From Aquimarina sp. Aq78 (GTDB lineage Bacteria; Bacteroidota; Bacteroidia; Flavobacteriales; Flavobacteriaceae): a stretch of 64,000 bases of DNA. Under the pieces are notes generated by a model that ran no database searches, was not told where the DNA came from, and saw only the letters and a list, made by a program, of their open reading frames with translations. The stretch spans positions 62,001 through 126,000 of the forward strand of contig NZ_OMKA01000014.1 of NCBI RefSeq assembly GCF_900299525.1. Direction: 5' to 3'. Each line of letters starts with the position of its first letter. The stretch's first letter is position 1. The translations under genes and the position numbers were made by a program. Positions 1 to 64,000 of this stretch are shown piece after piece.

Positions 1-430
1 TGGAGCAACAATCGTTTTTGGTAAATGGGCAAAAGAAAATAGTGCAAAATTGCATTCTGTGGATATTAGTAAAGATTCTGTGCAAGGAGCTCAGGAAGCA
101 GTACAAGAAGAAAACTTACAAGATAGTACAACAGTATATCTAGGAGATTCTCTAGACTTCTTAAAGAATTTCAACGAATCTATTGACTTTTTATATCTAG
201 ATAGTTATGATTATTCAAAGACCGATATAGATGTTCAAAAGAACAGTCAAGAACATCACTTAAAAGAATTTATTCTGGCAGAAGGCAAACTACATGATAA
301 ATCTATCGTTTTAATAGACGATTGCAGACTTCCTGGAGGTGGTAAAGGAAAAACAGTTGTAGAGTATATGCTAAAAAAAGATTGGAAAATTTTAATTAAT
401 GCTTATCAAATTTTATTAGTAAAAAAGTAG
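1..430 (+). CDS. Class I methyltransferase-like protein, 3' part only
   Basis: The frame is open from base 2 to the stop at 428-430, so the gene begins left of the window; the first possible start inside it (TTG at 50) is not the real one. The visible part shows an acidic residue closing a beta strand (HSVDIS), then a GDS motif and FLYLDS, the order seen in the second half of a Rossmann-type SAM methyltransferase of the Methyltransf_24/CmcI-like kind. Motif I is only partly present (GATIVFGKW). Substrate unknown. The next gene is also a methyltransferase, so a sugar or polysaccharide modification cluster may lie to the left; that is inference. Confidence 0.65.
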   Translation, partial: GATIVFGKWAKENSAKLHSVDISKDSVQGAQEAVQEENLQDSTTVYLGDSLDFLKNFNESIDFLYLDSYDYSKTDIDVQKNSQEHHLKEFILAEGKLHDKSIVLIDDCRLPGGGKGKTVVEYMLKKDWKILINAYQILLVKK

Positions 431-507
431 CTTTTTTATGGAGTCTAAATAAATTTATTGAACCCAAAAATATCTATACTAAATAATGTGATTTTCGTAT
501 AGATCGA

Positions 508-515
508 TATATTTG
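508..515 (+). promoter_or_regulatory. Candidate -7 promoter element (TATATTTG)
   Basis: Matches the Bacteroidota TAnnTTTG consensus. It lies about 90 bp before the methyltransferase start at 608. No clear TTTG lies 19 bp upstream, so only half of the promoter is supported. Confidence 0.35.
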
Positions 516-607
516 TACGGTATCAATAATTATATCCTAAAAACAAATAATTATTTCTATTCAAAACGCAATAGCAAAAATTATCATTAACTAAAAACAA
601 TACAGTA

Positions 608-1249
608 ATGGATTATGACAATAAACCCGAGGGATACTACAATAATATCAGAAATGAAATGTTCGCCTTTTTTCCAGAAAATGCAAAAGTAGTATTAGAT
701 GTTGGTTGTGGAGAAGGCACTTTTGCTGCTTTTATTAAAGAAAAACACAATACAGAAACCTGGGGTATTGAATTGATGCCAGAGCATGGAAAAAAAGCCG
801 AAAAGGTACTCGACAAAGTTTTTATTGGTGAATGTGAAAAATTTATTGATGAGCTACCCGATAATCATTTTGATGTTATCTATTTCAATGATGTATTAGA
901 ACATCTTGTAGATCCATATTGGGTGCTAGAAAAAATTAAAAGCAAACTATCAAAAGATGGTGTAATTATAAGCTCAATACCTAACATGAGATACCATAGT
1001 GCTTTAAAAAACCTAGTACTTAAAAAGAATTGGGAGTATGAAGAACATGGTATAATGGACAAAACGCACTTACGATTCTTTACTGGTAAGAGTATTGCAA
1101 ATATGTATACGAGATTAGGGTATAAAATAGTACTTCATAAAGGCATTAATAAAACAAAATCTATCAAACCATTCTTCTATAATATTCCTTTTTTATTTAC
1201 TGCAATGGACATGAGATATCTTCAGTATGCTACAGTTGTCAAAAAGTAA
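608..1249 (+). CDS. SAM-dependent methyltransferase (Methyltransf_23-like)
   Basis: Protein of 213 residues. Motif I is VLDVGCGEGTF at residues 29-39, the acidic ribose-binding residue is E55 (WGIEL), and FDVIYFNDVLEHLVDP at 88-103 is the typical post-motif segment of UbiG/Methyltransf_23 enzymes that often act on small molecules or sugars. There is no signal peptide, so it is cytoplasmic. The substrate cannot be told from sequence. It follows another methyltransferase on the same strand after a 177 bp gap with its own possible promoter and ends before a strong bidirectional hairpin. Confidence 0.85.
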   Translation: MDYDNKPEGYYNNIRNEMFAFFPENAKVVLDVGCGEGTFAAFIKEKHNTETWGIELMPEHGKKAEKVLDKVFIGECEKFIDELPDNHFDVIYFNDVLEHLVDPYWVLEKIKSKLSKDGVIISSIPNMRYHSALKNLVLKKNWEYEEHGIMDKTHLRFFTGKSIANMYTRLGYKIVLHKGINKTKSIKPFFYNIPFLFTAMDMRYLQYATVVKK

Positions 1250-1350
1250 ACCCTAAGAAAAGATGTGTAATCCGTATCGCTTAGATAATGCCGATATCGT
1301 ATTAACATATCACACACTCTGAAATACTGAGAAAGTTTTATATACAAATT

Positions 1351-1383
1351 AAGAAAGGATTCCAATTATTGGAATCCTTTCTT
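1351..1383. terminator. Bidirectional hairpin terminator
   Basis: Perfect 15 bp inverted repeat (aagaaaggattccaa and its complement, 3 nt loop) followed by a T run on the plus strand. It sits between the convergent methyltransferase and lipoprotein genes and can serve both. Confidence 0.8.
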
Positions 1384-1415
1384 TTTAAATAGATCTAATT
1401 TTGGTCCAAATCAAA

Positions 1416-2366
1416 CTACCAATTAATTCGATCTCTCCATCGGTTACGTTCTACATCACCATACATCTTCTCTGTTATGGTTCCGCTTACATTAATATCC
1501 CAATGAGCACCGGCTATTGGTCCTGGAACAGTGACAGAATTAAGAAGTAGCGTTTGATGAGTAGCACAAGAGGATGAAAATACAACAGAACGATTATTAA
1601 CATCACTTGGATGGGGTGAAACCGGACCATTATGATTTCTTAAAAAAGAGTTATTACTTAAATTAATTGAAATTTCTCTTCTTTCCCCAGAAAGTCTCCA
1701 TCTTCTACGTTTAGGATTATATTCTAACTTTACTCGTAAGAATATTCTATAAGTATCTACCCGGAAAGGTCCTCCTGTATTTAAATGTTCTGCATAAACT
1801 TCGTGCACATATTTAAAAGCTCGAGGAGAAGTTCCTTGAACGTTACCCGAACCGCAATTCTCTACATATCTTTGTTTTCTAAATTCATATTGATTATCTA
1901 CAACAACTGTTTTTGCTGCACCTATTCCTGTCTCATTACCAGGTACTCCTTTAGGATCAACTCGGGTGTAAGATACAGAACCAACTTCTTTAAGGTTTCC
2001 AAAATTAGATTTTTGAGCTGCAATTCCTTCTGCATCAAGTTCATAAAATTTACCATCCTTAAACCAAATGATTTTACCTCCTAATTCAAACTCATTATCA
2101 TTATTTAAAATTCCTTGAATTGCAGGTGAAACTTCCAAATCTCTATCAAAGGAGAAAAAAGAATTCATTTCTAACTCCTCCATACCAAGTTTTGAAAATT
2201 TAGAATAAAGATCATTGAATTCATTCCAATCTTTAAAAGAAAATCTATCTGTTTTTGATTCAATAGCTGACTCGATGTTTGTCTCTTCTCCAGTAGAATT
2301 AACATCTCCCTTTTCACAAGAAATTATTACTGTCATTATGAGCAGTAAAAAAATGATTTTTTTCAT
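1416..2366 (-). CDS. Predicted lipoprotein of unknown function
   Basis: 316 residues. The N-terminus (MKKIIFLLLIMTVIISC) is a type II signal peptide with the lipid-modified Cys at 17, so the product should be anchored in the outer membrane. A segment at about 85-115 (SPAIQGILNNDNEFELGG, then WFKDGKFYEL) resembles a short motif found in many exported Bacteroidota proteins of unknown role. The rest is rich in Arg, Asn and Ser and probably beta-rich; two Cys near 170 and 268 may pair. I do not recognise the family. It is monocistronic, convergent with the methyltransferase and divergent from tsaC. Confidence 0.75.
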   Translation of the reverse strand: MKKIIFLLLIMTVIISCEKGDVNSTGEETNIESAIESKTDRFSFKDWNEFNDLYSKFSKLGMEELEMNSFFSFDRDLEVSPAIQGILNNDNEFELGGKIIWFKDGKFYELDAEGIAAQKSNFGNLKEVGSVSYTRVDPKGVPGNETGIGAAKTVVVDNQYEFRKQRYVENCGSGNVQGTSPRAFKYVHEVYAEHLNTGGPFRVDTYRIFLRVKLEYNPKRRRWRLSGERREISINLSNNSFLRNHNGPVSPHPSDVNNRSVVFSSSCATHQTLLLNSVTVPGPIAGAHWDINVSGTITEKMYGDVERNRWRDRINW

Positions 2367-2574
2367 AATATTAAGGTTTTAAGATTATTTTTGCACAAAA
2401 TTGTTTCTGTCATGCATTCAGAATGGGTATCATGAAATTGGCCAATTCCATAAATAAATGTTATCAGCAATAAGTATGTTACCGGTAAAAACAATAATTA
2501 GAATTACTTTAACTTTTCTTACAAAAGAAGATTTAAAATAGTACCTTTTCATAATCATCATTAATTCATTACTA

Positions 2575-3144
2575 ATGTCAGATCAAATTATAGAAACCCA
2601 AAATGCAATTAACACATTAAAAAAAGGAGGGATCATCCTCTATCCTACTGATACAATTTGGGGTATTGGCTGTGACGCGACTAATGCAGAAGCTATTGAT
2701 AAGTTATATGCCTTAAAAAAGCGAGAAGAAAGCAAGTCTATGATTTGTTTGGTTAGTGATTTTAAAATGCTACAGCAATACATAGAAGAAGTTCCAGAAG
2801 TAGCCTATGATATTCTAAAATATGCTGCAAAACCCACTACTATTATCTATGACAGACCTCTGCATGTTGCAGAAAATATTATTGCAGATGATAATACATT
2901 AGGTATTAGGGTTGTGAGAGACCCTTTTTGCGGAAAACTAATTAAGAAGCTTAAACGACCTATCGTTTCGACTTCTGCTAACATTAGTGGTATGCCTGCT
3001 CCAAAAAACTTAAAAGAAATACCTGCCGCAATTTTGGAAGGCGTAGACTATGTCGTAAATTTGCCTCTACAAAAAAAAGGAGTTAAACCTTCTTCGATTA
3101 TTAAAATAGGAAGCGATAGTACCGTAAAAATTATTAGGAAGTAA
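2575..3144 (+). CDS. tsaC: L-threonylcarbamoyladenylate synthase
   Basis: 189 residues, the short TsaC/YwlC form of the Sua5/YciO/YrdC family. It makes threonylcarbamoyl-AMP from threonine, bicarbonate and ATP for the t6A37 modification of ANN-decoding tRNAs. Seen: KKGGIILYPTDTIWGIGCDA near residues 16-35, the basic nucleotide-binding stretch LYALKKREESK, and STSANISG near 131-138. The extra Sua5 C-terminal domain is absent. The ATG at 2575 gives the normal N-terminus. The stop is 7 bp before the CCA-adding enzyme gene, so both tRNA-maturation genes are probably co-transcribed. Confidence 0.93.
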   Translation: MSDQIIETQNAINTLKKGGIILYPTDTIWGIGCDATNAEAIDKLYALKKREESKSMICLVSDFKMLQQYIEEVPEVAYDILKYAAKPTTIIYDRPLHVAENIIADDNTLGIRVVRDPFCGKLIKKLKRPIVSTSANISGMPAPKNLKEIPAAILEGVDYVVNLPLQKKGVKPSSIIKIGSDSTVKIIRK

Positions 3145-3151
3145 TTGATTC

Positions 3152-4594
3152 ATGTCAGAAATCAAAAATTATAAAGAAGCTTTACAACATCCAATTTTTG
3201 ATACAATTGCCAAAGCATCAGCAAATCTAGAACTAGACAGCTATGTTATTGGTGGATTTGTAAGAGATCATATATTGCAAAGAAAAACTGCCAAAGATAT
3301 TGATATTGTCGCTGTTGGTAGCGGAATAGCATTGGCAAAAGAAGTATCCAAACTTTTACCTGGTAATCCCAAAGTACAGGTTTTTAAAACCTATGGTACT
3401 GCAATGCTAAAAGCTGATGATATCGAGGTAGAATTTGTTGGAGCACGAAAAGAATCTTATTCTGAAGATAGTCGCAATCCCATTGTAGAAAATGGAAGTT
3501 TGGAAGACGATCAAAATAGACGGGATTTTACGATCAATACTCTTGCCTTACACCTATCGCCAGAAAATTTTGGCGAAATATTAGATCCTTTTAATGGTTT
3601 AGAAGATCTTAAATCAAAAATAATTCGTACTCCTCTAGATCCTGATATTACGTATTCTGATGATCCTTTGCGAATGATGAGGGCAATTCGTTTTGCTACA
3701 CAACTTGATTTCAAAATTGAACCCACCTCATTAAAAGCTATTACTAAAAATAAAGATCGAATTAAAATCATTACCAAAGAGCGCATAGTAGATGAGTTAC
3801 ATAAAATTATTTTAAGTAATAAACCTTCAACAGGCTTTATATTACTGGAACAAACTGGTCTTTTGGATTACATACTACCAGAGCTTATTGCGCTAAAGGG
3901 TATTGATGAAGTCGAAGGACAACGACATAAAGATAATTTTTATCACACTTTAGAGGTTGTAGATAATATTGCCGAAAACACAGATAATCTCTGGTTGCGT
4001 TGGGCAGCTTTACTTCATGATATCGGTAAAGCTCCTACCAAAAAGTTTAGCAGAAAAGTAGGATGGACTTTTCATGGCCATGAATTTGTAGGTTCAAAAA
4101 TGGTATTCAAACTCTTTAAGCGTCTAAAAATGCCGCTAAATGAAAAAATGAAGTTTGTTCAAAAAATGGTATTAATGAGTTCCAGGCCTATAGTAATTGC
4201 AACAGAAGTTACAGATTCTGCTGTTCGAAGACTGGTCTTTGATGCAGGAGAGTATATTGAAGAATTAATGACACTTTGTGAAGCCGATATTACAACCAAA
4301 AATCCTAAACGTTTTAAAAAATATCATAATAATTTCAAGATTGTAAGGCAAAAAATGATTGAAGTTGAAGAACGAGATCATGTTCGCAACTTTCAACCAC
4401 CTGTTACAGGAGAAGAGATTATGAAAACCTTTAATATCAAGCCCTCTCGTGAAATAGGAATCATTAAAGAAGCCATTAAAGAAGCAATTCTTGAAGGTGA
4501 GATTCCTAATGAGCATGAAGCGGCTTATGAATATATGGTAAAGAAAGGTGAAGAATTGGGGTTGATTACAGAAAGTAATGAAAATTCAAAATAA
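3152..4594 (+). CDS. CCA-adding tRNA nucleotidyltransferase with HD domain
   Basis: 480 residues. The N-terminal poly(A) polymerase/CCA-adding head has GGFVRD at 34-39 and the metal-binding DID at 49-51, then RRDFTIN near 125-131 and a [16 protein letters not shown] segment typical of class II enzymes. An HD phosphohydrolase domain follows ([11 protein letters not shown], then LLHDIGKAP) in the C-terminal half. It repairs or adds the 3' CCA end of tRNAs; the HD part suggests added phosphatase activity. It lies 7 bp after tsaC. Whether it adds the full CCA or only part cannot be told here, since some bacteria split the work. Confidence 0.92.
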
Positions 4595-4666
4595 GTATCG
4601 TTACACTTTCTTACTATTCAACTTTATAACTCTCAATTTTTGTCACTTTGAAACTTTGAATAAAAA

Positions 4667-5683
4667 ATGAAAAAAGACAATAAAAAAGTAATATACTGGC
4701 TGCTTACAGGATGTTTATTGATTTTTATTATGGTTATTATTGGCGGAATTACCAGACTTACTCATTCTGGATTATCTATCTCTAATTATAAATTAATTTC
4801 GGGTACTATTCCTCCTATGAGTGAAACAGAATGGAATACTGCATTTGATCTATACAAGCAATATCCAGAGTATCAAAAGATAAATCACCAATTCACACTT
4901 GAAGATTTTAAAGATATTTATTTTTGGGAATGGTTACATCGTGTTATCGGAAGATTTATCGGTGTTGTATTTATAGTACCTTTCGTATATTTTCTAATAA
5001 GAAAACAACTTACCACACCCACAATAAAAAAATCCATAGTACTGATGTTACTAGGAGGTTTTCAGGGTTTTCTTGGTTGGTTTATGGTAAAAAGCGGACT
5101 AATTGACAGGCCCGATGTAAGTCATTATCGACTTGCAATGCACCTCACTGCTGCATTTATAACCTTTGCATATACATTTTGGGTAGCTCTAGATCTTATG
5201 TATCCAACCCAAAAAACGGTGAATCTAAAATTCAGAAACCTGATTCGATGGGCCTTGTCTATACTCATACTTCAGATTATCTATGGTGCTTTTGTCGCTG
5301 GCTTAGACGCTGGTCTATTACATAACCACTGGCCATTAATGAATGACGGAACTTTAATTCATGAATCCGTCTATATAGAACAATCACCTTTTGCTAAGAA
5401 TTTTGTAGAAGGAAAGAGTGGAGTTCAGTTCATACATCGTTATCTGGCTTATATAGTTGTAGGGCTTATTGCCTTTATATGGTATAGAGGTAAAAGAATT
5501 GAAAAAAATAATATTCAATCCAATTCATTAAGTATATTAGTAATTATCGTTTGCATTCAGTTTTTACTGGGAGTATTCACACTAATTTTTAGAGTACCTA
5601 TAGTATTGGGGATATTACATCAGATTGTTGCTTTTTTCTTATTAGGGGCAATGACTTTTTCATTACATCGTTTTAGTAAATAA
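4667..5683 (+). CDS. ctaA: Heme A synthase, COX15/CtaA family
   Basis: 338 residues with about eight membrane segments. It oxidises the C8 methyl of heme O to make heme A for cytochrome oxidase. Seen: GGITRLTHSGLS at residues 26-37 with R30 and H33, WLHRVIGR near 88-95, FIHRY near 255, and HQIVAF near the C-terminus, which give the paired heme-ligand histidines of the family. The long COX15 arrangement, with a loop after the first helix, fits bacteroidetal enzymes. It follows the CCA gene after 72 bp; no cytochrome oxidase genes are nearby. Confidence 0.9.
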   Translation: MKKDNKKVIYWLLTGCLLIFIMVIIGGITRLTHSGLSISNYKLISGTIPPMSETEWNTAFDLYKQYPEYQKINHQFTLEDFKDIYFWEWLHRVIGRFIGVVFIVPFVYFLIRKQLTTPTIKKSIVLMLLGGFQGFLGWFMVKSGLIDRPDVSHYRLAMHLTAAFITFAYTFWVALDLMYPTQKTVNLKFRNLIRWALSILILQIIYGAFVAGLDAGLLHNHWPLMNDGTLIHESVYIEQSPFAKNFVEGKSGVQFIHRYLAYIVVGLIAFIWYRGKRIEKNNIQSNSLSILVIIVCIQFLLGVFTLIFRVPIVLGILHQIVAFFLLGAMTFSLHRFSK

Positions 5684-5697
5684 CAATGCATTTATAG

Positions 5698-5705
5698 TAT
5701 CTTTG
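5698..5705 (+). promoter_or_regulatory. Candidate -7 promoter element (TATCTTTG)
   Basis: Full match to TAnnTTTG, 25 bp before the ATG at 5731. It overlaps the end of the short gap after the heme A synthase gene and suggests separate transcription of the next genes. Confidence 0.45.
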
Positions 5706-5730
5706 CATTTCCAAATTAATTAATTTAATA

Positions 5731-6246
5731 ATGATATACCGTTTCAGAATTATCCTGGATACAGAAGAAGATGTGTTTAGAGATATTGAAATAGAACAAG
5801 ATGCTACTTTAGAGCAGTTTCATAATGTGATAACCCAATCTTTTGGTTTTGACGGAACAGAAATGGCTTCTTTTTACATTAGTGATGATCAATGGAATCA
5901 AGGAGAAGAAATATCATTATTTGATATGAGTGATGGTAATCAGCCCGTTAGATTAATGAATGAAACTACTCTTATTGATGTTGCTCATGAGGCTTCTCCC
6001 AAGTTAATTTATATCTATGACTTCTTGAGTATGTGGACATTTTTGGTAGAACTTGCAGAAATTGCCGAACATGAAAACGGAAGAGAATATCCAAATGTAA
6101 TGTACATTCATGGTCAAATACCTGATCAAGCGCCTGATAAAGAATTTAAAGCAGAAGAATTAGACGACTTTAATGAAGGCGAAAATAAAGATTTCATGGA
6201 TCTTGATGAATATGAAGATTTGGGGTTTGATGAAAATTGGAATTAA
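5731..6246 (+). CDS. pRiA4b ORF-3-like protein
   Basis: 171 residues. The start (MIYRFRIILDTEEDVFRDIE) and the FHNVITQSFGFDGTEMASFY segment match the plasmid pRiA4b ORF-3 / IS1096 TnpR-like fold, whose biochemical role is unknown. The last 35 residues are strongly acidic (EELDDFNEGENKDFMDLDEY), a known feature of the flavobacterial members. Despite the family name there is no transposase or terminal repeat here. It is probably co-transcribed with the YejK-like gene that follows after 54 bp. Confidence 0.8.
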   Translation: MIYRFRIILDTEEDVFRDIEIEQDATLEQFHNVITQSFGFDGTEMASFYISDDQWNQGEEISLFDMSDGNQPVRLMNETTLIDVAHEASPKLIYIYDFLSMWTFLVELAEIAEHENGREYPNVMYIHGQIPDQAPDKEFKAEELDDFNEGENKDFMDLDEYEDLGFDENWN

Positions 6247-6269
6247 AATTTAACTATTAATTAAAAAGA

Positions 6270-6302
6270 TCTCAGCCTTCGCTGGGATGACATACATGTC
6301 AT
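6270..6302. repeat. Small palindromic intergenic repeat touching a start codon
   Basis: Two adjoining hairpins: tctcagc/gctggga (6270-6276 and 6281-6287, one G-T pair, 4 nt loop) and atgacat/atgtcat (6287-6293 and 6296-6302). The unit resembles short repeats scattered in many Flavobacteriaceae genomes. Its right arm ends inside the ATG of the next gene. Confidence 0.5.
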
Positions 6303-7359
6303 GATCAACTTATATAGCACTCAAATCGAATCATTATCGGTTCATCAGGTTGGAAACAAGAATAAAAATGAAAATTTATTCTTGTCAGAATCACCGTATG
6401 CCCTTAATGATGAATTAACTGCACTTCTAAAAGAGTATTTTTTTAAACCTTTTAGAGAAAAGGAAGAAAATTATTTTCAATTTGCCAATGAGGTAGATAT
6501 AGAATTTAATCCTCTGTTTAAGATCGTAACCGAAATTTTTGAACATCCTTCTTCAGTTCATGAAAAATCTAAACGAATCGCTTCATTATTGTTTGAACAA
6601 TCACAACATCCACATATTAAAAGTGGTGAGGTATATGTTACATATTTAGATAACGTAACTATAGATAATGAAAAAGTTGATGCTATTGGTATTTTTAAAT
6701 CAGAATTAAAACATGATTTCCTTCAGTTTGAAGAAAAAGAAACTGATATTGAATTATTAATTCAACAAGGGGTAAACCTGAATAAGCTTGATAAAGGCTG
6801 TTTAATTTTTAATCATAAAAAAGAAGAAGGTTATAAAATCCTTTCTGTAGATTCTAATCGATATGATACTAAATACTGGTTAGAACATTTCTTAGGTGTA
6901 GAAGCTTTTGCTGATGAAAATTTTTACACTAAAAAATACATGAAATTCTGCCAGGATTTTGCAAAGGATGTAGTCCTTCCTGCCGAAGATAAAAAAGAAG
7001 AAGTAATGTTTATGAATCGCGCAGTAAATCACTTTGCCAAAAATGATGAGTTTGAAGAATCTGCTTTTTTAAATGATGTGATTGATAATCCTGATTTGAT
7101 TCCAGAATTTAAACATTATAAGGTAGAAAAAGCACCAAAATACCAGATCGAAGACCTTACCACCTTTCCTATTGCCAATAATGCAGTAACTGCTGCTCGT
7201 AAAAAGATGAAAAATGTCATCAATCTAGATACTAATGTACAGATAAAGATGGATTTTATCAACCCAGAATCTGCAGAAAAATTTGTAGAAAAAGGATGGG
7301 ACGAAGAAAAGCAAATGTATTATTATTTGGTATATTTCAATAAAGAACAAAAAACCTAA
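6301..7359 (+). CDS. Nucleoid-associated protein, NdpA/YejK family
   Basis: 352 residues, normal family length. The N-terminus MINLYSTQIESLSVHQVGNK is the standard start of flavobacterial NdpA proteins and fixes the ATG at 6301. Further family features are the KSGEVYVTYLDNV and AIGIFKSELK segments around 105-135 and the LNKLDKGCLIFN stretch near 160. The proteins bind DNA loosely over the chromosome; their function is not well known. There is no ribosome-binding site upstream, only a palindromic repeat that runs into the start codon. Confidence 0.88.
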   Translation: MINLYSTQIESLSVHQVGNKNKNENLFLSESPYALNDELTALLKEYFFKPFREKEENYFQFANEVDIEFNPLFKIVTEIFEHPSSVHEKSKRIASLLFEQSQHPHIKSGEVYVTYLDNVTIDNEKVDAIGIFKSELKHDFLQFEEKETDIELLIQQGVNLNKLDKGCLIFNHKKEEGYKILSVDSNRYDTKYWLEHFLGVEAFADENFYTKKYMKFCQDFAKDVVLPAEDKKEEVMFMNRAVNHFAKNDEFEESAFLNDVIDNPDLIPEFKHYKVEKAPKYQIEDLTTFPIANNAVTAARKKMKNVINLDTNVQIKMDFINPESAEKFVEKGWDEEKQMYYYLVYFNKEQKT

Positions 7360-7388
7360 GAAAATAGAAAATTAATAGCGACCCTATT

Positions 7389-8162
7389 ATGGATTTTATT
7401 CTGGTTGGTATTATAGCTTTATTAGGATCAGGGTTAACATTTTTTTCTGGTTTTGGATTAGGTACTTTATTGATGCCTGTGTTTGCATTATTCTTTCCAA
7501 TAGATATTGCAATTGCTCTTACCGCAATAGTACATCTACTTAATAACCTATTCAAACTAACTCTTGTTGGCAGAAAAGCGAATACACAAACTGTACTACG
7601 CTTTGGTTTACCTGCTATTGTATTTGCCTTTTTTGGTGCATATACATTAGGCAAACTCACGTATATAACCCCTCTATTTAGCTATACTATTGCTGGTACC
7701 ACATATCAAATTACAGTGGTAAAAATATGTATTGCTATCGTATTAATCTTTTTCTCTCTTTTTGATCTTATTCCAAAACTGAAACGATTAGAATTTGATA
7801 TCAAATATTTACCATGGGGTGGTGCATTAAGTGGTTTTTTTGGAGGATTATCGGGGCATCAAGGAGCATTACGAACAGCTTTTTTGATTCGGGCAAAACT
7901 TAGCAAAGAAGCTTTTATAGCCACAGGAGTTGTTATTGCTTGCTTTATTGATATCTCGAGACTTACTATGTATGCCAAAGATCTTTTGCAATTGGGTGAT
8001 CAACTTAATTATCCTATGCTTATGGTCGCCACACTAATGGCTTTTATTGGAGCCTATATAGGTAATAAATTTCTTAAAAAGATCACCATACATACAATTC
8101 AAATAGTGGTAGGAGTTTTATTAATTGTGTTTGCAATACTTCTGGGAATTGGTATTTTGTAA
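7389..8162 (+). CDS. TauE/SafE-family membrane transporter
   Basis: 257 residues, about eight membrane helices in two related halves. GSGLTFFSGFGLGTLLMPVFALFF near 15-38 and GGALSGFFGGLSGHQGALRTAFL near 140-162 are the two family motifs. Members export sulfite, sulfoacetate or related organosulfur anions, but the substrate here is unknown. It starts 29 bp after the YejK-like gene. Its stop codon (8160-8162) overlaps the first two bases of an inverted-repeat element. Confidence 0.85.
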   Translation: MDFILVGIIALLGSGLTFFSGFGLGTLLMPVFALFFPIDIAIALTAIVHLLNNLFKLTLVGRKANTQTVLRFGLPAIVFAFFGAYTLGKLTYITPLFSYTIAGTTYQITVVKICIAIVLIFFSLFDLIPKLKRLEFDIKYLPWGGALSGFFGGLSGHQGALRTAFLIRAKLSKEAFIATGVVIACFIDISRLTMYAKDLLQLGDQLNYPMLMVATLMAFIGAYIGNKFLKKITIHTIQIVVGVLLIVFAILLGIGIL

Positions 8163-8296
8163 CCTGAGTTCGACCTAAGCTAAAATGTTATAAAAAGCGT
8201 CAATTCGGTTGGTTTTTCAGAATGACCTCTCGACTACGCTCGAATTGACTTGATTTTCTTACGTCGAACTCAGGTTTGTAAATCTGATCTTAGGTC
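8161..8296. repeat. Nested inverted-repeat element (MITE- or REP-like)
   Basis: Outer arms are a perfect 14 bp pair, aacctgagttcgac (8161-8174) and its complement (8263-8276). Inner arms gtcaattcg (8199-8207) and cgaattgac (8241-8249) pair too, and gacctaag (8172-8179) pairs with 8289-8296 just outside. The flanks read TGT on both sides of the 116 bp core, as after a small target duplication. It encodes nothing. Confidence 0.65.
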
Positions 8297-8310
8297 AAAC
8301 AGCATAGATC

Positions 8311-8368
8311 TTACACTTTTTTTTGTTTCTTACTCCTATTCAGATTACACATTTAAAAAAAAGTGTAA
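8311..8368. terminator. Long inverted repeat between convergent genes
   Basis: Perfect 14 bp arms, ttacac plus eight T (8311-8324) and complement (8355-8368), with a 30 nt spacer. It lies 24 bp after the lipoprotein stop on the minus strand and may end transcription there; the long loop makes this less sure than the other hairpins. Confidence 0.45.
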
Positions 8369-8391
8369 TTTTATTTTTGTTTCAATCGATG

Positions 8392-9261
8392 TTAATCAAA
8401 TGGATTATCAAAAGTATTTGCTCCTTTCTGATAGAATAACATTTCGCCTCCTACTCTTCTATCGTCATTCCACTCATTCCAATACGAATCAAATAATATC
8501 CCTCTTTTTCTATATTTATTCCACTTATTTGAAACGTAACCAGACACCTGAGTTCGGGGTGCAAGATGTACTGTTTTAATAACTTTATTAAACAATGTCT
8601 CCTGACGTACTTCAAACTTAACCTTTCTGTCATGATCACAGTTTCCAATCTTATATCCAAATGATCTGCAATTGAGTGCTACGCTCCAATCACCATGTGT
8701 ATTTGGGCCAGCTTTCCAATTTAAAGGTGTATAACTAAAGAAATACGCTCTACCAGAATTAGTTGAACTCTCTTTCCATACTCTTTTCCCTCCTGTAAGG
8801 AAGCTATTACATTGCGAGAGCACAACACCAACAGGTGAAGTACCCCGGTTTTTTAATTTTAACATCGTTGATGCTGATATTCTTATAGGACTTTTATGTT
8901 TCTCTATCATTTTTCTGGTAGAGATCAACTTTTGTACATCTTCAGATTCGGGTGAATCCATAAATGCTTTTGGTACTGCAATATGGTCTTCTGTAAGTGT
9001 TAAAAATCGCTTAAGACAACTATCGTTATCTTCAAAACCAATTATTTCATTATCTATAGAACCTCTTTCTTCGTAATAAAAATCCTCACCGTTAAATTGA
9101 AATGTCACTGTATTGTTATTAGGCAGCTGCAATGTTGCCAAAGTTTTCCATACGAATTCTTCAGTTTCTGGCTCATATCCGATCTCATCTTGATTTGTAC
9201 AACCCAATAAGAATAAACATACACCTAGGGGTAAGATGTTTTTGATCAATAATTTTCTCAT
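8392..9261 (-). CDS. Predicted lipoprotein of unknown function
   Basis: 289 residues from the ATG at 9261. A longer frame starts at 9300, but the 13 extra residues would precede a complete type II signal peptide (MRKLLIKNILPLGVCLFLLGC, Cys 21), so the inner start is chosen. The mature part has paired Cys residues and a C-terminal half rich in Trp, Tyr and basic residues. No family recognised. It is monocistronic, with about 400 bp of gene-free DNA upstream. A further copy of acctgagttcg, the arm of the nearby repeat element, occurs inside the gene at 8546-8556. Confidence 0.72.
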   Translation of the reverse strand: MRKLLIKNILPLGVCLFLLGCTNQDEIGYEPETEEFVWKTLATLQLPNNNTVTFQFNGEDFYYEERGSIDNEIIGFEDNDSCLKRFLTLTEDHIAVPKAFMDSPESEDVQKLISTRKMIEKHKSPIRISASTMLKLKNRGTSPVGVVLSQCNSFLTGGKRVWKESSTNSGRAYFFSYTPLNWKAGPNTHGDWSVALNCRSFGYKIGNCDHDRKVKFEVRQETLFNKVIKTVHLAPRTQVSGYVSNKWNKYRKRGILFDSYWNEWNDDRRVGGEMLFYQKGANTFDNPFD

Positions 9262-9659
9262 AGTTTTACCATTGGTAAGATTTAAAATGTTTGACAACAT
9301 GGTTTAATTTTTAAAATTAAAATCTCCTAAACTTTTATAGACACTCAGGGATATGTCTTTATGGTTTTGCTATTTGTTTTAAAGTAACATCTAGCTTTCT
9401 AATATTTGTCAAACCTAGGGAGCTATCGATATTATAGTGTCCTGATTCTTTGAATTTTCAAGAAATAAGGACAGTTTTATGAAATTTTATAAGGCTCTAT
9501 TAGAGTGAGGCTACCACAGTTATTTATATCGAAAATCTACTAACTTCTCCCAACTCTATAAATTCATTAATCTCTTGCAATTACAAACTACATTTATGTA
9601 TATTTGTATTTGAATTCCTACCCTATTACAAAATCAATATTTATTTAATTTTTTAAACC
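9262..9659. other. Gene-free divergent intergenic region
   Basis: AT-rich spacer between two divergent genes for exported proteins. It holds a short odd palindrome ttaccattggtaa near 9266 and a possible promoter for the plus-strand gene at 9575-9606. No reading frame of note. Confidence 0.5.
9575..9606 (+). promoter_or_regulatory. Candidate promoter TTG-N21-TATATTTG
   Basis: TTG at 9575-9577 and TATATTTG at 9599-9606 fit the Bacteroidota -33/-7 pattern, with a spacer two bases longer than usual. The start codon of the next gene is 53 bp further on. Confidence 0.45.
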
Positions 9660-10496
9660 ATGAAGAAAAGTATATTTCTATCAGTCTCTTTTGTATTGGT
9701 ATCATTAATCAGTACTGCTCAAAACAACACTTTTCCAACTACTGGTAATGTAGGAATAGGTGTCACAAGCCCAACCTCTCCTTTACAAATCAGCTCATCA
9801 AATAATGATATTATTAAATTAAAAACTTCTGATAATGAGTGGTTATACACTACATGGCTTGACAATACCAATACTCGTAGAACATGGATGGGGTTAAATT
9901 CAGATCTTTCCTCTTTTAACATTAAAGTTGAAAACGGAACTAATAAAATACTTTTTAATGGCGGTAATGTAGGTATAGGAACAACCACTCCAACAGCCAA
10001 ACTGCATATTAAGGATCCAGAAGGTGGTGCAGCTTTTAATATTGAACGAGGAGGGAAAATTTGGAATTTTTCTATTCAACATACAGGAAATAACCTCTTT
10101 TTAAATAACTCTGATACTCCAAATACATTTTTCACTTTTACTAAAGATGGAAAATTCGGTATAGGAACAACAACTCCAGATTCAAAACTTGCAGTAAATG
10201 GCAAAATACACGCCAAAGAAGTAAAAGTTGATCTAACCGGTTGGCCAGATTATGTATTCGAAAATGATTATAGCTTACCTTCTTTACAAGAAGTAGAACA
10301 TCATATCGTAGAAGAAGGACATTTACCTAATATTCCATCGGCTTCTGAAGTAGAGAAAAATGGTATTCAACTTGGAGAAATGAATGCAAAATTACTTCAA
10401 AAAATAGAGGAGCTTACGTTGTATATGATTGCACAAAACAAAAAGACTGAGCAGTTACAGAAAGAAATAGAGTTACTTAAGAAGAAAATGAAATAA
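9660..10496 (+). CDS. Secreted tail-fibre-like protein with GNVGIGTTTP repeats
   Basis: 278 residues with a type I signal peptide (about 1-20, ending STAQ). Three GxxGIGxTxP repeats (GNVGIGVTSP, GNVGIGTTTP, GKFGIGTTTP, near 29, 101 and 169) are typical of trimeric beta-structured tail-fibre-like proteins common in Flavobacteriaceae. The end (LPSLQEVEHHIVEEGHLPNI, then a coiled coil EELTLYMIAQNKKTEQLQKE) resembles the tail after peptidase S74-type chaperone domains, but the chaperone itself is not evident. There are no other phage genes around. Likely a surface or secreted fibre; role unknown. Confidence 0.78.
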   Translation: MKKSIFLSVSFVLVSLISTAQNNTFPTTGNVGIGVTSPTSPLQISSSNNDIIKLKTSDNEWLYTTWLDNTNTRRTWMGLNSDLSSFNIKVENGTNKILFNGGNVGIGTTTPTAKLHIKDPEGGAAFNIERGGKIWNFSIQHTGNNLFLNNSDTPNTFFTFTKDGKFGIGTTTPDSKLAVNGKIHAKEVKVDLTGWPDYVFENDYSLPSLQEVEHHIVEEGHLPNIPSASEVEKNGIQLGEMNAKLLQKIEELTLYMIAQNKKTEQLQKEIELLKKKMK

Positions 10497-10507
10497 GTCG
10501 GATGTTC

Positions 10508-10550
10508 GAAGTCTGGTGTCAGAGGTTGTCCGTCCCTGACACCAGACTTC
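10508..10550. repeat. 15 bp inverted repeat between convergent genes
   Basis: gaagtctggtgtcag (10508-10522) and its perfect complement (10536-10550) flank a 13 nt loop. The flanks (cttcagacctcgggcttc) look like a low-complexity intergenic repeat of Flavobacteriaceae. There is no T run, so a terminator role is possible but unproven. Confidence 0.6.
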
Positions 10551-10576
10551 AGACCTCGGGCTTCTAACATAGCTTA

Positions 10577-11641
10577 TCACTCTAGTAATCGTCTCATATT
10601 CACATTCTCATAATTACGTCGTACAAAATCCATTGCCGTTTTAAGAACTTCGCCCATAGATTTGCTACGGCGAAATTTTAAATCCAAAGTAAAATTATAC
10701 AGATGCTCTCTAAGTTCTTTCAAGTTTTCTTCGGTAGAGATATGATCTGCACACATACATTCGACCAAATTTTCATAACGAGATCTCGATGTTAATACTC
10801 GTTTTGCCAGAATAGAACGCTCTTCTTTTTTATATTGTTCGATAGAACTGGGCTGTAACCTGTTCATTACAATATCTACCATATCGAAATTCTCTTTAAA
10901 AAACTGAGGTTGATATACCTTTAATTTACCTTCATAACACTGCTGATCAAAATCAATAGCCCTGATCTTATATTCTACATGGTCAAAATCATGAATCGGT
11001 ATAATCACATAATTATAAGATCGCATATCTCCCAACAATCGCATTTGACAACGCTCATTAAACTTCACAAATTCCTTAGCTATCTGCGACTTGGCCTGAT
11101 CACTTAAATCGGGCAAAAAATCTTTAATAAATACATCACCAGGAATTCCTGCAATATGCTCCTCTATCAATGTATTTTTATACACCAAAAAGTTAATTCT
11201 ATTTGGCGAAAACATATGCTCTAACTCTAGCCCATAAATACGTGAAGCATCTGCCTTTTTTACATAGATATAAGTGTAGTTATCATTTAAGATATTTCTT
11301 ACTCTTATTCTAAAAGGCTTTGAATTCCCAAAAGTACAATAGTCTATAGCATCAATATTAAGAAACTCAATTGCATCCTCATTACCATCAGAATGCAGAA
11401 TTGTATATACTTTTTTAAGACTGGATTCTATTTCTGGTCGCTCATGTTCTTCATAATACACTCGTACCCATAGCGTATCTTCATCTTTACTGTCATAAAC
11501 AACTATAGAACCCGAAAACCTAAGTAAATCATCATAAAATACTGGAATCTTGATTTTACGATTACATTCTTTTAGATACATATCCAGTTTGTCATTGATT
11601 GGATACGTAGGTTTTTTCTTCGACATTAATTTTTCATCCAT
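10577..11641 (-). CDS. Conserved flavobacterial protein with kinase-like motifs
   Basis: 354 residues, cytoplasmic. I know of no named family. From about residue 110 the pattern looks like an aminoglycoside-kinase or RIO-type fold: RIRV and YIYVKKA strands with K128/K129, a hinge-like TLIEEHIAGIPG at 157-168, a catalytic-loop-like LLGDMRSYNYVII at 202-214 (D205, N210) and a metal-site-like AIDFD at 228-232. The C-terminal 100 residues are helical and basic. An N-terminal beta domain (about 30-105) precedes it. Start may be M1 or M6. It is monocistronic, convergent with the fibre gene. Confidence 0.7.
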   Translation of the reverse strand: MDEKLMSKKKPTYPINDKLDMYLKECNRKIKIPVFYDDLLRFSGSIVVYDSKDEDTLWVRVYYEEHERPEIESSLKKVYTILHSDGNEDAIEFLNIDAIDYCTFGNSKPFRIRVRNILNDNYTYIYVKKADASRIYGLELEHMFSPNRINFLVYKNTLIEEHIAGIPGDVFIKDFLPDLSDQAKSQIAKEFVKFNERCQMRLLGDMRSYNYVIIPIHDFDHVEYKIRAIDFDQQCYEGKLKVYQPQFFKENFDMVDIVMNRLQPSSIEQYKKEERSILAKRVLTSRSRYENLVECMCADHISTEENLKELREHLYNFTLDLKFRRSKSMGEVLKTAMDFVRRNYENVNMRRLLE

Positions 11642-11863
11642 AATCTTCTATCATTTCGATTAGCAAGTTACAAATAACAATCATGAAATAAGCCATCACT
11701 TTATGTTGATACCAAAACAATAGAAAATTGAGTATCAGCACATAATAATCTAACCTCTAAAACAATAATTATAAGCAAATGAAACACTAAAACTATCAAC
11801 TTTCTTGTAACAAAATCCTATACTTGTCGTCTTGTTTTATATAACCACCAAAAACAATTGCAA

Positions 11864-12763
11864 TTGGAAAATATTCTCACCTTAAACAATCTCACAAAAA
11901 AGTTTGGAGCACTAACAGCTGTCAAAGACCTCTCTTTTACTATAAAAAAGGGAAATGTGTATGGCATTCTTGGTCCTAACGGAAGTGGTAAATCTACCAC
12001 TTTGGGTATCGTACTTAATGTTGTAAACAGTACTTCTGGTGGGTTTACTTGGTTTGATGGTAATACATCAACTCACAATGCACTAAAAAAAGTTGGAGCA
12101 ATTATAGAACGTCCTAACTTTTATCCATATATGACTGCAGCACAAAACCTTAAATTGGTATGCCAAATTAAAGGAGTTGACAGTAATAAAATTGAAGAAA
12201 AACTTGAAGTCGTAGGATTATTAGATCGAAAAGATAGTAAGTTCAGAACTTTCTCTCTGGGGATGAAACAACGATTAGCTATTGCTTCTGCCTTGCTTAA
12301 TGATCCCGAAATATTAATCCTTGATGAACCTACTAATGGGTTAGATCCACAAGGGATACATCAAATCCGTGAAATCATCAAAAAAATAGCCTCCCGAGGG
12401 ACCACTATTCTTTTGGCATCTCACCTACTCGATGAAGTAGAAAAGGTATGTAGCCATGTAGTGATTATAAGAAAAGGCGTAAAACTGTATTCTGGACCTG
12501 TAGATGAAATGAATACTAGTTATGGGTTTTTCGAACTTAAAAGTGATCAAAAATCTGCATTAACAGAGTGGTTATCTAAGCATAATGATTTTAAAAATTT
12601 CAAAGAAGAAGATGGCAAAATAATTGCGTTTTTAACGAATGAGCTAGACGCAGAAAGTCTTAACAGGCAACTATTTAAAGAAGGAATAGTTCTTACACAC
12701 CTTGTGAAACGAAAAGAAAGTCTCGAAGAACAATTCTTACAATTAACCAACAATTTAAACTAA
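11864..12763 (+). CDS. ABC transporter ATP-binding protein
   Basis: 299 residues. Walker A GPNGSGKST is near residue 40, the signature is FSLGMKQR near 130, Walker B LILDEPTNGLD follows near 150 and the H-loop is LLASH. The C-terminal extension matches the CcmA/drug-efflux group (DrrA-like), which pairs with ABC-2 permeases. No ATG exists in frame near the start; TTG codons lie at 11858 and 11864. The second gives MENILTLNNLTKKFG, the usual family start, so it is chosen. The permease gene begins 4 bp after the stop. Confidence 0.9.
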   Translation: MENILTLNNLTKKFGALTAVKDLSFTIKKGNVYGILGPNGSGKSTTLGIVLNVVNSTSGGFTWFDGNTSTHNALKKVGAIIERPNFYPYMTAAQNLKLVCQIKGVDSNKIEEKLEVVGLLDRKDSKFRTFSLGMKQRLAIASALLNDPEILILDEPTNGLDPQGIHQIREIIKKIASRGTTILLASHLLDEVEKVCSHVVIIRKGVKLYSGPVDEMNTSYGFFELKSDQKSALTEWLSKHNDFKNFKEEDGKIIAFLTNELDAESLNRQLFKEGIVLTHLVKRKESLEEQFLQLTNNLN

Positions 12764-12767
12764 AGCT

Positions 12768-13604
12768 ATGTTACGACTACTCAATATAGAATTTCAAAAA
12801 TTAAAATATAATAAAGCGGCAAAAGTAATTACTATAACTTACTTTATACTTATAGCCTTTATCGCTTTAATCGCATCCATAGAATTTAATTTTGCCGGTG
12901 TAAAATTTAGAATAGCTGACCAGGGAATTTTCAATTTCCCATATATATGGCATTTTAATACTTATATAGCTGCGTGGTCCAAGTTATTTTTGGCTATTGT
13001 TATTGTTTCTATGATGGCCAATGAATACAGTCATAGGACTTTAAAACAAAACCTAATCGATGGACTAAGCAAAAAAGAGTTTATAAGTTCTAAATTTTTA
13101 ACCGTTGGTGTTTTTGCCTTGATCTCTACTCTATTTTTATTCGTAGTATCTATGATTCTGGGATTAAGCTTTTCGGACTATAATGAATTTTCTATTATAT
13201 TCTCTGATCTGGAATATGTTCTGGCTTATTTCATAAAACTAATTGGTTTTTTTGCCTTTTGTATGTTCCTGGGAATTTTTGTGAAACGTTCTGCCTTTGC
13301 CCTTGGGTTTCTATTCATCTGGTGGGTTGTAGAAAACATTATATTCGCATTGCTGAAGTTTAAACTATTTAAAGGAACCGAAATCGCAGATAACATCGTG
13401 CAATTTTTCCCTTTAGAATCCATGGCAACCTTGATAAATGAACCTTTCACACGTTTAAATTTTATCCAATCGGCTGCTAATCAATTAGGAGAAACTTTTC
13501 AAAGAGATTATACTGTACATTGGTATGAAATCTTAATCGTACTGGTTTGGACAGTCGTTTTTATATATCTATCTTATTACTTGCTTAAAAAGAGAGATTT
13601 ATAA
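12768..13604 (+). CDS. ABC-2 type permease
   Basis: 278 residues, about six membrane helices, with a cytoplasmic N-terminus typical of the family (MLRLLNIEFQKLKYNK) and the amphipathic NEYSHRTLKQNLIDGLSKKEF segment after helix 2 that contacts the ATPase. It forms the membrane part of the exporter with the ATPase gene 4 bp upstream. The substrate is unknown. A T9SS cargo gene follows after 26 bp and may share the transcript. Confidence 0.88.
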   Translation: MLRLLNIEFQKLKYNKAAKVITITYFILIAFIALIASIEFNFAGVKFRIADQGIFNFPYIWHFNTYIAAWSKLFLAIVIVSMMANEYSHRTLKQNLIDGLSKKEFISSKFLTVGVFALISTLFLFVVSMILGLSFSDYNEFSIIFSDLEYVLAYFIKLIGFFAFCMFLGIFVKRSAFALGFLFIWWVVENIIFALLKFKLFKGTEIADNIVQFFPLESMATLINEPFTRLNFIQSAANQLGETFQRDYTVHWYEILIVLVWTVVFIYLSYYLLKKRDL

Positions 13605-13629
13605 TATATTTGGGCTTCAGAGCTCAATT

Positions 13630-16455
13630 ATGCGATACATTTATGTAGTCTTTTTTGCTTTATTCCTTTACTATCCATTAATGTATAGTCAAGGAGAAGC
13701 TAATAGCTGGTATTTTGGTCAAAATGCAGGAATAAGTTTTAATACAACTCCTCCTACAGCACTTACTAATGGTAGAGTAAATACATTAGAAGGATGTACC
13801 ACAATATCTGATGCAACAGGAAATTTATTATTTTATACTGATGGAATTACCGTTTGGGACCGGCTTCATAATATTATGCAAAATGGTACCGGGCTAAAAG
13901 GTGATCCTTCTAGCACCTCATCTGCATTAATTGTTCCTCAACCAAACACTCCAAATCTATATATAGTTTTTACTGTGGACGAGCCTCATCATGATAATGC
14001 TGATAATGATCCCGCAACTTTTGATGGAGATGGTATAAACGATGGGTTTATGTATTCTATTGTAGATATGTCTTTGAATGGAGGAAACGGAGCTGTAGTG
14101 ACAGGACAAAAAAACATACCTCTAATTACTTACAATACGTCAAACGGCTTAGAAAGTCGATATAAGTGTTCAGAAAAAATTACAGCTGTAAAAAGCAATG
14201 ATTGTGATTCATTTTGGGTAATTACACATTTTGTAGACTCGTTCTATGCTTTCAAAGTTGACCAAACCGGAGTTAACACAACACCTGTTACTTCTCGTAT
14301 TGGAGTCACTGTTCCTATTTCTGGGTATCGACGTAATGCTTTAGGGTATATTAAAGCTTCTCCAGAAGGTGATAGACTAGCTGTAGCACATTTTGGTTTT
14401 GCAACAGTCACAGCAGGTAATGGACCAGGAAAAGTTTTACTTTATAATTTTGATAACACTACAGGAACTATTAGTAATGAAATCGAGCTAAGCAATAGTA
14501 ATTCTCCTTACGGAATAGAGTTTTCTCAAACCGGTCAAAGACTATATGCCACTTTCGATATTGGAGATGCAGGAAACGGACAAAGTTTTTTAATGCAATA
14601 CGACGTGTCATTACCAGATAATCAAATTGCAGCAAGTGGCACAAGAATTCTTAATCAAAATAATCAAAGTACTTTTTCTTTTAGTGCCGGAGCTATACAG
14701 CTCGGTCCTGATGGTAAGATTTATCGATCGTTATATGATTTTAATTCCCAGAGAGGTGATTACCTTGGCGTAATCCAAAATCCCGAAGCAGCTGCAGCCA
14801 GTATAATTTATAATGAGCAAGGCATACTTGTTAATACAGATGGTTCTAGAAGTGCTCTTCTTGGACTTCCTCCTTTTATTCAATCTATTTTTGCACAAAA
14901 TATTGACATCATCAATAACGGGGATCCCAATAATGTCAATCTTGCTTTATGTGAAGGAGGCACATACCGATTGTCTTATCAAAATATGCCAGGTGCTAGC
15001 TATACCTGGTTTGTAGATAATCTTCAGATTGCAAATGCTGTTCATTTTTTAGATATTACAACAGCAGCCAACTACAGGTTAGAAGTTGATCCTAATGATG
15101 GCAGCTGCCCCCTCACAGGTGTTGCCAATGCCACTTTTTTCGAAGTTCCAACTGCTATTCCTTCAACACTAGTTCAATGTGATGCATATCAAACTATTGG
15201 AGATAATATTACCTTATTTGATTTACATTTTGCAAATGATCAACTTACCGGGGGAAATAATCAATACACAACCGAATTCTTTATAGATCAAGCTTCTGCA
15301 CAAGCAGGAACACCAAGAATTAGTAATGAAAATGCATTTCAAAATACTCAAAACAATCAACAAGTATATGCACGAGTAATTAACACCAACAATACAAATT
15401 GTTTTGATATCACTACAGTTACTTTAGAGGTGAGTTCTACCGATGTAAACGATGCCGAGCTAAGAGTTTGCGATGATGATGGTACCGAAGATGGGTTTAC
15501 CGTTTTTAATATAACTGAAGCAGATCAACAGGTATTATCAGGAATTACTAATCCTGGATTAACGATTACTTATTATGAAAATACAGATGATGCATTATTA
15601 AACAGAAATCCTATTACAAGCATTACCAATCAAACACAAAATACTCTAGGTGACGATATTGTTTATGCTAAGGCCGAAGAAAATGGAGGGGAATGTTTTG
15701 GGATAAGCAGTGTGCGTTTATTTGTAATTCCACTACCCAATATCGAACCTGATTCTGAATATTTTCTATGTCAAAACGAAACAAATGTTGAAATCGACGC
15801 CGGTTTACCAACCAATAGTGACCCCAATGATTTTACAATCTTATGGTCAACAAATGAATCTACAGAAACAATTTTGGCAAATCAACCCGGAGGTTATACT
15901 GTAGAAATCACAAACCAATTAACGGGATGTTCTAAGTCCAGAACCGTAACTGTAATTGCATCCAGCTTTGCAATTATACAGTCTATCGATATCAATGATG
16001 CAAGGGATAACAATACCGTTACCATTAATGCAGAAGGTTTGGGTAGTTATGAATATGCAATAGAGATAAATGGAGTTTTAAGTATATACCAAGACGACCC
16101 CACTTTTACAAATGTACCACCTGGATTTCATCGCGTATATGTAAGAGACAAAAACGGATGTGTTCCAGTAGCAGCTCAGGACATTTCAGTCGTTGGGTTT
16201 CCAAAATATTTTACTCCAAATGGGGATGGTTTTCATGAAACCTGGAACGTAGAAGGAATATCAAACCAGATTATGAGTAATTCACTAATCTTTATATTTA
16301 ATCGCTACGGAAAATTAATCAAGCAGCTAAGAGCAGGTACCCCTGGATGGGATGGAACCTTTAATGGGAAACTAATGCCCTCTAGTGAATATTGGTTTCG
16401 TGTAGAATTAGAGGATGGTAGAATTCTTACCGGAAGTTTCTCCCTTATTCGCTAA
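13630..16455 (+). CDS. Secreted protein with T9SS type B sorting domain
   Basis: 941 residues. Signal peptide at 1-20 (ends LMYSQG). Residues about 25-425 look like a beta-propeller-like region (NSWYFGQNAGISF, then LLFYTDGITVWDR) that is often seen in gliding-motility-associated proteins. Three or so Ig-like beta modules follow. The last 88 residues (YFTPNGDGFHETWNVEG, then IFNRYGKLI and GWDGTFNGK) form the type B C-terminal signal (CHU_C family) for type IX secretion and attachment. It therefore acts outside the cell; adhesion or binding is likely, the ligand unknown. It shows the organism has a T9SS. Confidence 0.9.
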   Translation: MRYIYVVFFALFLYYPLMYSQGEANSWYFGQNAGISFNTTPPTALTNGRVNTLEGCTTISDATGNLLFYTDGITVWDRLHNIMQNGTGLKGDPSSTSSALIVPQPNTPNLYIVFTVDEPHHDNADNDPATFDGDGINDGFMYSIVDMSLNGGNGAVVTGQKNIPLITYNTSNGLESRYKCSEKITAVKSNDCDSFWVITHFVDSFYAFKVDQTGVNTTPVTSRIGVTVPISGYRRNALGYIKASPEGDRLAVAHFGFATVTAGNGPGKVLLYNFDNTTGTISNEIELSNSNSPYGIEFSQTGQRLYATFDIGDAGNGQSFLMQYDVSLPDNQIAASGTRILNQNNQSTFSFSAGAIQLGPDGKIYRSLYDFNSQRGDYLGVIQNPEAAAASIIYNEQGILVNTDGSRSALLGLPPFIQSIFAQNIDIINNGDPNNVNLALCEGGTYRLSYQNMPGASYTWFVDNLQIANAVHFLDITTAANYRLEVDPNDGSCPLTGVANATFFEVPTAIPSTLVQCDAYQTIGDNITLFDLHFANDQLTGGNNQYTTEFFIDQASAQAGTPRISNENAFQNTQNNQQVYARVINTNNTNCFDITTVTLEVSSTDVNDAELRVCDDDGTEDGFTVFNITEADQQVLSGITNPGLTITYYENTDDALLNRNPITSITNQTQNTLGDDIVYAKAEENGGECFGISSVRLFVIPLPNIEPDSEYFLCQNETNVEIDAGLPTNSDPNDFTILWSTNESTETILANQPGGYTVEITNQLTGCSKSRTVTVIASSFAIIQSIDINDARDNNTVTINAEGLGSYEYAIEINGVLSIYQDDPTFTNVPPGFHRVYVRDKNGCVPVAAQDISVVGFPKYFTPNGDGFHETWNVEGISNQIMSNSLIFIFNRYGKLIKQLRAGTPGWDGTFNGKLMPSSEYWFRVELEDGRILTGSFSLIR

Positions 16456-16464
16456 TTCTATATG

Positions 16465-16472
16465 TAGATTTG
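16465..16472 (+). promoter_or_regulatory. Candidate -7 promoter element (TAGATTTG)
   Basis: TAnnTTTG match 29 bp before the uvrB ATG, downstream of the T9SS gene stop. No matching -33 TTG. It supports starting uvrB at 16502 rather than in the preceding gene. Confidence 0.35.
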
Positions 16473-16501
16473 GTATCTTTATTGTGAAAAAGAAAAGATA
16501 C

Positions 16502-18508
16502 ATGAAGTTCGAATTGGAATCAGAATTCAAACCTACTGGAGATCAACCAGAAGCAATACGACAATTAGTTGAAGGTATTGAATCTAACGAAAAATACCAA
16601 ACGCTTTTAGGTGTAACAGGGTCAGGAAAGACTTTTACTGCTGCTAATGTAATTCAACAAGTACAGCGGCCAACTCTAATATTGGCACATAATAAGACAT
16701 TGGCCGCACAGCTTTTTTCAGAGTTTAAACAATTTTTTCCTAAGAATGCCATAGAGTATTTTGTTTCCTATTATGATTATTATCAACCAGAAGCTTATAT
16801 CCCTACTTCAGGAACCTATATCGAAAAAGATTTATCAATCAATGATGAGATCGAAAAACTACGTCTAAGTGCTACATCTTCGCTCTTATCAGGAAGGAGA
16901 GATGTTTTGGTTGTCGCTTCTGTATCTTGCTTGTATGGTATTGGTAATCCTGCAGAGTTTAAGAAAAATGTGATTTCAATACAATCAGGACAATTTGTAT
17001 CCAGAACAGCTTTATTACATCGCCTGGTACAAAGTTTATATTCGAGAACTGAAGCCGAGTTTAAACATGGAAATTTTAGAATAAAAGGAGATACCGTTGA
17101 TATTTTCCCAAGCTATGCCGATGATGCATTTAGAGTTCATTTCTTTGGAGATGAAATTGAAGAGATTGAATCTTTTGATGTACAGACCAATACTATTATT
17201 GAGAAATACGATCAACTGAATATTTATCCTGCCAATATGTTTGTAACCTCTCCCGATATATTACATAATGCAATTGATCAAATTGCGCTCGATTTAGGAA
17301 AACAGGTAGAATATTTTAAAGAAATTGGAAAACCACTGGAAGCCAAACGACTAGAAGAACGTACCAATTTTGATCTGGAAATGATCAAAGAACTTGGGTA
17401 CTGTTCTGGTATTGAGAACTATTCTCGTTATCTCGATGGTAGAAATCCAGGTACACGACCATTTTGTTTACTCGATTATTTCCCTGATGACTATTTAATG
17501 ATTATTGATGAAAGTCATGTCACTATACCTCAGACACACGCCATGTATGGTGGTGATCGTTCTAGGAAAGAGAATCTGGTAGAATACGGTTTCAGGCTTC
17601 CTGCAGCAATGGATAATAGGCCTTTAAAGTTTGAAGAACTCGAAGCGATTCAAAATCAAGTCATGTATATCAGTGCTACGCCAGCAGATTATGAGTTACA
17701 AAAAAGCGAAGGAACTTATGTTGAACAAATCATTAGACCAACAGGGTTATTAGATCCTGTAATAGAAGTTCGTCCAAGTCTAAATCAAATTGACGATCTC
17801 ATCGAAGAGATGCAAAAACGAATTGATTTGGATGAACGTATCCTTGTTACTACGCTAACCAAAAGAATGGCAGAGGAATTAACAAAATATCTTACCAGAA
17901 TTGATATACGTTGTAGATACATTCATAGCGATGTAGATACACTAGAACGGGTAGAAATTATGCAAGATTTACGGAAAGGTATTTTTGATGTATTAATAGG
18001 AGTAAACTTACTACGGGAAGGTTTAGATCTTCCTGAAGTATCATTAGTAGCTATTCTAGATGCTGATAAGGAAGGTTTTTTAAGAAATAAAAGATCATTA
18101 GTACAAACTGTGGGTAGAGCAGCAAGACATGTAAATGGAAAAGCAATCATGTATGCCGATAAAATTACAGATAGCATGCAAAAGACTATTGATGATACAG
18201 AATACCGACGACAAAAACAGATAGCTTACAATACCAAACATGGCATTACACCAACTGCAATTAAAAAATCTCTGGATAATGCTTTAGCTGGTAAAAAGGT
18301 AGAGCCTTATACTTTTGAAAACGCCCCTACCCTACAAGCTGCGGAAGAAGAAACGGCATACTACACCAAAGAACAATTAGAGACACGAATCCGAAATGTT
18401 CGTAAGGAAATGGAAAATGCCGCCAAAGAATTAGATTTTATGACTGCAGCACGTTTACGGGATGAGATTAAAATGTTGCAAGATAAGATACAGGACCAAA
18501 AAGTGTAA
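16502..18508 (+). CDS. uvrB: UvrABC excinuclease subunit B
   Basis: 668 residues, usual UvrB length. UvrB verifies DNA damage delivered by UvrA and loads UvrC. Seen: Walker A GVTGSGKT at 37-44, the beta-hairpin YYDYYQPEAYIP near 92-103 that threads between the strands, DESHVT near 340, helicase motifs VI (QTVGRAARH near 540) and a C-terminal UVR motif (AAKELDFMTAARLRDEIK) for UvrC contact. An in-frame ATG at 16415 lies inside the T9SS gene and would add 29 unrelated residues; MKFELESEFKPTGDQP is the family start. Confidence 0.96.
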   Translation: MKFELESEFKPTGDQPEAIRQLVEGIESNEKYQTLLGVTGSGKTFTAANVIQQVQRPTLILAHNKTLAAQLFSEFKQFFPKNAIEYFVSYYDYYQPEAYIPTSGTYIEKDLSINDEIEKLRLSATSSLLSGRRDVLVVASVSCLYGIGNPAEFKKNVISIQSGQFVSRTALLHRLVQSLYSRTEAEFKHGNFRIKGDTVDIFPSYADDAFRVHFFGDEIEEIESFDVQTNTIIEKYDQLNIYPANMFVTSPDILHNAIDQIALDLGKQVEYFKEIGKPLEAKRLEERTNFDLEMIKELGYCSGIENYSRYLDGRNPGTRPFCLLDYFPDDYLMIIDESHVTIPQTHAMYGGDRSRKENLVEYGFRLPAAMDNRPLKFEELEAIQNQVMYISATPADYELQKSEGTYVEQIIRPTGLLDPVIEVRPSLNQIDDLIEEMQKRIDLDERILVTTLTKRMAEELTKYLTRIDIRCRYIHSDVDTLERVEIMQDLRKGIFDVLIGVNLLREGLDLPEVSLVAILDADKEGFLRNKRSLVQTVGRAARHVNGKAIMYADKITDSMQKTIDDTEYRRQKQIAYNTKHGITPTAIKKSLDNALAGKKVEPYTFENAPTLQAAEEETAYYTKEQLETRIRNVRKEMENAAKELDFMTAARLRDEIKMLQDKIQDQKV

Positions 18509-18542
18509 TTTTTAGCAATATTATCATGGTATGAATCTTTAG

Positions 18543-19595
<1,053 letters not shown>

Positions 19596-19646
19596 ATTTC
19601 CATACTTGTATAGAAAACAAAGATTAAACAATAAATAAAATAGTAC

Positions 19647-19991
19647 ATGCCGCATTTCATATTAGATTGCTCTGAACACATTATTCAATTAAAATCACCC
19701 GAAGAAATTATACAAGCCGTATACGACGCGGCTGACGCTACCGGTCTTTTTACCACAGGTGATATTAAAGTAAGAATCAACCCCTTTAAATACTACACTG
19801 TAGGAAACACTAAAGATGATTTTATTCATGTTTTTGGTAACCTGATGGAAGGTAGAGATGATAATCAAAAAGCTGATCTTTCTAAAAAAATAGTCAGCAC
19901 ATTAAAAACGATGTTTCCCGATGTCCCTATTCTCTCTATTAACCTTAGAGAGTTTGAAAAGTCATCTTATTGTAATAAAACAATGGTGTAA
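19647..19991 (+). CDS. CHMI-family isomerase (tautomerase fold)
   Basis: 114 residues, cytoplasmic. It matches 5-carboxymethyl-2-hydroxymuconate delta-isomerase (HpcD): MPHFILDCSE with the catalytic Pro as residue 2, KVRINPFKYYTVG near 40-52, FGNLMEGRDDNQKADLSKKI near 66-85. The family acts in homoprotocatechuate breakdown, but no other genes of that pathway are nearby, so the true substrate may differ. It follows the purine deaminase gene by 51 bp, on the same strand. Confidence 0.85.
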   Translation: MPHFILDCSEHIIQLKSPEEIIQAVYDAADATGLFTTGDIKVRINPFKYYTVGNTKDDFIHVFGNLMEGRDDNQKADLSKKIVSTLKTMFPDVPILSINLREFEKSSYCNKTMV

Positions 19992-20079
19992 TCAACTTTA
20001 AAACATAAGTTTCCTGTCTGTTTTTCAACTTTTTCAACAAATTGATTATCGAATAATATAGGGTAAAATTTGCCCCTTA

Positions 20080-20110
20080 TTTGATAAAAGAAATAAACCA
20101 AATAGCTTTG
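20080..20110 (+). promoter_or_regulatory. Promoter TTTG-N19-TAGCTTTG
   Basis: Complete match to the Bacteroidota housekeeping promoter, TTTG at 20080-20083, exactly 19 bp, TAGCTTTG at 20103-20110. It predicts a leader of about 25 nt before the reductase ATG at 20140. This is the best promoter in the window by sequence. Confidence 0.65.
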
Positions 20111-20139
20111 CTCTGTAATCTTTAAACATAAAAACAAAT

Positions 20140-20658
20140 ATGAGGAGAGGAGTAATACTACAAGGAAGTTCAAAAAGTAATGGAAACACAAACAAAATAG
20201 CATTATTTATAAAAGAAAGAACTGGATTCGACATCATAGATTTGAAATCTAAAAATATAGGCCCTTTTGAGTATGATTTTAAGAATAGGGGTGACGATTT
20301 TTTACCTACAATAAAAGAGATCGTTGAAAACTATGATACACTTATTTTTGCCACACCAGTATATTGGTATGCAATGAGTGGAATAATGAAAACTTTTATG
20401 GATAGGATAACGGATTGCATAAAAATCGAAAAAGAAACCGGAAGAAAGTTAAAAGGAAAAAAGATGGGAATGATAAGCTGTGGTTCGGGATCAGAATTAA
20501 AAGAAGGTTTTACAATGCCATTTATAGAAAGTGCAAATTATCTTGGCATGCATTATTTAGGAGATATCCATACATGGATAGAAGACGAGAATATTCCAAA
20601 GCAATTACAGAATGATATAAATGTTTTTATTTCTGAAAAGATAAAAACAGAGATTTAA
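20140..20658 (+). CDS. Flavodoxin-like NAD(P)H-dependent oxidoreductase
   Basis: 172 residues. The start RRGVILQGSSKSNGNTNKIA carries the FMN phosphate loop SSKSNGNT, and FATPVYWYAMSGIMKTFMDR near 70-90 is the second flavin-binding loop of the NADPH-dependent FMN reductase/flavodoxin_2 group. It probably binds FMN and reduces a quinone, azo or iron compound; the substrate cannot be told. Single gene with its own strong promoter and terminator. Confidence 0.85.
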   Translation: MRRGVILQGSSKSNGNTNKIALFIKERTGFDIIDLKSKNIGPFEYDFKNRGDDFLPTIKEIVENYDTLIFATPVYWYAMSGIMKTFMDRITDCIKIEKETGRKLKGKKMGMISCGSGSELKEGFTMPFIESANYLGMHYLGDIHTWIEDENIPKQLQNDINVFISEKIKTEI

Positions 20659-20662
20659 ACAA

Positions 20663-20702
20663 AAAGAGACTGTCTAAAATATATTTTTTAGATAGTCTCT
20701 TT
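20663..20702. terminator. Hairpin terminator
   Basis: aaagagactgtcta (20663-20676) pairs with 20689-20702 with one G-U, 12 nt loop. It lies just after the flavodoxin-like gene and ahead of the convergent TonB receptor stop, so may serve both. A related hairpin occurs at 58927. Confidence 0.75.
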
Positions 20703-20764
20703 ACAAAAAGTTACATACATACTTCTAAACTACTTATTTCCATACTAATGAGAAATAATTTTAC

Positions 20765-23149
20765 TTAAAACTGAAAACGATATCCGAAATCAGGAAAAAA
20801 ACCAATTTGATCTACTTGATCTACCTGATTAGTCAAACGGTTGTAACGACGCGTAAAAATATTTTCATTATTTGTTACATTTTGAAGATCAACATAAAAC
20901 TGGTGAGAACGTTTTTTTGATTTACTATTAATTTTGTATCCAAATTTCACATCCAATCTAAAATAATCATCATTTTGCTCACTAAAAGCCAAGTCCTCCC
21001 TTAACACTTGATAACCCGCTAACTGAGAAGCCTCTAGATCAACAGGGGTAAAATATCTCCCTCCAGATACTGTTACCTTAGTATCAAAAAATAATACATC
21101 TTTCTTCGTCTTACCGATAGTGAATTCTTTTCCCGCAAGAAGATTTGCCACATATCCATTATTAAAAGGTGTATTTCGTTCTATACCATCACTTCCTTCA
21201 TACTTACTTTCGAATAGCGAAGTGGTTAACAATCCATAATATCCATCACTAAAAAACTTCTCTAAGGTTAATTCTACCCCCTGATTAAAACCCGTACCTT
21301 CATTAACCAGCGATACCCTATCGTTTTCGAATCCAAAATTTGCTCCTTCTGTTAAAGAAGAATAACTTGATGAAAAAGATTCTACAGCGGCATTACTAAC
21401 ATCCTGATAGTACACTTCTATTTTACCTCTCCAGCCTTTACTAATTCTTACATCATAACCCAATACATAATGATTACTTCTCACAAAATCAAGATCCTGA
21501 TTGGTCTGTAAGAGTTCCCCATTAACATCTTCATTTAAAAACAATAATGGCAAAGAAACTGGTTGATGATGTAATCCATACCCTAAACTAAAGCGATGAT
21601 TTTGATTAACTTTATAAGAAAGTCCTGCTCTGGGTTCAAATACAAATTGCTCATTTAAAGTACTATACTGCCCGTGTAGCCCTGCATTTAATGTTAGTTT
21701 CTCTGTAAGTCTGAACTGCCCCTGAATATACGGTTGAATAATACTTAGGTTTTCATCTATATCTGTAAATGTAAATAGGTCTGGATCTCCATCTCCATTA
21801 CTATCGGGTTGTTTTTCACGGTCACGCTGTAGAAGTTCTACACCAAAATTCTCTACCAAAACTCCGGTTCGAAGTGTACTTTTACTACTTAATTTAGAAT
21901 TAAAAAGCGTAGAAAACGTAAGTCGTGATTCTGTGTTATCAGCCTCTGTATATTTTATTATACGTTCTTGAGGGGTATTTTTTTCAATAAAACGATCCGC
22001 CTGAAATTCATTAGTTGCAAAAGACCCAGCCACTGTTGTTCTTAAAAAAGAGGATGAGCCAATATTGATCTGGTGTTTTAGGCCAATCACTCCAAAACCA
22101 GAATCTGCCTTAGAATTTTCATCTTCGGCAGCAAATAGATCATCTTCATCTATATCATCTCCCAAAAATTCAATATCTGAAAAACCAATAATTCCAAATA
22201 ATGAAAAGTTACCTAATTTACTTTTTCCAAAATCAACATTAAACGAAACATCGTAGTAATTTGGTGTAGCTGATGTTCCTCCTGCCCCGATTCCTAATAT
22301 ACTTACCAATGAATATCTTCCAGACACTAAAAATGAACCTTTATTTTTCCCTAAAGGCCCCTCTGCCATTGCTTCTACTCCACTAAAGACACCAACCTGG
22401 CCAGCAAATTCGTAATCATCTATATTTCCTTTTCGAAATCCTAAATCAAATACTCCTCCGATTGCATTACCATATTCTGATGGAAATGCTGATGTTATAA
22501 AATCAGAATTTTTTAAGAGATTTGGATTAAGTGCAGACACTGGTCCTCCTGTAGTACCAGCTGTTGAGAAATGATTAGGACTTGGTATTGGCACTCCTTC
22601 TAATCGCCATAACAATCCAACAGGAGAGTTACCCCGTATTACAATATCATTTCTACTATCATCGGGAGAAGAAACACCTGCAAAATTTGCTGCCAAACGG
22701 CCAACATCACTTCTTCCTCCAGAAAAACGTGTTACTTCCTCGACTCCAAACTGTCTGGCCGAAACAGATGTAAGTTTATTTATAGCCTGAGCTTTGTTTG
22801 TTTCTGATGTAATAATAACTTCATCTAATCGGTCAAAAGCTTCTATAAGTGCCACATTAACGGCAGCATCCTTACCAGAAGTCACTACAATATTAGGTAT
22901 CGTAATCGATTCGAACCCTATATAACTTACTCGTATTGCTTGACGGCCAAGGGGTACATTTTCTAGTGTAAAATATCCATCCATATCGGTTACTACCCCA
23001 ATAGCTTGTTCTACATTTAATAATTCAATTGTAGCTCCTGGTAGAGGGCTTTCAGATTGTTTATCAATTACAAGACCTTTAATTATTCCTGTTTGTGCAC
23101 TTGCTACGTATCCTAGTGCAATAATAAATATAAAAGTGATTTTTTTCAT
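20765..23149 (-). CDS. TonB-dependent outer-membrane receptor
   Basis: 794 residues. Signal peptide 1-18 (ends ASAQ), a carboxypeptidase-regulatory-like beta domain (GIIKGLVIDKQSESPLPGAT, then TDMDGYFTLENVPLG) at about 20-100, a plug (GRSDVGRLAANFAGVSSPDD, then DIVIRGNSPVGLLWRLEGVP) and a beta barrel that ends in Phe (FGYRFQF), as barrel proteins do. No SusD partner is beside it, so it is not a standard glycan system; an iron complex, peptide or cofactor is possible. It is divergent from a LytS/LytTR system across a 271 bp spacer. Confidence 0.9.
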   Translation of the reverse strand: MKKITFIFIIALGYVASAQTGIIKGLVIDKQSESPLPGATIELLNVEQAIGVVTDMDGYFTLENVPLGRQAIRVSYIGFESITIPNIVVTSGKDAAVNVALIEAFDRLDEVIITSETNKAQAINKLTSVSARQFGVEEVTRFSGGRSDVGRLAANFAGVSSPDDSRNDIVIRGNSPVGLLWRLEGVPIPSPNHFSTAGTTGGPVSALNPNLLKNSDFITSAFPSEYGNAIGGVFDLGFRKGNIDDYEFAGQVGVFSGVEAMAEGPLGKNKGSFLVSGRYSLVSILGIGAGGTSATPNYYDVSFNVDFGKSKLGNFSLFGIIGFSDIEFLGDDIDEDDLFAAEDENSKADSGFGVIGLKHQINIGSSSFLRTTVAGSFATNEFQADRFIEKNTPQERIIKYTEADNTESRLTFSTLFNSKLSSKSTLRTGVLVENFGVELLQRDREKQPDSNGDGDPDLFTFTDIDENLSIIQPYIQGQFRLTEKLTLNAGLHGQYSTLNEQFVFEPRAGLSYKVNQNHRFSLGYGLHHQPVSLPLLFLNEDVNGELLQTNQDLDFVRSNHYVLGYDVRISKGWRGKIEVYYQDVSNAAVESFSSSYSSLTEGANFGFENDRVSLVNEGTGFNQGVELTLEKFFSDGYYGLLTTSLFESKYEGSDGIERNTPFNNGYVANLLAGKEFTIGKTKKDVLFFDTKVTVSGGRYFTPVDLEASQLAGYQVLREDLAFSEQNDDYFRLDVKFGYKINSKSKKRSHQFYVDLQNVTNNENIFTRRYNRLTNQVDQVDQIGFFPDFGYRFQF

Positions 23150-23353
23150 GATTTGATTACTATTTTGCTCAAATCTGTGATTTCTTTTTTAACTCCTAAA
23201 ATTAAAAATACCCAATTGGTGTTTTTACCCGTGAAATGTCAAAAACAAGTTTGAATAGTATAAAATGAAGTAATATCCTGTGTTATCAGATCAAACTTTG
23301 TTTAAAACAATTCAGCGTTTTATTTAACAGTTGAATATATCTATAAATGTTTA

Positions 23354-23374
23354 TTGTGTATCTGTTGTGTATCT
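23354..23374. promoter_or_regulatory. Tandem 10 bp direct repeat upstream of histidine kinase
   Basis: ttgtgtatct occurs at 23354-23363 and 23365-23374, 11 bp apart, one helical turn. It overlaps a weak -7 like element (tatcttta). A regulator, possibly the adjacent LytTR protein, could bind here; this is inference. Confidence 0.35.
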
Positions 23375-23420
23375 TTACAATACTATTAAATAAGAACACA
23401 TCTATTATTGATTTTCACAC

Positions 23421-24500
23421 ATGATATCTAAAGCATACATAAAGAAGTTTACATTTCGCTTTATCGTTATAAACGTGGTTTATTTCCTTATTAAATCGAC
23501 TATCGATCATAATGGTGATGTTACAGAATTTGATGCTACTAGTTTATTTTATTATTTAACTGCTTTTTTCCTTTTTATATTCACTTGGGAGACCAATGAC
23601 TGGTTAATACGACGGGAGATTAAACTTAATCAAGGTAAAAGCCTGGATCTAAATAATGGAATGAAAATTATTGCTATAAATATGGCAATTTTTATCCCTA
23701 TAGCCGCTTTACTATATTATTTGGCAATTTTTGAATTTAATCATGTTTGTGAAATTAATACCGATAAACCCTGGTTACGATTTAGGATAGATTTTTTCAG
23801 AGCTACACTCTTAGGTTTCGCCGTTGTTATTTTTAATCTTTTCTATTATTCTTTAAAACAGAAAAAAGAAATGGAAAACACAATGAATAAGCTAAAAAAA
23901 GAGGTCATGACCTCTAAATATAGATCTTTAAAAAATCAAATTAGTCCGCATTTTTTGTTCAATAGCTTAAATACTCTTACATCATTAATGTATCAAGACA
24001 GGGATTTGGCTTCTGATTTTGTATCAAGACTAGCCACATGTTACAGATATATCCTAGATAACCGTGAGGCTGATCTGGTAAGTCTGGAAAAAGAATTAAG
24101 TTTTCTCGACTCTTTTATATTTATGATGAATGTAAGGCACGAAGGAGCACTTAGTATTACTACTCATATTTCTGTTAACCCAAAAAAATATGTAATCCCA
24201 ACATTATCAATACAAATGCTTGTAGAAAACGCTTTAAAGCATAATTATTACTCTAAAGAAAGACCTTTGGAAATTAGTATTATTTCTATTGAAAAAAGCA
24301 GTATTGTTATTCAGAATAATTTACGTGTAAGAAAACAAAAAGAGGAATCTACACAATTAGGACTTAAAAATATTAAGAAGAGGTATTCTTTTTATACAAA
24401 TCAAGAGGTATTAATAGAAACAGAGCATGAATATTTTAAAGTTACTCTCCCTCTATTGACCAAAGATATAAATGAAGTTACCATGATAAAAGTTTCATAA
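23421..24500 (+). CDS. LytS-type sensor histidine kinase
   Basis: 359 residues. Four membrane helices fill about 10-145, with no large outside domain. A short coiled linker leads to the His_kinase (PF06580) motif YRSLKNQISPHFLFNSLNTL, phosphorylated His 177, and an ATPase domain with N box MLVENALKHN near 265 and a GLKNIKKRY segment near 340. It senses a membrane-related signal and phosphorylates the LytTR regulator whose ATG comes 1 bp after its stop, so the two are coupled. Confidence 0.9.
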   Translation: MISKAYIKKFTFRFIVINVVYFLIKSTIDHNGDVTEFDATSLFYYLTAFFLFIFTWETNDWLIRREIKLNQGKSLDLNNGMKIIAINMAIFIPIAALLYYLAIFEFNHVCEINTDKPWLRFRIDFFRATLLGFAVVIFNLFYYSLKQKKEMENTMNKLKKEVMTSKYRSLKNQISPHFLFNSLNTLTSLMYQDRDLASDFVSRLATCYRYILDNREADLVSLEKELSFLDSFIFMMNVRHEGALSITTHISVNPKKYVIPTLSIQMLVENALKHNYYSKERPLEISIISIEKSSIVIQNNLRVRKQKEESTQLGLKNIKKRYSFYTNQEVLIETEHEYFKVTLPLLTKDINEVTMIKVS

Positions 24501-24501
24501 A

Positions 24502-25260
24502 ATGACTGCTGTAATTGTTGAAGACGAAAATATAGCCTCTAAGCGTTTGGCAAACCTCATCGAAGAATTGGCTCCGGAAATAAAAATTGCTGGTCAAATC
24601 ACTTCTGTAGAGAATGGACGACATTGGTTTGAGAATAACCCACTCCCCGATCTAATATTCTTAGACATTCAGTTAAATGATGGATATGGATTCGATATTT
24701 TGGATACACTGGAAGATCATCCCCCTATAATATTTACTACAGCATATAATGAATATGCCATAAGAGGTTTTAAGTACAATGGGCTGGATTATCTTTTAAA
24801 ACCAATTGATAAAAAAGATTTAAAAAACGCTCTCGCCAAATACAAAAAGAGTTTTACAGAGTCTGATAAATCAATAGATGATGCAAAATTCGAACGCATC
24901 AAAAACTTGTTTGTGAAAGAATACAAACGTCGTTTTATGGTTAAGGTCGGAAATCAATTTAACACCTTTAGTGTTGATGATATTGCTTATTTTAAGTCTC
25001 ATGAAGGAATTATTTTTTTGCACTCTCACACTGGAAAACAATATCCTATTGAATACACTATAGATCAATTAGAAGAAATTCTAGACCCTGTTCATTTTTT
25101 TAGAATTAATAGAAAATTTATGATTTCTGTTAAAGCTGTGATCGAGATCCACAGTTATTTTAATAGTCGATTATTATTGAAAATGAGGCCTATGGATGAT
25201 GAAAAGATTATTGTTTCCAGAGAACGGACTACTAATTTTAAAAAATGGCTTGATCTTTAA
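24502..25260 (+). CDS. LytTR response regulator
   Basis: 252 residues. Receiver domain 1-120 with acidic pocket E7/D8, phosphorylated D55 (LPDLIFLDIQL) and the YLLKPIDK lysine near 99. LytTR DNA-binding domain at about 140-252 (VGNQFNTFSVDDIAYFKSHE, then FFRINRKFMIS). It is the partner of the preceding kinase. LytTR proteins bind paired direct repeats; targets may include the kinase operon itself or the divergent TonB receptor. Confidence 0.92.
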   Translation: MTAVIVEDENIASKRLANLIEELAPEIKIAGQITSVENGRHWFENNPLPDLIFLDIQLNDGYGFDILDTLEDHPPIIFTTAYNEYAIRGFKYNGLDYLLKPIDKKDLKNALAKYKKSFTESDKSIDDAKFERIKNLFVKEYKRRFMVKVGNQFNTFSVDDIAYFKSHEGIIFLHSHTGKQYPIEYTIDQLEEILDPVHFFRINRKFMISVKAVIEIHSYFNSRLLLKMRPMDDEKIIVSRERTTNFKKWLDL

Positions 25261-25270
25261 TTTACAGGTA

Positions 25271-25894
25271 GTGAAAAAAATCATCCAAGCCATTTTTATC
25301 CTATTAAATATTGTGATAGGTCTCTATCCTTTTGTATATCTTTTTGTGAATCGAGAATTTGGTTTATTAAGTTCGAAAAGTAGTGACTTACTTGTGGATA
25401 CCATTTGGAATATTGCCTTATATAGCCATATCTTTTTTGGAGGTGTTGCACTACTGGTAGGTTGGATTCAGTTTAATAAAAAAATAAGAATCTCTCGATC
25501 AGAATTGCATAAACGTATTGGAAAAATCTATGTGACTATGGTCTTTATAAGTGGAATTTCGGGAATTTATATTGGCTTCTTTGCTACAGGAGGAATTATT
25601 GCATCTCTTGGATTTATATGCTTAGGAATACTTTGGGTATATACTACCTATAAAGCGTATTGGTATGCCAGAACTGTCCGGATATCCCAACATCAAACTA
25701 TGATGTATTACAGTTATGCGGCCTGTTTTTCTGCAGTAACACTTAGAATATGGTTACCCATACTTATTATGCTTATTGGAGATTTTATCATTGCATACCA
25801 AATAGTAGCATGGCTTTGCTGGATTCCGAATCTTATTTTCGCATATTATCTTGTAGGTAAAATCAAATCCAGGTTAGTTGTAAATTCTATTTAA
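25271..25894 (+). CDS. DUF2306 membrane protein
   Basis: 207 residues from a GTG at 25271, 10 bp after the regulator stop. A longer frame begins at 25196 inside the regulator gene, but its extra 25 residues are just another reading of that gene, and VKKIIQAIFILLN is a natural hydrophobic start. About six membrane helices; HKRIGKIYVTMVFISGISG and the His-rich ISQHQTMMYYSYAA segment fit DUF2306, proteins of unknown role with possible heme-binding histidines. Its place behind the kinase and regulator suggests that it belongs to their output or sensing. Confidence 0.75.
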   Translation: MKKIIQAIFILLNIVIGLYPFVYLFVNREFGLLSSKSSDLLVDTIWNIALYSHIFFGGVALLVGWIQFNKKIRISRSELHKRIGKIYVTMVFISGISGIYIGFFATGGIIASLGFICLGILWVYTTYKAYWYARTVRISQHQTMMYYSYAACFSAVTLRIWLPILIMLIGDFIIAYQIVAWLCWIPNLIFAYYLVGKIKSRLVVNSI

Positions 25895-25905
25895 ATATCA
25901 CTATA

Positions 25906-25937
25906 AAAAATGCCCCTGGTATATCAGGAGCATTTTT
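25906..25937. terminator. Bidirectional hairpin terminator
   Basis: aaaaatgcccctg (25906-25918) pairs with 25925-25937 with one mismatch, with T runs on both strands. It separates the DUF2306 gene from the convergent SPFH/RHH pair. Confidence 0.75.
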
Positions 25938-25965
25938 ACATTAGTAAATATTTAAAATCTTTATA

Positions 25966-26145
25966 CTATTCTTCAGAATCGTTAGACTTTTTTTTAGGTT
26001 TTAAACGCTTAGCATCTTTAAGACTTTTATGTATCATCCATTCTAATTGCCCATTAACACTCCGAAATTCATCATCAGCCCATTTCTCAATCGACTTAAA
26101 TGTTTCTGGGTCTATTCTAAGAACAAATGATTTTTTCTTACTCAT
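25966..26145 (-). CDS. Small ribbon-helix-helix (Arc-like) DNA-binding protein
   Basis: 59 residues, read by hand on the minus strand: a stop at 25966-25968 and an ATG at 26145. The start MSKKKSFVLRIDPETFKSIE is a typical RHH strand plus helix (KSFVLRID), followed by EKWADDEFRSVNGQLEWMIH, a second helix with the conserved N-G-Q/hydrophobic turn, and a charged tail rich in Lys. It should dimerise and bind DNA as Arc or CopG do. The ATG comes 3 bp after the SPFH gene stop, so the two are translationally coupled. Such pairs occur in other Flavobacteriia; targets are unknown. It is short enough that many gene finders skip it. Confidence 0.85.
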   Translation of the reverse strand: MSKKKSFVLRIDPETFKSIEKWADDEFRSVNGQLEWMIHKSLKDAKRLKPKKKSNDSEE

Positions 26146-26148
26146 AAA

Positions 26149-27003
26149 TTACGAATGTAATGTTCCAGTATTAATTACTGGTGTTGCTTCTTTATCTCCG
26201 CACAAGACAACCATCAAATTACTCACCATAGATGCTTTCTTATCATCATCAAAATCTATAATATCATCTGCAGATAATTTGGCTAAAGCATCTTCTACCA
26301 TACCAACAGCTCCTTCTACTATTTTTTTACGAGCTGCTACGATAGCTACTGCTTGTTGCCTTTTCAACATCGAACTTGCTATTTCTGGCGCGTATGCCAA
26401 GTATCCAATTCTGGCTTCCAGAACTTCTATTCCAGCAATGGCCAGACGTTCTGTTATTTCATTTTCTAAAGCTTCATTTACTTCATCCATACCAGATAAC
26501 AATGTTACTTCCTGTTGCCCATCGGCAAAATTATCATACGGATAAGAACCTGCAAGTTTTCTTACTGCTGCATCAGTTTGTACTCTTACAAACTCTTCGT
26601 ACTGATCAACATCAAAAGCTGCTTTATATGTATCTGCTACCTTCCACACCAAAATTACATTAATCAAAATTGGATTACCAATTTTATCATTCACTTTTAC
26701 CCGTTCGCTATAGAAGTTTCTAGCTCGCAAAGAAATTCTTTGTTTCGTAAAAAAAGGATTGGCCCAAAAGAAACCATTATTCTTTACTGTTCCTTTATAC
26801 GCTCCAAATAACACCATTACTTTAGAACTATTCGGGTTAACAATAAAAAAACCTTTAATGATAAACAATATTACCATTATAAGAATTATAAATAAGGGAT
26901 TTTCACTTAGAAGCAAACCAGTAACCATCCCCATTACAACTAACATAAGTAGACCTAACATTAGATAGCCACTACTTGCTTTTATATTTTTTTCGTATTT
27001 CAT
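26149..27003 (-). CDS. SPFH/Band 7 membrane protein
   Basis: 284 residues. Two N-terminal hydrophobic segments (about 13-52) anchor it, then a SPFH domain (KVMVLFGAYKGTVKNNGFFW, then VNDKIGNPILINVILVWKV) and a helical region rich in Ala and Glu ending RQQAVAIVAARKKIVEGAVG. Stomatin-like proteins form large oligomers in membrane microdomains and modulate proteases or channels. The second gene of the unit is an RHH protein, 3 bp downstream. Transcribed away from hsp20. Confidence 0.88.
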   Translation of the reverse strand: MKYEKNIKASSGYLMLGLLMLVVMGMVTGLLLSENPLFIILIMVILFIIKGFFIVNPNSSKVMVLFGAYKGTVKNNGFFWANPFFTKQRISLRARNFYSERVKVNDKIGNPILINVILVWKVADTYKAAFDVDQYEEFVRVQTDAAVRKLAGSYPYDNFADGQQEVTLLSGMDEVNEALENEITERLAIAGIEVLEARIGYLAYAPEIASSMLKRQQAVAIVAARKKIVEGAVGMVEDALAKLSADDIIDFDDDKKASMVSNLMVVLCGDKEATPVINTGTLHS

Positions 27004-27135
27004 AATAATATCATTTTGATATCACAATAATACGAATATTTTTTTAATATTCTGAGAAATGCCTAAATATTAACTATTTAAAGAGGTAAAAATTCCTTAG
27101 TTAAATTATTGCATTTTAGACTTGGGCTAAAAAAC

Positions 27136-27166
27136 AAAAACGCCCTTTATATCGAAGAGCGTTTTT
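27136..27166. terminator. Hairpin terminator after hsp20
   Basis: aaaaacgccct (27136-27146) pairs with 27156-27166, one mismatch, A/T tracts on both sides. It lies 36 bp after the hsp20 stop on the minus strand. Confidence 0.65.
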
Positions 27167-27201
27167 GAAACATTAACTAACTAAATCTCAAATCAATCAA
27201 A

Positions 27202-27639
27202 TCATGAAATCTCAATCAACCGTTTTGGTTGTACTTTTGCCTCTTCTTTTTTAGGGAGTTTTACCAATAGCACTCCGTTTTCGTATGAAGCTTCAATCTT
27301 GTTACCATTTACCGCTTCTGGCAAGCTAAATGAACGTTTAAATGCATTGTACCCAAATTCTTTTCGGGTGTATTTTCCTTTTTCATCCTTAGTTTCTTTT
27401 TCTGATGTGGTTTCAGAAGAAATGGTAAGCACATCATTATTCAGTTCAATACTAAAGTCTTCTTTAACAAGCCCTGGCGCAGCTAATTCTACCACAAAAT
27501 CTTCATCTGTTTCTTTTACATTAACTGCTGGAGTATTTACACCAATTTTATTGATATTAGATGTTCCTCCAAGCCAATCGGTAGTAAAGAAATCATCAAA
27601 AAGAAAAGGTAATCTGTCTGTTTTTTTTAGTAAACTCAT
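27202..27639 (-). CDS. Small heat shock protein Hsp20/alpha-crystallin
   Basis: 145 residues. N-terminal arm LPFLFDDFFTTDWLGG, then an alpha-crystallin domain at about 35-135 (VNVKETDEDFVVELAAPGLV, then YNAFKRSFSLPEAV and ASYENGVLLVKLPK) and a C-terminal tail. It is an ATP-independent holdase that binds unfolding proteins under heat or redox stress. The upstream region has a probable sigma-54 promoter and palindromic half-sites, see the separate entries. Confidence 0.94.
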   Translation of the reverse strand: MSLLKKTDRLPFLFDDFFTTDWLGGTSNINKIGVNTPAVNVKETDEDFVVELAAPGLVKEDFSIELNNDVLTISSETTSEKETKDEKGKYTRKEFGYNAFKRSFSLPEAVNGNKIEASYENGVLLVKLPKKEEAKVQPKRLIEIS

Positions 27640-27686
27640 TGTATATTTTTTTAAGGTTATTCAAAATTTTAATTACAATGAGTGTA

Positions 27687-27703
27687 TAGCAATTTGGATT
27701 CCA
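27687..27703 (-). promoter_or_regulatory. Probable sigma-54 (-24/-12) promoter for hsp20
   Basis: On the minus strand TGGAATCCAAATTGCTA has GG and GC elements exactly 10 bp apart, as in TGGCAC-N5-TTGCW. It would start the transcript near 27677, about 38 nt before the hsp20 ATG. No TAnnTTTG promoter is evident in this gap. Inference from pattern. Confidence 0.5.
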
Positions 27704-27723
27704 TTTCAAAATAACAGACACTT

Positions 27724-27784
27724 TGTCATTATTTTGTATTCAAATAATGACATTTTGTCAAAAAACATCTCTCCCAGGATGACA
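27724..27784. promoter_or_regulatory. Cluster of TGTCA/TGACA palindromes upstream of hsp20
   Basis: tgtcattattt (27724-27734) pairs perfectly with aaataatgaca (27742-27752); tgaca-N3-tgtca spans 27748-27760; one more tgaca is at 27780-27784. They lie about 50-105 bp upstream of the predicted sigma-54 start, where activator sites are expected. Confidence 0.5.
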
Positions 27785-27800
27785 AAACATCTTAAATAGT

Positions 27801-27832
27801 AAAAACCCGAAAGGATATTCCTTCGGGTTTTT
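27801..27832. terminator. Hairpin terminator after the TerB-like gene
   Basis: aaaaacccgaaagga pairs with tccttcgggttttt with one bulged base and a 3-4 nt loop. It lies about 105 bp after the TerB-like gene stop on the minus strand and in front of the hsp20 control region. Confidence 0.65.
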
Positions 27833-27937
27833 AGCTTTAGGTTACAGAAACTTAATTATAAGTAAGTTTTATATTTTAAAATATAGGTCTTATCTCTTAA
27901 ATAGATTTCAAAACCAGTATATACATAAATTCATATA

Positions 27938-28339
27938 TTAATTATAAAAACGAGTGAAAATAGAGATCAATTCTTTTGGCGGAATTATTTTGTTCGGGTA
28001 TTCATTCATTTTCTCCAGAACCGTATCAATTGCCTCTAATCTTAGCCCCATATGTAATCCTATTTCTTTTATCTTATGAATTTCTAATTGAGAAGTTTCT
28101 TGATCTATATTCATAAGCAGCACCAATCTATGAAATTGAAGAATTCTTTGTGATTCGGGCTGTAAATTCTTTTTTTCTACTCCTTTCTCTATCAAAACAT
28201 CTACCTCTTCTTTTGTAATCTTAAGCTGCGATGCAATGACCAGAATAAAGTTATATTCTTGTTCTTTAAATTTTTTATCTGCTTTTGCAAACTGTATCAT
28301 TTCAGAAAGCAAACTTAATTTCTCTTCTTTACTATACAT
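27938..28339 (-). CDS. TerB-like helical protein
   Basis: 133 residues, all helical, no membrane segment. The start (EKLSLLSEMIQFAKADKKFK) followed by EYNFILVIASQLKITKEEVD matches the TerB/DjlA-N fold (tellurite resistance protein B-like), with the paired acidic residues of the first helix pair (D21, E26). TerB proteins bind divalent metals; the role of lone copies in Bacteroidota is not known. Divergent from the DUF1456 gene across 116 bp. Confidence 0.75.
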   Translation of the reverse strand: MYSKEEKLSLLSEMIQFAKADKKFKEQEYNFILVIASQLKITKEEVDVLIEKGVEKKNLQPESQRILQFHRLVLLMNIDQETSQLEIHKIKEIGLHMGLRLEAIDTVLEKMNEYPNKIIPPKELISIFTRFYN

Positions 28340-28443
28340 AAACCAATTACTTTTTGCCGAAAATAGTAATTTTCAACTAAACCTATATAACATTCTTTAT
28401 ATTCAACTTCTGATTTTAATCCCATTTTCAATTCAAAAAAATA

Positions 28444-28451
28444 TACCTTTG
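28444..28451 (+). promoter_or_regulatory. -7 element TACCTTTG close to the DUF1456 start
   Basis: TAnnTTTG match that ends 4 bp before the ATG at 28456, so the transcript would start at or next to the start codon (leaderless or nearly so). No clear -33 TTG. Confidence 0.45.
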
Positions 28452-28455
28452 CAAT

Positions 28456-28722
28456 ATGGGTTTAACAAACAATGATATTTTTAAAAAGTTAAGGGTTGCA
28501 CATAAATTACGCGATGACGATATTGTAAAAATCTGCGCATTGGTAGATTTTAAAGTTACCAAAAGTGAATTAGGTGCATTTTTCAGAAATGAGAATCATC
28601 CAAAATACATGGAATGTGGTGATCAAATATTACGTAACTTCTTAAACGGGTTAATTATTCATCTTAGAGGTCCGATGCCCGAAAAAAAGAAAAACTCGAC
28701 AAAGGATAAGAACACAAACTAA
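28456..28722 (+). CDS. DUF1456 family protein (YehS-like)
   Basis: 88 residues. TNNDIFKKLRVAHKLRDDDI at the start and FFRNENHPKYMECGDQILRNFLNGL toward the end are the two copies of the family motif shortened to about one repeat plus part; E. coli YehS is about 156 residues with two full copies. So this is a short form. No function is known. It starts right behind a -7 element. Confidence 0.8.
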   Translation: MGLTNNDIFKKLRVAHKLRDDDIVKICALVDFKVTKSELGAFFRNENHPKYMECGDQILRNFLNGLIIHLRGPMPEKKKNSTKDKNTN

Positions 28723-28800
28723 CGTTTTTTACCTCGAAATAAATGCTTAATTTGGTAGGACTAATATTTTTTATCCAACAATTACTCAACTTAAGTATCT

Positions 28801-30405
28801 ATGCTTACCACAGCCGAAAAACAATTGTATAGAGAAGAGCTGTTCTGTCATTTAGACGGGATTGCTGTAGCTCCTGTTGCTTATTCTCTTTATAAAAACA
28901 ATATTACCGATTATCTAATTAGCAATAAAGAAATATCAGTTTCACAAATTGCAGCATCTCATAAAACCAATGAAGGATATCTAAATATCGCTCTGCGCAT
29001 ACTAAGTGCTCAAGGCTGGTTGGATTATGAAGCAAATAAAGATGATGTAATTATAAAAACCAATGCGCTTTCTAAACTGGCTTTTGATCATTTTTATTTA
29101 TATGAAGAGGTCGTTAACCTATTAGAATATTCTGGCAAATTTCACCCCCGGAAATTTGAATTAGAGCCTTTTCATAAACTCGAACAACTATTCAAAAAAT
29201 ATCAAAACCGCTTTGATTTAACCTTTGAAAAAGACAGTACAATTACTCAAATCCAAGATCAAGTCCTTAAACATATAGAAGGTATTTTGGTTGGACCAAC
29301 TACTGTACATCTTGGTATGGGTGGAATGTTTCATAAATATTTTATGGAAGCTTCTTTTAGCGCTGATGAATACCACAAGTTTCCAGAAAGCTTTGACACC
29401 ATTCTTACATTCCTAAGCCACCTGGGTTGGTTTAGCAAATCAAATAGCAACTATACTTTTACCAATAAAGGATTGTTTTTTGCTAAAAGAGCTTCTGCGT
29501 ACGGCGTAACTGTTTCATACATTCCTATGTTTCGACAAATGGATGCTTTATTATTTGGCGACCCTAATGTACTATGGCCCCTTCAAGCTGATACTGAAAT
29601 ACACGTTGACCGAGAAATGAATGTATGGGGAAGTGGAGGCGCACATACTACATATTTTAAAAAGATTGATGAAATCATCATTAGCCTGTTTAATAAACCT
29701 CTGGATGAGCAGCCCAAAGGAATTCTGGATATGGGATGTGGCAATGGTGCTTTTTTAATTCACCTTTTTGAAGTCATCGAATCCAAAACACTACGAGGCA
29801 AACACTTAGATGACTATCCATTATTTCTGGTTGGAGCAGACTATAATAAAACTGCTCTAAAAGTCACCAGAGCTAATTTAATCCAAGCAGATATATGGGC
29901 CAAAGTTACTTGGGGAGATATTAGCGATCCTGATTTACTAGAAAAAGATTTAAAGGAAAACTATACTATAGCATTAAAAGATTTATTATCGGTAAGAACA
30001 TTTCTAGATCACAATAGAATTTGGAATAAACCAACTTCACAACTGGACACTCCCAGCCAATCTACAGGTGCATTTGCTTATCGGGGAAAACGATTACTTA
30101 ATAGCGATGTCGAACGAAACTTAAAGGATCATTTTAAAAAGTGGGCTCCTCATATTGAAAAATTCGGGTTAATTGTCATAGAATTACATACTATATCTCC
30201 AGAATTAACTGCTAAAAACCTTGGTAAAACTGCAGCTACCGCCTATGATGCTACTCACGGATTTTCTGATCAATATATTTTAGAAATTGATTCTTTTTTA
30301 AAAGTAATTAAAGAAGTAGGCTTACAAAGTGATGATAAGTACTTTTCTAAATTCCCGAATTCTGACCTGGCAACAGTAAGTATTAATTATATTATTGGAG
30401 AGTAG
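28801..30405 (+). CDS. Class I methyltransferase with duplicated N-terminal domain
   Basis: 534 residues. The catalytic domain has motif I ILDMGCGNGAF at 308-318, an acidic residue D347 (LVGADYN) and a FLDHNRIW segment at 401-408, which I recall from AprA-type methyltransferases in polyketide enzymes. Two related winged-helix-like units precede it: HLDGIAVAPVAYSL to LSAQGWLDY (17-76) and HIEGILVGPTTVHL to LSHLGWFSK (158-213). No polyketide genes lie around it. A freestanding relative of polyketide methyltransferase domains is my reading; the substrate is unknown. It ends before a perfect terminator. Confidence 0.75.
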   Translation: MLTTAEKQLYREELFCHLDGIAVAPVAYSLYKNNITDYLISNKEISVSQIAASHKTNEGYLNIALRILSAQGWLDYEANKDDVIIKTNALSKLAFDHFYLYEEVVNLLEYSGKFHPRKFELEPFHKLEQLFKKYQNRFDLTFEKDSTITQIQDQVLKHIEGILVGPTTVHLGMGGMFHKYFMEASFSADEYHKFPESFDTILTFLSHLGWFSKSNSNYTFTNKGLFFAKRASAYGVTVSYIPMFRQMDALLFGDPNVLWPLQADTEIHVDREMNVWGSGGAHTTYFKKIDEIIISLFNKPLDEQPKGILDMGCGNGAFLIHLFEVIESKTLRGKHLDDYPLFLVGADYNKTALKVTRANLIQADIWAKVTWGDISDPDLLEKDLKENYTIALKDLLSVRTFLDHNRIWNKPTSQLDTPSQSTGAFAYRGKRLLNSDVERNLKDHFKKWAPHIEKFGLIVIELHTISPELTAKNLGKTAATAYDATHGFSDQYILEIDSFLKVIKEVGLQSDDKYFSKFPNSDLATVSINYIIGE

Positions 30406-30455
30406 CAATCCAACTTAATGCTTAAAATTTAATTACCCTCAATATTGACAAACAA

Positions 30456-30487
30456 AAAAGCCCCGGTTGATGATTCCCGGGGCTTTT
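30456..30487. terminator. Bidirectional hairpin terminator
   Basis: Perfect 11 bp arms aaaagccccgg (30456-30466) and 30477-30487, 10 nt loop, with T tracts on both strands. It separates the methyltransferase from the convergent exported protein. Confidence 0.9.
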
Positions 30488-30511
30488 TATGTATTTACAT
30501 GTTTCACAATC

Positions 30512-30844
30512 TTATTCTTCTACGATACGCACAGGCATCTTGAATACTTTAGCTTCAGAACCATATTGGGTTCCTACTTTTTTATAGTTTAAGCGACTCT
30601 TAATAAAACCATCTAAGTTTTCACTTTTAGAATCAACAGATAATACTACGATTTCACCTTTACTATTTAAAGTAAATGTTACATAGGCCGTTAATTCTTT
30701 TTTAATTTTAAAAGATGGCTTCTTTAATAATGTACTAATTTCTTTATTAAGAGCGTTTTCTGTTTTTGTTGGATTAGTACTCGCGCTTGCAACACTACTT
30801 ACTGCAAAAGCAACTGCTAAAAGTAATACATTCAATTTTTTCAT
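30512..30844 (-). CDS. Small exported protein, TonB C-terminus-like
   Basis: 110 residues with a signal peptide (1-22, ends VASAST). The mature part is one small domain: a basic helix (LLKKPSFKIKKE), strand AYVTFTLNSKGEIVVLSV, then LDGFIKSRLNYKKV and PVRIVEE. The order resembles the C-terminal domain of TonB-family energy transducers (VxFxVxxxGxV), but without the membrane and Pro-rich parts, so it is a periplasmic protein. Related small proteins are frequent in Flavobacteriia, role unknown. Confidence 0.65.
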   Translation of the reverse strand: MKKLNVLLLAVAFAVSSVASASTNPTKTENALNKEISTLLKKPSFKIKKELTAYVTFTLNSKGEIVVLSVDSKSENLDGFIKSRLNYKKVGTQYGSEAKVFKMPVRIVEE

Positions 30845-30994
30845 GATCTATTCGTTTTTATTGATTTATACTTATAAGACCACTGATTACCCAAATCTGT
30901 TACACTAAAAAGAAATATTTAACACAGATTAACAAACCGACCGAATGCAATTAACACAGAAACTCCCTAAAAAAGGCACCTCCCAGCCCTTATG

Positions 30995-31501
30995 TTAATT
31001 TCTTGTATACTGAGTAATTACATCTTTATATTCTGGAAATTGCTGAACTAAGTCCTTTTTTTCTCCCAACTCAAAATCATCAAAATCAAAACCAGGTGAT
31101 ACTGTACATCCCACCAAAGAATAACTATCCTCTTTTTTCACACTAGAAGCAAACCAACAACCTGCCGGAACTACCAATTGAGGTAGCTCTCCCTCATCTA
31201 GATTTATACCTACAGAATATCGATGATATTTCCCTTCTAAATCGATCACATGTACGAACAAAGAAGACCCTTCATAATAATGCCATATCTCATCCTGATT
31301 AATTTTATGAAATGCCGAAAAATTGTCTGAGGTAAGAAGAAAGTAAATCGCCGTACAATAATTACGTTCTCCCTTAAATTTCTCGTTTAAAATTTGTTGA
31401 GGGATAACACCTTCACTTCTATACGTTTCTTTATAAAATCCACCTTCGGGATGTGGATTCATATCTAGTTTTTGAACTATCTTTTCTATCCTTGTGTTCA
31501 T
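30995..31501 (-). CDS. Cupin protein, DUF985 (YML079-like)
   Basis: 168 residues. IEKIVQKLDMNPHPEGGFYK and the cupin strands CTAIYFLLTSDNFSAFHKIN, HYYEGSSLFV, then VPAGCWFASSVKK and LVGCTVSPGFDFDDFELG match DUF985. The structure of the family is a jelly-roll like germin or sugar epimerases but the reaction is unknown. It lies downstream of sucC but beyond a terminator, so it is on a separate transcript. Confidence 0.88.
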   Translation of the reverse strand: MNTRIEKIVQKLDMNPHPEGGFYKETYRSEGVIPQQILNEKFKGERNYCTAIYFLLTSDNFSAFHKINQDEIWHYYEGSSLFVHVIDLEGKYHRYSVGINLDEGELPQLVVPAGCWFASSVKKEDSYSLVGCTVSPGFDFDDFELGEKKDLVQQFPEYKDVITQYTRN

Positions 31502-31533
31502 GGTATTTATATTTAGGTGTTTTATAAAAAAAA

Positions 31534-31560
31534 AGAAGCGATCATCAATAGATCGCTTCT
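31534..31560 (-). terminator. Rho-independent terminator of sucC
   Basis: Perfect 10 bp stem agaagcgatc/gatcgcttct with a 7 nt loop, followed on the minus strand by a run of T. It lies 27 bp after the sucC stop. Confidence 0.9.
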
Positions 31561-31586
31561 AATATATACTAAAATCTAATTAGTTA

Positions 31587-32780
31587 TTATGCTAATACTG
31601 CCTGCACTTTATCTGCAGCTTCCTGAAACTGTACTGCACTTTGTACATCTAGCCCACTACTGTCAATTAATTCTTTCGCAATATCAGCATTAGTACCTTG
31701 CAAACGAACTATAATTGGCACATTAATCGCATCACCCATATTTTTATAAGCATCTACAACTCCTTGTGCTACTCGATCACAACGAACGATACCTCCGAAA
31801 ATATTGATTAAAATTGCTTTTACATTTGGGTCTTTAAGGATTATCCTAAATGCTGTCTCTACACGTTTTGCATCTGCGGTACCTCCTACATCAAGGAAAT
31901 TTGCCGGCTCGCCTCCTGCTTGTTTAATTAAATCCATTGTAGCCATTGCAAGACCAGCTCCATTTACCATACATCCTACATTTCCATCAAGATCCACATA
32001 ATTAAGTCCTACTTCTTTTGCTTCAACTTCGATTGGATTTTCCTCTCTAATATCACGCATATCTACATAATTCTTATGACGATATAACGCATTATCATCC
32101 AAAGTCACTTTGGCATCTACTGCCATAATTTTATCATCACTTGTCTTAAGAACAGGATTTATCTCAAATAAAGATGCATCTGATTTAACATAAGCTGTAT
32201 ATAATGCCATTACAAATTTGGTCATTTCTTTAAAAGCAGTTCCGCTTAATCCCAAATTAAAAGCAACACGTCTTGCTTGAAAAGGAAGTAACCCAACAGC
32301 TGGATCGACTTCTTCTGTAAAAATTAGATGAGGAGTTTCTTCTGCTACAGTTTCGATATCCATACCTCCTTCTGTAGAGTACATAATCATATTACGCCCA
32401 GAAGTACGATTTAGCAATACCGACATATAAAACTCATCCGGTTCGTTATCTCCAGGATAATACACATCTTCTGCAACTAATACCTGGTGAACTTTCTTAC
32501 CTTCTGCAGAAGTTTGAGGAGTAATCAAATTCATTCCTATGATCTGTTCTGCTATCTCTTCTACTTCCTTAAGGTTTTTAGCAAGCTTCACTCCACCGCC
32601 TTTTCCTCGTCCACCAGCGTGAACTTGCGCCTTAATTACATGCCATCCTGTTCCGGTTTCTGCAGTAAGTTGTTTTGCCGCAGCTACAGCTTCATTTGCA
32701 TTTTGTGCTACAATACCGCGCTGTATACGCACGCCAAAGCTATTTAATATCTCTTTACCCTGATACTCGTGTAAGTTCAT
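31587..32780 (-). CDS. sucC: Succinate-CoA ligase (ADP-forming) beta subunit
   Basis: 397 residues. [17 protein letters not shown] is the classic start. It has an ATP-grasp domain with [11 protein letters not shown] near 52-62, ATP site residues in [29 protein letters not shown] and the C-terminal [16 protein letters not shown] loop that binds the CoA-ligase partner. It makes succinate plus ATP from succinyl-CoA in the TCA cycle together with SucD. No sucD gene is beside it, which is common in Bacteroidota where the two are apart. Confidence 0.96.
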
Positions 32781-32811
32781 ACTATTATTTTTTTGCCTTT
32801 TTTAGGAGTTC

Positions 32812-32843
32812 CAAAAATAGGAAAAGTGAAGTTATTGTGCCAA
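32812..32843 (-). promoter_or_regulatory. Candidate sucC promoter TTG-N21-TATTTTTG
   Basis: On the minus strand TTG (32843-32841) and TATTTTTG (32819-32812) are separated by 21 bp, a little over the usual 19. The sucC ATG follows 31 bp later, with no Shine-Dalgarno. Confidence 0.45.
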
Positions 32844-32933
32844 TCTTTTTATAGTAAAAAAAACTAGTCTTTTTTAATTCTATAAACAATCAAAAAATTA
32901 CGTTAATACAGGTAAAGATTGCCTCTTAACTCA

Positions 32934-33569
32934 TTACAATTTAAAATCCTCAAAATCTAAGGGGTCAAAGTTTTTAAAATGCCCATTCATTTTGATTGCC
33001 TTCTTAGCATTATTCATCTCTCTCACCACAGGAATTGTCTTTTTAAGATGACTAATCAAATACTTTAATCTTTCAACCTCATTACGAAGTTTCAACAAAT
33101 GATATTCCTGGCGTAAAGCCAATCCTATTTTATGCGCTACCTGATAACTAACAAAAGGAATATCAAACACAGGTGGATTATCTATTGTTAATTCTACATA
33201 CAAAATAGCAATATTTTTAAGCAATTCTTCCTGCAACTCTTCTTCACTACTATCATCATCCTTAAGAAACTCTACCTCTCCCCCAGCGTATAGTTTGCCA
33301 GGAAATTGCTGATAAAAGTTTTTGATTCTAAAAATTCTTGTTCCCTGACATATAACATCACTCTCTCCTCCCGGGTATTTCTGAGCTACTTTTTGAAGTT
33401 TTACTTCGGTACCATACTCTAATTTTTCATCAATATAAGTAGGTATCCCAAACAAGGCCCCTTCTTCTTCACAGTCATTAATCAATTGTTGGTACCTTTT
33501 TTCAAAAATATGCAAAGGCAATCGCTCTTCGGGATAAACAACGGTTTGTAATGGAAAAAGAGGTAGCAT
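32934..33569 (-). CDS. Lon N-terminal-domain (LON substrate-binding) protein
   Basis: 211 residues from ATG 33569; a start at 33599 would add ten residues (MLISTFNKKI) before the family start MLPLFPLQTVVYPEERLPLH. The protein is a stand-alone ATP-dependent protease N-terminal (substrate-binding) domain: LHIFEKRYQQL, then FGIPTYIDEKLEYGTEVKLQ and ICQGTRIFRI. Without an ATPase or protease domain it may act as an adaptor or thiol-stress protein; unknown. Divergent from lysA. Confidence 0.85.
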   Translation of the reverse strand: MLPLFPLQTVVYPEERLPLHIFEKRYQQLINDCEEEGALFGIPTYIDEKLEYGTEVKLQKVAQKYPGGESDVICQGTRIFRIKNFYQQFPGKLYAGGEVEFLKDDDSSEEELQEELLKNIAILYVELTIDNPPVFDIPFVSYQVAHKIGLALRQEYHLLKLRNEVERLKYLISHLKKTIPVVREMNNAKKAIKMNGHFKNFDPLDFEDFKL

Positions 33570-33707
33570 GATTTTTTTATTAAATGTACTAATTAACACT
33601 GTTTATATCCCTTAAACACAAGTTAAAAATCTTAATTTTTCTTATGCATAAGATTTTTTCTTTTCAAGACACAGATATCTCTAATTTTATTGATAATTTC
33701 GTAGGCT

Positions 33708-33715
33708 TAAATTTG
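33708..33715 (+). promoter_or_regulatory. -7 element TAAATTTG close to the lysA start
   Basis: TAnnTTTG match that ends 7 bp before the ATG at 33723. A leader of only a few nucleotides is predicted. -33 TTG is at 33690 with a shorter spacer (15 bp), so weak. Confidence 0.4.
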
Positions 33716-33722
33716 TGACACA

Positions 33723-34952
33723 ATGGAAAATGAAAATTTATTAGCAATTGCAAATGAGTTTGGGAGTCCGATTTATGTATATGACTCCTCAAAAATTATC
33801 TCACAGTACGACCGCCTTTCTGACGCTTTTAAGAAAGTCAAACGGTTAAAACTTAATTATGCAGTCAAGGCACTGTCTAATATTGCTGTTTTAAAGTTGA
33901 TGAATTCATTAGGAGCCGGACTAGATACTGTTTCTGTTCAAGAAGTAGAATTAGGATTAAAGGCAGGTGTCAAACCAAGTAATATCGTTTTTACTCCTAA
34001 TGGAGTTTCTCTTGAAGAAATCGAGGAAGTTTCTGCCTTAGGTGTACAAATCAATATTGATAACCTTTCTATTCTGGAGCAATTTGGCACAAAACATCCT
34101 AATGTTCCAGTATGCATTCGCATGAATCCGCATGTAATGGCAGGAGGCAACAGCAAAATATCGGTAGGACATATTGATAGCAAATTTGGGATATCAATTC
34201 ATCAAATTCCACATATCCTTAGGATTGTAGAAAATACTGGAATGCGTATTAATGGAATACACATGCATACAGGTAGTGATATTCTGGATATCGAAGTATT
34301 TCTACGTGCTTGTGAAATACTTTTTGAAACTGCAATGAATTTCAAAAATCTTGATTTTATCGATTTTGGAAGTGGGTTTAAAGTACCTTATAAATTAGGT
34401 GATATTGAAACTAATATTGAGGAGTTTGGCAGTAAGATGACTAAACGTTTTAATTCTTTTTGCAAAGAATATGGTAAAGAGCTAACGCTAGGTTTTGAAC
34501 CCGGTAAATTCCTGGTGAGTGAAGCGGGATACTTTTTAGCCAAAGTAAATGTAATCAAACAGACTACATCTACTGTTTTTGCCGGAATTGATAGTGGTTT
34601 TAATCACTTCATTCGACCTATGTTCTATAATTCTCATCATGAGATTATTAATATCTCTAATCCAAAAGGAAAAGAACGGTTTTACTCGGTGGTTGGATAT
34701 ATTTGCGAAACAGATACTTTTGCCACAAACAGAAGGATTTCTGAAATTAACGAAGGAGATACTATTGCTTTTAAAAATACAGGTGCTTACTGTTTCTCTA
34801 TGTCTAGCAATTACAATTCTCGTTATCGCCCCGCAGAGGTATTATGGCATGAAGGGAAAGCGCATTTGATTCGTAAGCGTGAAACATTTGAAGATCTTAC
34901 GAAAAACCAGGTAGACATAGATGTCTTTTCTAAAGTTGTTGAAACGACATAA
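33723..34952 (+). CDS. lysA: Diaminopimelate decarboxylase
   Basis: 409 residues, fold type III PLP enzyme. LKLNYAVKALSN carries the PLP lysine K49; HMHTGSDI, GSGFKVPYK and GFEPGKFLVSEAG are the PLP-phosphate and substrate segments, and CETDTF contains the catalytic Cys contributed across the dimer. It removes CO2 from meso-diaminopimelate to give lysine; the substrate also goes to peptidoglycan. It stands alone, with a possible very short leader, and ends before a strong terminator. Confidence 0.95.
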   Translation: MENENLLAIANEFGSPIYVYDSSKIISQYDRLSDAFKKVKRLKLNYAVKALSNIAVLKLMNSLGAGLDTVSVQEVELGLKAGVKPSNIVFTPNGVSLEEIEEVSALGVQINIDNLSILEQFGTKHPNVPVCIRMNPHVMAGGNSKISVGHIDSKFGISIHQIPHILRIVENTGMRINGIHMHTGSDILDIEVFLRACEILFETAMNFKNLDFIDFGSGFKVPYKLGDIETNIEEFGSKMTKRFNSFCKEYGKELTLGFEPGKFLVSEAGYFLAKVNVIKQTTSTVFAGIDSGFNHFIRPMFYNSHHEIINISNPKGKERFYSVVGYICETDTFATNRRISEINEGDTIAFKNTGAYCFSMSSNYNSRYRPAEVLWHEGKAHLIRKRETFEDLTKNQVDIDVFSKVVETT

Positions 34953-34974
34953 TATAACACTTATATATATTTAT

Positions 34975-35003
34975 AAAGCGTCAGGTTTTTTATCTGACGC
35001 TTT
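34975..35003. terminator. Hairpin terminator of lysA
   Basis: Perfect 10 bp stem aaagcgtcag/ctgacgcttt, 9 nt loop, followed by a T run, 22 bp after the lysA stop. It can also serve the convergent amidohydrolase gene. Confidence 0.9.
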
Positions 35004-35031
35004 TTTTTGTATTGTAAATATTATCAAAAGT

Positions 35032-36597
35032 TTATTCTTTTATCCCAGGTTGCAAAATAGTAAACTTCTCTTTTTCTTTTGCCTCATCTACCATTCTTTT
35101 CACATCAGCTAGAAGTGCTTTTGCATCATAAATTACCCCATCTTTAATGGTATAACTAACTCCTCCTGCTCGAATAACTTTGTTGTCGTCTGTTAATCGA
35201 ATGGCTCCTGTTCCATAAAGGACTTTAAAGTTCCGAAGTGGATTTTCTTCTACTACCACAAAATCTGCGAGTTTACCTACTTCGACAGAGCCAATTTTGT
35301 CTGACACTCCTAAAGCTTCTGCTCCATTTAATGTAGCTGCTCTAATTATTTCGAGAGGATGAAAACCAGCTTCTCGAAACAACTCTAATTCTCGTATGTA
35401 TGCAAACCCATATAGTTGAAATATAAATCCAGAATCTGATCCTACCGTAACACGCCCTCCTCTATTTTTATACTCATTAATAAAGGTCATCCACAGGCGG
35501 TAATTTTCTCTCCAAACCACTTCTTGTTCTGTTCCCCAATCATGCCAATACGAGCCATGTGAAATTTTACTGGGTTGATAAAACCTCCATAACGAAGGTA
35601 ATGTATAAGTCTCATGCCATTCTGCTCTACGGGCTCTTTGCAAATCTCTACTCGCTTCATAAATATTAAACGTTGGATCCAGTGTAAAATCAAGTTCTAT
35701 TAACTCATTCATTACCTTATTCCAATGATCAGAATAGGGTTTTGCTGCTTGTTTCCATAATTTACCTGCTTCCTCAAATCGATGCTGCTCATTTTGATAA
35801 TTATAATCCAAAGGGTAATGCTGAACGGTTTTATCTTCAAACAGCGCTTCTGGTAGTCCATACCAATGCTCCATAGAAGTAAGTCCTGCTTTTGCAGAAT
35901 TTAAGACATTCCATCGAGCCACATCGGTTTGAGAATGATGACAGGCAGAACGCAGTCCTAGTTTTTTGTTTTCATCTAATGCTGCAGTCATAATTTCTGG
36001 AGCTGCTCCAAAGAATTTTATCCCATCTGCTCCTTTCTTTGCATTTTCCTGAACCCATTTTCTTGCCATCTCAGGAGTGCTTATTGGTGATGTACTACCT
36101 TGTCCGAATCCTGTATATGCAAAAATACGAGGGGCTATAATTTCATTTTTATCGCTTGCCTTTTTTAATTTCATTGTCCAATCTACACCTCTTCCACTAG
36201 GTTCTCTAACTGTGGTTACACCATGTGCCATCCATAATTTAAAGACATAATCTGCATCTGCTCCTTGTGCTACTCCTCCAATATGTCCATGCATATCTAC
36301 AAAGCCTGGCAATACATACATCCCCTCTGCATTAAGCTCCTTACCTCCTGGTTTTAATACTGGACGCTTCGTTGCCTTGATAGGCATACCCGGATACCCA
36401 ACAACAACAATATTTTTAATTATGTTTTTTTCTATAACAATATCGACTGGCCCTCTTGGAGGGGCGCCATTACCATTAATTAGTGTTACACCTCTAATGA
36501 TTAGTTGAGAGAAAGGTCCTTCTTTAAGTTCTTGTGCATTGGATTGTGATATAAAAAATACAACAAGGAGGAGGAGTAAATGTTTTGTGATTTTCAT
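35032..36597 (-). CDS. Exported metal-dependent amidohydrolase
   Basis: 521 residues. Signal peptide 1-21 (ends SNAQE). It has the amidohydrolase barrel: metal site HGHIGG (H103, H105) after VLPGFVDM, GVTTVREPSG, ACHHSQTD with a zinc His near 217, a HWYGL segment and GSDSGF with the Asp near 395, then a composite beta sandwich end (GSVEVGKLADFVVVEENPL). It hydrolyses amide, ester or lactam bonds in the periplasm or outside; imidazolonepropionase-like and prolidase-like members are similar. No substrate can be named. Single gene. Confidence 0.85.
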   Translation of the reverse strand: MKITKHLLLLLVVFFISQSNAQELKEGPFSQLIIRGVTLINGNGAPPRGPVDIVIEKNIIKNIVVVGYPGMPIKATKRPVLKPGGKELNAEGMYVLPGFVDMHGHIGGVAQGADADYVFKLWMAHGVTTVREPSGRGVDWTMKLKKASDKNEIIAPRIFAYTGFGQGSTSPISTPEMARKWVQENAKKGADGIKFFGAAPEIMTAALDENKKLGLRSACHHSQTDVARWNVLNSAKAGLTSMEHWYGLPEALFEDKTVQHYPLDYNYQNEQHRFEEAGKLWKQAAKPYSDHWNKVMNELIELDFTLDPTFNIYEASRDLQRARRAEWHETYTLPSLWRFYQPSKISHGSYWHDWGTEQEVVWRENYRLWMTFINEYKNRGGRVTVGSDSGFIFQLYGFAYIRELELFREAGFHPLEIIRAATLNGAEALGVSDKIGSVEVGKLADFVVVEENPLRNFKVLYGTGAIRLTDDNKVIRAGGVSYTIKDGVIYDAKALLADVKRMVDEAKEKEKFTILQPGIKE

Positions 36598-36808
36598 TTT
36601 AAAAGGTTTGCATAAAACAAGAAAAAGAGCGTCTTTCTTTATAAGTTAGAAAATACGCTATCAATAATTGTGATTAAACTTACTCAATTCAAAATAAAAC
36701 TGAATGATCTCTATGAAGAATTTAACACCTCTATACCTCTTCATTAAAGCGAAATACAACAATTATAATATTCACTATCTTTAATACACTACTAAAATCA
36801 TTTTAATC

Positions 36809-37321
36809 ATGGAAAAGTTACAATGGAATTCGTTTACCAAAAAAATTTATATTCATAAACCTATTGAAGAACTATATGATTTATGGGCCACCCCAAAAGG
36901 CATCACTTCTTGGTTTTTAAAACAAGCTAAATACAACACCACAGATGGACAAATCAGAGAGCCATCGGAGCATATTCAAAAAGGAGACACATACACCTGG
37001 CAATGGCACAATTGGGACGAAAAAGAAAAAGGGGAAGTACTAGAAGCTAATGGAGATGATTATATAGAAATTAGCTTTAGCAATTCAAAAGTCTCTGTAA
37101 AGCTCGAAAAGAAAAATAATGCGACTATGGTGATTTTATCTCAATTTGACATACCTGTGGACGACAAAAGCAAATTACAAATACATTATGGATGCAGTAA
37201 TGGATGGACATTTTGGCTTGCCAATTTAAAAGCTTTTGTGGAGCACGGTATTTTGCTAAATGAAACTGAAATAAGTCTACAGGAGAATGAGCTTTCTGGA
37301 TATGAGTTTGTAAATATGTGA
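36809..37321 (+). CDS. SRPBCC (AHSA1/START-like) protein
   Basis: 170 residues. The start WNSFTKKIYIHKPIEELYDL followed by WATPKGITSWFLKQ is the usual start of SRPBCC proteins of the AHSA1 type, with a hydrophobic-cavity fold. The final part (CSNGWTFWLANLKAFVEHG) is the long helix that caps the cavity. It probably binds a hydrophobic ligand; unknown. It ends exactly next to a convergent gene, with stops TGA at 37319-37321 and TAA at 37324-37322. Confidence 0.82.
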   Translation: MEKLQWNSFTKKIYIHKPIEELYDLWATPKGITSWFLKQAKYNTTDGQIREPSEHIQKGDTYTWQWHNWDEKEKGEVLEANGDDYIEISFSNSKVSVKLEKKNNATMVILSQFDIPVDDKSKLQIHYGCSNGWTFWLANLKAFVEHGILLNETEISLQENELSGYEFVNM

Positions 37322-37546
37322 TTACAAATTTTTAATATTTCTAATTAAATACTCTAATCCGTTAAGTTTTAATTCATAAACTGTTTGCAATTGTTGCCCC
37401 AGTAATCCTTTGGGGAAACCTTTGTTGTGATACCATACAACATAATACTCTGGAAGATCAATAAGGTATCTGTCTTTATACTTGCCGAATGGCATTTTGG
37501 TATGTGCTAATTTGATTAAAAAATCCTTTTGAAGTTGGATTTCCAT
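37322..37546 (-). CDS. DUF3820 family protein
   Basis: 74 residues. MPFGKYKDRYLIDLPEYYVVW with GKYKDR is the hallmark of DUF3820, small proteins of unknown function (sometimes near nucleases such as RecQ-type helicases, not here). It is not exported. The stop abuts the stop of the SRPBCC gene without any gap. Its upstream neighbour on the same strand is the DUF922 gene, 20 bp away, so they probably form one transcript. Confidence 0.85.
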   Translation of the reverse strand: MEIQLQKDFLIKLAHTKMPFGKYKDRYLIDLPEYYVVWYHNKGFPKGLLGQQLQTVYELKLNGLEYLIRNIKNL

Positions 37547-37566
37547 GAGGTTAGTTATAAGAACAA

Positions 37567-38103
37567 TTATTCAGTGAAATCTCGGTAATACCACATTAAT
37601 GTCTCTACCTTTCTTTCCCATTTTTTTTGAGCCTCTGCGTTTCTAGAATGATCCGTCTCTTCATCATATCTCTCCTGCATATTAATTCTCATCCTTTCAA
37701 CCAGCTTATACATTTTATTAAGGTCTCTTCTTATGTTTTTACCCGCACTATATTCTTTAAGTCTTTTTCTCATTATTCGGGCGTGTAATTCTGAAATATC
37801 AAAGTGCAATTGCTCATGAGAAAGAAGAGCTAACGACATTTGCCCTCTCTTAACCCAAGATAAAGATGGATAACAAAAGCTATCTACCTGATAATTTAAT
37901 TCAATTTCTCCTTTATCTTTACCATAAGACCATTGATAGGTTATTCCCGTATTTACACTAGCGTCATAATTACTATTCAAATTAGGTTTTCCTCTAAAAT
38001 CTGACCAGTCTAATTCGCTCCTTTCTGCGTACGAGAATTTCCCTACATAACCATTATTACTGGTAAAAAATAAAATTAAAATAATAGTAAAGCACTTACT
38101 CAT
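37567..38103 (-). CDS. DUF922 putative zinc-protease-like protein
   Basis: 178 residues from ATG 38103; a TTG at 38115 would add four residues and is less likely. Signal peptide at 1-20 (weak). The core has LDWSDFRGKP and the metal-like motif LLSHEQLHFDI with H96, E97, H100, so the fold is probably a minimal zinc metalloprotease, DUF922. A charged coiled helix follows. Exported; function unproven. Confidence 0.8.
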   Translation of the reverse strand: MSKCFTIILILFFTSNNGYVGKFSYAERSELDWSDFRGKPNLNSNYDASVNTGITYQWSYGKDKGEIELNYQVDSFCYPSLSWVKRGQMSLALLSHEQLHFDISELHARIMRKRLKEYSAGKNIRRDLNKMYKLVERMRINMQERYDEETDHSRNAEAQKKWERKVETLMWYYRDFTE

Positions 38104-38531
38104 AATTGCAAACAATTATGCCCAAATAAAAGTTATATTTTCATCTATTTCGGAGGCGCCAGGGGAACACAATATGGGGCAAATATTGTTTGCTCTCTGC
38201 AAAATAGCATTATTTTTTAGTTCTAAATATACACGTATTTTTAAAAAATACATAATTTCTAGAATCTAATTTCGATTTATTTTTCCTTTGTTTTCCTTAA
38301 TATTCCAATCTAATCAATTATAATGCCAAGAAATCTTCATTTCATAAAACAATAATAACAAAAAAGATAACAGATACAGTATCAAAGATATATAAAAAAT
38401 CCTTTTTTATATATCAAAATGTATTTTTAATTTAATAATAAAAATATTCCCCAAATAATACTAGTATACTTTATTTTTCTTTAAAAATTAATTTTTCAGA
38501 TTGAGTCTTAAGATTCCAAAACTAACAAAAA
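38104..38531. other. Gene-free AT-rich region
   Basis: 428 bp between two minus-strand genes. It contains a short inverted pair caatat/atattg around 38171-38189 and runs of A and T, and must hold the DUF922 promoter. I see no open frame with a sensible start, no RNA gene and no strong terminator for the LysM gene is needed here, since that gene ends at 38532 and reads toward this region. Confidence 0.5.
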
Positions 38532-40697
38532 TTATTCAACCAGAGTTAATTTTAACTCATCATCAAACTTAATCAAATATGCTGCATTATTATGATATCC
38601 ACCTAAAAGTTTCTTAGAATAGCTAAATTTATTCTCAACATACTCTGTTGTCCCTTCATAAGAAGCAGAGTGATATAGGTCATCAGCGGTTCCTAGTCGC
38701 ATCAAAATATCATATGCTATATCAAAACCACGTATAGCCCAATTATTAGGATCGATACCGTATTCTTTCTTATATCTTTTAACAAATGGAGTCATCTCTT
38801 CACCTTCTTCTACTTCTTTATTATCAAACTCCTTATCTACCGATGGGTAATGCATATGTAACTTTGATAAGTGTTCATTTTTAATATTATCATTATTAAA
38901 TGCATTATTTTTATCTGTAGTAAACAATGTTATTTTATGGCTCTCTGCTTTGGCATTAAGTAAAGGAATAACATTACTTATCATTGCTACATCATTTGAT
39001 TCCAGAAAAACCCAATTAGGTTTATTCTTATCCAAAACCTTGTTCAGTCTAATTTCATAAAGATAATTACCTTCTTCAATTTTAGCAATTTTAGCTTTAG
39101 GGAATTTAGCGACTAGCTTCTCTTTAATTTGCTCATATTTTGCTCCCTGTTGTACTATAATTATAATATTTTTATCGATTGAATCTTTTTCTACAAACGA
39201 TATTATTTTATCCTGAAGTATTACATTAGTAGGACGGGTTTGAAAGAAATTGTCATACAAGCTCGATTCTTTTCTTGATGCAGGTGAAAAAACAGGTGTA
39301 TTGTACTTTTTAAGTTCTGAAGCTACTATTTCTAAATTAGTTTGATATAATGGTCCAATCACCACATCTGTTTCGTTAAAATCATTTTCTGCCATTAGTT
39401 TTTTAATATACTCTTCATTATTACTTTTCTGAGTATCAAAAACATTAAGCTCTGTAGTAATTCCTCTTGTCCTAGCTGAATCTACGGCAATCAACACTCC
39501 GCTATAAAGATCTAATGCTATTCTAAGACTTTGTTTGCTTTTAAGAAATTCTTCGGTATCTTTTCTAGCATCAAAGTTTAATGTATCCAAACTAAAAGGT
39601 AACATTATAGCTACTTTTTTAGGAGAGAAATTGTAAAGGTTTTTACTTAAGTCTATATATTTCTCTTTGGTCACGTCTAAATCTGTAACGGCGTTTAAGG
39701 TGTCTTTAGGAATTGTAATCACCATACCCGCTTTAAGCCCATCTCTTAAATAAGGGTTCATTTTAAACAAAGAATCAGCAGAAATACCTGTACGTTGTAA
39801 AATTCTAAAAACGGTCTCTTTAGGTTTTACTTCATACAACTCAAATCCTGGTTGAATTGAATCCTTTAGAGAGACAAAAATAGTCGTGGGTACCGTAATT
39901 TGCATTCCGATAGGAAAACTAGGATTCATGTTAGGATTGAGCTGTTCTAACTCTGCTATCGTAATTCCGTGTCTTCTTGCAATATTGTATTTAGTATCTT
40001 TTGGCTTTATCGTATATCTGGTTGTGGCAGATAATCTAGAATTGGCTGGATCCTTAATTGTTTCAACAGTTGAAGTCTCTTCTTCATATACTGGTATCCT
40101 TATTTTATCTTTCTTTCTTATCTGTTCGGAATATAACCGTTTATTATTCTTTTTTATATCCTCAACCGTAATTTCATACTTCCTTGCTATACCATATAAC
40201 GTTTCTTTTCTTTTAACTTTATGAGTAATAAACCGAACAATTTTTCGCTCTTTAGGAATAACTTTCAAACTATCAAGCACAGTATCTTTTCCTTTTTCTG
40301 AAATCGCATCAATAGAGGTAGGGTCCTTTTTTACAATTTTACCTACATTTAGTATTTGCCCTATATTAATGCCCTTATCTGCTTCTGGATTAAGCAAGTA
40401 AATAGTTTCTATACTTATATTATATTTTTTAGACAGACTGTATACAGTATCATCTTTTTCTACAACATGAGTATTATATTCCTGATCATCTACTATTGGG
40501 ATAGCTAAAATTTCTCCTTCACTAATTCCATTTTTTGCAGTTGGATTTATTCTATATATAGCTTCTGGAGTTGTATTATAACGTTTAGCTATTCTGTATA
40601 CATTTTCTCCTTTTGCAACGGTATGACTTTTATATTGCTGTGCAAAAGTTGAACCTGATACTATCAACAACAGAAATATCAATAAAAACTTTTTCAT
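38532..40697 (-). CDS. LysM protein fused to a periplasmic-binding-like domain
   Basis: 721 residues. Signal peptide 1-19 (ends TFAQQ). Five LysM units follow, each with a YxVxxxET-type start and an INP or NP: about 22-68, 75-118, 158-205, 225-270 and 280-330. The last 360 residues (KVAIMLPFSLDTLNFD, then YSGVLIAVDSARTRG and VVIGPLYQTNLEIVA) are an ABC-type amino-acid binding protein fold (PBP1). LysM would hold it on peptidoglycan; PBP1 may bind a ligand. Gene lies 51 bp downstream of guaA, so is probably in that operon. The order guaA then this gene is common in Flavobacteriia. Confidence 0.88.
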   Translation of the reverse strand: MKKFLLIFLLLIVSGSTFAQQYKSHTVAKGENVYRIAKRYNTTPEAIYRINPTAKNGISEGEILAIPIVDDQEYNTHVVEKDDTVYSLSKKYNISIETIYLLNPEADKGINIGQILNVGKIVKKDPTSIDAISEKGKDTVLDSLKVIPKERKIVRFITHKVKRKETLYGIARKYEITVEDIKKNNKRLYSEQIRKKDKIRIPVYEEETSTVETIKDPANSRLSATTRYTIKPKDTKYNIARRHGITIAELEQLNPNMNPSFPIGMQITVPTTIFVSLKDSIQPGFELYEVKPKETVFRILQRTGISADSLFKMNPYLRDGLKAGMVITIPKDTLNAVTDLDVTKEKYIDLSKNLYNFSPKKVAIMLPFSLDTLNFDARKDTEEFLKSKQSLRIALDLYSGVLIAVDSARTRGITTELNVFDTQKSNNEEYIKKLMAENDFNETDVVIGPLYQTNLEIVASELKKYNTPVFSPASRKESSLYDNFFQTRPTNVILQDKIISFVEKDSIDKNIIIIVQQGAKYEQIKEKLVAKFPKAKIAKIEEGNYLYEIRLNKVLDKNKPNWVFLESNDVAMISNVIPLLNAKAESHKITLFTTDKNNAFNNDNIKNEHLSKLHMHYPSVDKEFDNKEVEEGEEMTPFVKRYKKEYGIDPNNWAIRGFDIAYDILMRLGTADDLYHSASYEGTTEYVENKFSYSKKLLGGYHNNAAYLIKFDDELKLTLVE

Positions 40698-40748
40698 GTA
40701 TTTATCCGATTTGTTTTTTAATTCCCTAACTTTTAATTTAATATATTT

Positions 40749-42278
40749 CTATTCCCATTCTATCGTCGCCGGAGGCTTAGAACTAATATCATATACTACT
40801 CTATTAACGCCTTTTACCCTGTTTATTATTGCATTAGAAGTTTTTTGTAGAAATTCATACGGTAGATTTACCCAATCTGCCGTCATCCCATCTGTACTTT
40901 CTACAGCTCTTAATGCCACACAATTTTCATAAGTACGTTCATCTCCCATTACTCCCACACTTTGCACAGGCAATAAAATAGCTCCTGCTTGCCAAACTTT
41001 ATTATAAAGACCATCTTCTTTTAATCCATTAATAAAGATAGCATCTACTTCTTGCAAGATAGCAACTTTCTCTAGTGTAATATCTCCCAATATTCTAATT
41101 GCTAATCCAGGACCAGGAAAAGGGTGTCTTCCTAACAATTCTGGATCGAGTTCCATCGATGCTCCTACTCTACGCACCTCATCTTTAAACAACATACGCA
41201 ATGGCTCTACGACTTTCAATTTCATATAATCTGGCAGTCCACCAACATTATGATGTGATTTGATCGTAGCAGAGGGGCCATTTACAGATATAGATTCTAT
41301 TACATCTGGGTAAATTGTTCCTTGTCCCAACCATTTTGCATCTTCTATTTTATGAGCCTCATCATCGAATACTTCTATAAAAATCTTTCCTATAATTTTT
41401 CGTTTTCCTTCAGGATCGCTTTCTCCAGCCAAAGCATCCAAAAAACGTGCCGAAGCATCAACGCCTTTAACATTAAGTCCCATTCCCTCATACTGTTTTA
41501 ATACCGCAGAGAACTCATTTTTACGTAACAACCCGTTATTAACAAAGATACAATGCAAGTTTTCACCAATAGCTTTATGTAATAATACTGCCGCTACTGT
41601 AGAATCTACACCTCCACTTAAACCTAATACTACTTTATCATTACCTATTTTATCCTTAAGCTCTGCTACTGTTGAATCCACAAAAGAATCAGGTGTCCAA
41701 TCGGGTTGAACATCTGCTATTTTGATCAGGAAATTTTCTAATAATTTTTTTCCATCAGTAGAGTGATACACTTCTGGGTGAAATTGGATAGCATAGGTTT
41801 GCTCATTTTCTATCCTATATGCTGCATTTTCTACATCACCGGTACTTGCTAATTTAACAGCTCCTGTAGGAAGTTTTTTTATGGTATCACTATGACTCAT
41901 CCATACCTGAGAGCCTTTAGTAATATTTTCAAAAAACTGTTCTCCCTCCTGTACAAATGATAAATTAGCCCTACCATACTCTCGTGTATTTGATGGAGCA
42001 ACTTCTCCTCCACTAAAATGAGCCAGGTACTGAGCACCATAACAAACAGCCAAAAGTGGTTTGTTACCTCGAATTGCTGATAAATCAGGATGAGGAGCAT
42101 CTTCTCCTCTAACAGAGAAAGGAGAACCAGAAAGGATTACCGCCTTAAAGTCTGATATATTCTCTGGTAAGTTATTATAAGGATGTATCTCACAATATAT
42201 ATTTAACTCTCTAACTCGTCGTGCTATTAGCTGAGTATATTGCGATCCGAAATCTAAAATAAGTACGTTGTTTTGCAT
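40749..42278 (-). CDS. guaA: GMP synthase (glutamine-hydrolysing)
   Basis: 509 residues from ATG 42278; the in-frame TTG at 42284 adds two residues only. [20 protein letters not shown] is the usual start. Class I glutamine amidotransferase with C79 in [11 protein letters not shown] and FHPEV near 172-176, then PP-loop [10 protein letters not shown] of the ATP pyrophosphatase domain and a C-terminal dimerisation domain ([20 protein letters not shown]). It turns XMP into GMP. A TATTTTTG -7 element ends 3 bp before the ATG, pointing to a leaderless message. Confidence 0.96.
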
Positions 42279-42281
42279 AGG

Positions 42282-42289
42282 CAAAAATA
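42282..42289 (-). promoter_or_regulatory. -7 element TATTTTTG close to the guaA start
   Basis: TAnnTTTG on the minus strand, 3 bp upstream of the ATG at 42278. Together with the short spacing at the DUF1456 gene and lysA it suggests leaderless transcripts. Confidence 0.45.
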
Positions 42290-42515
42290 AAATTAAATTA
42301 CAACCCTCGAAATCCTAAAAGGAATAATTTTCAATATTATTTACTATCTAAGTTTTTAGGCATCATTATTCTTATAAAACAAGCTATTACCAAAAACCTT
42401 CTACCTAAACCAATTAACCGTTCGTCGGTATTTAAACGCATTTCATCGATTACAGTCCTTATAAATGACACAATCATTTTAAATTTACATCAGAAACCTT
42501 CTAACCCCCAATACG

Positions 42516-42842
42516 ATGAATAACTTCACTTTGAAACTTGCCATAATAATCATTCTTTTTTCTAACACAAGGTGTTTTGCCAACGATACTGAGCATAGTA
42601 TAAAAATCTTTGATCAGCATATGTCGAGTATGATTATAAAAATTCCTGACACCACGGTGGATCAAAATACATTACACAGCACTTCATTAGAAAAAAAGGA
42701 CGAGGTTCTTACAATGTCTATTTTAGAATTTATTAAAGAACATACCGATCCATATAAAAAGAAAAATGAAGCTCAAGGTAGTTGGATAAAAAGCACTAAA
42801 TGGATTAAAGATCCTAATTGGATAAAAAGAGAACTTGTGTAA
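42516..42842 (+). CDS. Small exported protein of unknown function
   Basis: 108 residues. A signal peptide covers about 1-23 (MNNFTLKLAIIIILFS, then CFAND). The mature part has no recognised domain; it ends with three related short stretches, GSWIKSTKWIKDPNWIKRE, an unusual Trp-Ile-Lys repeat (WIK x3). Lone gene on the plus strand between divergent guaA and convergent bshC. I do not know its role; the Trp-rich end may bind a surface or membrane. Confidence 0.6.
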   Translation: MNNFTLKLAIIIILFSNTRCFANDTEHSIKIFDQHMSSMIIKIPDTTVDQNTLHSTSLEKKDEVLTMSILEFIKEHTDPYKKKNEAQGSWIKSTKWIKDPNWIKRELV

Positions 42843-42898
42843 TCATAACTGATTAAGTTATAAAACACATTATTTACAAAAAAACTTAAATACTTCTT

Positions 42899-44494
42899 TT
42901 AATATTTCAAGACCAAGAACTCTCCTTTTAAAGGATCTAAATACTTCATCAATGTTGGAATTAAATCAGAACCATACTCCAGATACAATTCTGTAAAGTT
43001 CTTGTTACGTTCTTGCAAACTTTGATTAGGAAAAAGTTCGTTTTGCAGTGTTGTTAAACGTTTTACATGATCACCTAATTTGCGTCTTTGCGCTTTTAAC
43101 AATCGTTTTTCTAAAACATCTAATCCTTTAAGTTGTTTTATTTCTTGTGCTTTTACTGCATTATTAAAAGTTACATCTGTTTGCTCTGCCAACTTATACA
43201 TTGCCTCAAACTGCTCTTTCAAATGTTTACGCTGCGGATCAAAATTAATATCTATGTTTGATACTCGACGAACTTTACGATTAATTAACTCATGTTGTTT
43301 CAAAAACAACTCTGTATCAGAAACATTGAGTTTTTCGATTTTCTCAGCTTGTTTTTTAGTTTGGATCAGCACCGAGTTACGGAGTAACAACATGGGAAAA
43401 GGGATGTCTACAGTTTCAAAATAGTCTTTCAACTCTAACCAATACGCTAATTCTCCTCCTCCACCGATATAACAAAGATTAGGTAAAATCACTTCCTGAT
43501 ACAAAGGTCGCATCATTACATTAGGACTAAATCTTTCTGGAAACTCAGAGAGTTCTTTTAATATCTCACTCTTGCTCCAAGAGATATCGGTTTCGTTTAC
43601 AAAGTATTTTTCTTCTTTTTCAATAATTCGTTCGCGTAATCCATCTGCCAGATAAAACAAATTGATTTCTCTTGGGTTTACCTGTACTTTATATCCTTGT
43701 ACTTCTAGTTTTTCTGCTTTTGGTATTACCTTAGTATATGCAACCTGATCTATTAATTCTTTTTCTACAAACGGTATGAAAAGCTTCTTTAATTCATGGT
43801 CGTCTCCATCTATAATAACCAGACCATACTCACCAAACAATTCATTAGCCAGATATCGGGTCGCTTCAGCAAGGTTATTATGTTGTAGATATGCTTCCTT
43901 AAATAAAGACTTAAGGTATTCTGCATTTCGTCCTGATCCAATTTCCGAAGAAAAAATATCAAAAACTTTATCTAATCCTTCGGTATCAAAAACTCCTACC
44001 GCCCCTCCATCGTTACGATTCCATTGTACCTTCTTCCCAAAAAGATTAAAGTAATTAATCTCTTCAAAATCGTGATCTTCTGTTGCCATCCAGTATATAG
44101 GTACAAAATCATATTCTGGATGTCTCTCTTTTAAATCTTTAGTAAGATTGATGGTAGAAATGATTTTATATAAAAAGTATAATGGTCCTGTAAAAAGATT
44201 CAGTTGATGCCCTGTAACCACAGTAAATGTTGTAGGCTTATCTAATGATTCTATATTTTGATTGGTGAGATCTGAAGGAACGACGCCTATATATTGTTTG
44301 CGCAAAGCTTGTACCAATACTTTTCTATGTTCATTAGAAAAAGAGTGTTGTTTTTCTTCAATTTGGTCTTTGAAGTTTTCTAATTTTGGAAACCGATTAT
44401 AAAAAGGTTGTAATTCAGATTTTTGATCTAAATAATTACAAATAAGAGAAGAAAAGTAATTCGTATCGCTAAACGGAATACAGTCACTAGGCAT
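42899..44494 (-). CDS. bshC: Bacillithiol biosynthesis cysteine-adding enzyme BshC
   Basis: 531 residues from ATG 44494; a TTG at 44500 is two codons further out. VTGHQLNLFTGPLYFLYKI near 95-115 and PIYWMATEDHDFEEI near 140-155 are the family motifs (a nucleotidyl-transferase-like fold with a long coiled coil near 400-470). It adds Cys to glucosaminyl malate to finish bacillithiol, the low-molecular-weight thiol of many Bacteroidota. bshA and bshB are not in this window. Confidence 0.92.
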   Translation of the reverse strand: MPSDCIPFSDTNYFSSLICNYLDQKSELQPFYNRFPKLENFKDQIEEKQHSFSNEHRKVLVQALRKQYIGVVPSDLTNQNIESLDKPTTFTVVTGHQLNLFTGPLYFLYKIISTINLTKDLKERHPEYDFVPIYWMATEDHDFEEINYFNLFGKKVQWNRNDGGAVGVFDTEGLDKVFDIFSSEIGSGRNAEYLKSLFKEAYLQHNNLAEATRYLANELFGEYGLVIIDGDDHELKKLFIPFVEKELIDQVAYTKVIPKAEKLEVQGYKVQVNPREINLFYLADGLRERIIEKEEKYFVNETDISWSKSEILKELSEFPERFSPNVMMRPLYQEVILPNLCYIGGGGELAYWLELKDYFETVDIPFPMLLLRNSVLIQTKKQAEKIEKLNVSDTELFLKQHELINRKVRRVSNIDINFDPQRKHLKEQFEAMYKLAEQTDVTFNNAVKAQEIKQLKGLDVLEKRLLKAQRRKLGDHVKRLTTLQNELFPNQSLQERNKNFTELYLEYGSDLIPTLMKYLDPLKGEFLVLKY

Positions 44495-44647
44495 AAGCAA
44501 ACTTTTTGGTCGATAAATATACGGCAGATTGTGATCTCATTCGTTTTTTTATATTTTTTTTAATAGTTTGAAAGAATTCATACCTAAGTTTTTACCTAAG
44601 TATTAAAATTTATCAATATTATCTATTTCAAATCCTAAATTTTAGTT

Positions 44648-44681
44648 AATACCGATTAAATCCTAAATTTAACTCGGTATT
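44648..44681. repeat. Inverted repeat plus direct repeats in bshC/M14 spacer
   Basis: aataccga (44648-44655) pairs with tcggtatt (44674-44681). Within and before it aaatcctaaattt occurs at 44630-44642 and 44658-44670 (28 bp apart), and acctaagt twice at 44582 and 44594. It lies 29-127 bp before the M14 ATG. A regulatory site is possible. Confidence 0.4.
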
Positions 44682-44709
44682 TTACCCTTTTAAAAGAATT
44701 CACCGATCA

Positions 44710-47196
44710 ATGAAAAAACTAATCATCACACTCTTTGTCGTAACTATAACGACTTGTTTAACCTATTCTCAAAACAAATTACAATCTCCTGCCGAATTTT
44801 TGGGCTATGAAATAGGCGACCAATTTACACGTCATGCAGATGTTGTAAATTATTTTAATCATGTTGCCGGCCATTCTAATATGGTAAGCTATCATACCTA
44901 CGGAAAAACAAATGAACGTAGACCGTTGACTTACGCTATTGTTTCTTCTGAAGAAAATCTAAACAACATAGAAAACATAAGATTAAACAATCTAAAAAAT
45001 ATTGGTATTGCAGAAGGTACAGCTAATCCAGAAGTTGCAATTGTATGGTTAAGTTATAATGTACATGGTAATGAAGCTTCTAGCACAGAATCTGCTATGC
45101 AAACTGTTTATGAGTTAATCACTAAGAAAACAGCTTGGTTAAAAAACACTGTAGTTATTATAGACCCTTGTATAAATCCTGATGGGCGAGATAGATATGT
45201 AAACTGGTATAACCAGACAAAAGCAACACCATATAATACGGATCAAATAGCAACAGAACATAATGAACCCTGGCCGGGCGGAAGACCAAATCATTATTTA
45301 TTTGATCTTAACCGTGATTGGGCATGGGCAACCCAAGTAGAATCAAGACAACGTATAAAAGCATACAATACATGGATGCCGCATATTCATGTAGATTTTC
45401 ATGAACAAGGGATTAATGAGCCTTATTATTTTGCTCCTGCTGCAGAACCTTTTCATGAGATTATTACGCCATGGCAAAGAGATTTTCAAACTCAAATTGG
45501 TAAGAATCATGCTCGATATTTTGATGCAGAAGGGTGGTTGTTTTTTACCAGAGAACGTTTTGATTTACTATACCCTAGTTATGGAGACACCTATCCTACT
45601 TTTATGGGAGCAATAGGAATGACATATGAACAAGCGGGGCATGGACGTGCAGGTTTAGGTATCCAAACCGACGAAGGTTATGTATTAACTCTAAAAGATC
45701 GTGCGTTACACCACACCACAACTGGATTATCAACAGTCGAGATCTCATCCAATCAAGCTGCAAAATTAAATACTGAGTTTAAAAAATTCTTTAATACCGC
45801 TGGGCTTAAATATAAAAGTTATGTATTAAATGGAGAAGCCGATAAGATCGATGCATTAGTAAAATTGCTGGAAACTCATGATATCAAATATGGGTATATA
45901 AATACTGCAAAAGTTTCGGGATTCAATTTTAAAGAAAATAAGCAAGGGAGTATTAATGCTAACGGAGCACTCGTAGTTAGTACTAATCAACCCAAGGGTA
46001 AAATGGTAAAAGTACTTTTTGAGCCAAACGCCAAGCTAAATGATCCTTTGACTTATGATATTACAGCATGGAGTGTACCTCATGCATATGGATTAAATGC
46101 TATTGCTTCGACTACATTAATTCCTGCTAACGGAAATAAGAAACCTAATACTATAAATAACGTTGCTAATTCATCTGGGCCAGGGTATATCGCGAAATGG
46201 AACAGTATAGATGACGCTGCTTTTATGGCAGACTTATTACGTCATAATATTAGAGTACGTTTTAGTGAAAAAGATTTTAGTAACGGCACAGAGAATTTCA
46301 AAAAAGGAAGTCTTATCATCACCAAAAGTGATAATCGCAAAACTGCTAACTATGATAAAACGGTTATCGATATTGCCAATGCTCATCACCGAAAACTATA
46401 TACTGCTCCTACTAGTTTTTCTAGCAAAGGGGTAGATTTTGGTTCTCCAGATGTAAAACTCATCAACAACCAACGCATTGCAGTGTTAAAAGGTAGATAC
46501 ACTTCTTCTTTAAGCTATGGAGAGATTTGGTATTTTTTCGAACAACAACTTAAATTTCCTATTACCTCAATAGATACAGATTATTTTAAGAATGTCGACC
46601 TTACCAAATATGATGTATTAGTTATGCCAAATGGATATTACAACAGCTACCTGGATAAAGGAGCTTTAGATAAATTGAAAGAATGGGTAAGTAGTGGTGG
46701 TAAAGTAATCGCAATTGGTAATGCAGTAAGAACCTTTTCTGATAAAAAAGGATTTGATCTTAAGAAAAATAAGGCTGATGAAAAAGAAAAAGACTCTATT
46801 GGTAACCTTACGCCTTATGATCAACGTGAACGAAAAAGCGTAAAAAACTTTATTACCGGAAGTATTTTTAAGACTAAAGTAGATCCTTCACACCCGATGG
46901 CTTTTGGATATGATGACACTTATTTTAGTTTAAAGTTAGGAAGTAGTTCTTATAAATTTCTTCAAAATGGGTATAATATCGCTTATATAGAAAAACCACA
47001 AAGTGTTTCTGGATTTGCAGGTGCAGATGCCTTAAAAAACTTGAATAACTCATTGGTATTTGGCGAATCAAGAGTAGGTAACGGAAGTATTATCTATATG
47101 GTAGACAATCCACTATTCAGATCTTTTTGGGAGAATGGAAAACTCTTCTTTGTGAATGCCATCTTTTTTGCTAATAACAATAAATTTAGAATTTAA
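44710..47196 (+). CDS. Secreted M14 zinc carboxypeptidase-like peptidase
   Basis: 828 residues. Signal peptide 1-20 (ends TYSQ). The M14 domain has NVHGNEAS (H119, E122) and HVDFHEQG with the third ligand H231, substrate Arg in LNRDWAWA, and MTYEQAGHGRAG with the catalytic Glu near 310. The C-terminal half has a class I glutamine-amidotransferase-like sandwich (VLVMPNGYYNSYLDKG, then WVSSGGKVIAIGN), common in large bacteroidetal M14 proteins. It trims peptides outside the cytoplasm. The M3 peptidase gene starts 12 bp downstream: same operon. Confidence 0.9.
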   Translation: MKKLIITLFVVTITTCLTYSQNKLQSPAEFLGYEIGDQFTRHADVVNYFNHVAGHSNMVSYHTYGKTNERRPLTYAIVSSEENLNNIENIRLNNLKNIGIAEGTANPEVAIVWLSYNVHGNEASSTESAMQTVYELITKKTAWLKNTVVIIDPCINPDGRDRYVNWYNQTKATPYNTDQIATEHNEPWPGGRPNHYLFDLNRDWAWATQVESRQRIKAYNTWMPHIHVDFHEQGINEPYYFAPAAEPFHEIITPWQRDFQTQIGKNHARYFDAEGWLFFTRERFDLLYPSYGDTYPTFMGAIGMTYEQAGHGRAGLGIQTDEGYVLTLKDRALHHTTTGLSTVEISSNQAAKLNTEFKKFFNTAGLKYKSYVLNGEADKIDALVKLLETHDIKYGYINTAKVSGFNFKENKQGSINANGALVVSTNQPKGKMVKVLFEPNAKLNDPLTYDITAWSVPHAYGLNAIASTTLIPANGNKKPNTINNVANSSGPGYIAKWNSIDDAAFMADLLRHNIRVRFSEKDFSNGTENFKKGSLIITKSDNRKTANYDKTVIDIANAHHRKLYTAPTSFSSKGVDFGSPDVKLINNQRIAVLKGRYTSSLSYGEIWYFFEQQLKFPITSIDTDYFKNVDLTKYDVLVMPNGYYNSYLDKGALDKLKEWVSSGGKVIAIGNAVRTFSDKKGFDLKKNKADEKEKDSIGNLTPYDQRERKSVKNFITGSIFKTKVDPSHPMAFGYDDTYFSLKLGSSSYKFLQNGYNIAYIEKPQSVSGFAGADALKNLNNSLVFGESRVGNGSIIYMVDNPLFRSFWENGKLFFVNAIFFANNNKFRI

Positions 47197-47207
47197 ATTA
47201 AATAATC

Positions 47208-49382
47208 ATGATTAACTCACAACTCTCTACAACTTTTAAGACCGTAGCTTTATCGGCTATTGTGCTTTTAGCCAGTTGTAACCAAAAGAAAGAAACTGTG
47301 GAAACTACAACAGCATCGGAACCTAAAGAGACAGCAAATGTCTTACTAACCAAATGGACTGGTCCATATGGGGGTACTCCTGCATTCGACAAAATGAATG
47401 TCGCTGACATAAAACCAGCCCTTGAAAAAGGAATGGAGCTTAATCTTAAAGAAATTGATGAGATTGCAAATAACTCTGAGGCTCCTACTTTTGAAAATAC
47501 CATAGTTGCAATGGAGAGATCCGGAGCAGAACTCGATAGAGTTTTTACATACTACGGTATCCTAAGTAGTAATATGTCTTCTCCAGAATTTAGAGACGTT
47601 CAAAAAGAAATGGCTCCTAAGCTATCAGAATTTAGTTCTAAAATATCACAAAACGAAAAGCTGTTTAAGCGAATCAAAACGGTTTATGATAATGCTCAAA
47701 AAACACCATTAGAAGCAGATCAACAACGTGTGGTGGATCTTACCTATAAGTCATTCGCTATGAATGGAGCAGAGTTGGATGAAGAAAAGAAGAAACGCTA
47801 TGCAGCAATCAACAAAGAATTATCAGAATTATATACCAACTTTTCTAATAATGTTTTAGAAGATGAAGAAGGATATGTTACCTATCTAACCAAAGATCAA
47901 TTAAGCGGTTTATCAGATCCTTTGATTAAAGCATATGCAAAAGCGGCAACCGATAGAGATCAGGATGGTAAATATGCGGTGACCAATACAAGGTCTTCTA
48001 TGGATCCTTTTCTTACCTATTCTGATGAGCGTGCTATACGTGAAAAAGTATGGAGAACCTACTATTCTAGAGGAGACAATGGTGATGCTAAGGACAATAA
48101 TGAAAATATCGCCAAAATACTAAAATTAAGAAAAGAACGTGTTGGTTTATTAGGACACGATAATTATGCAGACTGGAGGCTACAAAACCGTATGGCTAAG
48201 AATCCTGACAATGCTATGAAACTTATGAATGCTGTTTGGCCAGCTGCTATAGCAAGGGTAAAAGAAGAAGTAGTTGATATGCAGGCCGTAGCAGATGCAA
48301 ATGGGGATAAGATAACAATCGAACCATGGGATTATCGCTACTATGCAGAAAAAGTAAGAAAGAAAAAATATGATCTGGATTCTGATGAAGTAAAACAATA
48401 CTTACAGCTAGATAAGTTAAGAGAAGCTATGTTCTTTGTTGCTGGTGAATTATTTAATTTTAAATTCACTCCTATCGAAGATGGTAAAGTTCCTGTTTTT
48501 CATGAAGATGTAAAAGTATGGGAGGTAAATGACAAAACTTCTGGAGAGCATATTGGTTTATGGTATCTCGACCCATTTGCCAGACCTGGTAAGCGATCTG
48601 GAGCTTCGGCAACTACCTATAGAAGTCATACTACTTTTGATGGTAAAAAGAATGTCTTGGGATCTAATAACTCTAATTTTGTAAAACCGGCTCCGGGAGA
48701 AGCTGTTTTAGTATCATGGGATGATGCCACTACTTTTTTCCATGAATTTGGTCATGCTTTACATTTCTTCTCCTCTGAAGTGAAATACCCAACTCTTAAT
48801 GGAGGTGTACGTGATTATACAGAGTTTCAATCTCAATTGTTAGAACGTTGGTTATCTACCGATAAAGTAATTGACAACTATCTTGTACATTATAAAACTG
48901 GAGAAGCTATCCCAAAAACACTGGTTGATAAAATTAAAAAAGCAGCTACCTTTAATCAAGGATTTGCTACAACAGAATACCTGGCCTCTGCCCTAATGGA
49001 TATGAAATTTCATTTAGCAGACCCAACCAATATCGATGTAGATAAATTTGAAAAAGAAACACTAACAGAATTACATATGCCAAAAGAATTAGTGATGCGT
49101 CACCGCACACCACATTTTGGACATGTCTTTTCTGGAGAAGGATATGCCACTGCATATTATGGATATATGTGGGCAGATGTACTTACCTCTGATGCAGCAG
49201 AAGCCTTTGCCGAAGCTCCAGGAGGGTTTTACGATAAAGAAGTTGCTGCTAAACTGGTAAAATACCTTTTTGCACCACGTAACGCTATGGATCCTGCAGA
49301 AGCATATCGCAAATTTAGAGGACGTGATGCTAAGATTGAAGCATTAATGAAAGACAGAGGATTCCCAGTTCCTAAGTCGTAA
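47208..49382 (+). CDS. M3 family peptidase (Dcp-like), lipoprotein
   Basis: 724 residues. A type II signal peptide with Cys 24 (IVLLASC) makes it membrane anchored, unlike cytoplasmic E. coli Dcp. The zinc motif HEFGHALH has H512, E513, H516, and the third ligand Glu is in the YTEFQSQLLERW stretch near 540. The GLWYLDPFARPGKRSGA loop before it and HFGHVFSGEGYATAYYGY near 645-662 are dipeptidyl-carboxypeptidase signatures. It cleaves dipeptides from C-termini of oligopeptides, so it fits the preceding M14 peptidase. A long hairpin follows. Confidence 0.93.
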   Translation: MINSQLSTTFKTVALSAIVLLASCNQKKETVETTTASEPKETANVLLTKWTGPYGGTPAFDKMNVADIKPALEKGMELNLKEIDEIANNSEAPTFENTIVAMERSGAELDRVFTYYGILSSNMSSPEFRDVQKEMAPKLSEFSSKISQNEKLFKRIKTVYDNAQKTPLEADQQRVVDLTYKSFAMNGAELDEEKKKRYAAINKELSELYTNFSNNVLEDEEGYVTYLTKDQLSGLSDPLIKAYAKAATDRDQDGKYAVTNTRSSMDPFLTYSDERAIREKVWRTYYSRGDNGDAKDNNENIAKILKLRKERVGLLGHDNYADWRLQNRMAKNPDNAMKLMNAVWPAAIARVKEEVVDMQAVADANGDKITIEPWDYRYYAEKVRKKKYDLDSDEVKQYLQLDKLREAMFFVAGELFNFKFTPIEDGKVPVFHEDVKVWEVNDKTSGEHIGLWYLDPFARPGKRSGASATTYRSHTTFDGKKNVLGSNNSNFVKPAPGEAVLVSWDDATTFFHEFGHALHFFSSEVKYPTLNGGVRDYTEFQSQLLERWLSTDKVIDNYLVHYKTGEAIPKTLVDKIKKAATFNQGFATTEYLASALMDMKFHLADPTNIDVDKFEKETLTELHMPKELVMRHRTPHFGHVFSGEGYATAYYGYMWADVLTSDAAEAFAEAPGGFYDKEVAAKLVKYLFAPRNAMDPAEAYRKFRGRDAKIEALMKDRGFPVPKS

Positions 49383-49401
49383 CTAAAAATAACATGTAAT
49401 T

Positions 49402-49445
49402 AAAATACACATATGCCACTATAACAGAAGGTATATGTGTATTTT
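49402..49445. terminator. Hairpin after the M3 peptidase
   Basis: Perfect 13 bp arms aaaatacacatat (49402-49414) and 49433-49445, 18 nt loop, T-rich right side. Likely terminator of the M14-M3 operon. Confidence 0.65.
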
Positions 49446-49539
49446 TATATAGAAGAGAGTTGTACTTCATAATAAAAATTAAACCATACGAAGTATAGAA
49501 TAGATGCAGTTGTAATAAAAGAACTAATAAAAAACTTTT

Positions 49540-50334
49540 ATGAAATACATATATAAATCAGCATTTGTACTTTGTGTTCTTGTACTCTTTTTTAATGGAA
49601 AAAAATATCAAAAAAAATCATCAATGGATATAGTTAGAGGACTTAAGCCTGCCATTGCCGAGTTTACGAGTTTAGAACAAAAACTTATTGTAAAAGTTGT
49701 CAAAAAACTAGAAAACAATGGATTTCCGATTGATGATTTAACAAGAGTTCATCTCAAAAAAAGAATACTTAATGATAAAGATTATTATGCTAAGAATGAA
49801 ATTACATTTTTTGTGAACCCCGGAGTTTACAAAGAAGATGAATTTAATTGGGGGATAGAAACAATTACTATAGATTGGGAAGACCCTTCTGTCATAAGAA
49901 CACCAGATGGAGGTATCGAGTTTGTGGTAGGTAACAAAATAAAACCCGAAGACCTTGTGATGAATCTTTATGGGATGAACGATTCTTATTCATACCATTC
50001 ACTTCTAGAAGATCATGATGGTATTGTGAAAAAAATAAATGATATCCTGGTGACTAATGATGTAGAAGAAATTAAGAATTTCGCTTCCCAAGGAATAGTA
50101 GAACTAATTAGAAATTACCTAATAGTAATAACAGCACATAATGAAAATGTATATGAAATGGCAATAAGAAGGATAGACCATGACCTTATTGATTCTAATC
50201 ACTTTAATGAACTCTTTGAGCAGTATCGTTTAAAAATAGACATAAACACGTCAAGAATAGAAGTGTTAGACAGATTTGATCCAACTTTCTTCCCTACTCC
50301 TGCTCCAGTACCACCAATTAAAAATAAATTTTAG
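49540..50334 (+). CDS. Hypothetical protein with N-terminal hydrophobic segment
   Basis: 264 residues. The N-terminus MKYIYKSAFVLCVLVLFFNG is a signal anchor or signal peptide; no lipobox. The rest is mixed alpha/beta with charged helices (SLEQKLIVKVVKKLENNGFP, then MAIRRIDHDLIDSNHFNELF) and a Pro-rich end (FFPTPAPVPP). I recognise no family. It precedes rsgA by 42 bp and may be co-transcribed with the next genes. It could be an accessory gene of limited spread. Confidence 0.6.
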   Translation: MKYIYKSAFVLCVLVLFFNGKKYQKKSSMDIVRGLKPAIAEFTSLEQKLIVKVVKKLENNGFPIDDLTRVHLKKRILNDKDYYAKNEITFFVNPGVYKEDEFNWGIETITIDWEDPSVIRTPDGGIEFVVGNKIKPEDLVMNLYGMNDSYSYHSLLEDHDGIVKKINDILVTNDVEEIKNFASQGIVELIRNYLIVITAHNENVYEMAIRRIDHDLIDSNHFNELFEQYRLKIDINTSRIEVLDRFDPTFFPTPAPVPPIKNKF

Positions 50335-50376
50335 AGAATATAATGTAACCAAACTCTAAAAAAACAAAAACACAGA

Positions 50377-51444
50377 ATGACAACTCAGGATTTAGGATAT
50401 ACCAATGCTTTAGAGCAGTTTAGAATCAAACAAAATTTGGATTCTTTTGAAGTTGGCAGAATACTATCTGAGCATAAAGAAAGATATGTTATTAAGACTC
50501 CGACACATGAATTTGATGCTGAACTCATTGGTAATTTAAGGTATACAGCAGAAAGCAGATATGATTTTCCTGCTGTTGGGGATTGGGTTGCTTTTTCAGA
50601 GTATGATGAAGGCAAAGCTCTAATTCATGCTATTTACCCTCGAAACTCTATCATAGAAAGACAAGCTGTTGGAGCATCTGGAAAAGTACAAATAATCGCG
50701 ACAAATATTGATTATGGTCTAATTGTTCAAGCTGTAAACCGAGATTTTAATATAAATAGATTAGAAAGGTATTTGACAATCTGTAATGCCTCTAAAGTGG
50801 AACTTATTATTATTTTAAGCAAAATTGATTTGCTAAATGAAACCGATTTGCAAAATATTATAAACCAGATAAAGCAACGAATCAAGGACATTACAATACT
50901 TACAGTTAGCAATCAAACAATCAAAGGGTATGATCATCTAAATCAAATTATCCAAAAAGGAAAAACATACTGTTTACTTGGATCTTCCGGAGTCGGAAAA
51001 TCCACTCTTCTTAACAACCTTGCAGGTAAGCAACAAATGAAAACAGGAGAAATAAGTTCGAGCGTAAACAAAGGAAAGCATATAACAAGTCATCGAGAAT
51101 TAATTGTATTGGGAAATGGAGGTATTTTGATCGATAATCCCGGGATGCGAGAAGTCGGAATTGCTGACACAACAAGTGGATTAGAAACTACATTCGAAAC
51201 CATTATTGAATATGCTAACAATTGCAGATTTAAAGATTGCACACATGTCCATGAGGAAGGTTGCGCTATACTGGAAGCTGTTGAAAACGGAGAAATTGAC
51301 AAAGACTCGTATTCTAATTTTCGAAAAATGGAAAAAGAAAAAATGCATTTTGAATCAGATATCAAAGAGAGAAAAAAGAAAGATAAAGACTTAGGAAAAA
51401 TGATTAGAAATGTTCAAAAGCAAAGAAGAAATCATAAATACTAA
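50377..51444 (+). CDS. rsgA: Ribosome small subunit-dependent GTPase A, long type
   Basis: 355 residues with circularly permuted GTPase order: OB-fold (DFPAVGDWVAF near 63-73), G4 SKID at 148-151 (usual NKxD changed to SKID), G1 GSSGVGKS at 202-209, G3 DNPGMRE at 253-259 and a zinc site C283, C288, H290, C296. It helps finish 30S maturation. Housekeeping RsgA of flavobacteria that I recall is about 315 residues and starts MTGRVYKS; this longer one with MTTQDLGYTNALEQF looks like a second paralogue, inference only. A basic C-terminus (KQRRNHKY) follows. Confidence 0.85.
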   Translation: MTTQDLGYTNALEQFRIKQNLDSFEVGRILSEHKERYVIKTPTHEFDAELIGNLRYTAESRYDFPAVGDWVAFSEYDEGKALIHAIYPRNSIIERQAVGASGKVQIIATNIDYGLIVQAVNRDFNINRLERYLTICNASKVELIIILSKIDLLNETDLQNIINQIKQRIKDITILTVSNQTIKGYDHLNQIIQKGKTYCLLGSSGVGKSTLLNNLAGKQQMKTGEISSSVNKGKHITSHRELIVLGNGGILIDNPGMREVGIADTTSGLETTFETIIEYANNCRFKDCTHVHEEGCAILEAVENGEIDKDSYSNFRKMEKEKMHFESDIKERKKKDKDLGKMIRNVQKQRRNHKY

Positions 51445-51461
51445 TAAAATGTAGTCAATAT

Positions 51462-52172
51462 ATGAATAACAGTATAAACCTGGAACCAGAAAAAATCATT
51501 AAAACCATCGATCTACTCGAAAAACGAGTTTCGGATCGATTTCCTGATTCAGGACTTAGAAAGGTTTGCTTTCAATTCTTGCATACCGCTCAAAAAAGCA
51601 AGCAAAATATTGATTGGATCTCTTCTCCAAATATTTTACTTCGTGTATTTTCTCATATGATCATACTAATCGGTTTAGGAGGCCTGATCTATAGTATCAC
51701 CTATATTGATTTACAAATTGAAAATACTACCCTTGCTAATGTGGTTACGATTTCTGAAGCTATTTTTAATGATATCATACTATTAGGTGCTGCAATTTTT
51801 TTCCTTTTTTCACTAGAATCTAGGCTAAAAATGAAGCGAGCACTGAAGTCTCTTAATGAACTTAGGGTAATTGCTCATGTTATTGATATGCATCAATTAA
51901 CAAAAGATCCAAATGTCACTGATGTACCAGAATCTGCTACAGAAAACTCTCCTAAACGAACCTTTACTAACTTTCAGCTTCAGCGATATCTTGATTATTG
52001 CTCTGAAGCCACAGCATTAGTTGGTAAAGTTGCGGCACTATATTCTCAAAGTCTACCCGACGAAAAAGTAGTAAGGGCAGTAAATGAAATCGAAATACTA
52101 ACTACAGGATTAAGTAGAAAAATATGGCAAAAACTCATCATATTAAACGAACTGAAAACCAATAAACAATAA
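51462..52172 (+). CDS. Conserved hypothetical protein with two membrane helices
   Basis: 236 residues. Helices at about 64-83 and 99-122 make a hairpin, with N- and C-terminal helical cytoplasmic parts (IKTIDLLEKRVSDRFPDSGL; QRYLDYCSEATALVGKVAAL). I recognise no domain. Starts 17 bp after rsgA and leads into two further small genes, so a shared transcript is likely. Confidence 0.65.
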   Translation: MNNSINLEPEKIIKTIDLLEKRVSDRFPDSGLRKVCFQFLHTAQKSKQNIDWISSPNILLRVFSHMIILIGLGGLIYSITYIDLQIENTTLANVVTISEAIFNDIILLGAAIFFLFSLESRLKMKRALKSLNELRVIAHVIDMHQLTKDPNVTDVPESATENSPKRTFTNFQLQRYLDYCSEATALVGKVAALYSQSLPDEKVVRAVNEIEILTTGLSRKIWQKLIILNELKTNKQ

Positions 52173-52225
52173 TTAGCTGAAAGAAAAAGTCTTCTAAAAT
52201 CTCGTCAAATAATAAAAATCAAAAT

Positions 52226-52702
52226 ATGAATCAAGATACCATAATCAAACAGATAATAACAGATCTTCTAGAGAGTTTTACCTATTTTGCTGATTCGAAT
52301 TATACCGGGTATGATCCTTTACACCCAGTTTCAAAGATTGTATTTGCTGCTCAGGGAGAAATCACAACACCTCCGGATTTAGGCTTTATGGGATATGGTG
52401 GTGGATCAGAAGGAGAAGCCTTTAGTGATTGCGGAGTATTAGATTTAGAAGTATTTTTTCCGTTAAATGAAGAAGGTGATTATTATCGTGAAGATGATCA
52501 CGAGTATAAAGAAAAATGTTTCCATAATGCTTGCCAGGCAGTTTTGCAAGGTCTTACTGCTATTGCTAAGAGTGATGAATTTCAAAAAATACCTAAAGAA
52601 GGGCCTGTGGTATTTGTCCTAAACTTGATAGATCAGTTTAATAAAGTACTATGTCGTATCCATCCTGACGGAGAAGTAGAATTACCACCAAAAAAGGAGT
52701 AG
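52226..52702 (+). CDS. Hypothetical small acidic cytoplasmic protein
   Basis: 158 residues without a signal peptide or membrane segment. It is acidic, with GFMGYGGGSEGEAFSDCGV and FPLNEEGDYYREDDHEYKEK in the middle. The order of strands and helices (FAAQGEITTPP, then CFHNACQAVLQGLTAIAKSD) gives no family I know. A DUF or immunity-type role is possible but nothing supports it. It lies 6 bp before a lipoprotein gene. Confidence 0.6.
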   Translation: MNQDTIIKQIITDLLESFTYFADSNYTGYDPLHPVSKIVFAAQGEITTPPDLGFMGYGGGSEGEAFSDCGVLDLEVFFPLNEEGDYYREDDHEYKEKCFHNACQAVLQGLTAIAKSDEFQKIPKEGPVVFVLNLIDQFNKVLCRIHPDGEVELPPKKE

Positions 52703-52708
52703 TATAAA

Positions 52709-53401
52709 ATGAAAAAAATCAAATTTCTATTCATAACAATGATACTCTTCTCCTGCAATAGCAACAAGAAACATATTCCAATAAAAAAAGATGTTAAACA
52801 AGAGAGTAGTAAAAAAGACTTTACTAATTTTATTGCTGAAGGTTTTGAAGTCGCTGTAGTTCAAAATGAAAAGAAGATAGCGTTTGGAGATTTGAATCAA
52901 GATGGTTATCAGGATTTTGTGACCATAATTGTAAATTCAAACACCAATATAGAGAATACTGATCCCGAAGAGGTTAGAATTGCAATATACGAAGGATCAG
53001 AAAATGACACCTATAAACAAAAAGCACTAAGCGGAAACTTAACCTCTGCTTTTATTTATAATGAAAATCCAACACTTAAAATAACAACCCAAATACTAAG
53101 CATTAGTCATCAATCTATGAGGCATGATTATGAAATAAAATTTAGATTCGAAAAAAAACACAATGACTATATGCTTATTGGTTCAGAATTAAACAACTAC
53201 GGGAATGCCACTCACGATGGGGCTGGAAATACCAGTATTAATTTCTTAACAAAAACAAAGGTTAAGAAAACATTAGAATATGATCATGAAACAGAAAAAT
53301 TAAAAGAACTGAAACCCGTTGTAACAAAAATCAAAGAAGACCTAATATCAATCACTCAAATTAGTGATCTTACTATATATAAAATTATAGGAAGCGAATA
53401 A
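52709..53401 (+). CDS. Lipoprotein with a calcium-loop-like motif
   Basis: 230 residues. Lipobox at FSC16. FGDLNQDGYQDFV at 60-72 has the D-x-N-x-D-G-x-x-D pattern of FG-GAP/dockerin-type calcium loops. Beyond that, a beta-rich body with repeated ISHQSMRHDYEIKFRF and LIGSELNNYGN stretches. The domain is like that of integrin-type propeller fragments or PliI-like proteins, uncertain. It begins 6 bp after the previous gene and ends 50 bp before the M16 peptidase. Confidence 0.65.
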   Translation: MKKIKFLFITMILFSCNSNKKHIPIKKDVKQESSKKDFTNFIAEGFEVAVVQNEKKIAFGDLNQDGYQDFVTIIVNSNTNIENTDPEEVRIAIYEGSENDTYKQKALSGNLTSAFIYNENPTLKITTQILSISHQSMRHDYEIKFRFEKKHNDYMLIGSELNNYGNATHDGAGNTSINFLTKTKVKKTLEYDHETEKLKELKPVVTKIKEDLISITQISDLTIYKIIGSE

Positions 53402-53451
53402 TAATTAATACTATATACAAAAATTTTATACTCATCAATATTTTATCAATC

Positions 53452-56319
53452 ATGAAAACAATTAAATTTTTAGTATGTATTCTAATAATATCAGGAGCTT
53501 TGGTTTCCTGTAAAAAGAATACAGCAACAGAAGAGTCATCTGCAGAAATCGTTGATAATAAAGAATTTAAAGTCGACTTTGAAAAATTCACTCTGGATAA
53601 TGGATTACAGGTGGTATTCCATATCGATCGATCAGACCCAGTTGTTGCTGTTGCCTTAACTGCGCACGTAGGTTCTGCCCGTGAGAAAGAAGGAAGAACT
53701 GGTTTTGCTCATCTATTCGAACATTTGCTTTTTCTCGAATCAGAGAATTTAGGGAAAGGTGGATTAGATAAAATGAGTGCTCGTATTGGTGGATCCGGAG
53801 CAAATGGTTCTACAAGTCAGGATCGCACAAACTATTACCAAACTGTACCTAAAGATGCACTTGAAAAAATGATCTGGGCAGAAGCTGATAAATTAGGTTT
53901 TTTTATTAATACTGTTACCGACCCTGTTCTCGCCAAGGAAAAGCAAGTGGTTAAAAATGAAAAGCGCCAGAGCATAGATAATCGCCCTTATGGACATGTC
54001 AATTATGTAATCGATAAAAACATGTATCCCGCAGACCACCCATATAGCTGGCAGGTAATTGGGTCATTAGAGGATTTACAAAACGCTACATTACAAGATG
54101 TAAAAGATTTCTATAATCATTGGTATGTCCCTAATAATGTTACACTTACTATAGCAGGAGATTTTGATCCGGATCAAGCCAAAACATGGGTGCATAAATA
54201 TTTTGATGAAATTAAACGTGGAGAAGACATTCCTGCATTAGAAAAACGTCCTGTGGTTTTGACCGAGACCAAAAAATTATATTACGAAGATAATTTTGCA
54301 CGTCTTCCGCAATTAACGATGACTTGGCCAACTGTACCAGTATATCATTCTGATTCATATGCTTTAGAAGTACTTTCTACATATTTATCTGAAGGAAAAA
54401 AAGCTCCTTTCAATAAAGTATTGGTAGAAGACAAACAACTTACTCCAGAAATTACCATGTTTAATTTTGGATCAGAATTAACAGGCCAATATCATTTGAT
54501 TATTCGTGGATTTGAAAAAACAAATCTAAGTACTATCGACAGTGCCGTTTCTGAAGCTTTTACAAAATTTGAGACCGAAAGTATCTCACAACAAGACCTT
54601 GATCGTATTAAAGCAAGTCAGGAAACTGCATTTTACAATGGTTTATCTAGTGTATTAGGTAAAGGATTTCAGCTAGCGCAATATGAAATTTTTGCAGGAG
54701 ATCCCGGTTTTATTAACCAGGATGTAAAAAATATCCTTGCAGTAACTATTGATGATGTAAATAGAGTATATAATCAATATATCAAAGGGAAACATTATGT
54801 TGCGACAAGCTTTGTTCCTATTGGGCAGGCTGATTTAGCTTTAAAAAATTCTAAACTTGCAGAAGTAGTCGAGGAAAAAATTGTAGCAGGAGCAGAAGAA
54901 AATTTTGATGCCAGTATAGTGGCAGATTATAAGAAAACCCCATCCAGTTTTGATCGATCTACAGAACCGCCATATGGAGATACTCCTGAGGTTACTGTAC
55001 CACAGGTATGGCAAGATCAGTTTTCGTCAGGAATTGAAGTATACGGAATACAAAATGATGAAGTTCCTCTGGTACAATTTAGGATAAACATAAGAGGAGG
55101 TTTATTATTAGAAAAACCTGATAAAGTGGGTGTATCAAATTTATTGGCACAACTTATGACTAAAGGCACCCAAAACAAAACTACAGAAGAATTAGAAAAT
55201 GCGATAGAAAGCCTGGGCGCATTTATTAATATTTCGGCAAGAGACGAAAGTATTATAATAAGTGGGAGTACTTTATCCAGAAACTATAGTAAAATTATGG
55301 CTTTGGTAGAAGAAATGATTCTTCAGCCAAGATGGGATCTTAAAGAGTTTGAGTTAATCAAACAAAGTGTTATTAGCCAAATTCAACAAGAAAAAGCAAG
55401 TCCTAGAAGTATTGCCAGTAATGAATATGCTAAACTAAGCTATGGAAAAGATCATATTCTTTCTCATAATAATTTAGGTACAGAAACTTCTGTATCTTCT
55501 ATTACAATAGAAGATCTTAAACAATATTATAGCACTAATATAGCTCCAAATGTTACCAAAATGCATGTAGTAGGTGATATCACAAAAGCTATGACAAAAA
55601 CATCTCTAGCAAACCTAAATACCAAATGGCAACATAAAGAGGTTAAATTTCCTGCTTTAAATGCACCTAAAGCTCCACAGCAATCCAAAGTATACTTTTA
55701 TGATGTACCCGATGCTAAACAATCTCAATTGCGATTTGGGTATCCTGCATTAGCAGCAACAGATCCGGATTATTATCCAGTACAGATTATGAATTATCGT
55801 CTGGGCGGTGGTGGTTTTGCATCACAGCTCACACAACAATTACGAGAAGGTAAAGGATACACCTATGGTATACGCTCTGGATTTTCGGGAAGTACTATCC
55901 CAGGAATGTTTACGATATCTAGTGGTGTAAGATCTAATGTCACCTATGAATCGGCTGATTTGGTTAAAGAAATCCTGAATAATTACGGAAAAAATTATAC
56001 TCAAGATGATTTAGATATCACAAAAAGTTCTTTAATAAAAAGTAATGCAAGAGCTTTTGAAACCTTTAATTCTAAATTGAATATGCTAACTAATATGAGT
56101 ACATTTCAATATCCAAAAGATTATGTTACACAACGAGAGGCAATTGTAAATAATATGACCATAGATGAGATTAAAAAACTAACCGGTACATATCTAGACC
56201 CTAACAAAATGATTTACCTTGTGGTAGGTGATGCAAAAACACAACTTAAAAAACTAGAACAGTTAGGTTTTGGTACTCCCGTTTTATTGAATGAAGAAAA
56301 TACAGCAGTTAAGGATTAA
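53452..56319 (+). CDS. M16 zinc peptidase, lipoprotein
   Basis: 955 residues, two full M16 halves. Lipobox LVSC20. The inverted zinc motif HLFEH at 87-91 with downstream Glu (EKRQSIDNRP region) marks an active first half; the second half (VPLVQFRINIRGGLL onwards, near 545) lacks HxxEH and is the usual inactive partner that shapes the chamber. C-terminal RLGGGGFASQLTQQLREGKG is the substrate loop. It degrades peptides in the periplasm or on the surface. A hairpin follows. Confidence 0.93.
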   Translation: MKTIKFLVCILIISGALVSCKKNTATEESSAEIVDNKEFKVDFEKFTLDNGLQVVFHIDRSDPVVAVALTAHVGSAREKEGRTGFAHLFEHLLFLESENLGKGGLDKMSARIGGSGANGSTSQDRTNYYQTVPKDALEKMIWAEADKLGFFINTVTDPVLAKEKQVVKNEKRQSIDNRPYGHVNYVIDKNMYPADHPYSWQVIGSLEDLQNATLQDVKDFYNHWYVPNNVTLTIAGDFDPDQAKTWVHKYFDEIKRGEDIPALEKRPVVLTETKKLYYEDNFARLPQLTMTWPTVPVYHSDSYALEVLSTYLSEGKKAPFNKVLVEDKQLTPEITMFNFGSELTGQYHLIIRGFEKTNLSTIDSAVSEAFTKFETESISQQDLDRIKASQETAFYNGLSSVLGKGFQLAQYEIFAGDPGFINQDVKNILAVTIDDVNRVYNQYIKGKHYVATSFVPIGQADLALKNSKLAEVVEEKIVAGAEENFDASIVADYKKTPSSFDRSTEPPYGDTPEVTVPQVWQDQFSSGIEVYGIQNDEVPLVQFRINIRGGLLLEKPDKVGVSNLLAQLMTKGTQNKTTEELENAIESLGAFINISARDESIIISGSTLSRNYSKIMALVEEMILQPRWDLKEFELIKQSVISQIQQEKASPRSIASNEYAKLSYGKDHILSHNNLGTETSVSSITIEDLKQYYSTNIAPNVTKMHVVGDITKAMTKTSLANLNTKWQHKEVKFPALNAPKAPQQSKVYFYDVPDAKQSQLRFGYPALAATDPDYYPVQIMNYRLGGGGFASQLTQQLREGKGYTYGIRSGFSGSTIPGMFTISSGVRSNVTYESADLVKEILNNYGKNYTQDDLDITKSSLIKSNARAFETFNSKLNMLTNMSTFQYPKDYVTQREAIVNNMTIDEIKKLTGTYLDPNKMIYLVVGDAKTQLKKLEQLGFGTPVLLNEENTAVKD

Positions 56320-56660
56320 AGATTCTGATTTATTTCTTAAAATAGCAAACACAGGCCTATTCTGAACTTATTTCAGAATAGGCCTATGTTGTTATTAATA
56401 TAAAAATGAAAATCTATATTTACGTGCTGTAATCAATCCATAGCCCCTTATCATATAACGGCTAAGAAGGCACTGTTTGTAAAACATTTTTTTAATATAC
56501 ACCCAAAGACCTTGGAAGCATAATTAACTAAATTTTACCAGTATCCATCAGAGAAATACCTTTAATTAACTAAATGATTTTGTACTTTTAATTTAAGAAA
56601 ATAGAAGTTTCTAAAAAGACTTTAGCTCGAACACTATTGTAGTATAATTTTTATACCGAA
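56320..56660. other. Gene-free region with hairpin
   Basis: Beyond the hairpin at 56353-56385 it is AT-rich, with no usable frame. It must hold the promoter of the methyltransferase at 56661. Confidence 0.5.
56353..56385. terminator. Hairpin after the M16 gene
   Basis: Perfect 14 bp arms aggcctattctgaa (56353-56366) and 56372-56385, 5 nt loop. A T run is not clear, but the position 34 bp after the stop fits a terminator. Confidence 0.7.
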
Positions 56661-57440
56661 ATGAAACGGATACACGCATTTGAATTTGAGGATTTACATT
56701 GGTTTCCTGAGAATTTAAGAAACTATATGACCGATTTTTTACAATTTGGATCAAATACATTCGACATCTATAAAAGTATTATTCCTATTCTTGATAGAGG
56801 AATCAAAAGCGCAGGAAACAACAAAATAATTGATATTGCTTCTGGTGGAGGCGGTGGTCTAATTAAACTTGCAGAGCATCTAAAAAAAAATAACCCAACT
56901 TTAAAAATCACTCTATCTGACTATTACCCTAATCTGGATGCTTTTAAGAGAACAAAATCAAAGATGCCGGATATATTCGATTTTATTGACTACCCTGTAG
57001 ATGCAATGAATGTTCCTACAGAATTAAAAGGGTTTAGGACTCAATTTATATCTCTACATCATTTTAAGCCAGAAAATGCAAAAGCCATTTTTCAAAATGC
57101 TATAGACACCAATCAGCCCATTGGAGTCTTTGAACCACAACAAAGGAATATCAAAAGTATGATTCCTATGCTCTTATCACCTATTACTGTTGTATTAATG
57201 ACTCCTTTTATAAGGCCTTTTAAACTGGGCCGGTTATTATTTACCTATCTCATCCCGATATTACCACTGTTTATACTTTGGGATGGTGTAATCTCTGTAT
57301 TGAGAACGTATACAATTCCTGAATTGAAACAAATGGTCTCTGAATTGAATAACAGCAATAATTTTGATTGGGAAATTGAAGTAAAAAAAGGAAAACCAAG
57401 TGAAATTTTATATGTATTAGGTATGCCAAAAGAAAATTAA
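56661..57440 (+). CDS. Class I methyltransferase-like protein with hydrophobic C-terminus
   Basis: 259 residues. IIDIASGGGGGLIKLAEHL near 56-74 is motif I (with an unusual run of Gly), and the acidic D84 (LSDYYPNL) follows. QFISLHHFKPENAKAI near 130 fits the post-motif. Residues about 165-215 (MLLSPITVVLMTPFIRPF, then LIPILPLFILWDGVISVLR) are hydrophobic, so the C-terminal part may sit at the membrane, perhaps with a lipid or quinone substrate. It may be co-transcribed with the pirin gene 18 bp downstream. Confidence 0.75.
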   Translation: MKRIHAFEFEDLHWFPENLRNYMTDFLQFGSNTFDIYKSIIPILDRGIKSAGNNKIIDIASGGGGGLIKLAEHLKKNNPTLKITLSDYYPNLDAFKRTKSKMPDIFDFIDYPVDAMNVPTELKGFRTQFISLHHFKPENAKAIFQNAIDTNQPIGVFEPQQRNIKSMIPMLLSPITVVLMTPFIRPFKLGRLLFTYLIPILPLFILWDGVISVLRTYTIPELKQMVSELNNSNNFDWEIEVKKGKPSEILYVLGMPKEN

Positions 57441-57458
57441 TTATTCATATCATTGACT

Positions 57459-58172
57459 ATGAAAACAATTATACACAAATCAAATACCAGAGGAAAAGCA
57501 AAGCATGGATGGTTAAGTTCTCATCACTCTTTTAGTTTTGCAAATTATTATGATTCAAAGAGAATGAATTTTGGGGTATTGCGTGTGCTTAATGATGATA
57601 TAGTTGCACCAGGTATGGGCTTTAGAAAACATCCGCATGATAATATGGAAATTATATCTATTCCTTTAGAAGGTGATCTGGAGCATAAAGATAGTATGGG
57701 AAACACCACAGTTATTAAACAAGGTGACATACAAGTTATGAGTGCTGGTACAGGAGTATTTCATAGCGAGCGTAATAAAAATACTGATCAAGAAGTAAAA
57801 TTTTTACAGATTTGGGTTGTTCCTAATCAAAGAGATGTCGAACCCAGATATGATCAAATTACTTTGCATACCAAAAATCTACAAAATCAATTGTATCAGA
57901 TTCTCTCCCCAAACACTGATGATTCGGGAGTATGGATACATCAGAATGCCTGGTTTCATATAGGTGAATTAGAAATGGGGAATATCCAGAACTATACTCT
58001 AAAAGATTCAAAAAATGGAGTATACGCATTTATACTAGACGGTGATGTTACTATAGAAAATCAAAACCTACATAAAAGGGATGGGTTTGGTATATGGGAA
58101 ACAGATCGTATTAAAATTAAAGCTGATAATGATTCAAAAATATTACTAATGGAAGTGCCAATGACTAGTTAA
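57459..58172 (+). CDS. Pirin family protein
   Basis: 237 residues from ATG 57459; a TTG at 57453 is two codons upstream. Bicupin: HKSNTRGKAKHGWLSSHHSF at the start, FRKHPHDNMEIISIPLEG with metal-binding His in the HPHxNxE pattern, and IQVMSAGTGVFHSE. Members bind iron or other metal; some have quercetinase activity, so it could be a dioxygenase. The exact role cannot be told. Confidence 0.92.
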   Translation: MKTIIHKSNTRGKAKHGWLSSHHSFSFANYYDSKRMNFGVLRVLNDDIVAPGMGFRKHPHDNMEIISIPLEGDLEHKDSMGNTTVIKQGDIQVMSAGTGVFHSERNKNTDQEVKFLQIWVVPNQRDVEPRYDQITLHTKNLQNQLYQILSPNTDDSGVWIHQNAWFHIGELEMGNIQNYTLKDSKNGVYAFILDGDVTIENQNLHKRDGFGIWETDRIKIKADNDSKILLMEVPMTS

Positions 58173-58647
58173 TTTTTGATTATACTGTTATATAAATTTC
58201 ATTTTTAAGTAAAAAACGCATTACATATTATTAAATCAGTTTTTTTTAATCCTAACGTTTAACAAGACGTATGTTCTTTACTTTTAATAATACAGAATAA
58301 TCAACAAAAATAGGTTATTAATGATTATTCAATAATAAATAGCTATAAAAACCTCTCAGTGTTATCAAATTGTTAACTATCAATCTTATTAGAGCAACTC
58401 CAGTGTTAGCAAATTTTCAATAAAACGGTTCAAAAATTGATAAAATCGTTCTTGTTTCTATTAGGTATTATATAATTAAGAATTTCTTCGGTATTCTGAT
58501 TGAAAACTTCACAATCCATTCTTTTTAAAACTTCTGATTGTCAAATAATTCGTTAGTATAATTTTAATATTTCGTGTCATTTTTTTAGATACATTTGCCG
58601 CCGATTTAAATAAATAAAAATTTTAACCCAAAATAAAATTTAAAACG
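58173..58647. other. Gene-free region with a spaced direct repeat
   Basis: 475 bp of AT-rich DNA. It holds cagtgttatcaaatt (58357-58371) and cagtgttagcaaatt (58401-58415), 15 bp with one mismatch, 44 bp apart, and a promoter element at 58590-58597. No open frame with a sensible start, no RNA gene recognised. Confidence 0.5.
58590..58597 (+). promoter_or_regulatory. Candidate -7 promoter element (TACATTTG)
   Basis: TAnnTTTG match, 50 bp upstream of the small lipoprotein ATG at 58648. The -33 region (tttcgtg) is weak. Confidence 0.45.
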
Positions 58648-58836
58648 ATGATCAAAAAATTACCATTTCTACTTGCAGTTGTTATTATCTTATTTTCATG
58701 TGAAGCAGAGTCATTTGATGAAAATGCATTCACTCCAGAAAACGGACCTGAAGTTAACCCTGAAATTGATCCTGCAATTGAGCCAGGAAAAATCATTGAT
58801 AATTACATTGAAGTTGACGGTGGTTTAAATAACTAA
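58648..58836 (+). CDS. Tiny acidic lipoprotein
   Basis: 62 residues. Signal peptide with lipobox LFSC18, then a 44-residue tail that is acidic and repetitive: PENGPEVNPEIDPAIEPG has a P-E-x-x-P pattern, followed by IIDNYIEVDGG. It has no domain. Its own promoter and a strong terminator show it is an expressed small gene rather than noise. Role unknown; possibly an anchor or calcium-binding tail. Confidence 0.6.
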   Translation: MIKKLPFLLAVVIILFSCEAESFDENAFTPENGPEVNPEIDPAIEPGKIIDNYIEVDGGLNN

Positions 58837-58926
58837 ACTAAGGAGATAAAGCTCCTTGGTCAAAAAATAGTTTCTCTTTATACAAGTATAGAGTTAGCCA
58901 AAAAACAAAAGAATCTATTTTAAAAG

Positions 58927-58948
58927 AGACTGTCTGTAAAGGCAGTCT
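58927..58948 (+). terminator. Hairpin terminator of the small lipoprotein
   Basis: agactgtct (58927-58935) pairs with 58940-58948 (one G-U), 4 nt loop, then T6. It resembles the hairpin at 20663 in sequence (agactgtct). Confidence 0.8.
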
Positions 58949-59025
58949 TTTTTGTTTTGAAAGTTTTCTTAGATTTCTTTTTCTTAAAAAGTAATATTTT
59001 CCTGTGATCGTGGATAAACGAATAA

Positions 59026-59057
59026 AAAAACCATCCTTAGTTAACAGGATGGTTTTT
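59026..59057 (-). terminator. Hairpin terminator of the M57-like gene
   Basis: Perfect 12 bp arms aaaaaccatcct (59026-59037) and 59046-59057, 8 nt loop, with A/T tracts on both sides, 33 bp after the protease stop. Confidence 0.85.
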
Positions 59058-59089
59058 ACAAAAAGTTCAAAGCTTTCAATACTTTATTC

Positions 59090-59941
59090 TTAATACATGT
59101 ACCTTAAAGCTATTCTATCATAATTACTAAATTCTCCATCTTCATTACCACTAAAACAGGCAATCATAACAGAATCAGTATCTAAACCTTGTTGACCAGT
59201 TTGATTGGCTGTTGGTGTACCAGGAACATGAATAGCTCCAACACTACCTTGTCCTTCGTTGTTAGAATCTCTGCAATTTCTTCGAGCGTAGTTAGTATGT
59301 CTTAAACCAACTGCATGGCCCATCTCATGAGTCATTAAATGTTCTACTACATTAGCACTATAATTGTCTATACCACCATATATTTCAATGAATTTTCCTG
59401 GTCGACCTCTACTAGGAAATTCTGCCTGACCTCCTGCACTCGATCCGCCAAAATTTTGAACTACAATATCGCCATTGGTGCTAGCCGAAAAAGTTAGTCT
59501 AAAAGTTAAAGAAGTACTAACTGCGTTATAATTATTTACAGCCCACTGTAAACCAGTACGCATTTTACTAGTCAATGCACGACCTCTTCCTGTATAACCT
59601 ATAACATTAATTGTACGTCCTTGGCTTACAAGATTTCTAGTTCTATATTGCTTAGTACCGTTATCCATTTTTTCTAAAGCCTGTTCTGCTAAGTTATCAA
59701 GCGCAATAGCTATATCATGAGACTTAATTGCTTTTATTGTTGATCCATCAGGGCGCTTTAGCGTTGTATACTCAGCTCCGTTAGGATTAACTCCTGCATC
59801 CAAAAGTCCTTGAATATGAGCTTTTGAAAGCTGTTCTTTAACAGCTTCTTCTTGTGTTTCGCTAGAAACATCTTTTTTCTCGCAAGATGTTGTAAATCCT
59901 GCTACGATAGCGCAAAGGGCTAATAATTTGATTTTTTTCAT
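59090..59941 (-). CDS. M57-like zinc metalloprotease, lipoprotein
   Basis: 283 residues. Lipobox TSC20. HEMGHAVGLRH at 205-215 is the extended HExxHxxGxxH zinc motif and DSVMIACF near 256-263 is the Met-turn, so it is a metzincin of the M57 (dual-action HEIGH) type common in Bacteroidota. The propeptide-like part (QLSKAHIQGLLDAGVNPNG, then KRPDGSTIKAI) precedes the catalytic domain. The Cys at 223 and 262 may pair. It is likely anchored outside and digests protein. Single gene with a long gene-free region upstream. Confidence 0.9.
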   Translation of the reverse strand: MKKIKLLALCAIVAGFTTSCEKKDVSSETQEEAVKEQLSKAHIQGLLDAGVNPNGAEYTTLKRPDGSTIKAIKSHDIAIALDNLAEQALEKMDNGTKQYRTRNLVSQGRTINVIGYTGRGRALTSKMRTGLQWAVNNYNAVSTSLTFRLTFSASTNGDIVVQNFGGSSAGGQAEFPSRGRPGKFIEIYGGIDNYSANVVEHLMTHEMGHAVGLRHTNYARRNCRDSNNEGQGSVGAIHVPGTPTANQTGQQGLDTDSVMIACFSGNEDGEFSNYDRIALRYMY

Positions 59942-60473
59942 TCTAATTAAATTGAGTTTGTGTAGTTATTAAAACTAAAAACAGAGTTTTTAAACTCTAT
60001 TTTTAAATACAATTATATAGAAAGCTTTGAAATTTTCTAAATTTTTGCGGTTTGAAGATATGTTATTTTTACAAAAGATTAAGCTAATATTTTGAACTAT
60101 TTATTGTAAATACATCAAAATTATATGATTCTTCTAAAAAAATCATCAAAAATCTAATTTTCAAATAACAATAAAATCGATCAAATACACAATTCGCATA
60201 CCCAATTAACAAGTGAATAAAGTCTTAAGACAAAAGGCTAATAAAGATGTTAAAGAAACCGAAAGTTTTTTCTTACAAATCATAGGATTTAGATTTAAAA
60301 AAATACTCAAACTTCAATATTTTAAATATTTAACAAAAATTAAAAAACTATACTCTTATTAAACAATAAGAAGAAAAATCAAGGAAACTAAAAAGATCAT
60401 TTATACACTTTTTAAATAGCCTCTTTTTATAAAAAAAAACAAAACAGTATCTTTAAAAAACAATTCCTAAAAA
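59942..60473. other. Gene-free divergent region
   Basis: 532 bp of A/T-rich DNA between the divergent protease and DUF1579-like genes. A small hairpin (agagttt/aaactct, 59983-59998) lies close to the protease start; a tatcttta sequence lies near 60450. No reading frame or RNA recognised. Confidence 0.5.
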
Positions 60474-60983
60474 ATGAAAACATTAAATAGAATCCTTTTT
60501 TTTCTTTTTATTGGGCTAGGATGCTCTCAGATTATTGCTCAAGAAACAATAGATCATAAGTACAAAGAATTTAATTTTTGGGTCGGAGAATGGAATGTAT
60601 ATAAACATAATACAGATTCTATTGTAGGAAAGAGTACAATAGAATCCATTGTAGACAATAAAGTTATTAAAGAAACTTACCGTTCTACAACATCAAAATA
60701 TCATGGTACGAGCCTAAACAAATACAATCCCAGAACTGATCAATGGGAGCAATTTTGGGTAGATAATAGTGGGCTTACCTTACACATTATTGGCAATCTT
60801 GAAGATGGTAAAATGGTATTACAAAATGAAGTGACTACAAAAAAGGGAGTAGTACTAAATAAAATCAAGTGGCAAAAAAACAGGGATACTACAGTAAGAC
60901 AAACCTGGTATCAAAGTACTGATAAAGGAAAAAATTGGGTAACTGTATTTGATGGCGATTATAAACCTGTAAAAAAGAATTAA
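60474..60983 (+). CDS. Exported DUF1579-like protein
   Basis: 169 residues. The N-terminus is a signal peptide, either cut after AQ at 23 or a lipobox (GLGC17). The body DHKYKEFNFWVGEWNVYKHN, then RTDQWEQFWVDNSGLTLHII has the FWVGEW start of the DUF1579 beta-barrel group, which is lipocalin-like and may bind a ligand. Role unknown. Its stop overlaps the rimO stop by 4 bp on the opposite strand. Confidence 0.7.
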   Translation: MKTLNRILFFLFIGLGCSQIIAQETIDHKYKEFNFWVGEWNVYKHNTDSIVGKSTIESIVDNKVIKETYRSTTSKYHGTSLNKYNPRTDQWEQFWVDNSGLTLHIIGNLEDGKMVLQNEVTTKKGVVLNKIKWQKNRDTTVRQTWYQSTDKGKNWVTVFDGDYKPVKKN

Positions 60984-62281
60984 ATCACTTCACCGTATAA
61001 ATCAAAATCCTCTGCTTCATTTATTTTTACTGTTGTAAAATCGCCTGTTTTAAGGTAATACTTAGATGCATCTATAAGTACTTCATTATCCACATCTGGA
61101 GAGTCAAACTCGGTACGACCCACAAAGTAATTTCCTTCTTTACGATCCACAACTACTTTAAATTCTTGTCCAATTTTTTGTTGATTTAGCTCCCATGAGA
61201 TTTGTGATTGGATCTCCATAATCTCGTTTGCTCTTTCCATCTTTATTTCTTCTGGCACATCATCTTCTAGATTAAAAGCATGAGTATTTTCTTCATGTGA
61301 ATATGTAAAACATCCCAGACGTTCAAAACGCATTTCTTTTACCCATGCTCTCAATGTTTCATAATCTTCCTGCGTTTCTCCCGGATATCCAACGATAAGT
61401 GTAGTACGAATAGTCATTTCGGGAACAGCTTCTCTAAATTCTTCGAGAAGTTTTGTTGTTTTTGCTTTGGTCGTTCCTCGTCGCATTGATTTTAGTATCG
61501 GGTCAGATATATGCTGTAAAGGTATATCGATATAATTGCACACTTTTGGTTCTTCTTTCATTACTTTAAGCACTTCCATAGGAAACCCTGTCGGAAATGC
61601 ATAATGTAAACGTATCCATTCTATACCGTCAACTTTTACCAATGCTCTTAGTAAATCTGCTAATTTTCTTTCTTTATAGAGGTCTAGCCCGTAATAGGTT
61701 AAATCCTGTGCAATCAGAACTAATTCCTTTACTCCGTCTGCAGCTAACTTTTCTGCCTCTATTACCAATTCTTCTATGGGAGTAGATTTATGAGTACCTC
61801 TCATCAAAGGTATTGCACAGAAAGAACAAGGGCGGTCACATCCTTCTGCAATTTTGAGATATGCATAATTTTTTGGAGTTGTAGTTAATCGTTCTCCAAT
61901 CAATTCATGTTTATAATCGGCTCCTAAAGCCTTTAATAATCCAGGAAGCTCTGTAGTACCAAAATATTGATCTACATCAGGAATTTCTTCCTCCAAATCT
62001 GGCTTATACCGTTCTGACAAACAACCAGTAACAAAAATTTTATCGACTGCTCCTTCTTCTTTTTTCTGCACATACTCTAAAATAGTATTTACAGACTCCT
62101 CTTTGGCATTAGCAATAAAACCACATGTATTAATGACAACAATATTTCCTTCCTCTTCATGAACAACCTCTTTATTATTGGCTCGTAGTTGTCCCATCAA
62201 CACCTCGCTATCATATACATTTTTACTACACCCAAGTGTAACTACATTGATTTTGTTTTTCTTTAATGTCTTTGTTCTCAT
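60980..62281 (-). CDS. rimO: Ribosomal protein S12 methylthiotransferase
   Basis: 433 residues from ATG 62281. A frame opening at 62377 adds 32 residues that precede the promoter at 62302 and do not match the family start, so the inner ATG is chosen. N-terminal UPF0004 domain with VVTLGCSKN and NTCGFI cluster cysteines, radical-SAM motif CDRPCSFC near 146-153, and a C-terminal TRAM domain. It adds a methylthio group to Asp-88 of ribosomal S12. Convergent with the DUF1579-like gene with overlapping stops. Confidence 0.95.
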   Translation of the reverse strand: MRTKTLKKNKINVVTLGCSKNVYDSEVLMGQLRANNKEVVHEEEGNIVVINTCGFIANAKEESVNTILEYVQKKEEGAVDKIFVTGCLSERYKPDLEEEIPDVDQYFGTTELPGLLKALGADYKHELIGERLTTTPKNYAYLKIAEGCDRPCSFCAIPLMRGTHKSTPIEELVIEAEKLAADGVKELVLIAQDLTYYGLDLYKERKLADLLRALVKVDGIEWIRLHYAFPTGFPMEVLKVMKEEPKVCNYIDIPLQHISDPILKSMRRGTTKAKTTKLLEEFREAVPEMTIRTTLIVGYPGETQEDYETLRAWVKEMRFERLGCFTYSHEENTHAFNLEDDVPEEIKMERANEIMEIQSQISWELNQQKIGQEFKVVVDRKEGNYFVGRTEFDSPDVDNEVLIDASKYYLKTGDFTTVKINEAEDFDLYGEVI

Positions 62282-62301
62282 ATCTTCCGGATAAAGGTGT
62301 G

Positions 62302-62309
62302 CAAAGATA
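62302..62309 (-). promoter_or_regulatory. -7 element TATCTTTG of rimO
   Basis: TAnnTTTG on the minus strand, 20 bp upstream of the chosen rimO ATG. It helps decide between the two starts. Confidence 0.5.
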
Positions 62310-62432
62310 CAAGGATTAACCAAAGTATACGATATAAATTGAATAACTATATAAGTCCAATCCAGATTACACAACAAAACATCGATTAAACCTTTTGTAT
62401 ATTGTAGAGTCCTAGTCTACAAAACCCAACTT

Positions 62433-63536
62433 ATGAAAAAGAATTCCATACTATTTCTGGTTTCAATATTGTACTTTACTTTGTCTTGCTCTCATAATGA
62501 GTCTATAGAAACAATAGATAATGAAACGATTAGTACTGATTCTAATGCCATATATTTTCCACCTATCGATTCAGATACCTGGGAAACTATACCTGCTCAA
62601 GATTTAGGGTGGAATATAAGTAATGAGCAACCATTATATGACTTCCTTGAAGAAAAAGGTACTAAAGCATTTATCATTCTTAAAAATGGAAAAATTGTTA
62701 TTGAGAAATACTTTAACGGAGGATCAGTTTCTGACAATAATCCCTGGTACTCTGCAGGAAAAACCTTAACTGCATTTACGGTTGGGATAGCTCAACAAGA
62801 AAACCTATTAGATATAAATGACGTTTCGGCAACATACCTAGGAACAGGATGGGCTAATATTACTACAGAACAACAAAATGCAATAACGGTTAGAAATCAT
62901 TTAACCATGACAACAGGTTTAGACTATAACGTTTTGAATCAGAACTGTACTGATGCTAATTGTTTTACTTATCTTAATGATTCGGATAATGTTTGGTATT
63001 ATCATAATGCTGCATATACAATACTAAAAGACATTATTTCGGAAGCCACAAATCAAGAATACAACACCTATTTTGATGTCAAAATAAAAAATAAAATAGG
63101 AATGAACGGTGCATGGATTACTCTTGGCTATGCAAATATTTACTATAGTACAGCCAGAAGCATGTCTCGTTTTGGTTTGTTAAACCTAAATAAAGGGATC
63201 TGGGACACTACAAAAATTCTTACTGATCAAAACTACTTTACCCAAATGATTACTACTTCTCAGGTTTTAAATCAATCTTATGGTTATTTATGGTGGTTAA
63301 ACGGAAAATCAAGCTATAGAGTTCCTGGATTTGAAAATGAATTTATTGGGTCTTTAATTCCTAATGCCCCAGATGATCTTATAGCTGGTTTGGGTAAAAA
63401 TGATCAAAAACTATATATCGTTCCTAGTCAAAATCTGGTTATCGTAAGAATGGGTGATGATACTGGGGGGTCATTATTAGGACCTTCTGGCTTTGACAAT
63501 GAATTATGGGGGAAAATTAATTTACTAATTAAATAG
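62433..63536 (+). CDS. Serine hydrolase, beta-lactamase-fold lipoprotein
   Basis: 367 residues. Lipobox LSC19. The active site is S107-A-G-K110 in WYSAGKT, then Y-x-N in YYHNAAY near 190 and a late motif around GLGKND, so it belongs to the class C/serine-hydrolase family (DUF/beta-lactamase type), not necessarily a drug-hydrolysing enzyme. Such proteins are esterases or D-amino peptidases of the cell wall. It is anchored outside. Convergent with the amidase gene. Confidence 0.88.
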   Translation: MKKNSILFLVSILYFTLSCSHNESIETIDNETISTDSNAIYFPPIDSDTWETIPAQDLGWNISNEQPLYDFLEEKGTKAFIILKNGKIVIEKYFNGGSVSDNNPWYSAGKTLTAFTVGIAQQENLLDINDVSATYLGTGWANITTEQQNAITVRNHLTMTTGLDYNVLNQNCTDANCFTYLNDSDNVWYYHNAAYTILKDIISEATNQEYNTYFDVKIKNKIGMNGAWITLGYANIYYSTARSMSRFGLLNLNKGIWDTTKILTDQNYFTQMITTSQVLNQSYGYLWWLNGKSSYRVPGFENEFIGSLIPNAPDDLIAGLGKNDQKLYIVPSQNLVIVRMGDDTGGSLLGPSGFDNELWGKINLLIK

Positions 63537-63566
63537 TTAAAACCAATATCTGGAGTAACCTTATTC

Positions 63567-64000
63567 TCAATCCATATAATTAGCAGGTTCTTTTCTTTCT
63601 TTTGTAGCTTGTTCGTAAGCATAACCTAATTGCAACAATAAGGCTTCAGAAAAAGGTTTAGCTATAAACGTAAGTCCTTTTGGTTCTCCTTTACTTGTAT
63701 ACCCCATAGGAACCGTAAGAGCAGGATATTTGGCTACAGCAGCATAGCCAGCATGATAATTATTTATTGATAGTATCACATCCAGTTGATGTTTATCAAT
63801 ATGAGTATCAAAATAATTACGTGCGATCGTTTTTAGATTTTCTTTTATTACATTCAATTCTTCAGTAGTAGTACTATCTGCAAGGATACCTTCAAACAAT
63901 TGTTGCCCATAAGGAATTCGTTTTATAGAATCCTGTTTATTAAATGCAATTGCATCTTTTATGTTTTTAACAGTAACATCACTCCCCGACTGAGTACTTA
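63567..64000 (-). CDS. Amidase, C-terminal part, cut by window edge
   Basis: The frame is open from the right edge to the stop at 63567-63569, so only the last 144 residues are present; the first codon visible on the minus strand reads Ser-Thr-Gln-Ser-Gly. The segment VTVKNIKDAIAFNKQD, then IPYGQQLFEG and AAVAKYPALTVPMGYTSKG, with GLTFIAKPFSEALLLQLGYA, is the typical C-terminal end of amidase-signature (Ser-cisSer-Lys) proteins, which here would be beyond the edge. The catalytic part is not seen. Confidence 0.8.
   Translation of the reverse strand, partial: STQSGSDVTVKNIKDAIAFNKQDSIKRIPYGQQLFEGILADSTTTEELNVIKENLKTIARNYFDTHIDKHQLDVILSINNYHAGYAAVAKYPALTVPMGYTSKGEPKGLTFIAKPFSEALLLQLGYAYEQATKERKEPANYMD

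Follow-up and report, generated by a model that had tools for sequence, protein, structure and literature searches.

The window analysed here, a 64-kb stretch of contig C17 in a genome of 5.97 Mb, carries on its minus strand a gene for a small heat-shock protein, hsp20, which gave the only HSP20-family match in a search of the whole genome. Its product is 95-98% identical to six named records, four of them from Aquimarina. The gene and the features upstream of it are as follows, with putative elements marked as such:

27202-27639, minus strand: hsp20, small heat-shock protein of 145 aa (PF00011, E 3.2e-23)
27677, minus strand: predicted transcription start, placed by the GG at -25/-24, 38 nt before the ATG
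27689-27703, minus strand: putative sigma-54 promoter (-24/-12), TGGAATCCAAATTGC; TGGhA-N6-TTGh in 73/81 hsp20 upstream regions
27716-27728, minus strand: proximal putative activator site TGACA-AAG-TGTCT, centred at -45 with 12 bp between it and the TGG; columns -24/-22 and -16/-14 conserved
27724-27752, minus strand: 11-bp inverted repeat with a spacer of 7, formed by the right half of the distal site and the left half of the proximal site
27748-27760, minus strand: distal putative activator site TGACA-AAA-TGTCA, centred at -77, 32 bp upstream of the proximal site; columns -56/-54 and -48/-46 conserved
27772-27784, minus strand: possible third, weakly evidenced site TGTCA-TCC-TGGGA, matching at 8/10 positions
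27801-27832: hairpin resembling a terminator, flanked by runs of A and T and separating the upstream gene from the hsp20 promoter region, read by eye

Towards hsp20, the minus strand thus reads TGACA-AAA-TGTCA (27760-27748), TGACA-AAG-TGTCT (27728-27716), 12 bp, TGGAATCCAAATTGC (27703-27689), 49 bp and the ATG. Elsewhere in the window, a gene for an 88-aa DUF1456 protein (28456-28722, plus strand; PF07308, E 1.9e-29) lies between a TerB-like gene and a methyltransferase gene. The latter (28801-30405, plus strand) encodes 534 aa with AprA-type N-terminal (PF23526), winged-helix (PF23589) and MT2 (PF23525) domains, an architecture known from natural-product pathways.

The first-pass annotation of this locus had proposed a sigma-54 promoter with GG and GC 10 bp apart, and this spacing is exact: in TGGAATCCAAATTGC the GG (27702/27701) and the GC (27690/27689) enclose ten bases, giving GG-N10-GC within a TGGCAY-N5-TTGC-like sequence at 27703-27689 of the minus strand. 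Its placement of the start 38 nt before the ATG likewise agrees with the position that we predict, since a GG at -25/-24 puts the start at 27677 and the ATG begins at 27639. Within the window alone, however, such motifs occur at chance level, with four matches to TGGNA-N6-TTGC where 1.7 are expected (a count of four being reached in 11 of 100 shuffles) and seven to TGWCA-N3-TGWCA, one mismatch allowed, against 7.2 expected, so that the window by itself would be weak evidence. Across the genome the bare promoter pattern TGGNAYN5TTGC was found at 85 places, compared with 33 for its reversed control, an excess that is probably for the most part a codon effect and says little; among the matches listed, seven besides hsp20 lie outside long reading frames, the hsp20 place itself being classed as coding in this search owing to an antisense frame. 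It is conservation and placement in related genomes that lift both the promoter and the sites far above chance.

We examined conservation in 81 upstream regions, comprising the window and the best 80 of 98 named loci, picked by similarity to the window's Hsp20 and drawn mostly from Aquimarina, Christiangramia, Mesonia, Leeuwenhoekiella, Salinimicrobium and Zunongwangia, together with a few other Bacteroidota. TGGhA-N6-TTGh was present upstream of hsp20 in 73 of these rows, against a mean of 1.38 and a maximum of 4 in 50 dinucleotide shuffles, and GG-N10-GC lay 45-70 bp before the ATG in 60/81, the window among them. In six of the eight remaining rows CGG replaces TGG and the other positions are retained (L002, L003, L005, L006, L008 and L068, of which L005 also has TTGT), the first five being close relatives, while the promoter is missing in L071 and L075, both from Siphonobacter. 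Judged from this sequence conservation, the hsp20 sigma-54 promoter is very probably real.

Alignment of the 73 rows on the TGG, with positions counted from its T, also resolved the elements farther upstream. The columns that reached at least 1.5 bits fall on the G and the C of each of four half-sites (-56/-54, -48/-46, -24/-22 and -16/-14), with weaker conservation at -21, -19 and -4, and these half-sites define two TGWCA-N3-TGWCA sites 32 bp apart. The annotation had pointed to a TGACA-N3-TGTCA element, which is indeed found at 27748-27760, and had overlooked a second copy of the same type of unit, TGACAAAGTGTCT, at 27716-27728. The perfect 11-bp inverted repeat that it had also reported exists exactly as described (27752-27742 and 27734-27724, spacer 7) but is not the conserved unit: among the 81 rows, arms of 11 bp occur only in the window, L004 having 10 and L002 and L003 having 9. 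The repeat is made up of one half from each of two adjacent sites; what is conserved is the pair of tandem 13-bp TGWCA-N3-TGWCA sites and not the repeat. As for the possible third site, TTGTCA occurs 125-175 bp before the ATG in 27/36 Aquimarina-like rows, which bears on it weakly.

Distances between half-sites and promoter in the hsp20 rows peak at N12/N20 and N44/N52. Two half-sites followed at N11-13 by the promoter (TGG or CGG) were detected in 55/81 rows and in 0/81 reverse complements, and a stricter pattern of site plus promoter had 18 matches on both strands of 614 kb (the window, the 80 loci and five stretches of the window's own genome), every one directly upstream of hsp20. The joint occurrence of GG-N10-GC and TGACA/TGTCA before orthologous hsp20 genes, suggested earlier as a check, is thus positive among close orthologues. 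Moreover, seven rows (L072, L074 and L078-L081 from Mucilaginibacter, and L076 from an unclassified metagenome-assembled genome) carry a site matching 8/10 positions at 22-24 bp from the TGG, and all of them save L076 have a second site, 8 or 9 of 10, at 53-55 bp. This arrangement stands in place of 12 and 44 bp and keeps the distance between the sites. Being close relatives, the seven rows represent about one event; a shift by approximately one helical turn with the spacing retained fits an enhancer whose orientation towards the polymerase matters.

To cover the family evenly, we drew one genome per genus from 60 Flavobacteriaceae genera. HSP20 matches, 70 in all, were found in 46/60 genomes, and 67 upstream regions were read after setting aside three matches: a fragment, the second member of a gene pair and the gene in the window itself. 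TGGhA-N6-TTG preceded 46/67 of these genes; a loose form of the site-promoter unit was present at 24/67, in 24/45 genomes, and both half-sites at 18/67, compared with 0/67 reverse complements. The unit, occurring before a minority of the family's HSP20 genes, therefore belongs to one class of hsp20 rather than to all. Many of the genes without it encode longer proteins (frames of approximately 160 aa) and have the same kind of box with no clear TGWCA pair. These longer HSP20 genes, among them L320, L328, L385 and others, have their own TGG-N9-TTG sigma-54-like box, and in some of the rows TGAAA/TTTCA repeats replace the TGWCA pairs, perhaps for another activator.

In the 5.97-Mb genome, exact TGWCA-N3-TGWCA sites occur at five places: before hsp20, before grpE-dnaJ, before dnaK, at the start of lon and inside one coding gene. 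The reversed control pattern is commoner, with 11 matches on each strand; the sites are thus not enriched in number, and their placement alone stands out; rough odds for this placement, framed post hoc and assuming eight candidate genes, are 1.3e-13 if four of the five places are counted and 6.5e-10 if three are. The unit of site and sigma-54 box stands before grpE-dnaJ as TGACATTATGACA-N12-TGGCAGTACTTTTGC and before dnaK, read in the window's genome alone, as TGACATCCTGTCA-N12-TGGCATAATCATTGA. We set lon apart from the regulon members, as its site lies in the first codons (around position 1500 of L257) and has no sigma-54 box at N12; just before the lon start stands TGACAAAATGACT.

TGGhA-N6-TTGh precedes grpE in 60/60 genera, against a shuffle mean of 0.86, and the site accompanies the sigma-54 box in every one, at N12 in 56 (49 strict, 7 weaker) and at N13 in four (G016, G023, G047 and G052). 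Half-site spacing here peaks at N12/N20, and both half-sites with the promoter at N11-13 were detected in 52/60 genera and in no reverse complement. The groES gene, matched in 59/60 genomes, carries a reduced form: the right half-site with the -24 box (TGNCD-N11..13-TGGCA) is present in 53/59, one of the six misses, G023, having AGTCA at the half-site place, and both half-sites by the hsp20/grpE pattern in 0/59. TGGCAh-N7-G occurs in 58/59 (all but G016), and GG-N10-GC, with the -12 GC, in 27/59. With one half-site, and the -12 GC in 27/59, groES is the weakest member of the set. Its spacing profile has further peaks at N3 (23/59) and around N52 (16), which we tentatively ascribe to a TGGCA-bearing hairpin between secG and groES, and in G035, where the N12 site is missing, a site-like stretch could be seen by eye approximately two helical turns farther out. 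The TGGCAYANTTTYNG pattern matches groES and five other places, one of which, L258, lies in an intergenic region without an evident gene shortly downstream.

The sigma factor itself, RpoN, is encoded in the window's genome and in 60/60 genera. Enhancer-binding proteins (EBPs) with a full AAA+ domain number four in the window's genome: L082 (receiver-AAA, no HTH match), L083 (AAA-HTH, no receiver match, with a PF00158 AAA+ domain and GAFTGA in its translation), and L084 and L085 (both receiver-AAA-HTH). The order of genes at the L083 locus we take, naming them from their translations, to be miaB-EBP-lptE-(unnamed gene)-secG-groES-groEL. Full-length L083 orthologues, with identity of at least 65%, are present in 59/60 genera; the one genome lacking it, G051, is 88% complete and also has no groES match. 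The starts of the EBP and groES matches are 2.0-6.0 kb apart in 56/59 genomes, the two being unlinked in G009, G016 and G023. Among 24 of 30 loci, mean identity to consensus was 0.95 in the HTH, 0.92 in the AAA+ domain and 0.76 in the linker. L083 is like PspF-type receiver-less EBPs in its AAA+ domain, Fis-type HTH, GAFTGA and lack of a receiver match; it differs in scoring 274 bits against the NCBIfam PspF equivalog, below the cut-off of 443.55, in its long AAA+-HTH linker and in the location of its gene with groESL.

A second type of EBP is also found near a chaperone operon. In the window's genome grpE-dnaJ has in its vicinity a receiver-AAA EBP that lacks an HTH (L137:4749-5912, contig C20), and proteins of the same length class, the L082 type, which was assigned by frame length and not by domain search in a comparison of at least 50 genomes, are linked to grpE within 7 kb in 40/50 genomes where both are listed, at distances of 3-7 kb. 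This HTH-less protein appears to be another sigma-54 activator associated with chaperone genes.

These observations point to a common control of the chaperone genes. The presence of the same unit before grpE-dnaJ and dnaK, and of a reduced form before groESL, argues that hsp20 belongs to a sigma-54 chaperone regulon, and we consider it probable, from the comparison of sequences, that hsp20 is transcribed within this regulon via RpoN, with an L083-type EBP as its most likely activator. RNA polymerase with sigma-54 would transcribe hsp20 from the -24/-12 promoter at 27703-27689, and an EBP on the two tandem TGWCA-N3-TGWCA sites, which lie 32 bp or about three helical turns apart and in phase with the promoter, would use ATP to open it. 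The activator would most likely be the receiver-less EBP (AAA+ with GAFTGA loop, linker and Fis-type HTH) from the miaB-EBP-lptE-secG-groES-groEL cluster, and on balance L083 seems the likeliest binder of the sites. From the observed promoter, sites, spacing, conservation and gene linkage we infer binding by an L083-type EBP, dependence on RpoN and control by heat or unfolded proteins; as the EBP has no receiver domain, control could perhaps be exerted by titration of chaperones. The earlier proposal that RpoN and an activator drive hsp20 is thus supported by the presence of rpoN, the conserved site and promoter, and the lack of CIRCE and TAnnTTTG matches described below. It is amended in two respects: the activator sites are the tandem 13-bp units, and hsp20 appears to belong to a wider set (groESL, grpE-dnaJ and dnaK) with a candidate activator. 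Several points weigh against this scheme. EBP enhancers usually lie at about -80 to -150, and the hsp20 sites at -45 and -77, although phased, are nearer than that; the 81 rows were picked by similarity, and in the even draw most HSP20 genes do not have the unit; several close relatives carry CGG; groES has the reduced form; the lon site is a misfit; and the linkage of the EBP to groES may reflect old gene order only, while grpE is linked to another EBP type.

The same promoter and regulon could instead be served by another EBP, either a receiver-AAA-HTH protein such as L084 or L085 bound at the sites or a protein of the HTH-less L082 type acting from solution, and the four full AAA+ EBPs of the genome, together with the proximity of L082-type proteins to grpE, give this alternative some footing. 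L082, however, having no HTH match, should not read a 13-bp site, and in G035 and G058 the L083 type is the only EBP match, yet the grpE unit is kept in its weaker form; at 91% and 80% completeness, however, either genome could have a further EBP outside the assembled sequence. A search of 10-13 kb around each of the four EBP genes found no exact TGWCA-N3-TGWCA site, which counts against the other EBPs and equally against L083. Overall, we regard activation by a different EBP as unlikely.

A regulator outside the EBP class, acting as repressor or co-activator beside the sigma-54 promoter with the EBP placed elsewhere, would account for the constant spacing of N12-N13 and for a site centred at -45, both unusual for an EBP, and the lon site within the coding start would suit an operator. 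Nevertheless, the shift of approximately one turn in Mucilaginibacter hsp20 and the apparent two-turn shift at G035 groES suit a phased enhancer, and the site stands together with a sigma-54 box at hsp20, grpE and dnaK, and as a half-site at groES, making such a regulator rather improbable. It is far less plausible that the motifs are coincidental and that hsp20 depends on a housekeeping promoter or on a repressor such as HrcA, even though neither motif exceeds chance in the window alone. TAnnTTTG, the -7 element of the Bacteroidetes housekeeping promoter, had been named as the alternative start element that would speak against sigma-54; it is absent from the 150 bp before hsp20 in the window row and was found within 150 bp in 5/81 rows, below the 8.3 seen in base shuffles, and is thus not conserved. 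The CIRCE consensus, TTAGCACTC-N9-GAGTGCTAA, lies near the promoter in HrcA/CIRCE heat-shock operons, and neither the window nor the 13-kb groES stretch (L135) contains a match to it with up to three mismatches, while the promoter and sites are conserved.

Sigma-54 is best known for roles in nitrogen metabolism, flagella and envelope stress. E. coli ibpB, like the gene studied here, encodes a small heat-shock protein and has a sigma-54 promoter; in ibpB this promoter is secondary to sigma-32. For Bacteroidota, Carrera-Reyna et al. (PLoS One 2025, PMC12316311), in the portion of that paper available to us, predicted sigma-54 promoters for GroEL, IbpA (COG0071), GroES, GrpE, DnaJ and DnaK, with the chaperone predictions enriched most in Flavobacteriia, and cited a Blattabacterium paper for GrpE and GroES. 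The hsp20 promoter is an instance of this published class-level prediction, and the likeness lies in sigma-54 promoters at the same chaperone families. Their analysis scored the -24/-12 element, EBP specificity being described as not available for every organism covered; an activator site, its spacing and an activator, which we give here, were not met in that portion of the text. A term search of the available part of PMC3162934 returned no mention of groE, Bacteroidetes or Flavobacter, and we found no report of a shared site or activator for the sigma-54 chaperone set in a literature search that covered subscription journals thinly. As far as the literature was searched, the present analysis therefore contributes the site common to these genes, its phasing and a candidate activator.

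Sigma-54 thus appears to drive core chaperones across a whole family of bacteria, and having an operator defined and an activator proposed makes chaperone control in these organisms testable. More tentatively, and with somewhat less than even confidence, we suggest from these comparisons that in Flavobacteriaceae, and probably in other Bacteroidota, a single sigma-54 activator, the groESL-linked receiver-less EBP, may be dedicated to the cytosolic heat-shock response, acting on TGWCA-N3-TGWCA sites that lie unusually near the promoters of hsp20, grpE-dnaJ, dnaK and groESL, and that it may be held inactive by the chaperones under its control. The endosymbionts Walczuchella, Uzinura and Blattabacterium keep RpoN beside RpoD, which the available part of PMC3971599 calls unusual and ties tentatively to nitrogen. 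Sigma-54 control of chaperones offers a reason for this retention, and one dedicated activator, if true, would explain why rpoN persists in highly reduced flavobacterial endosymbionts.
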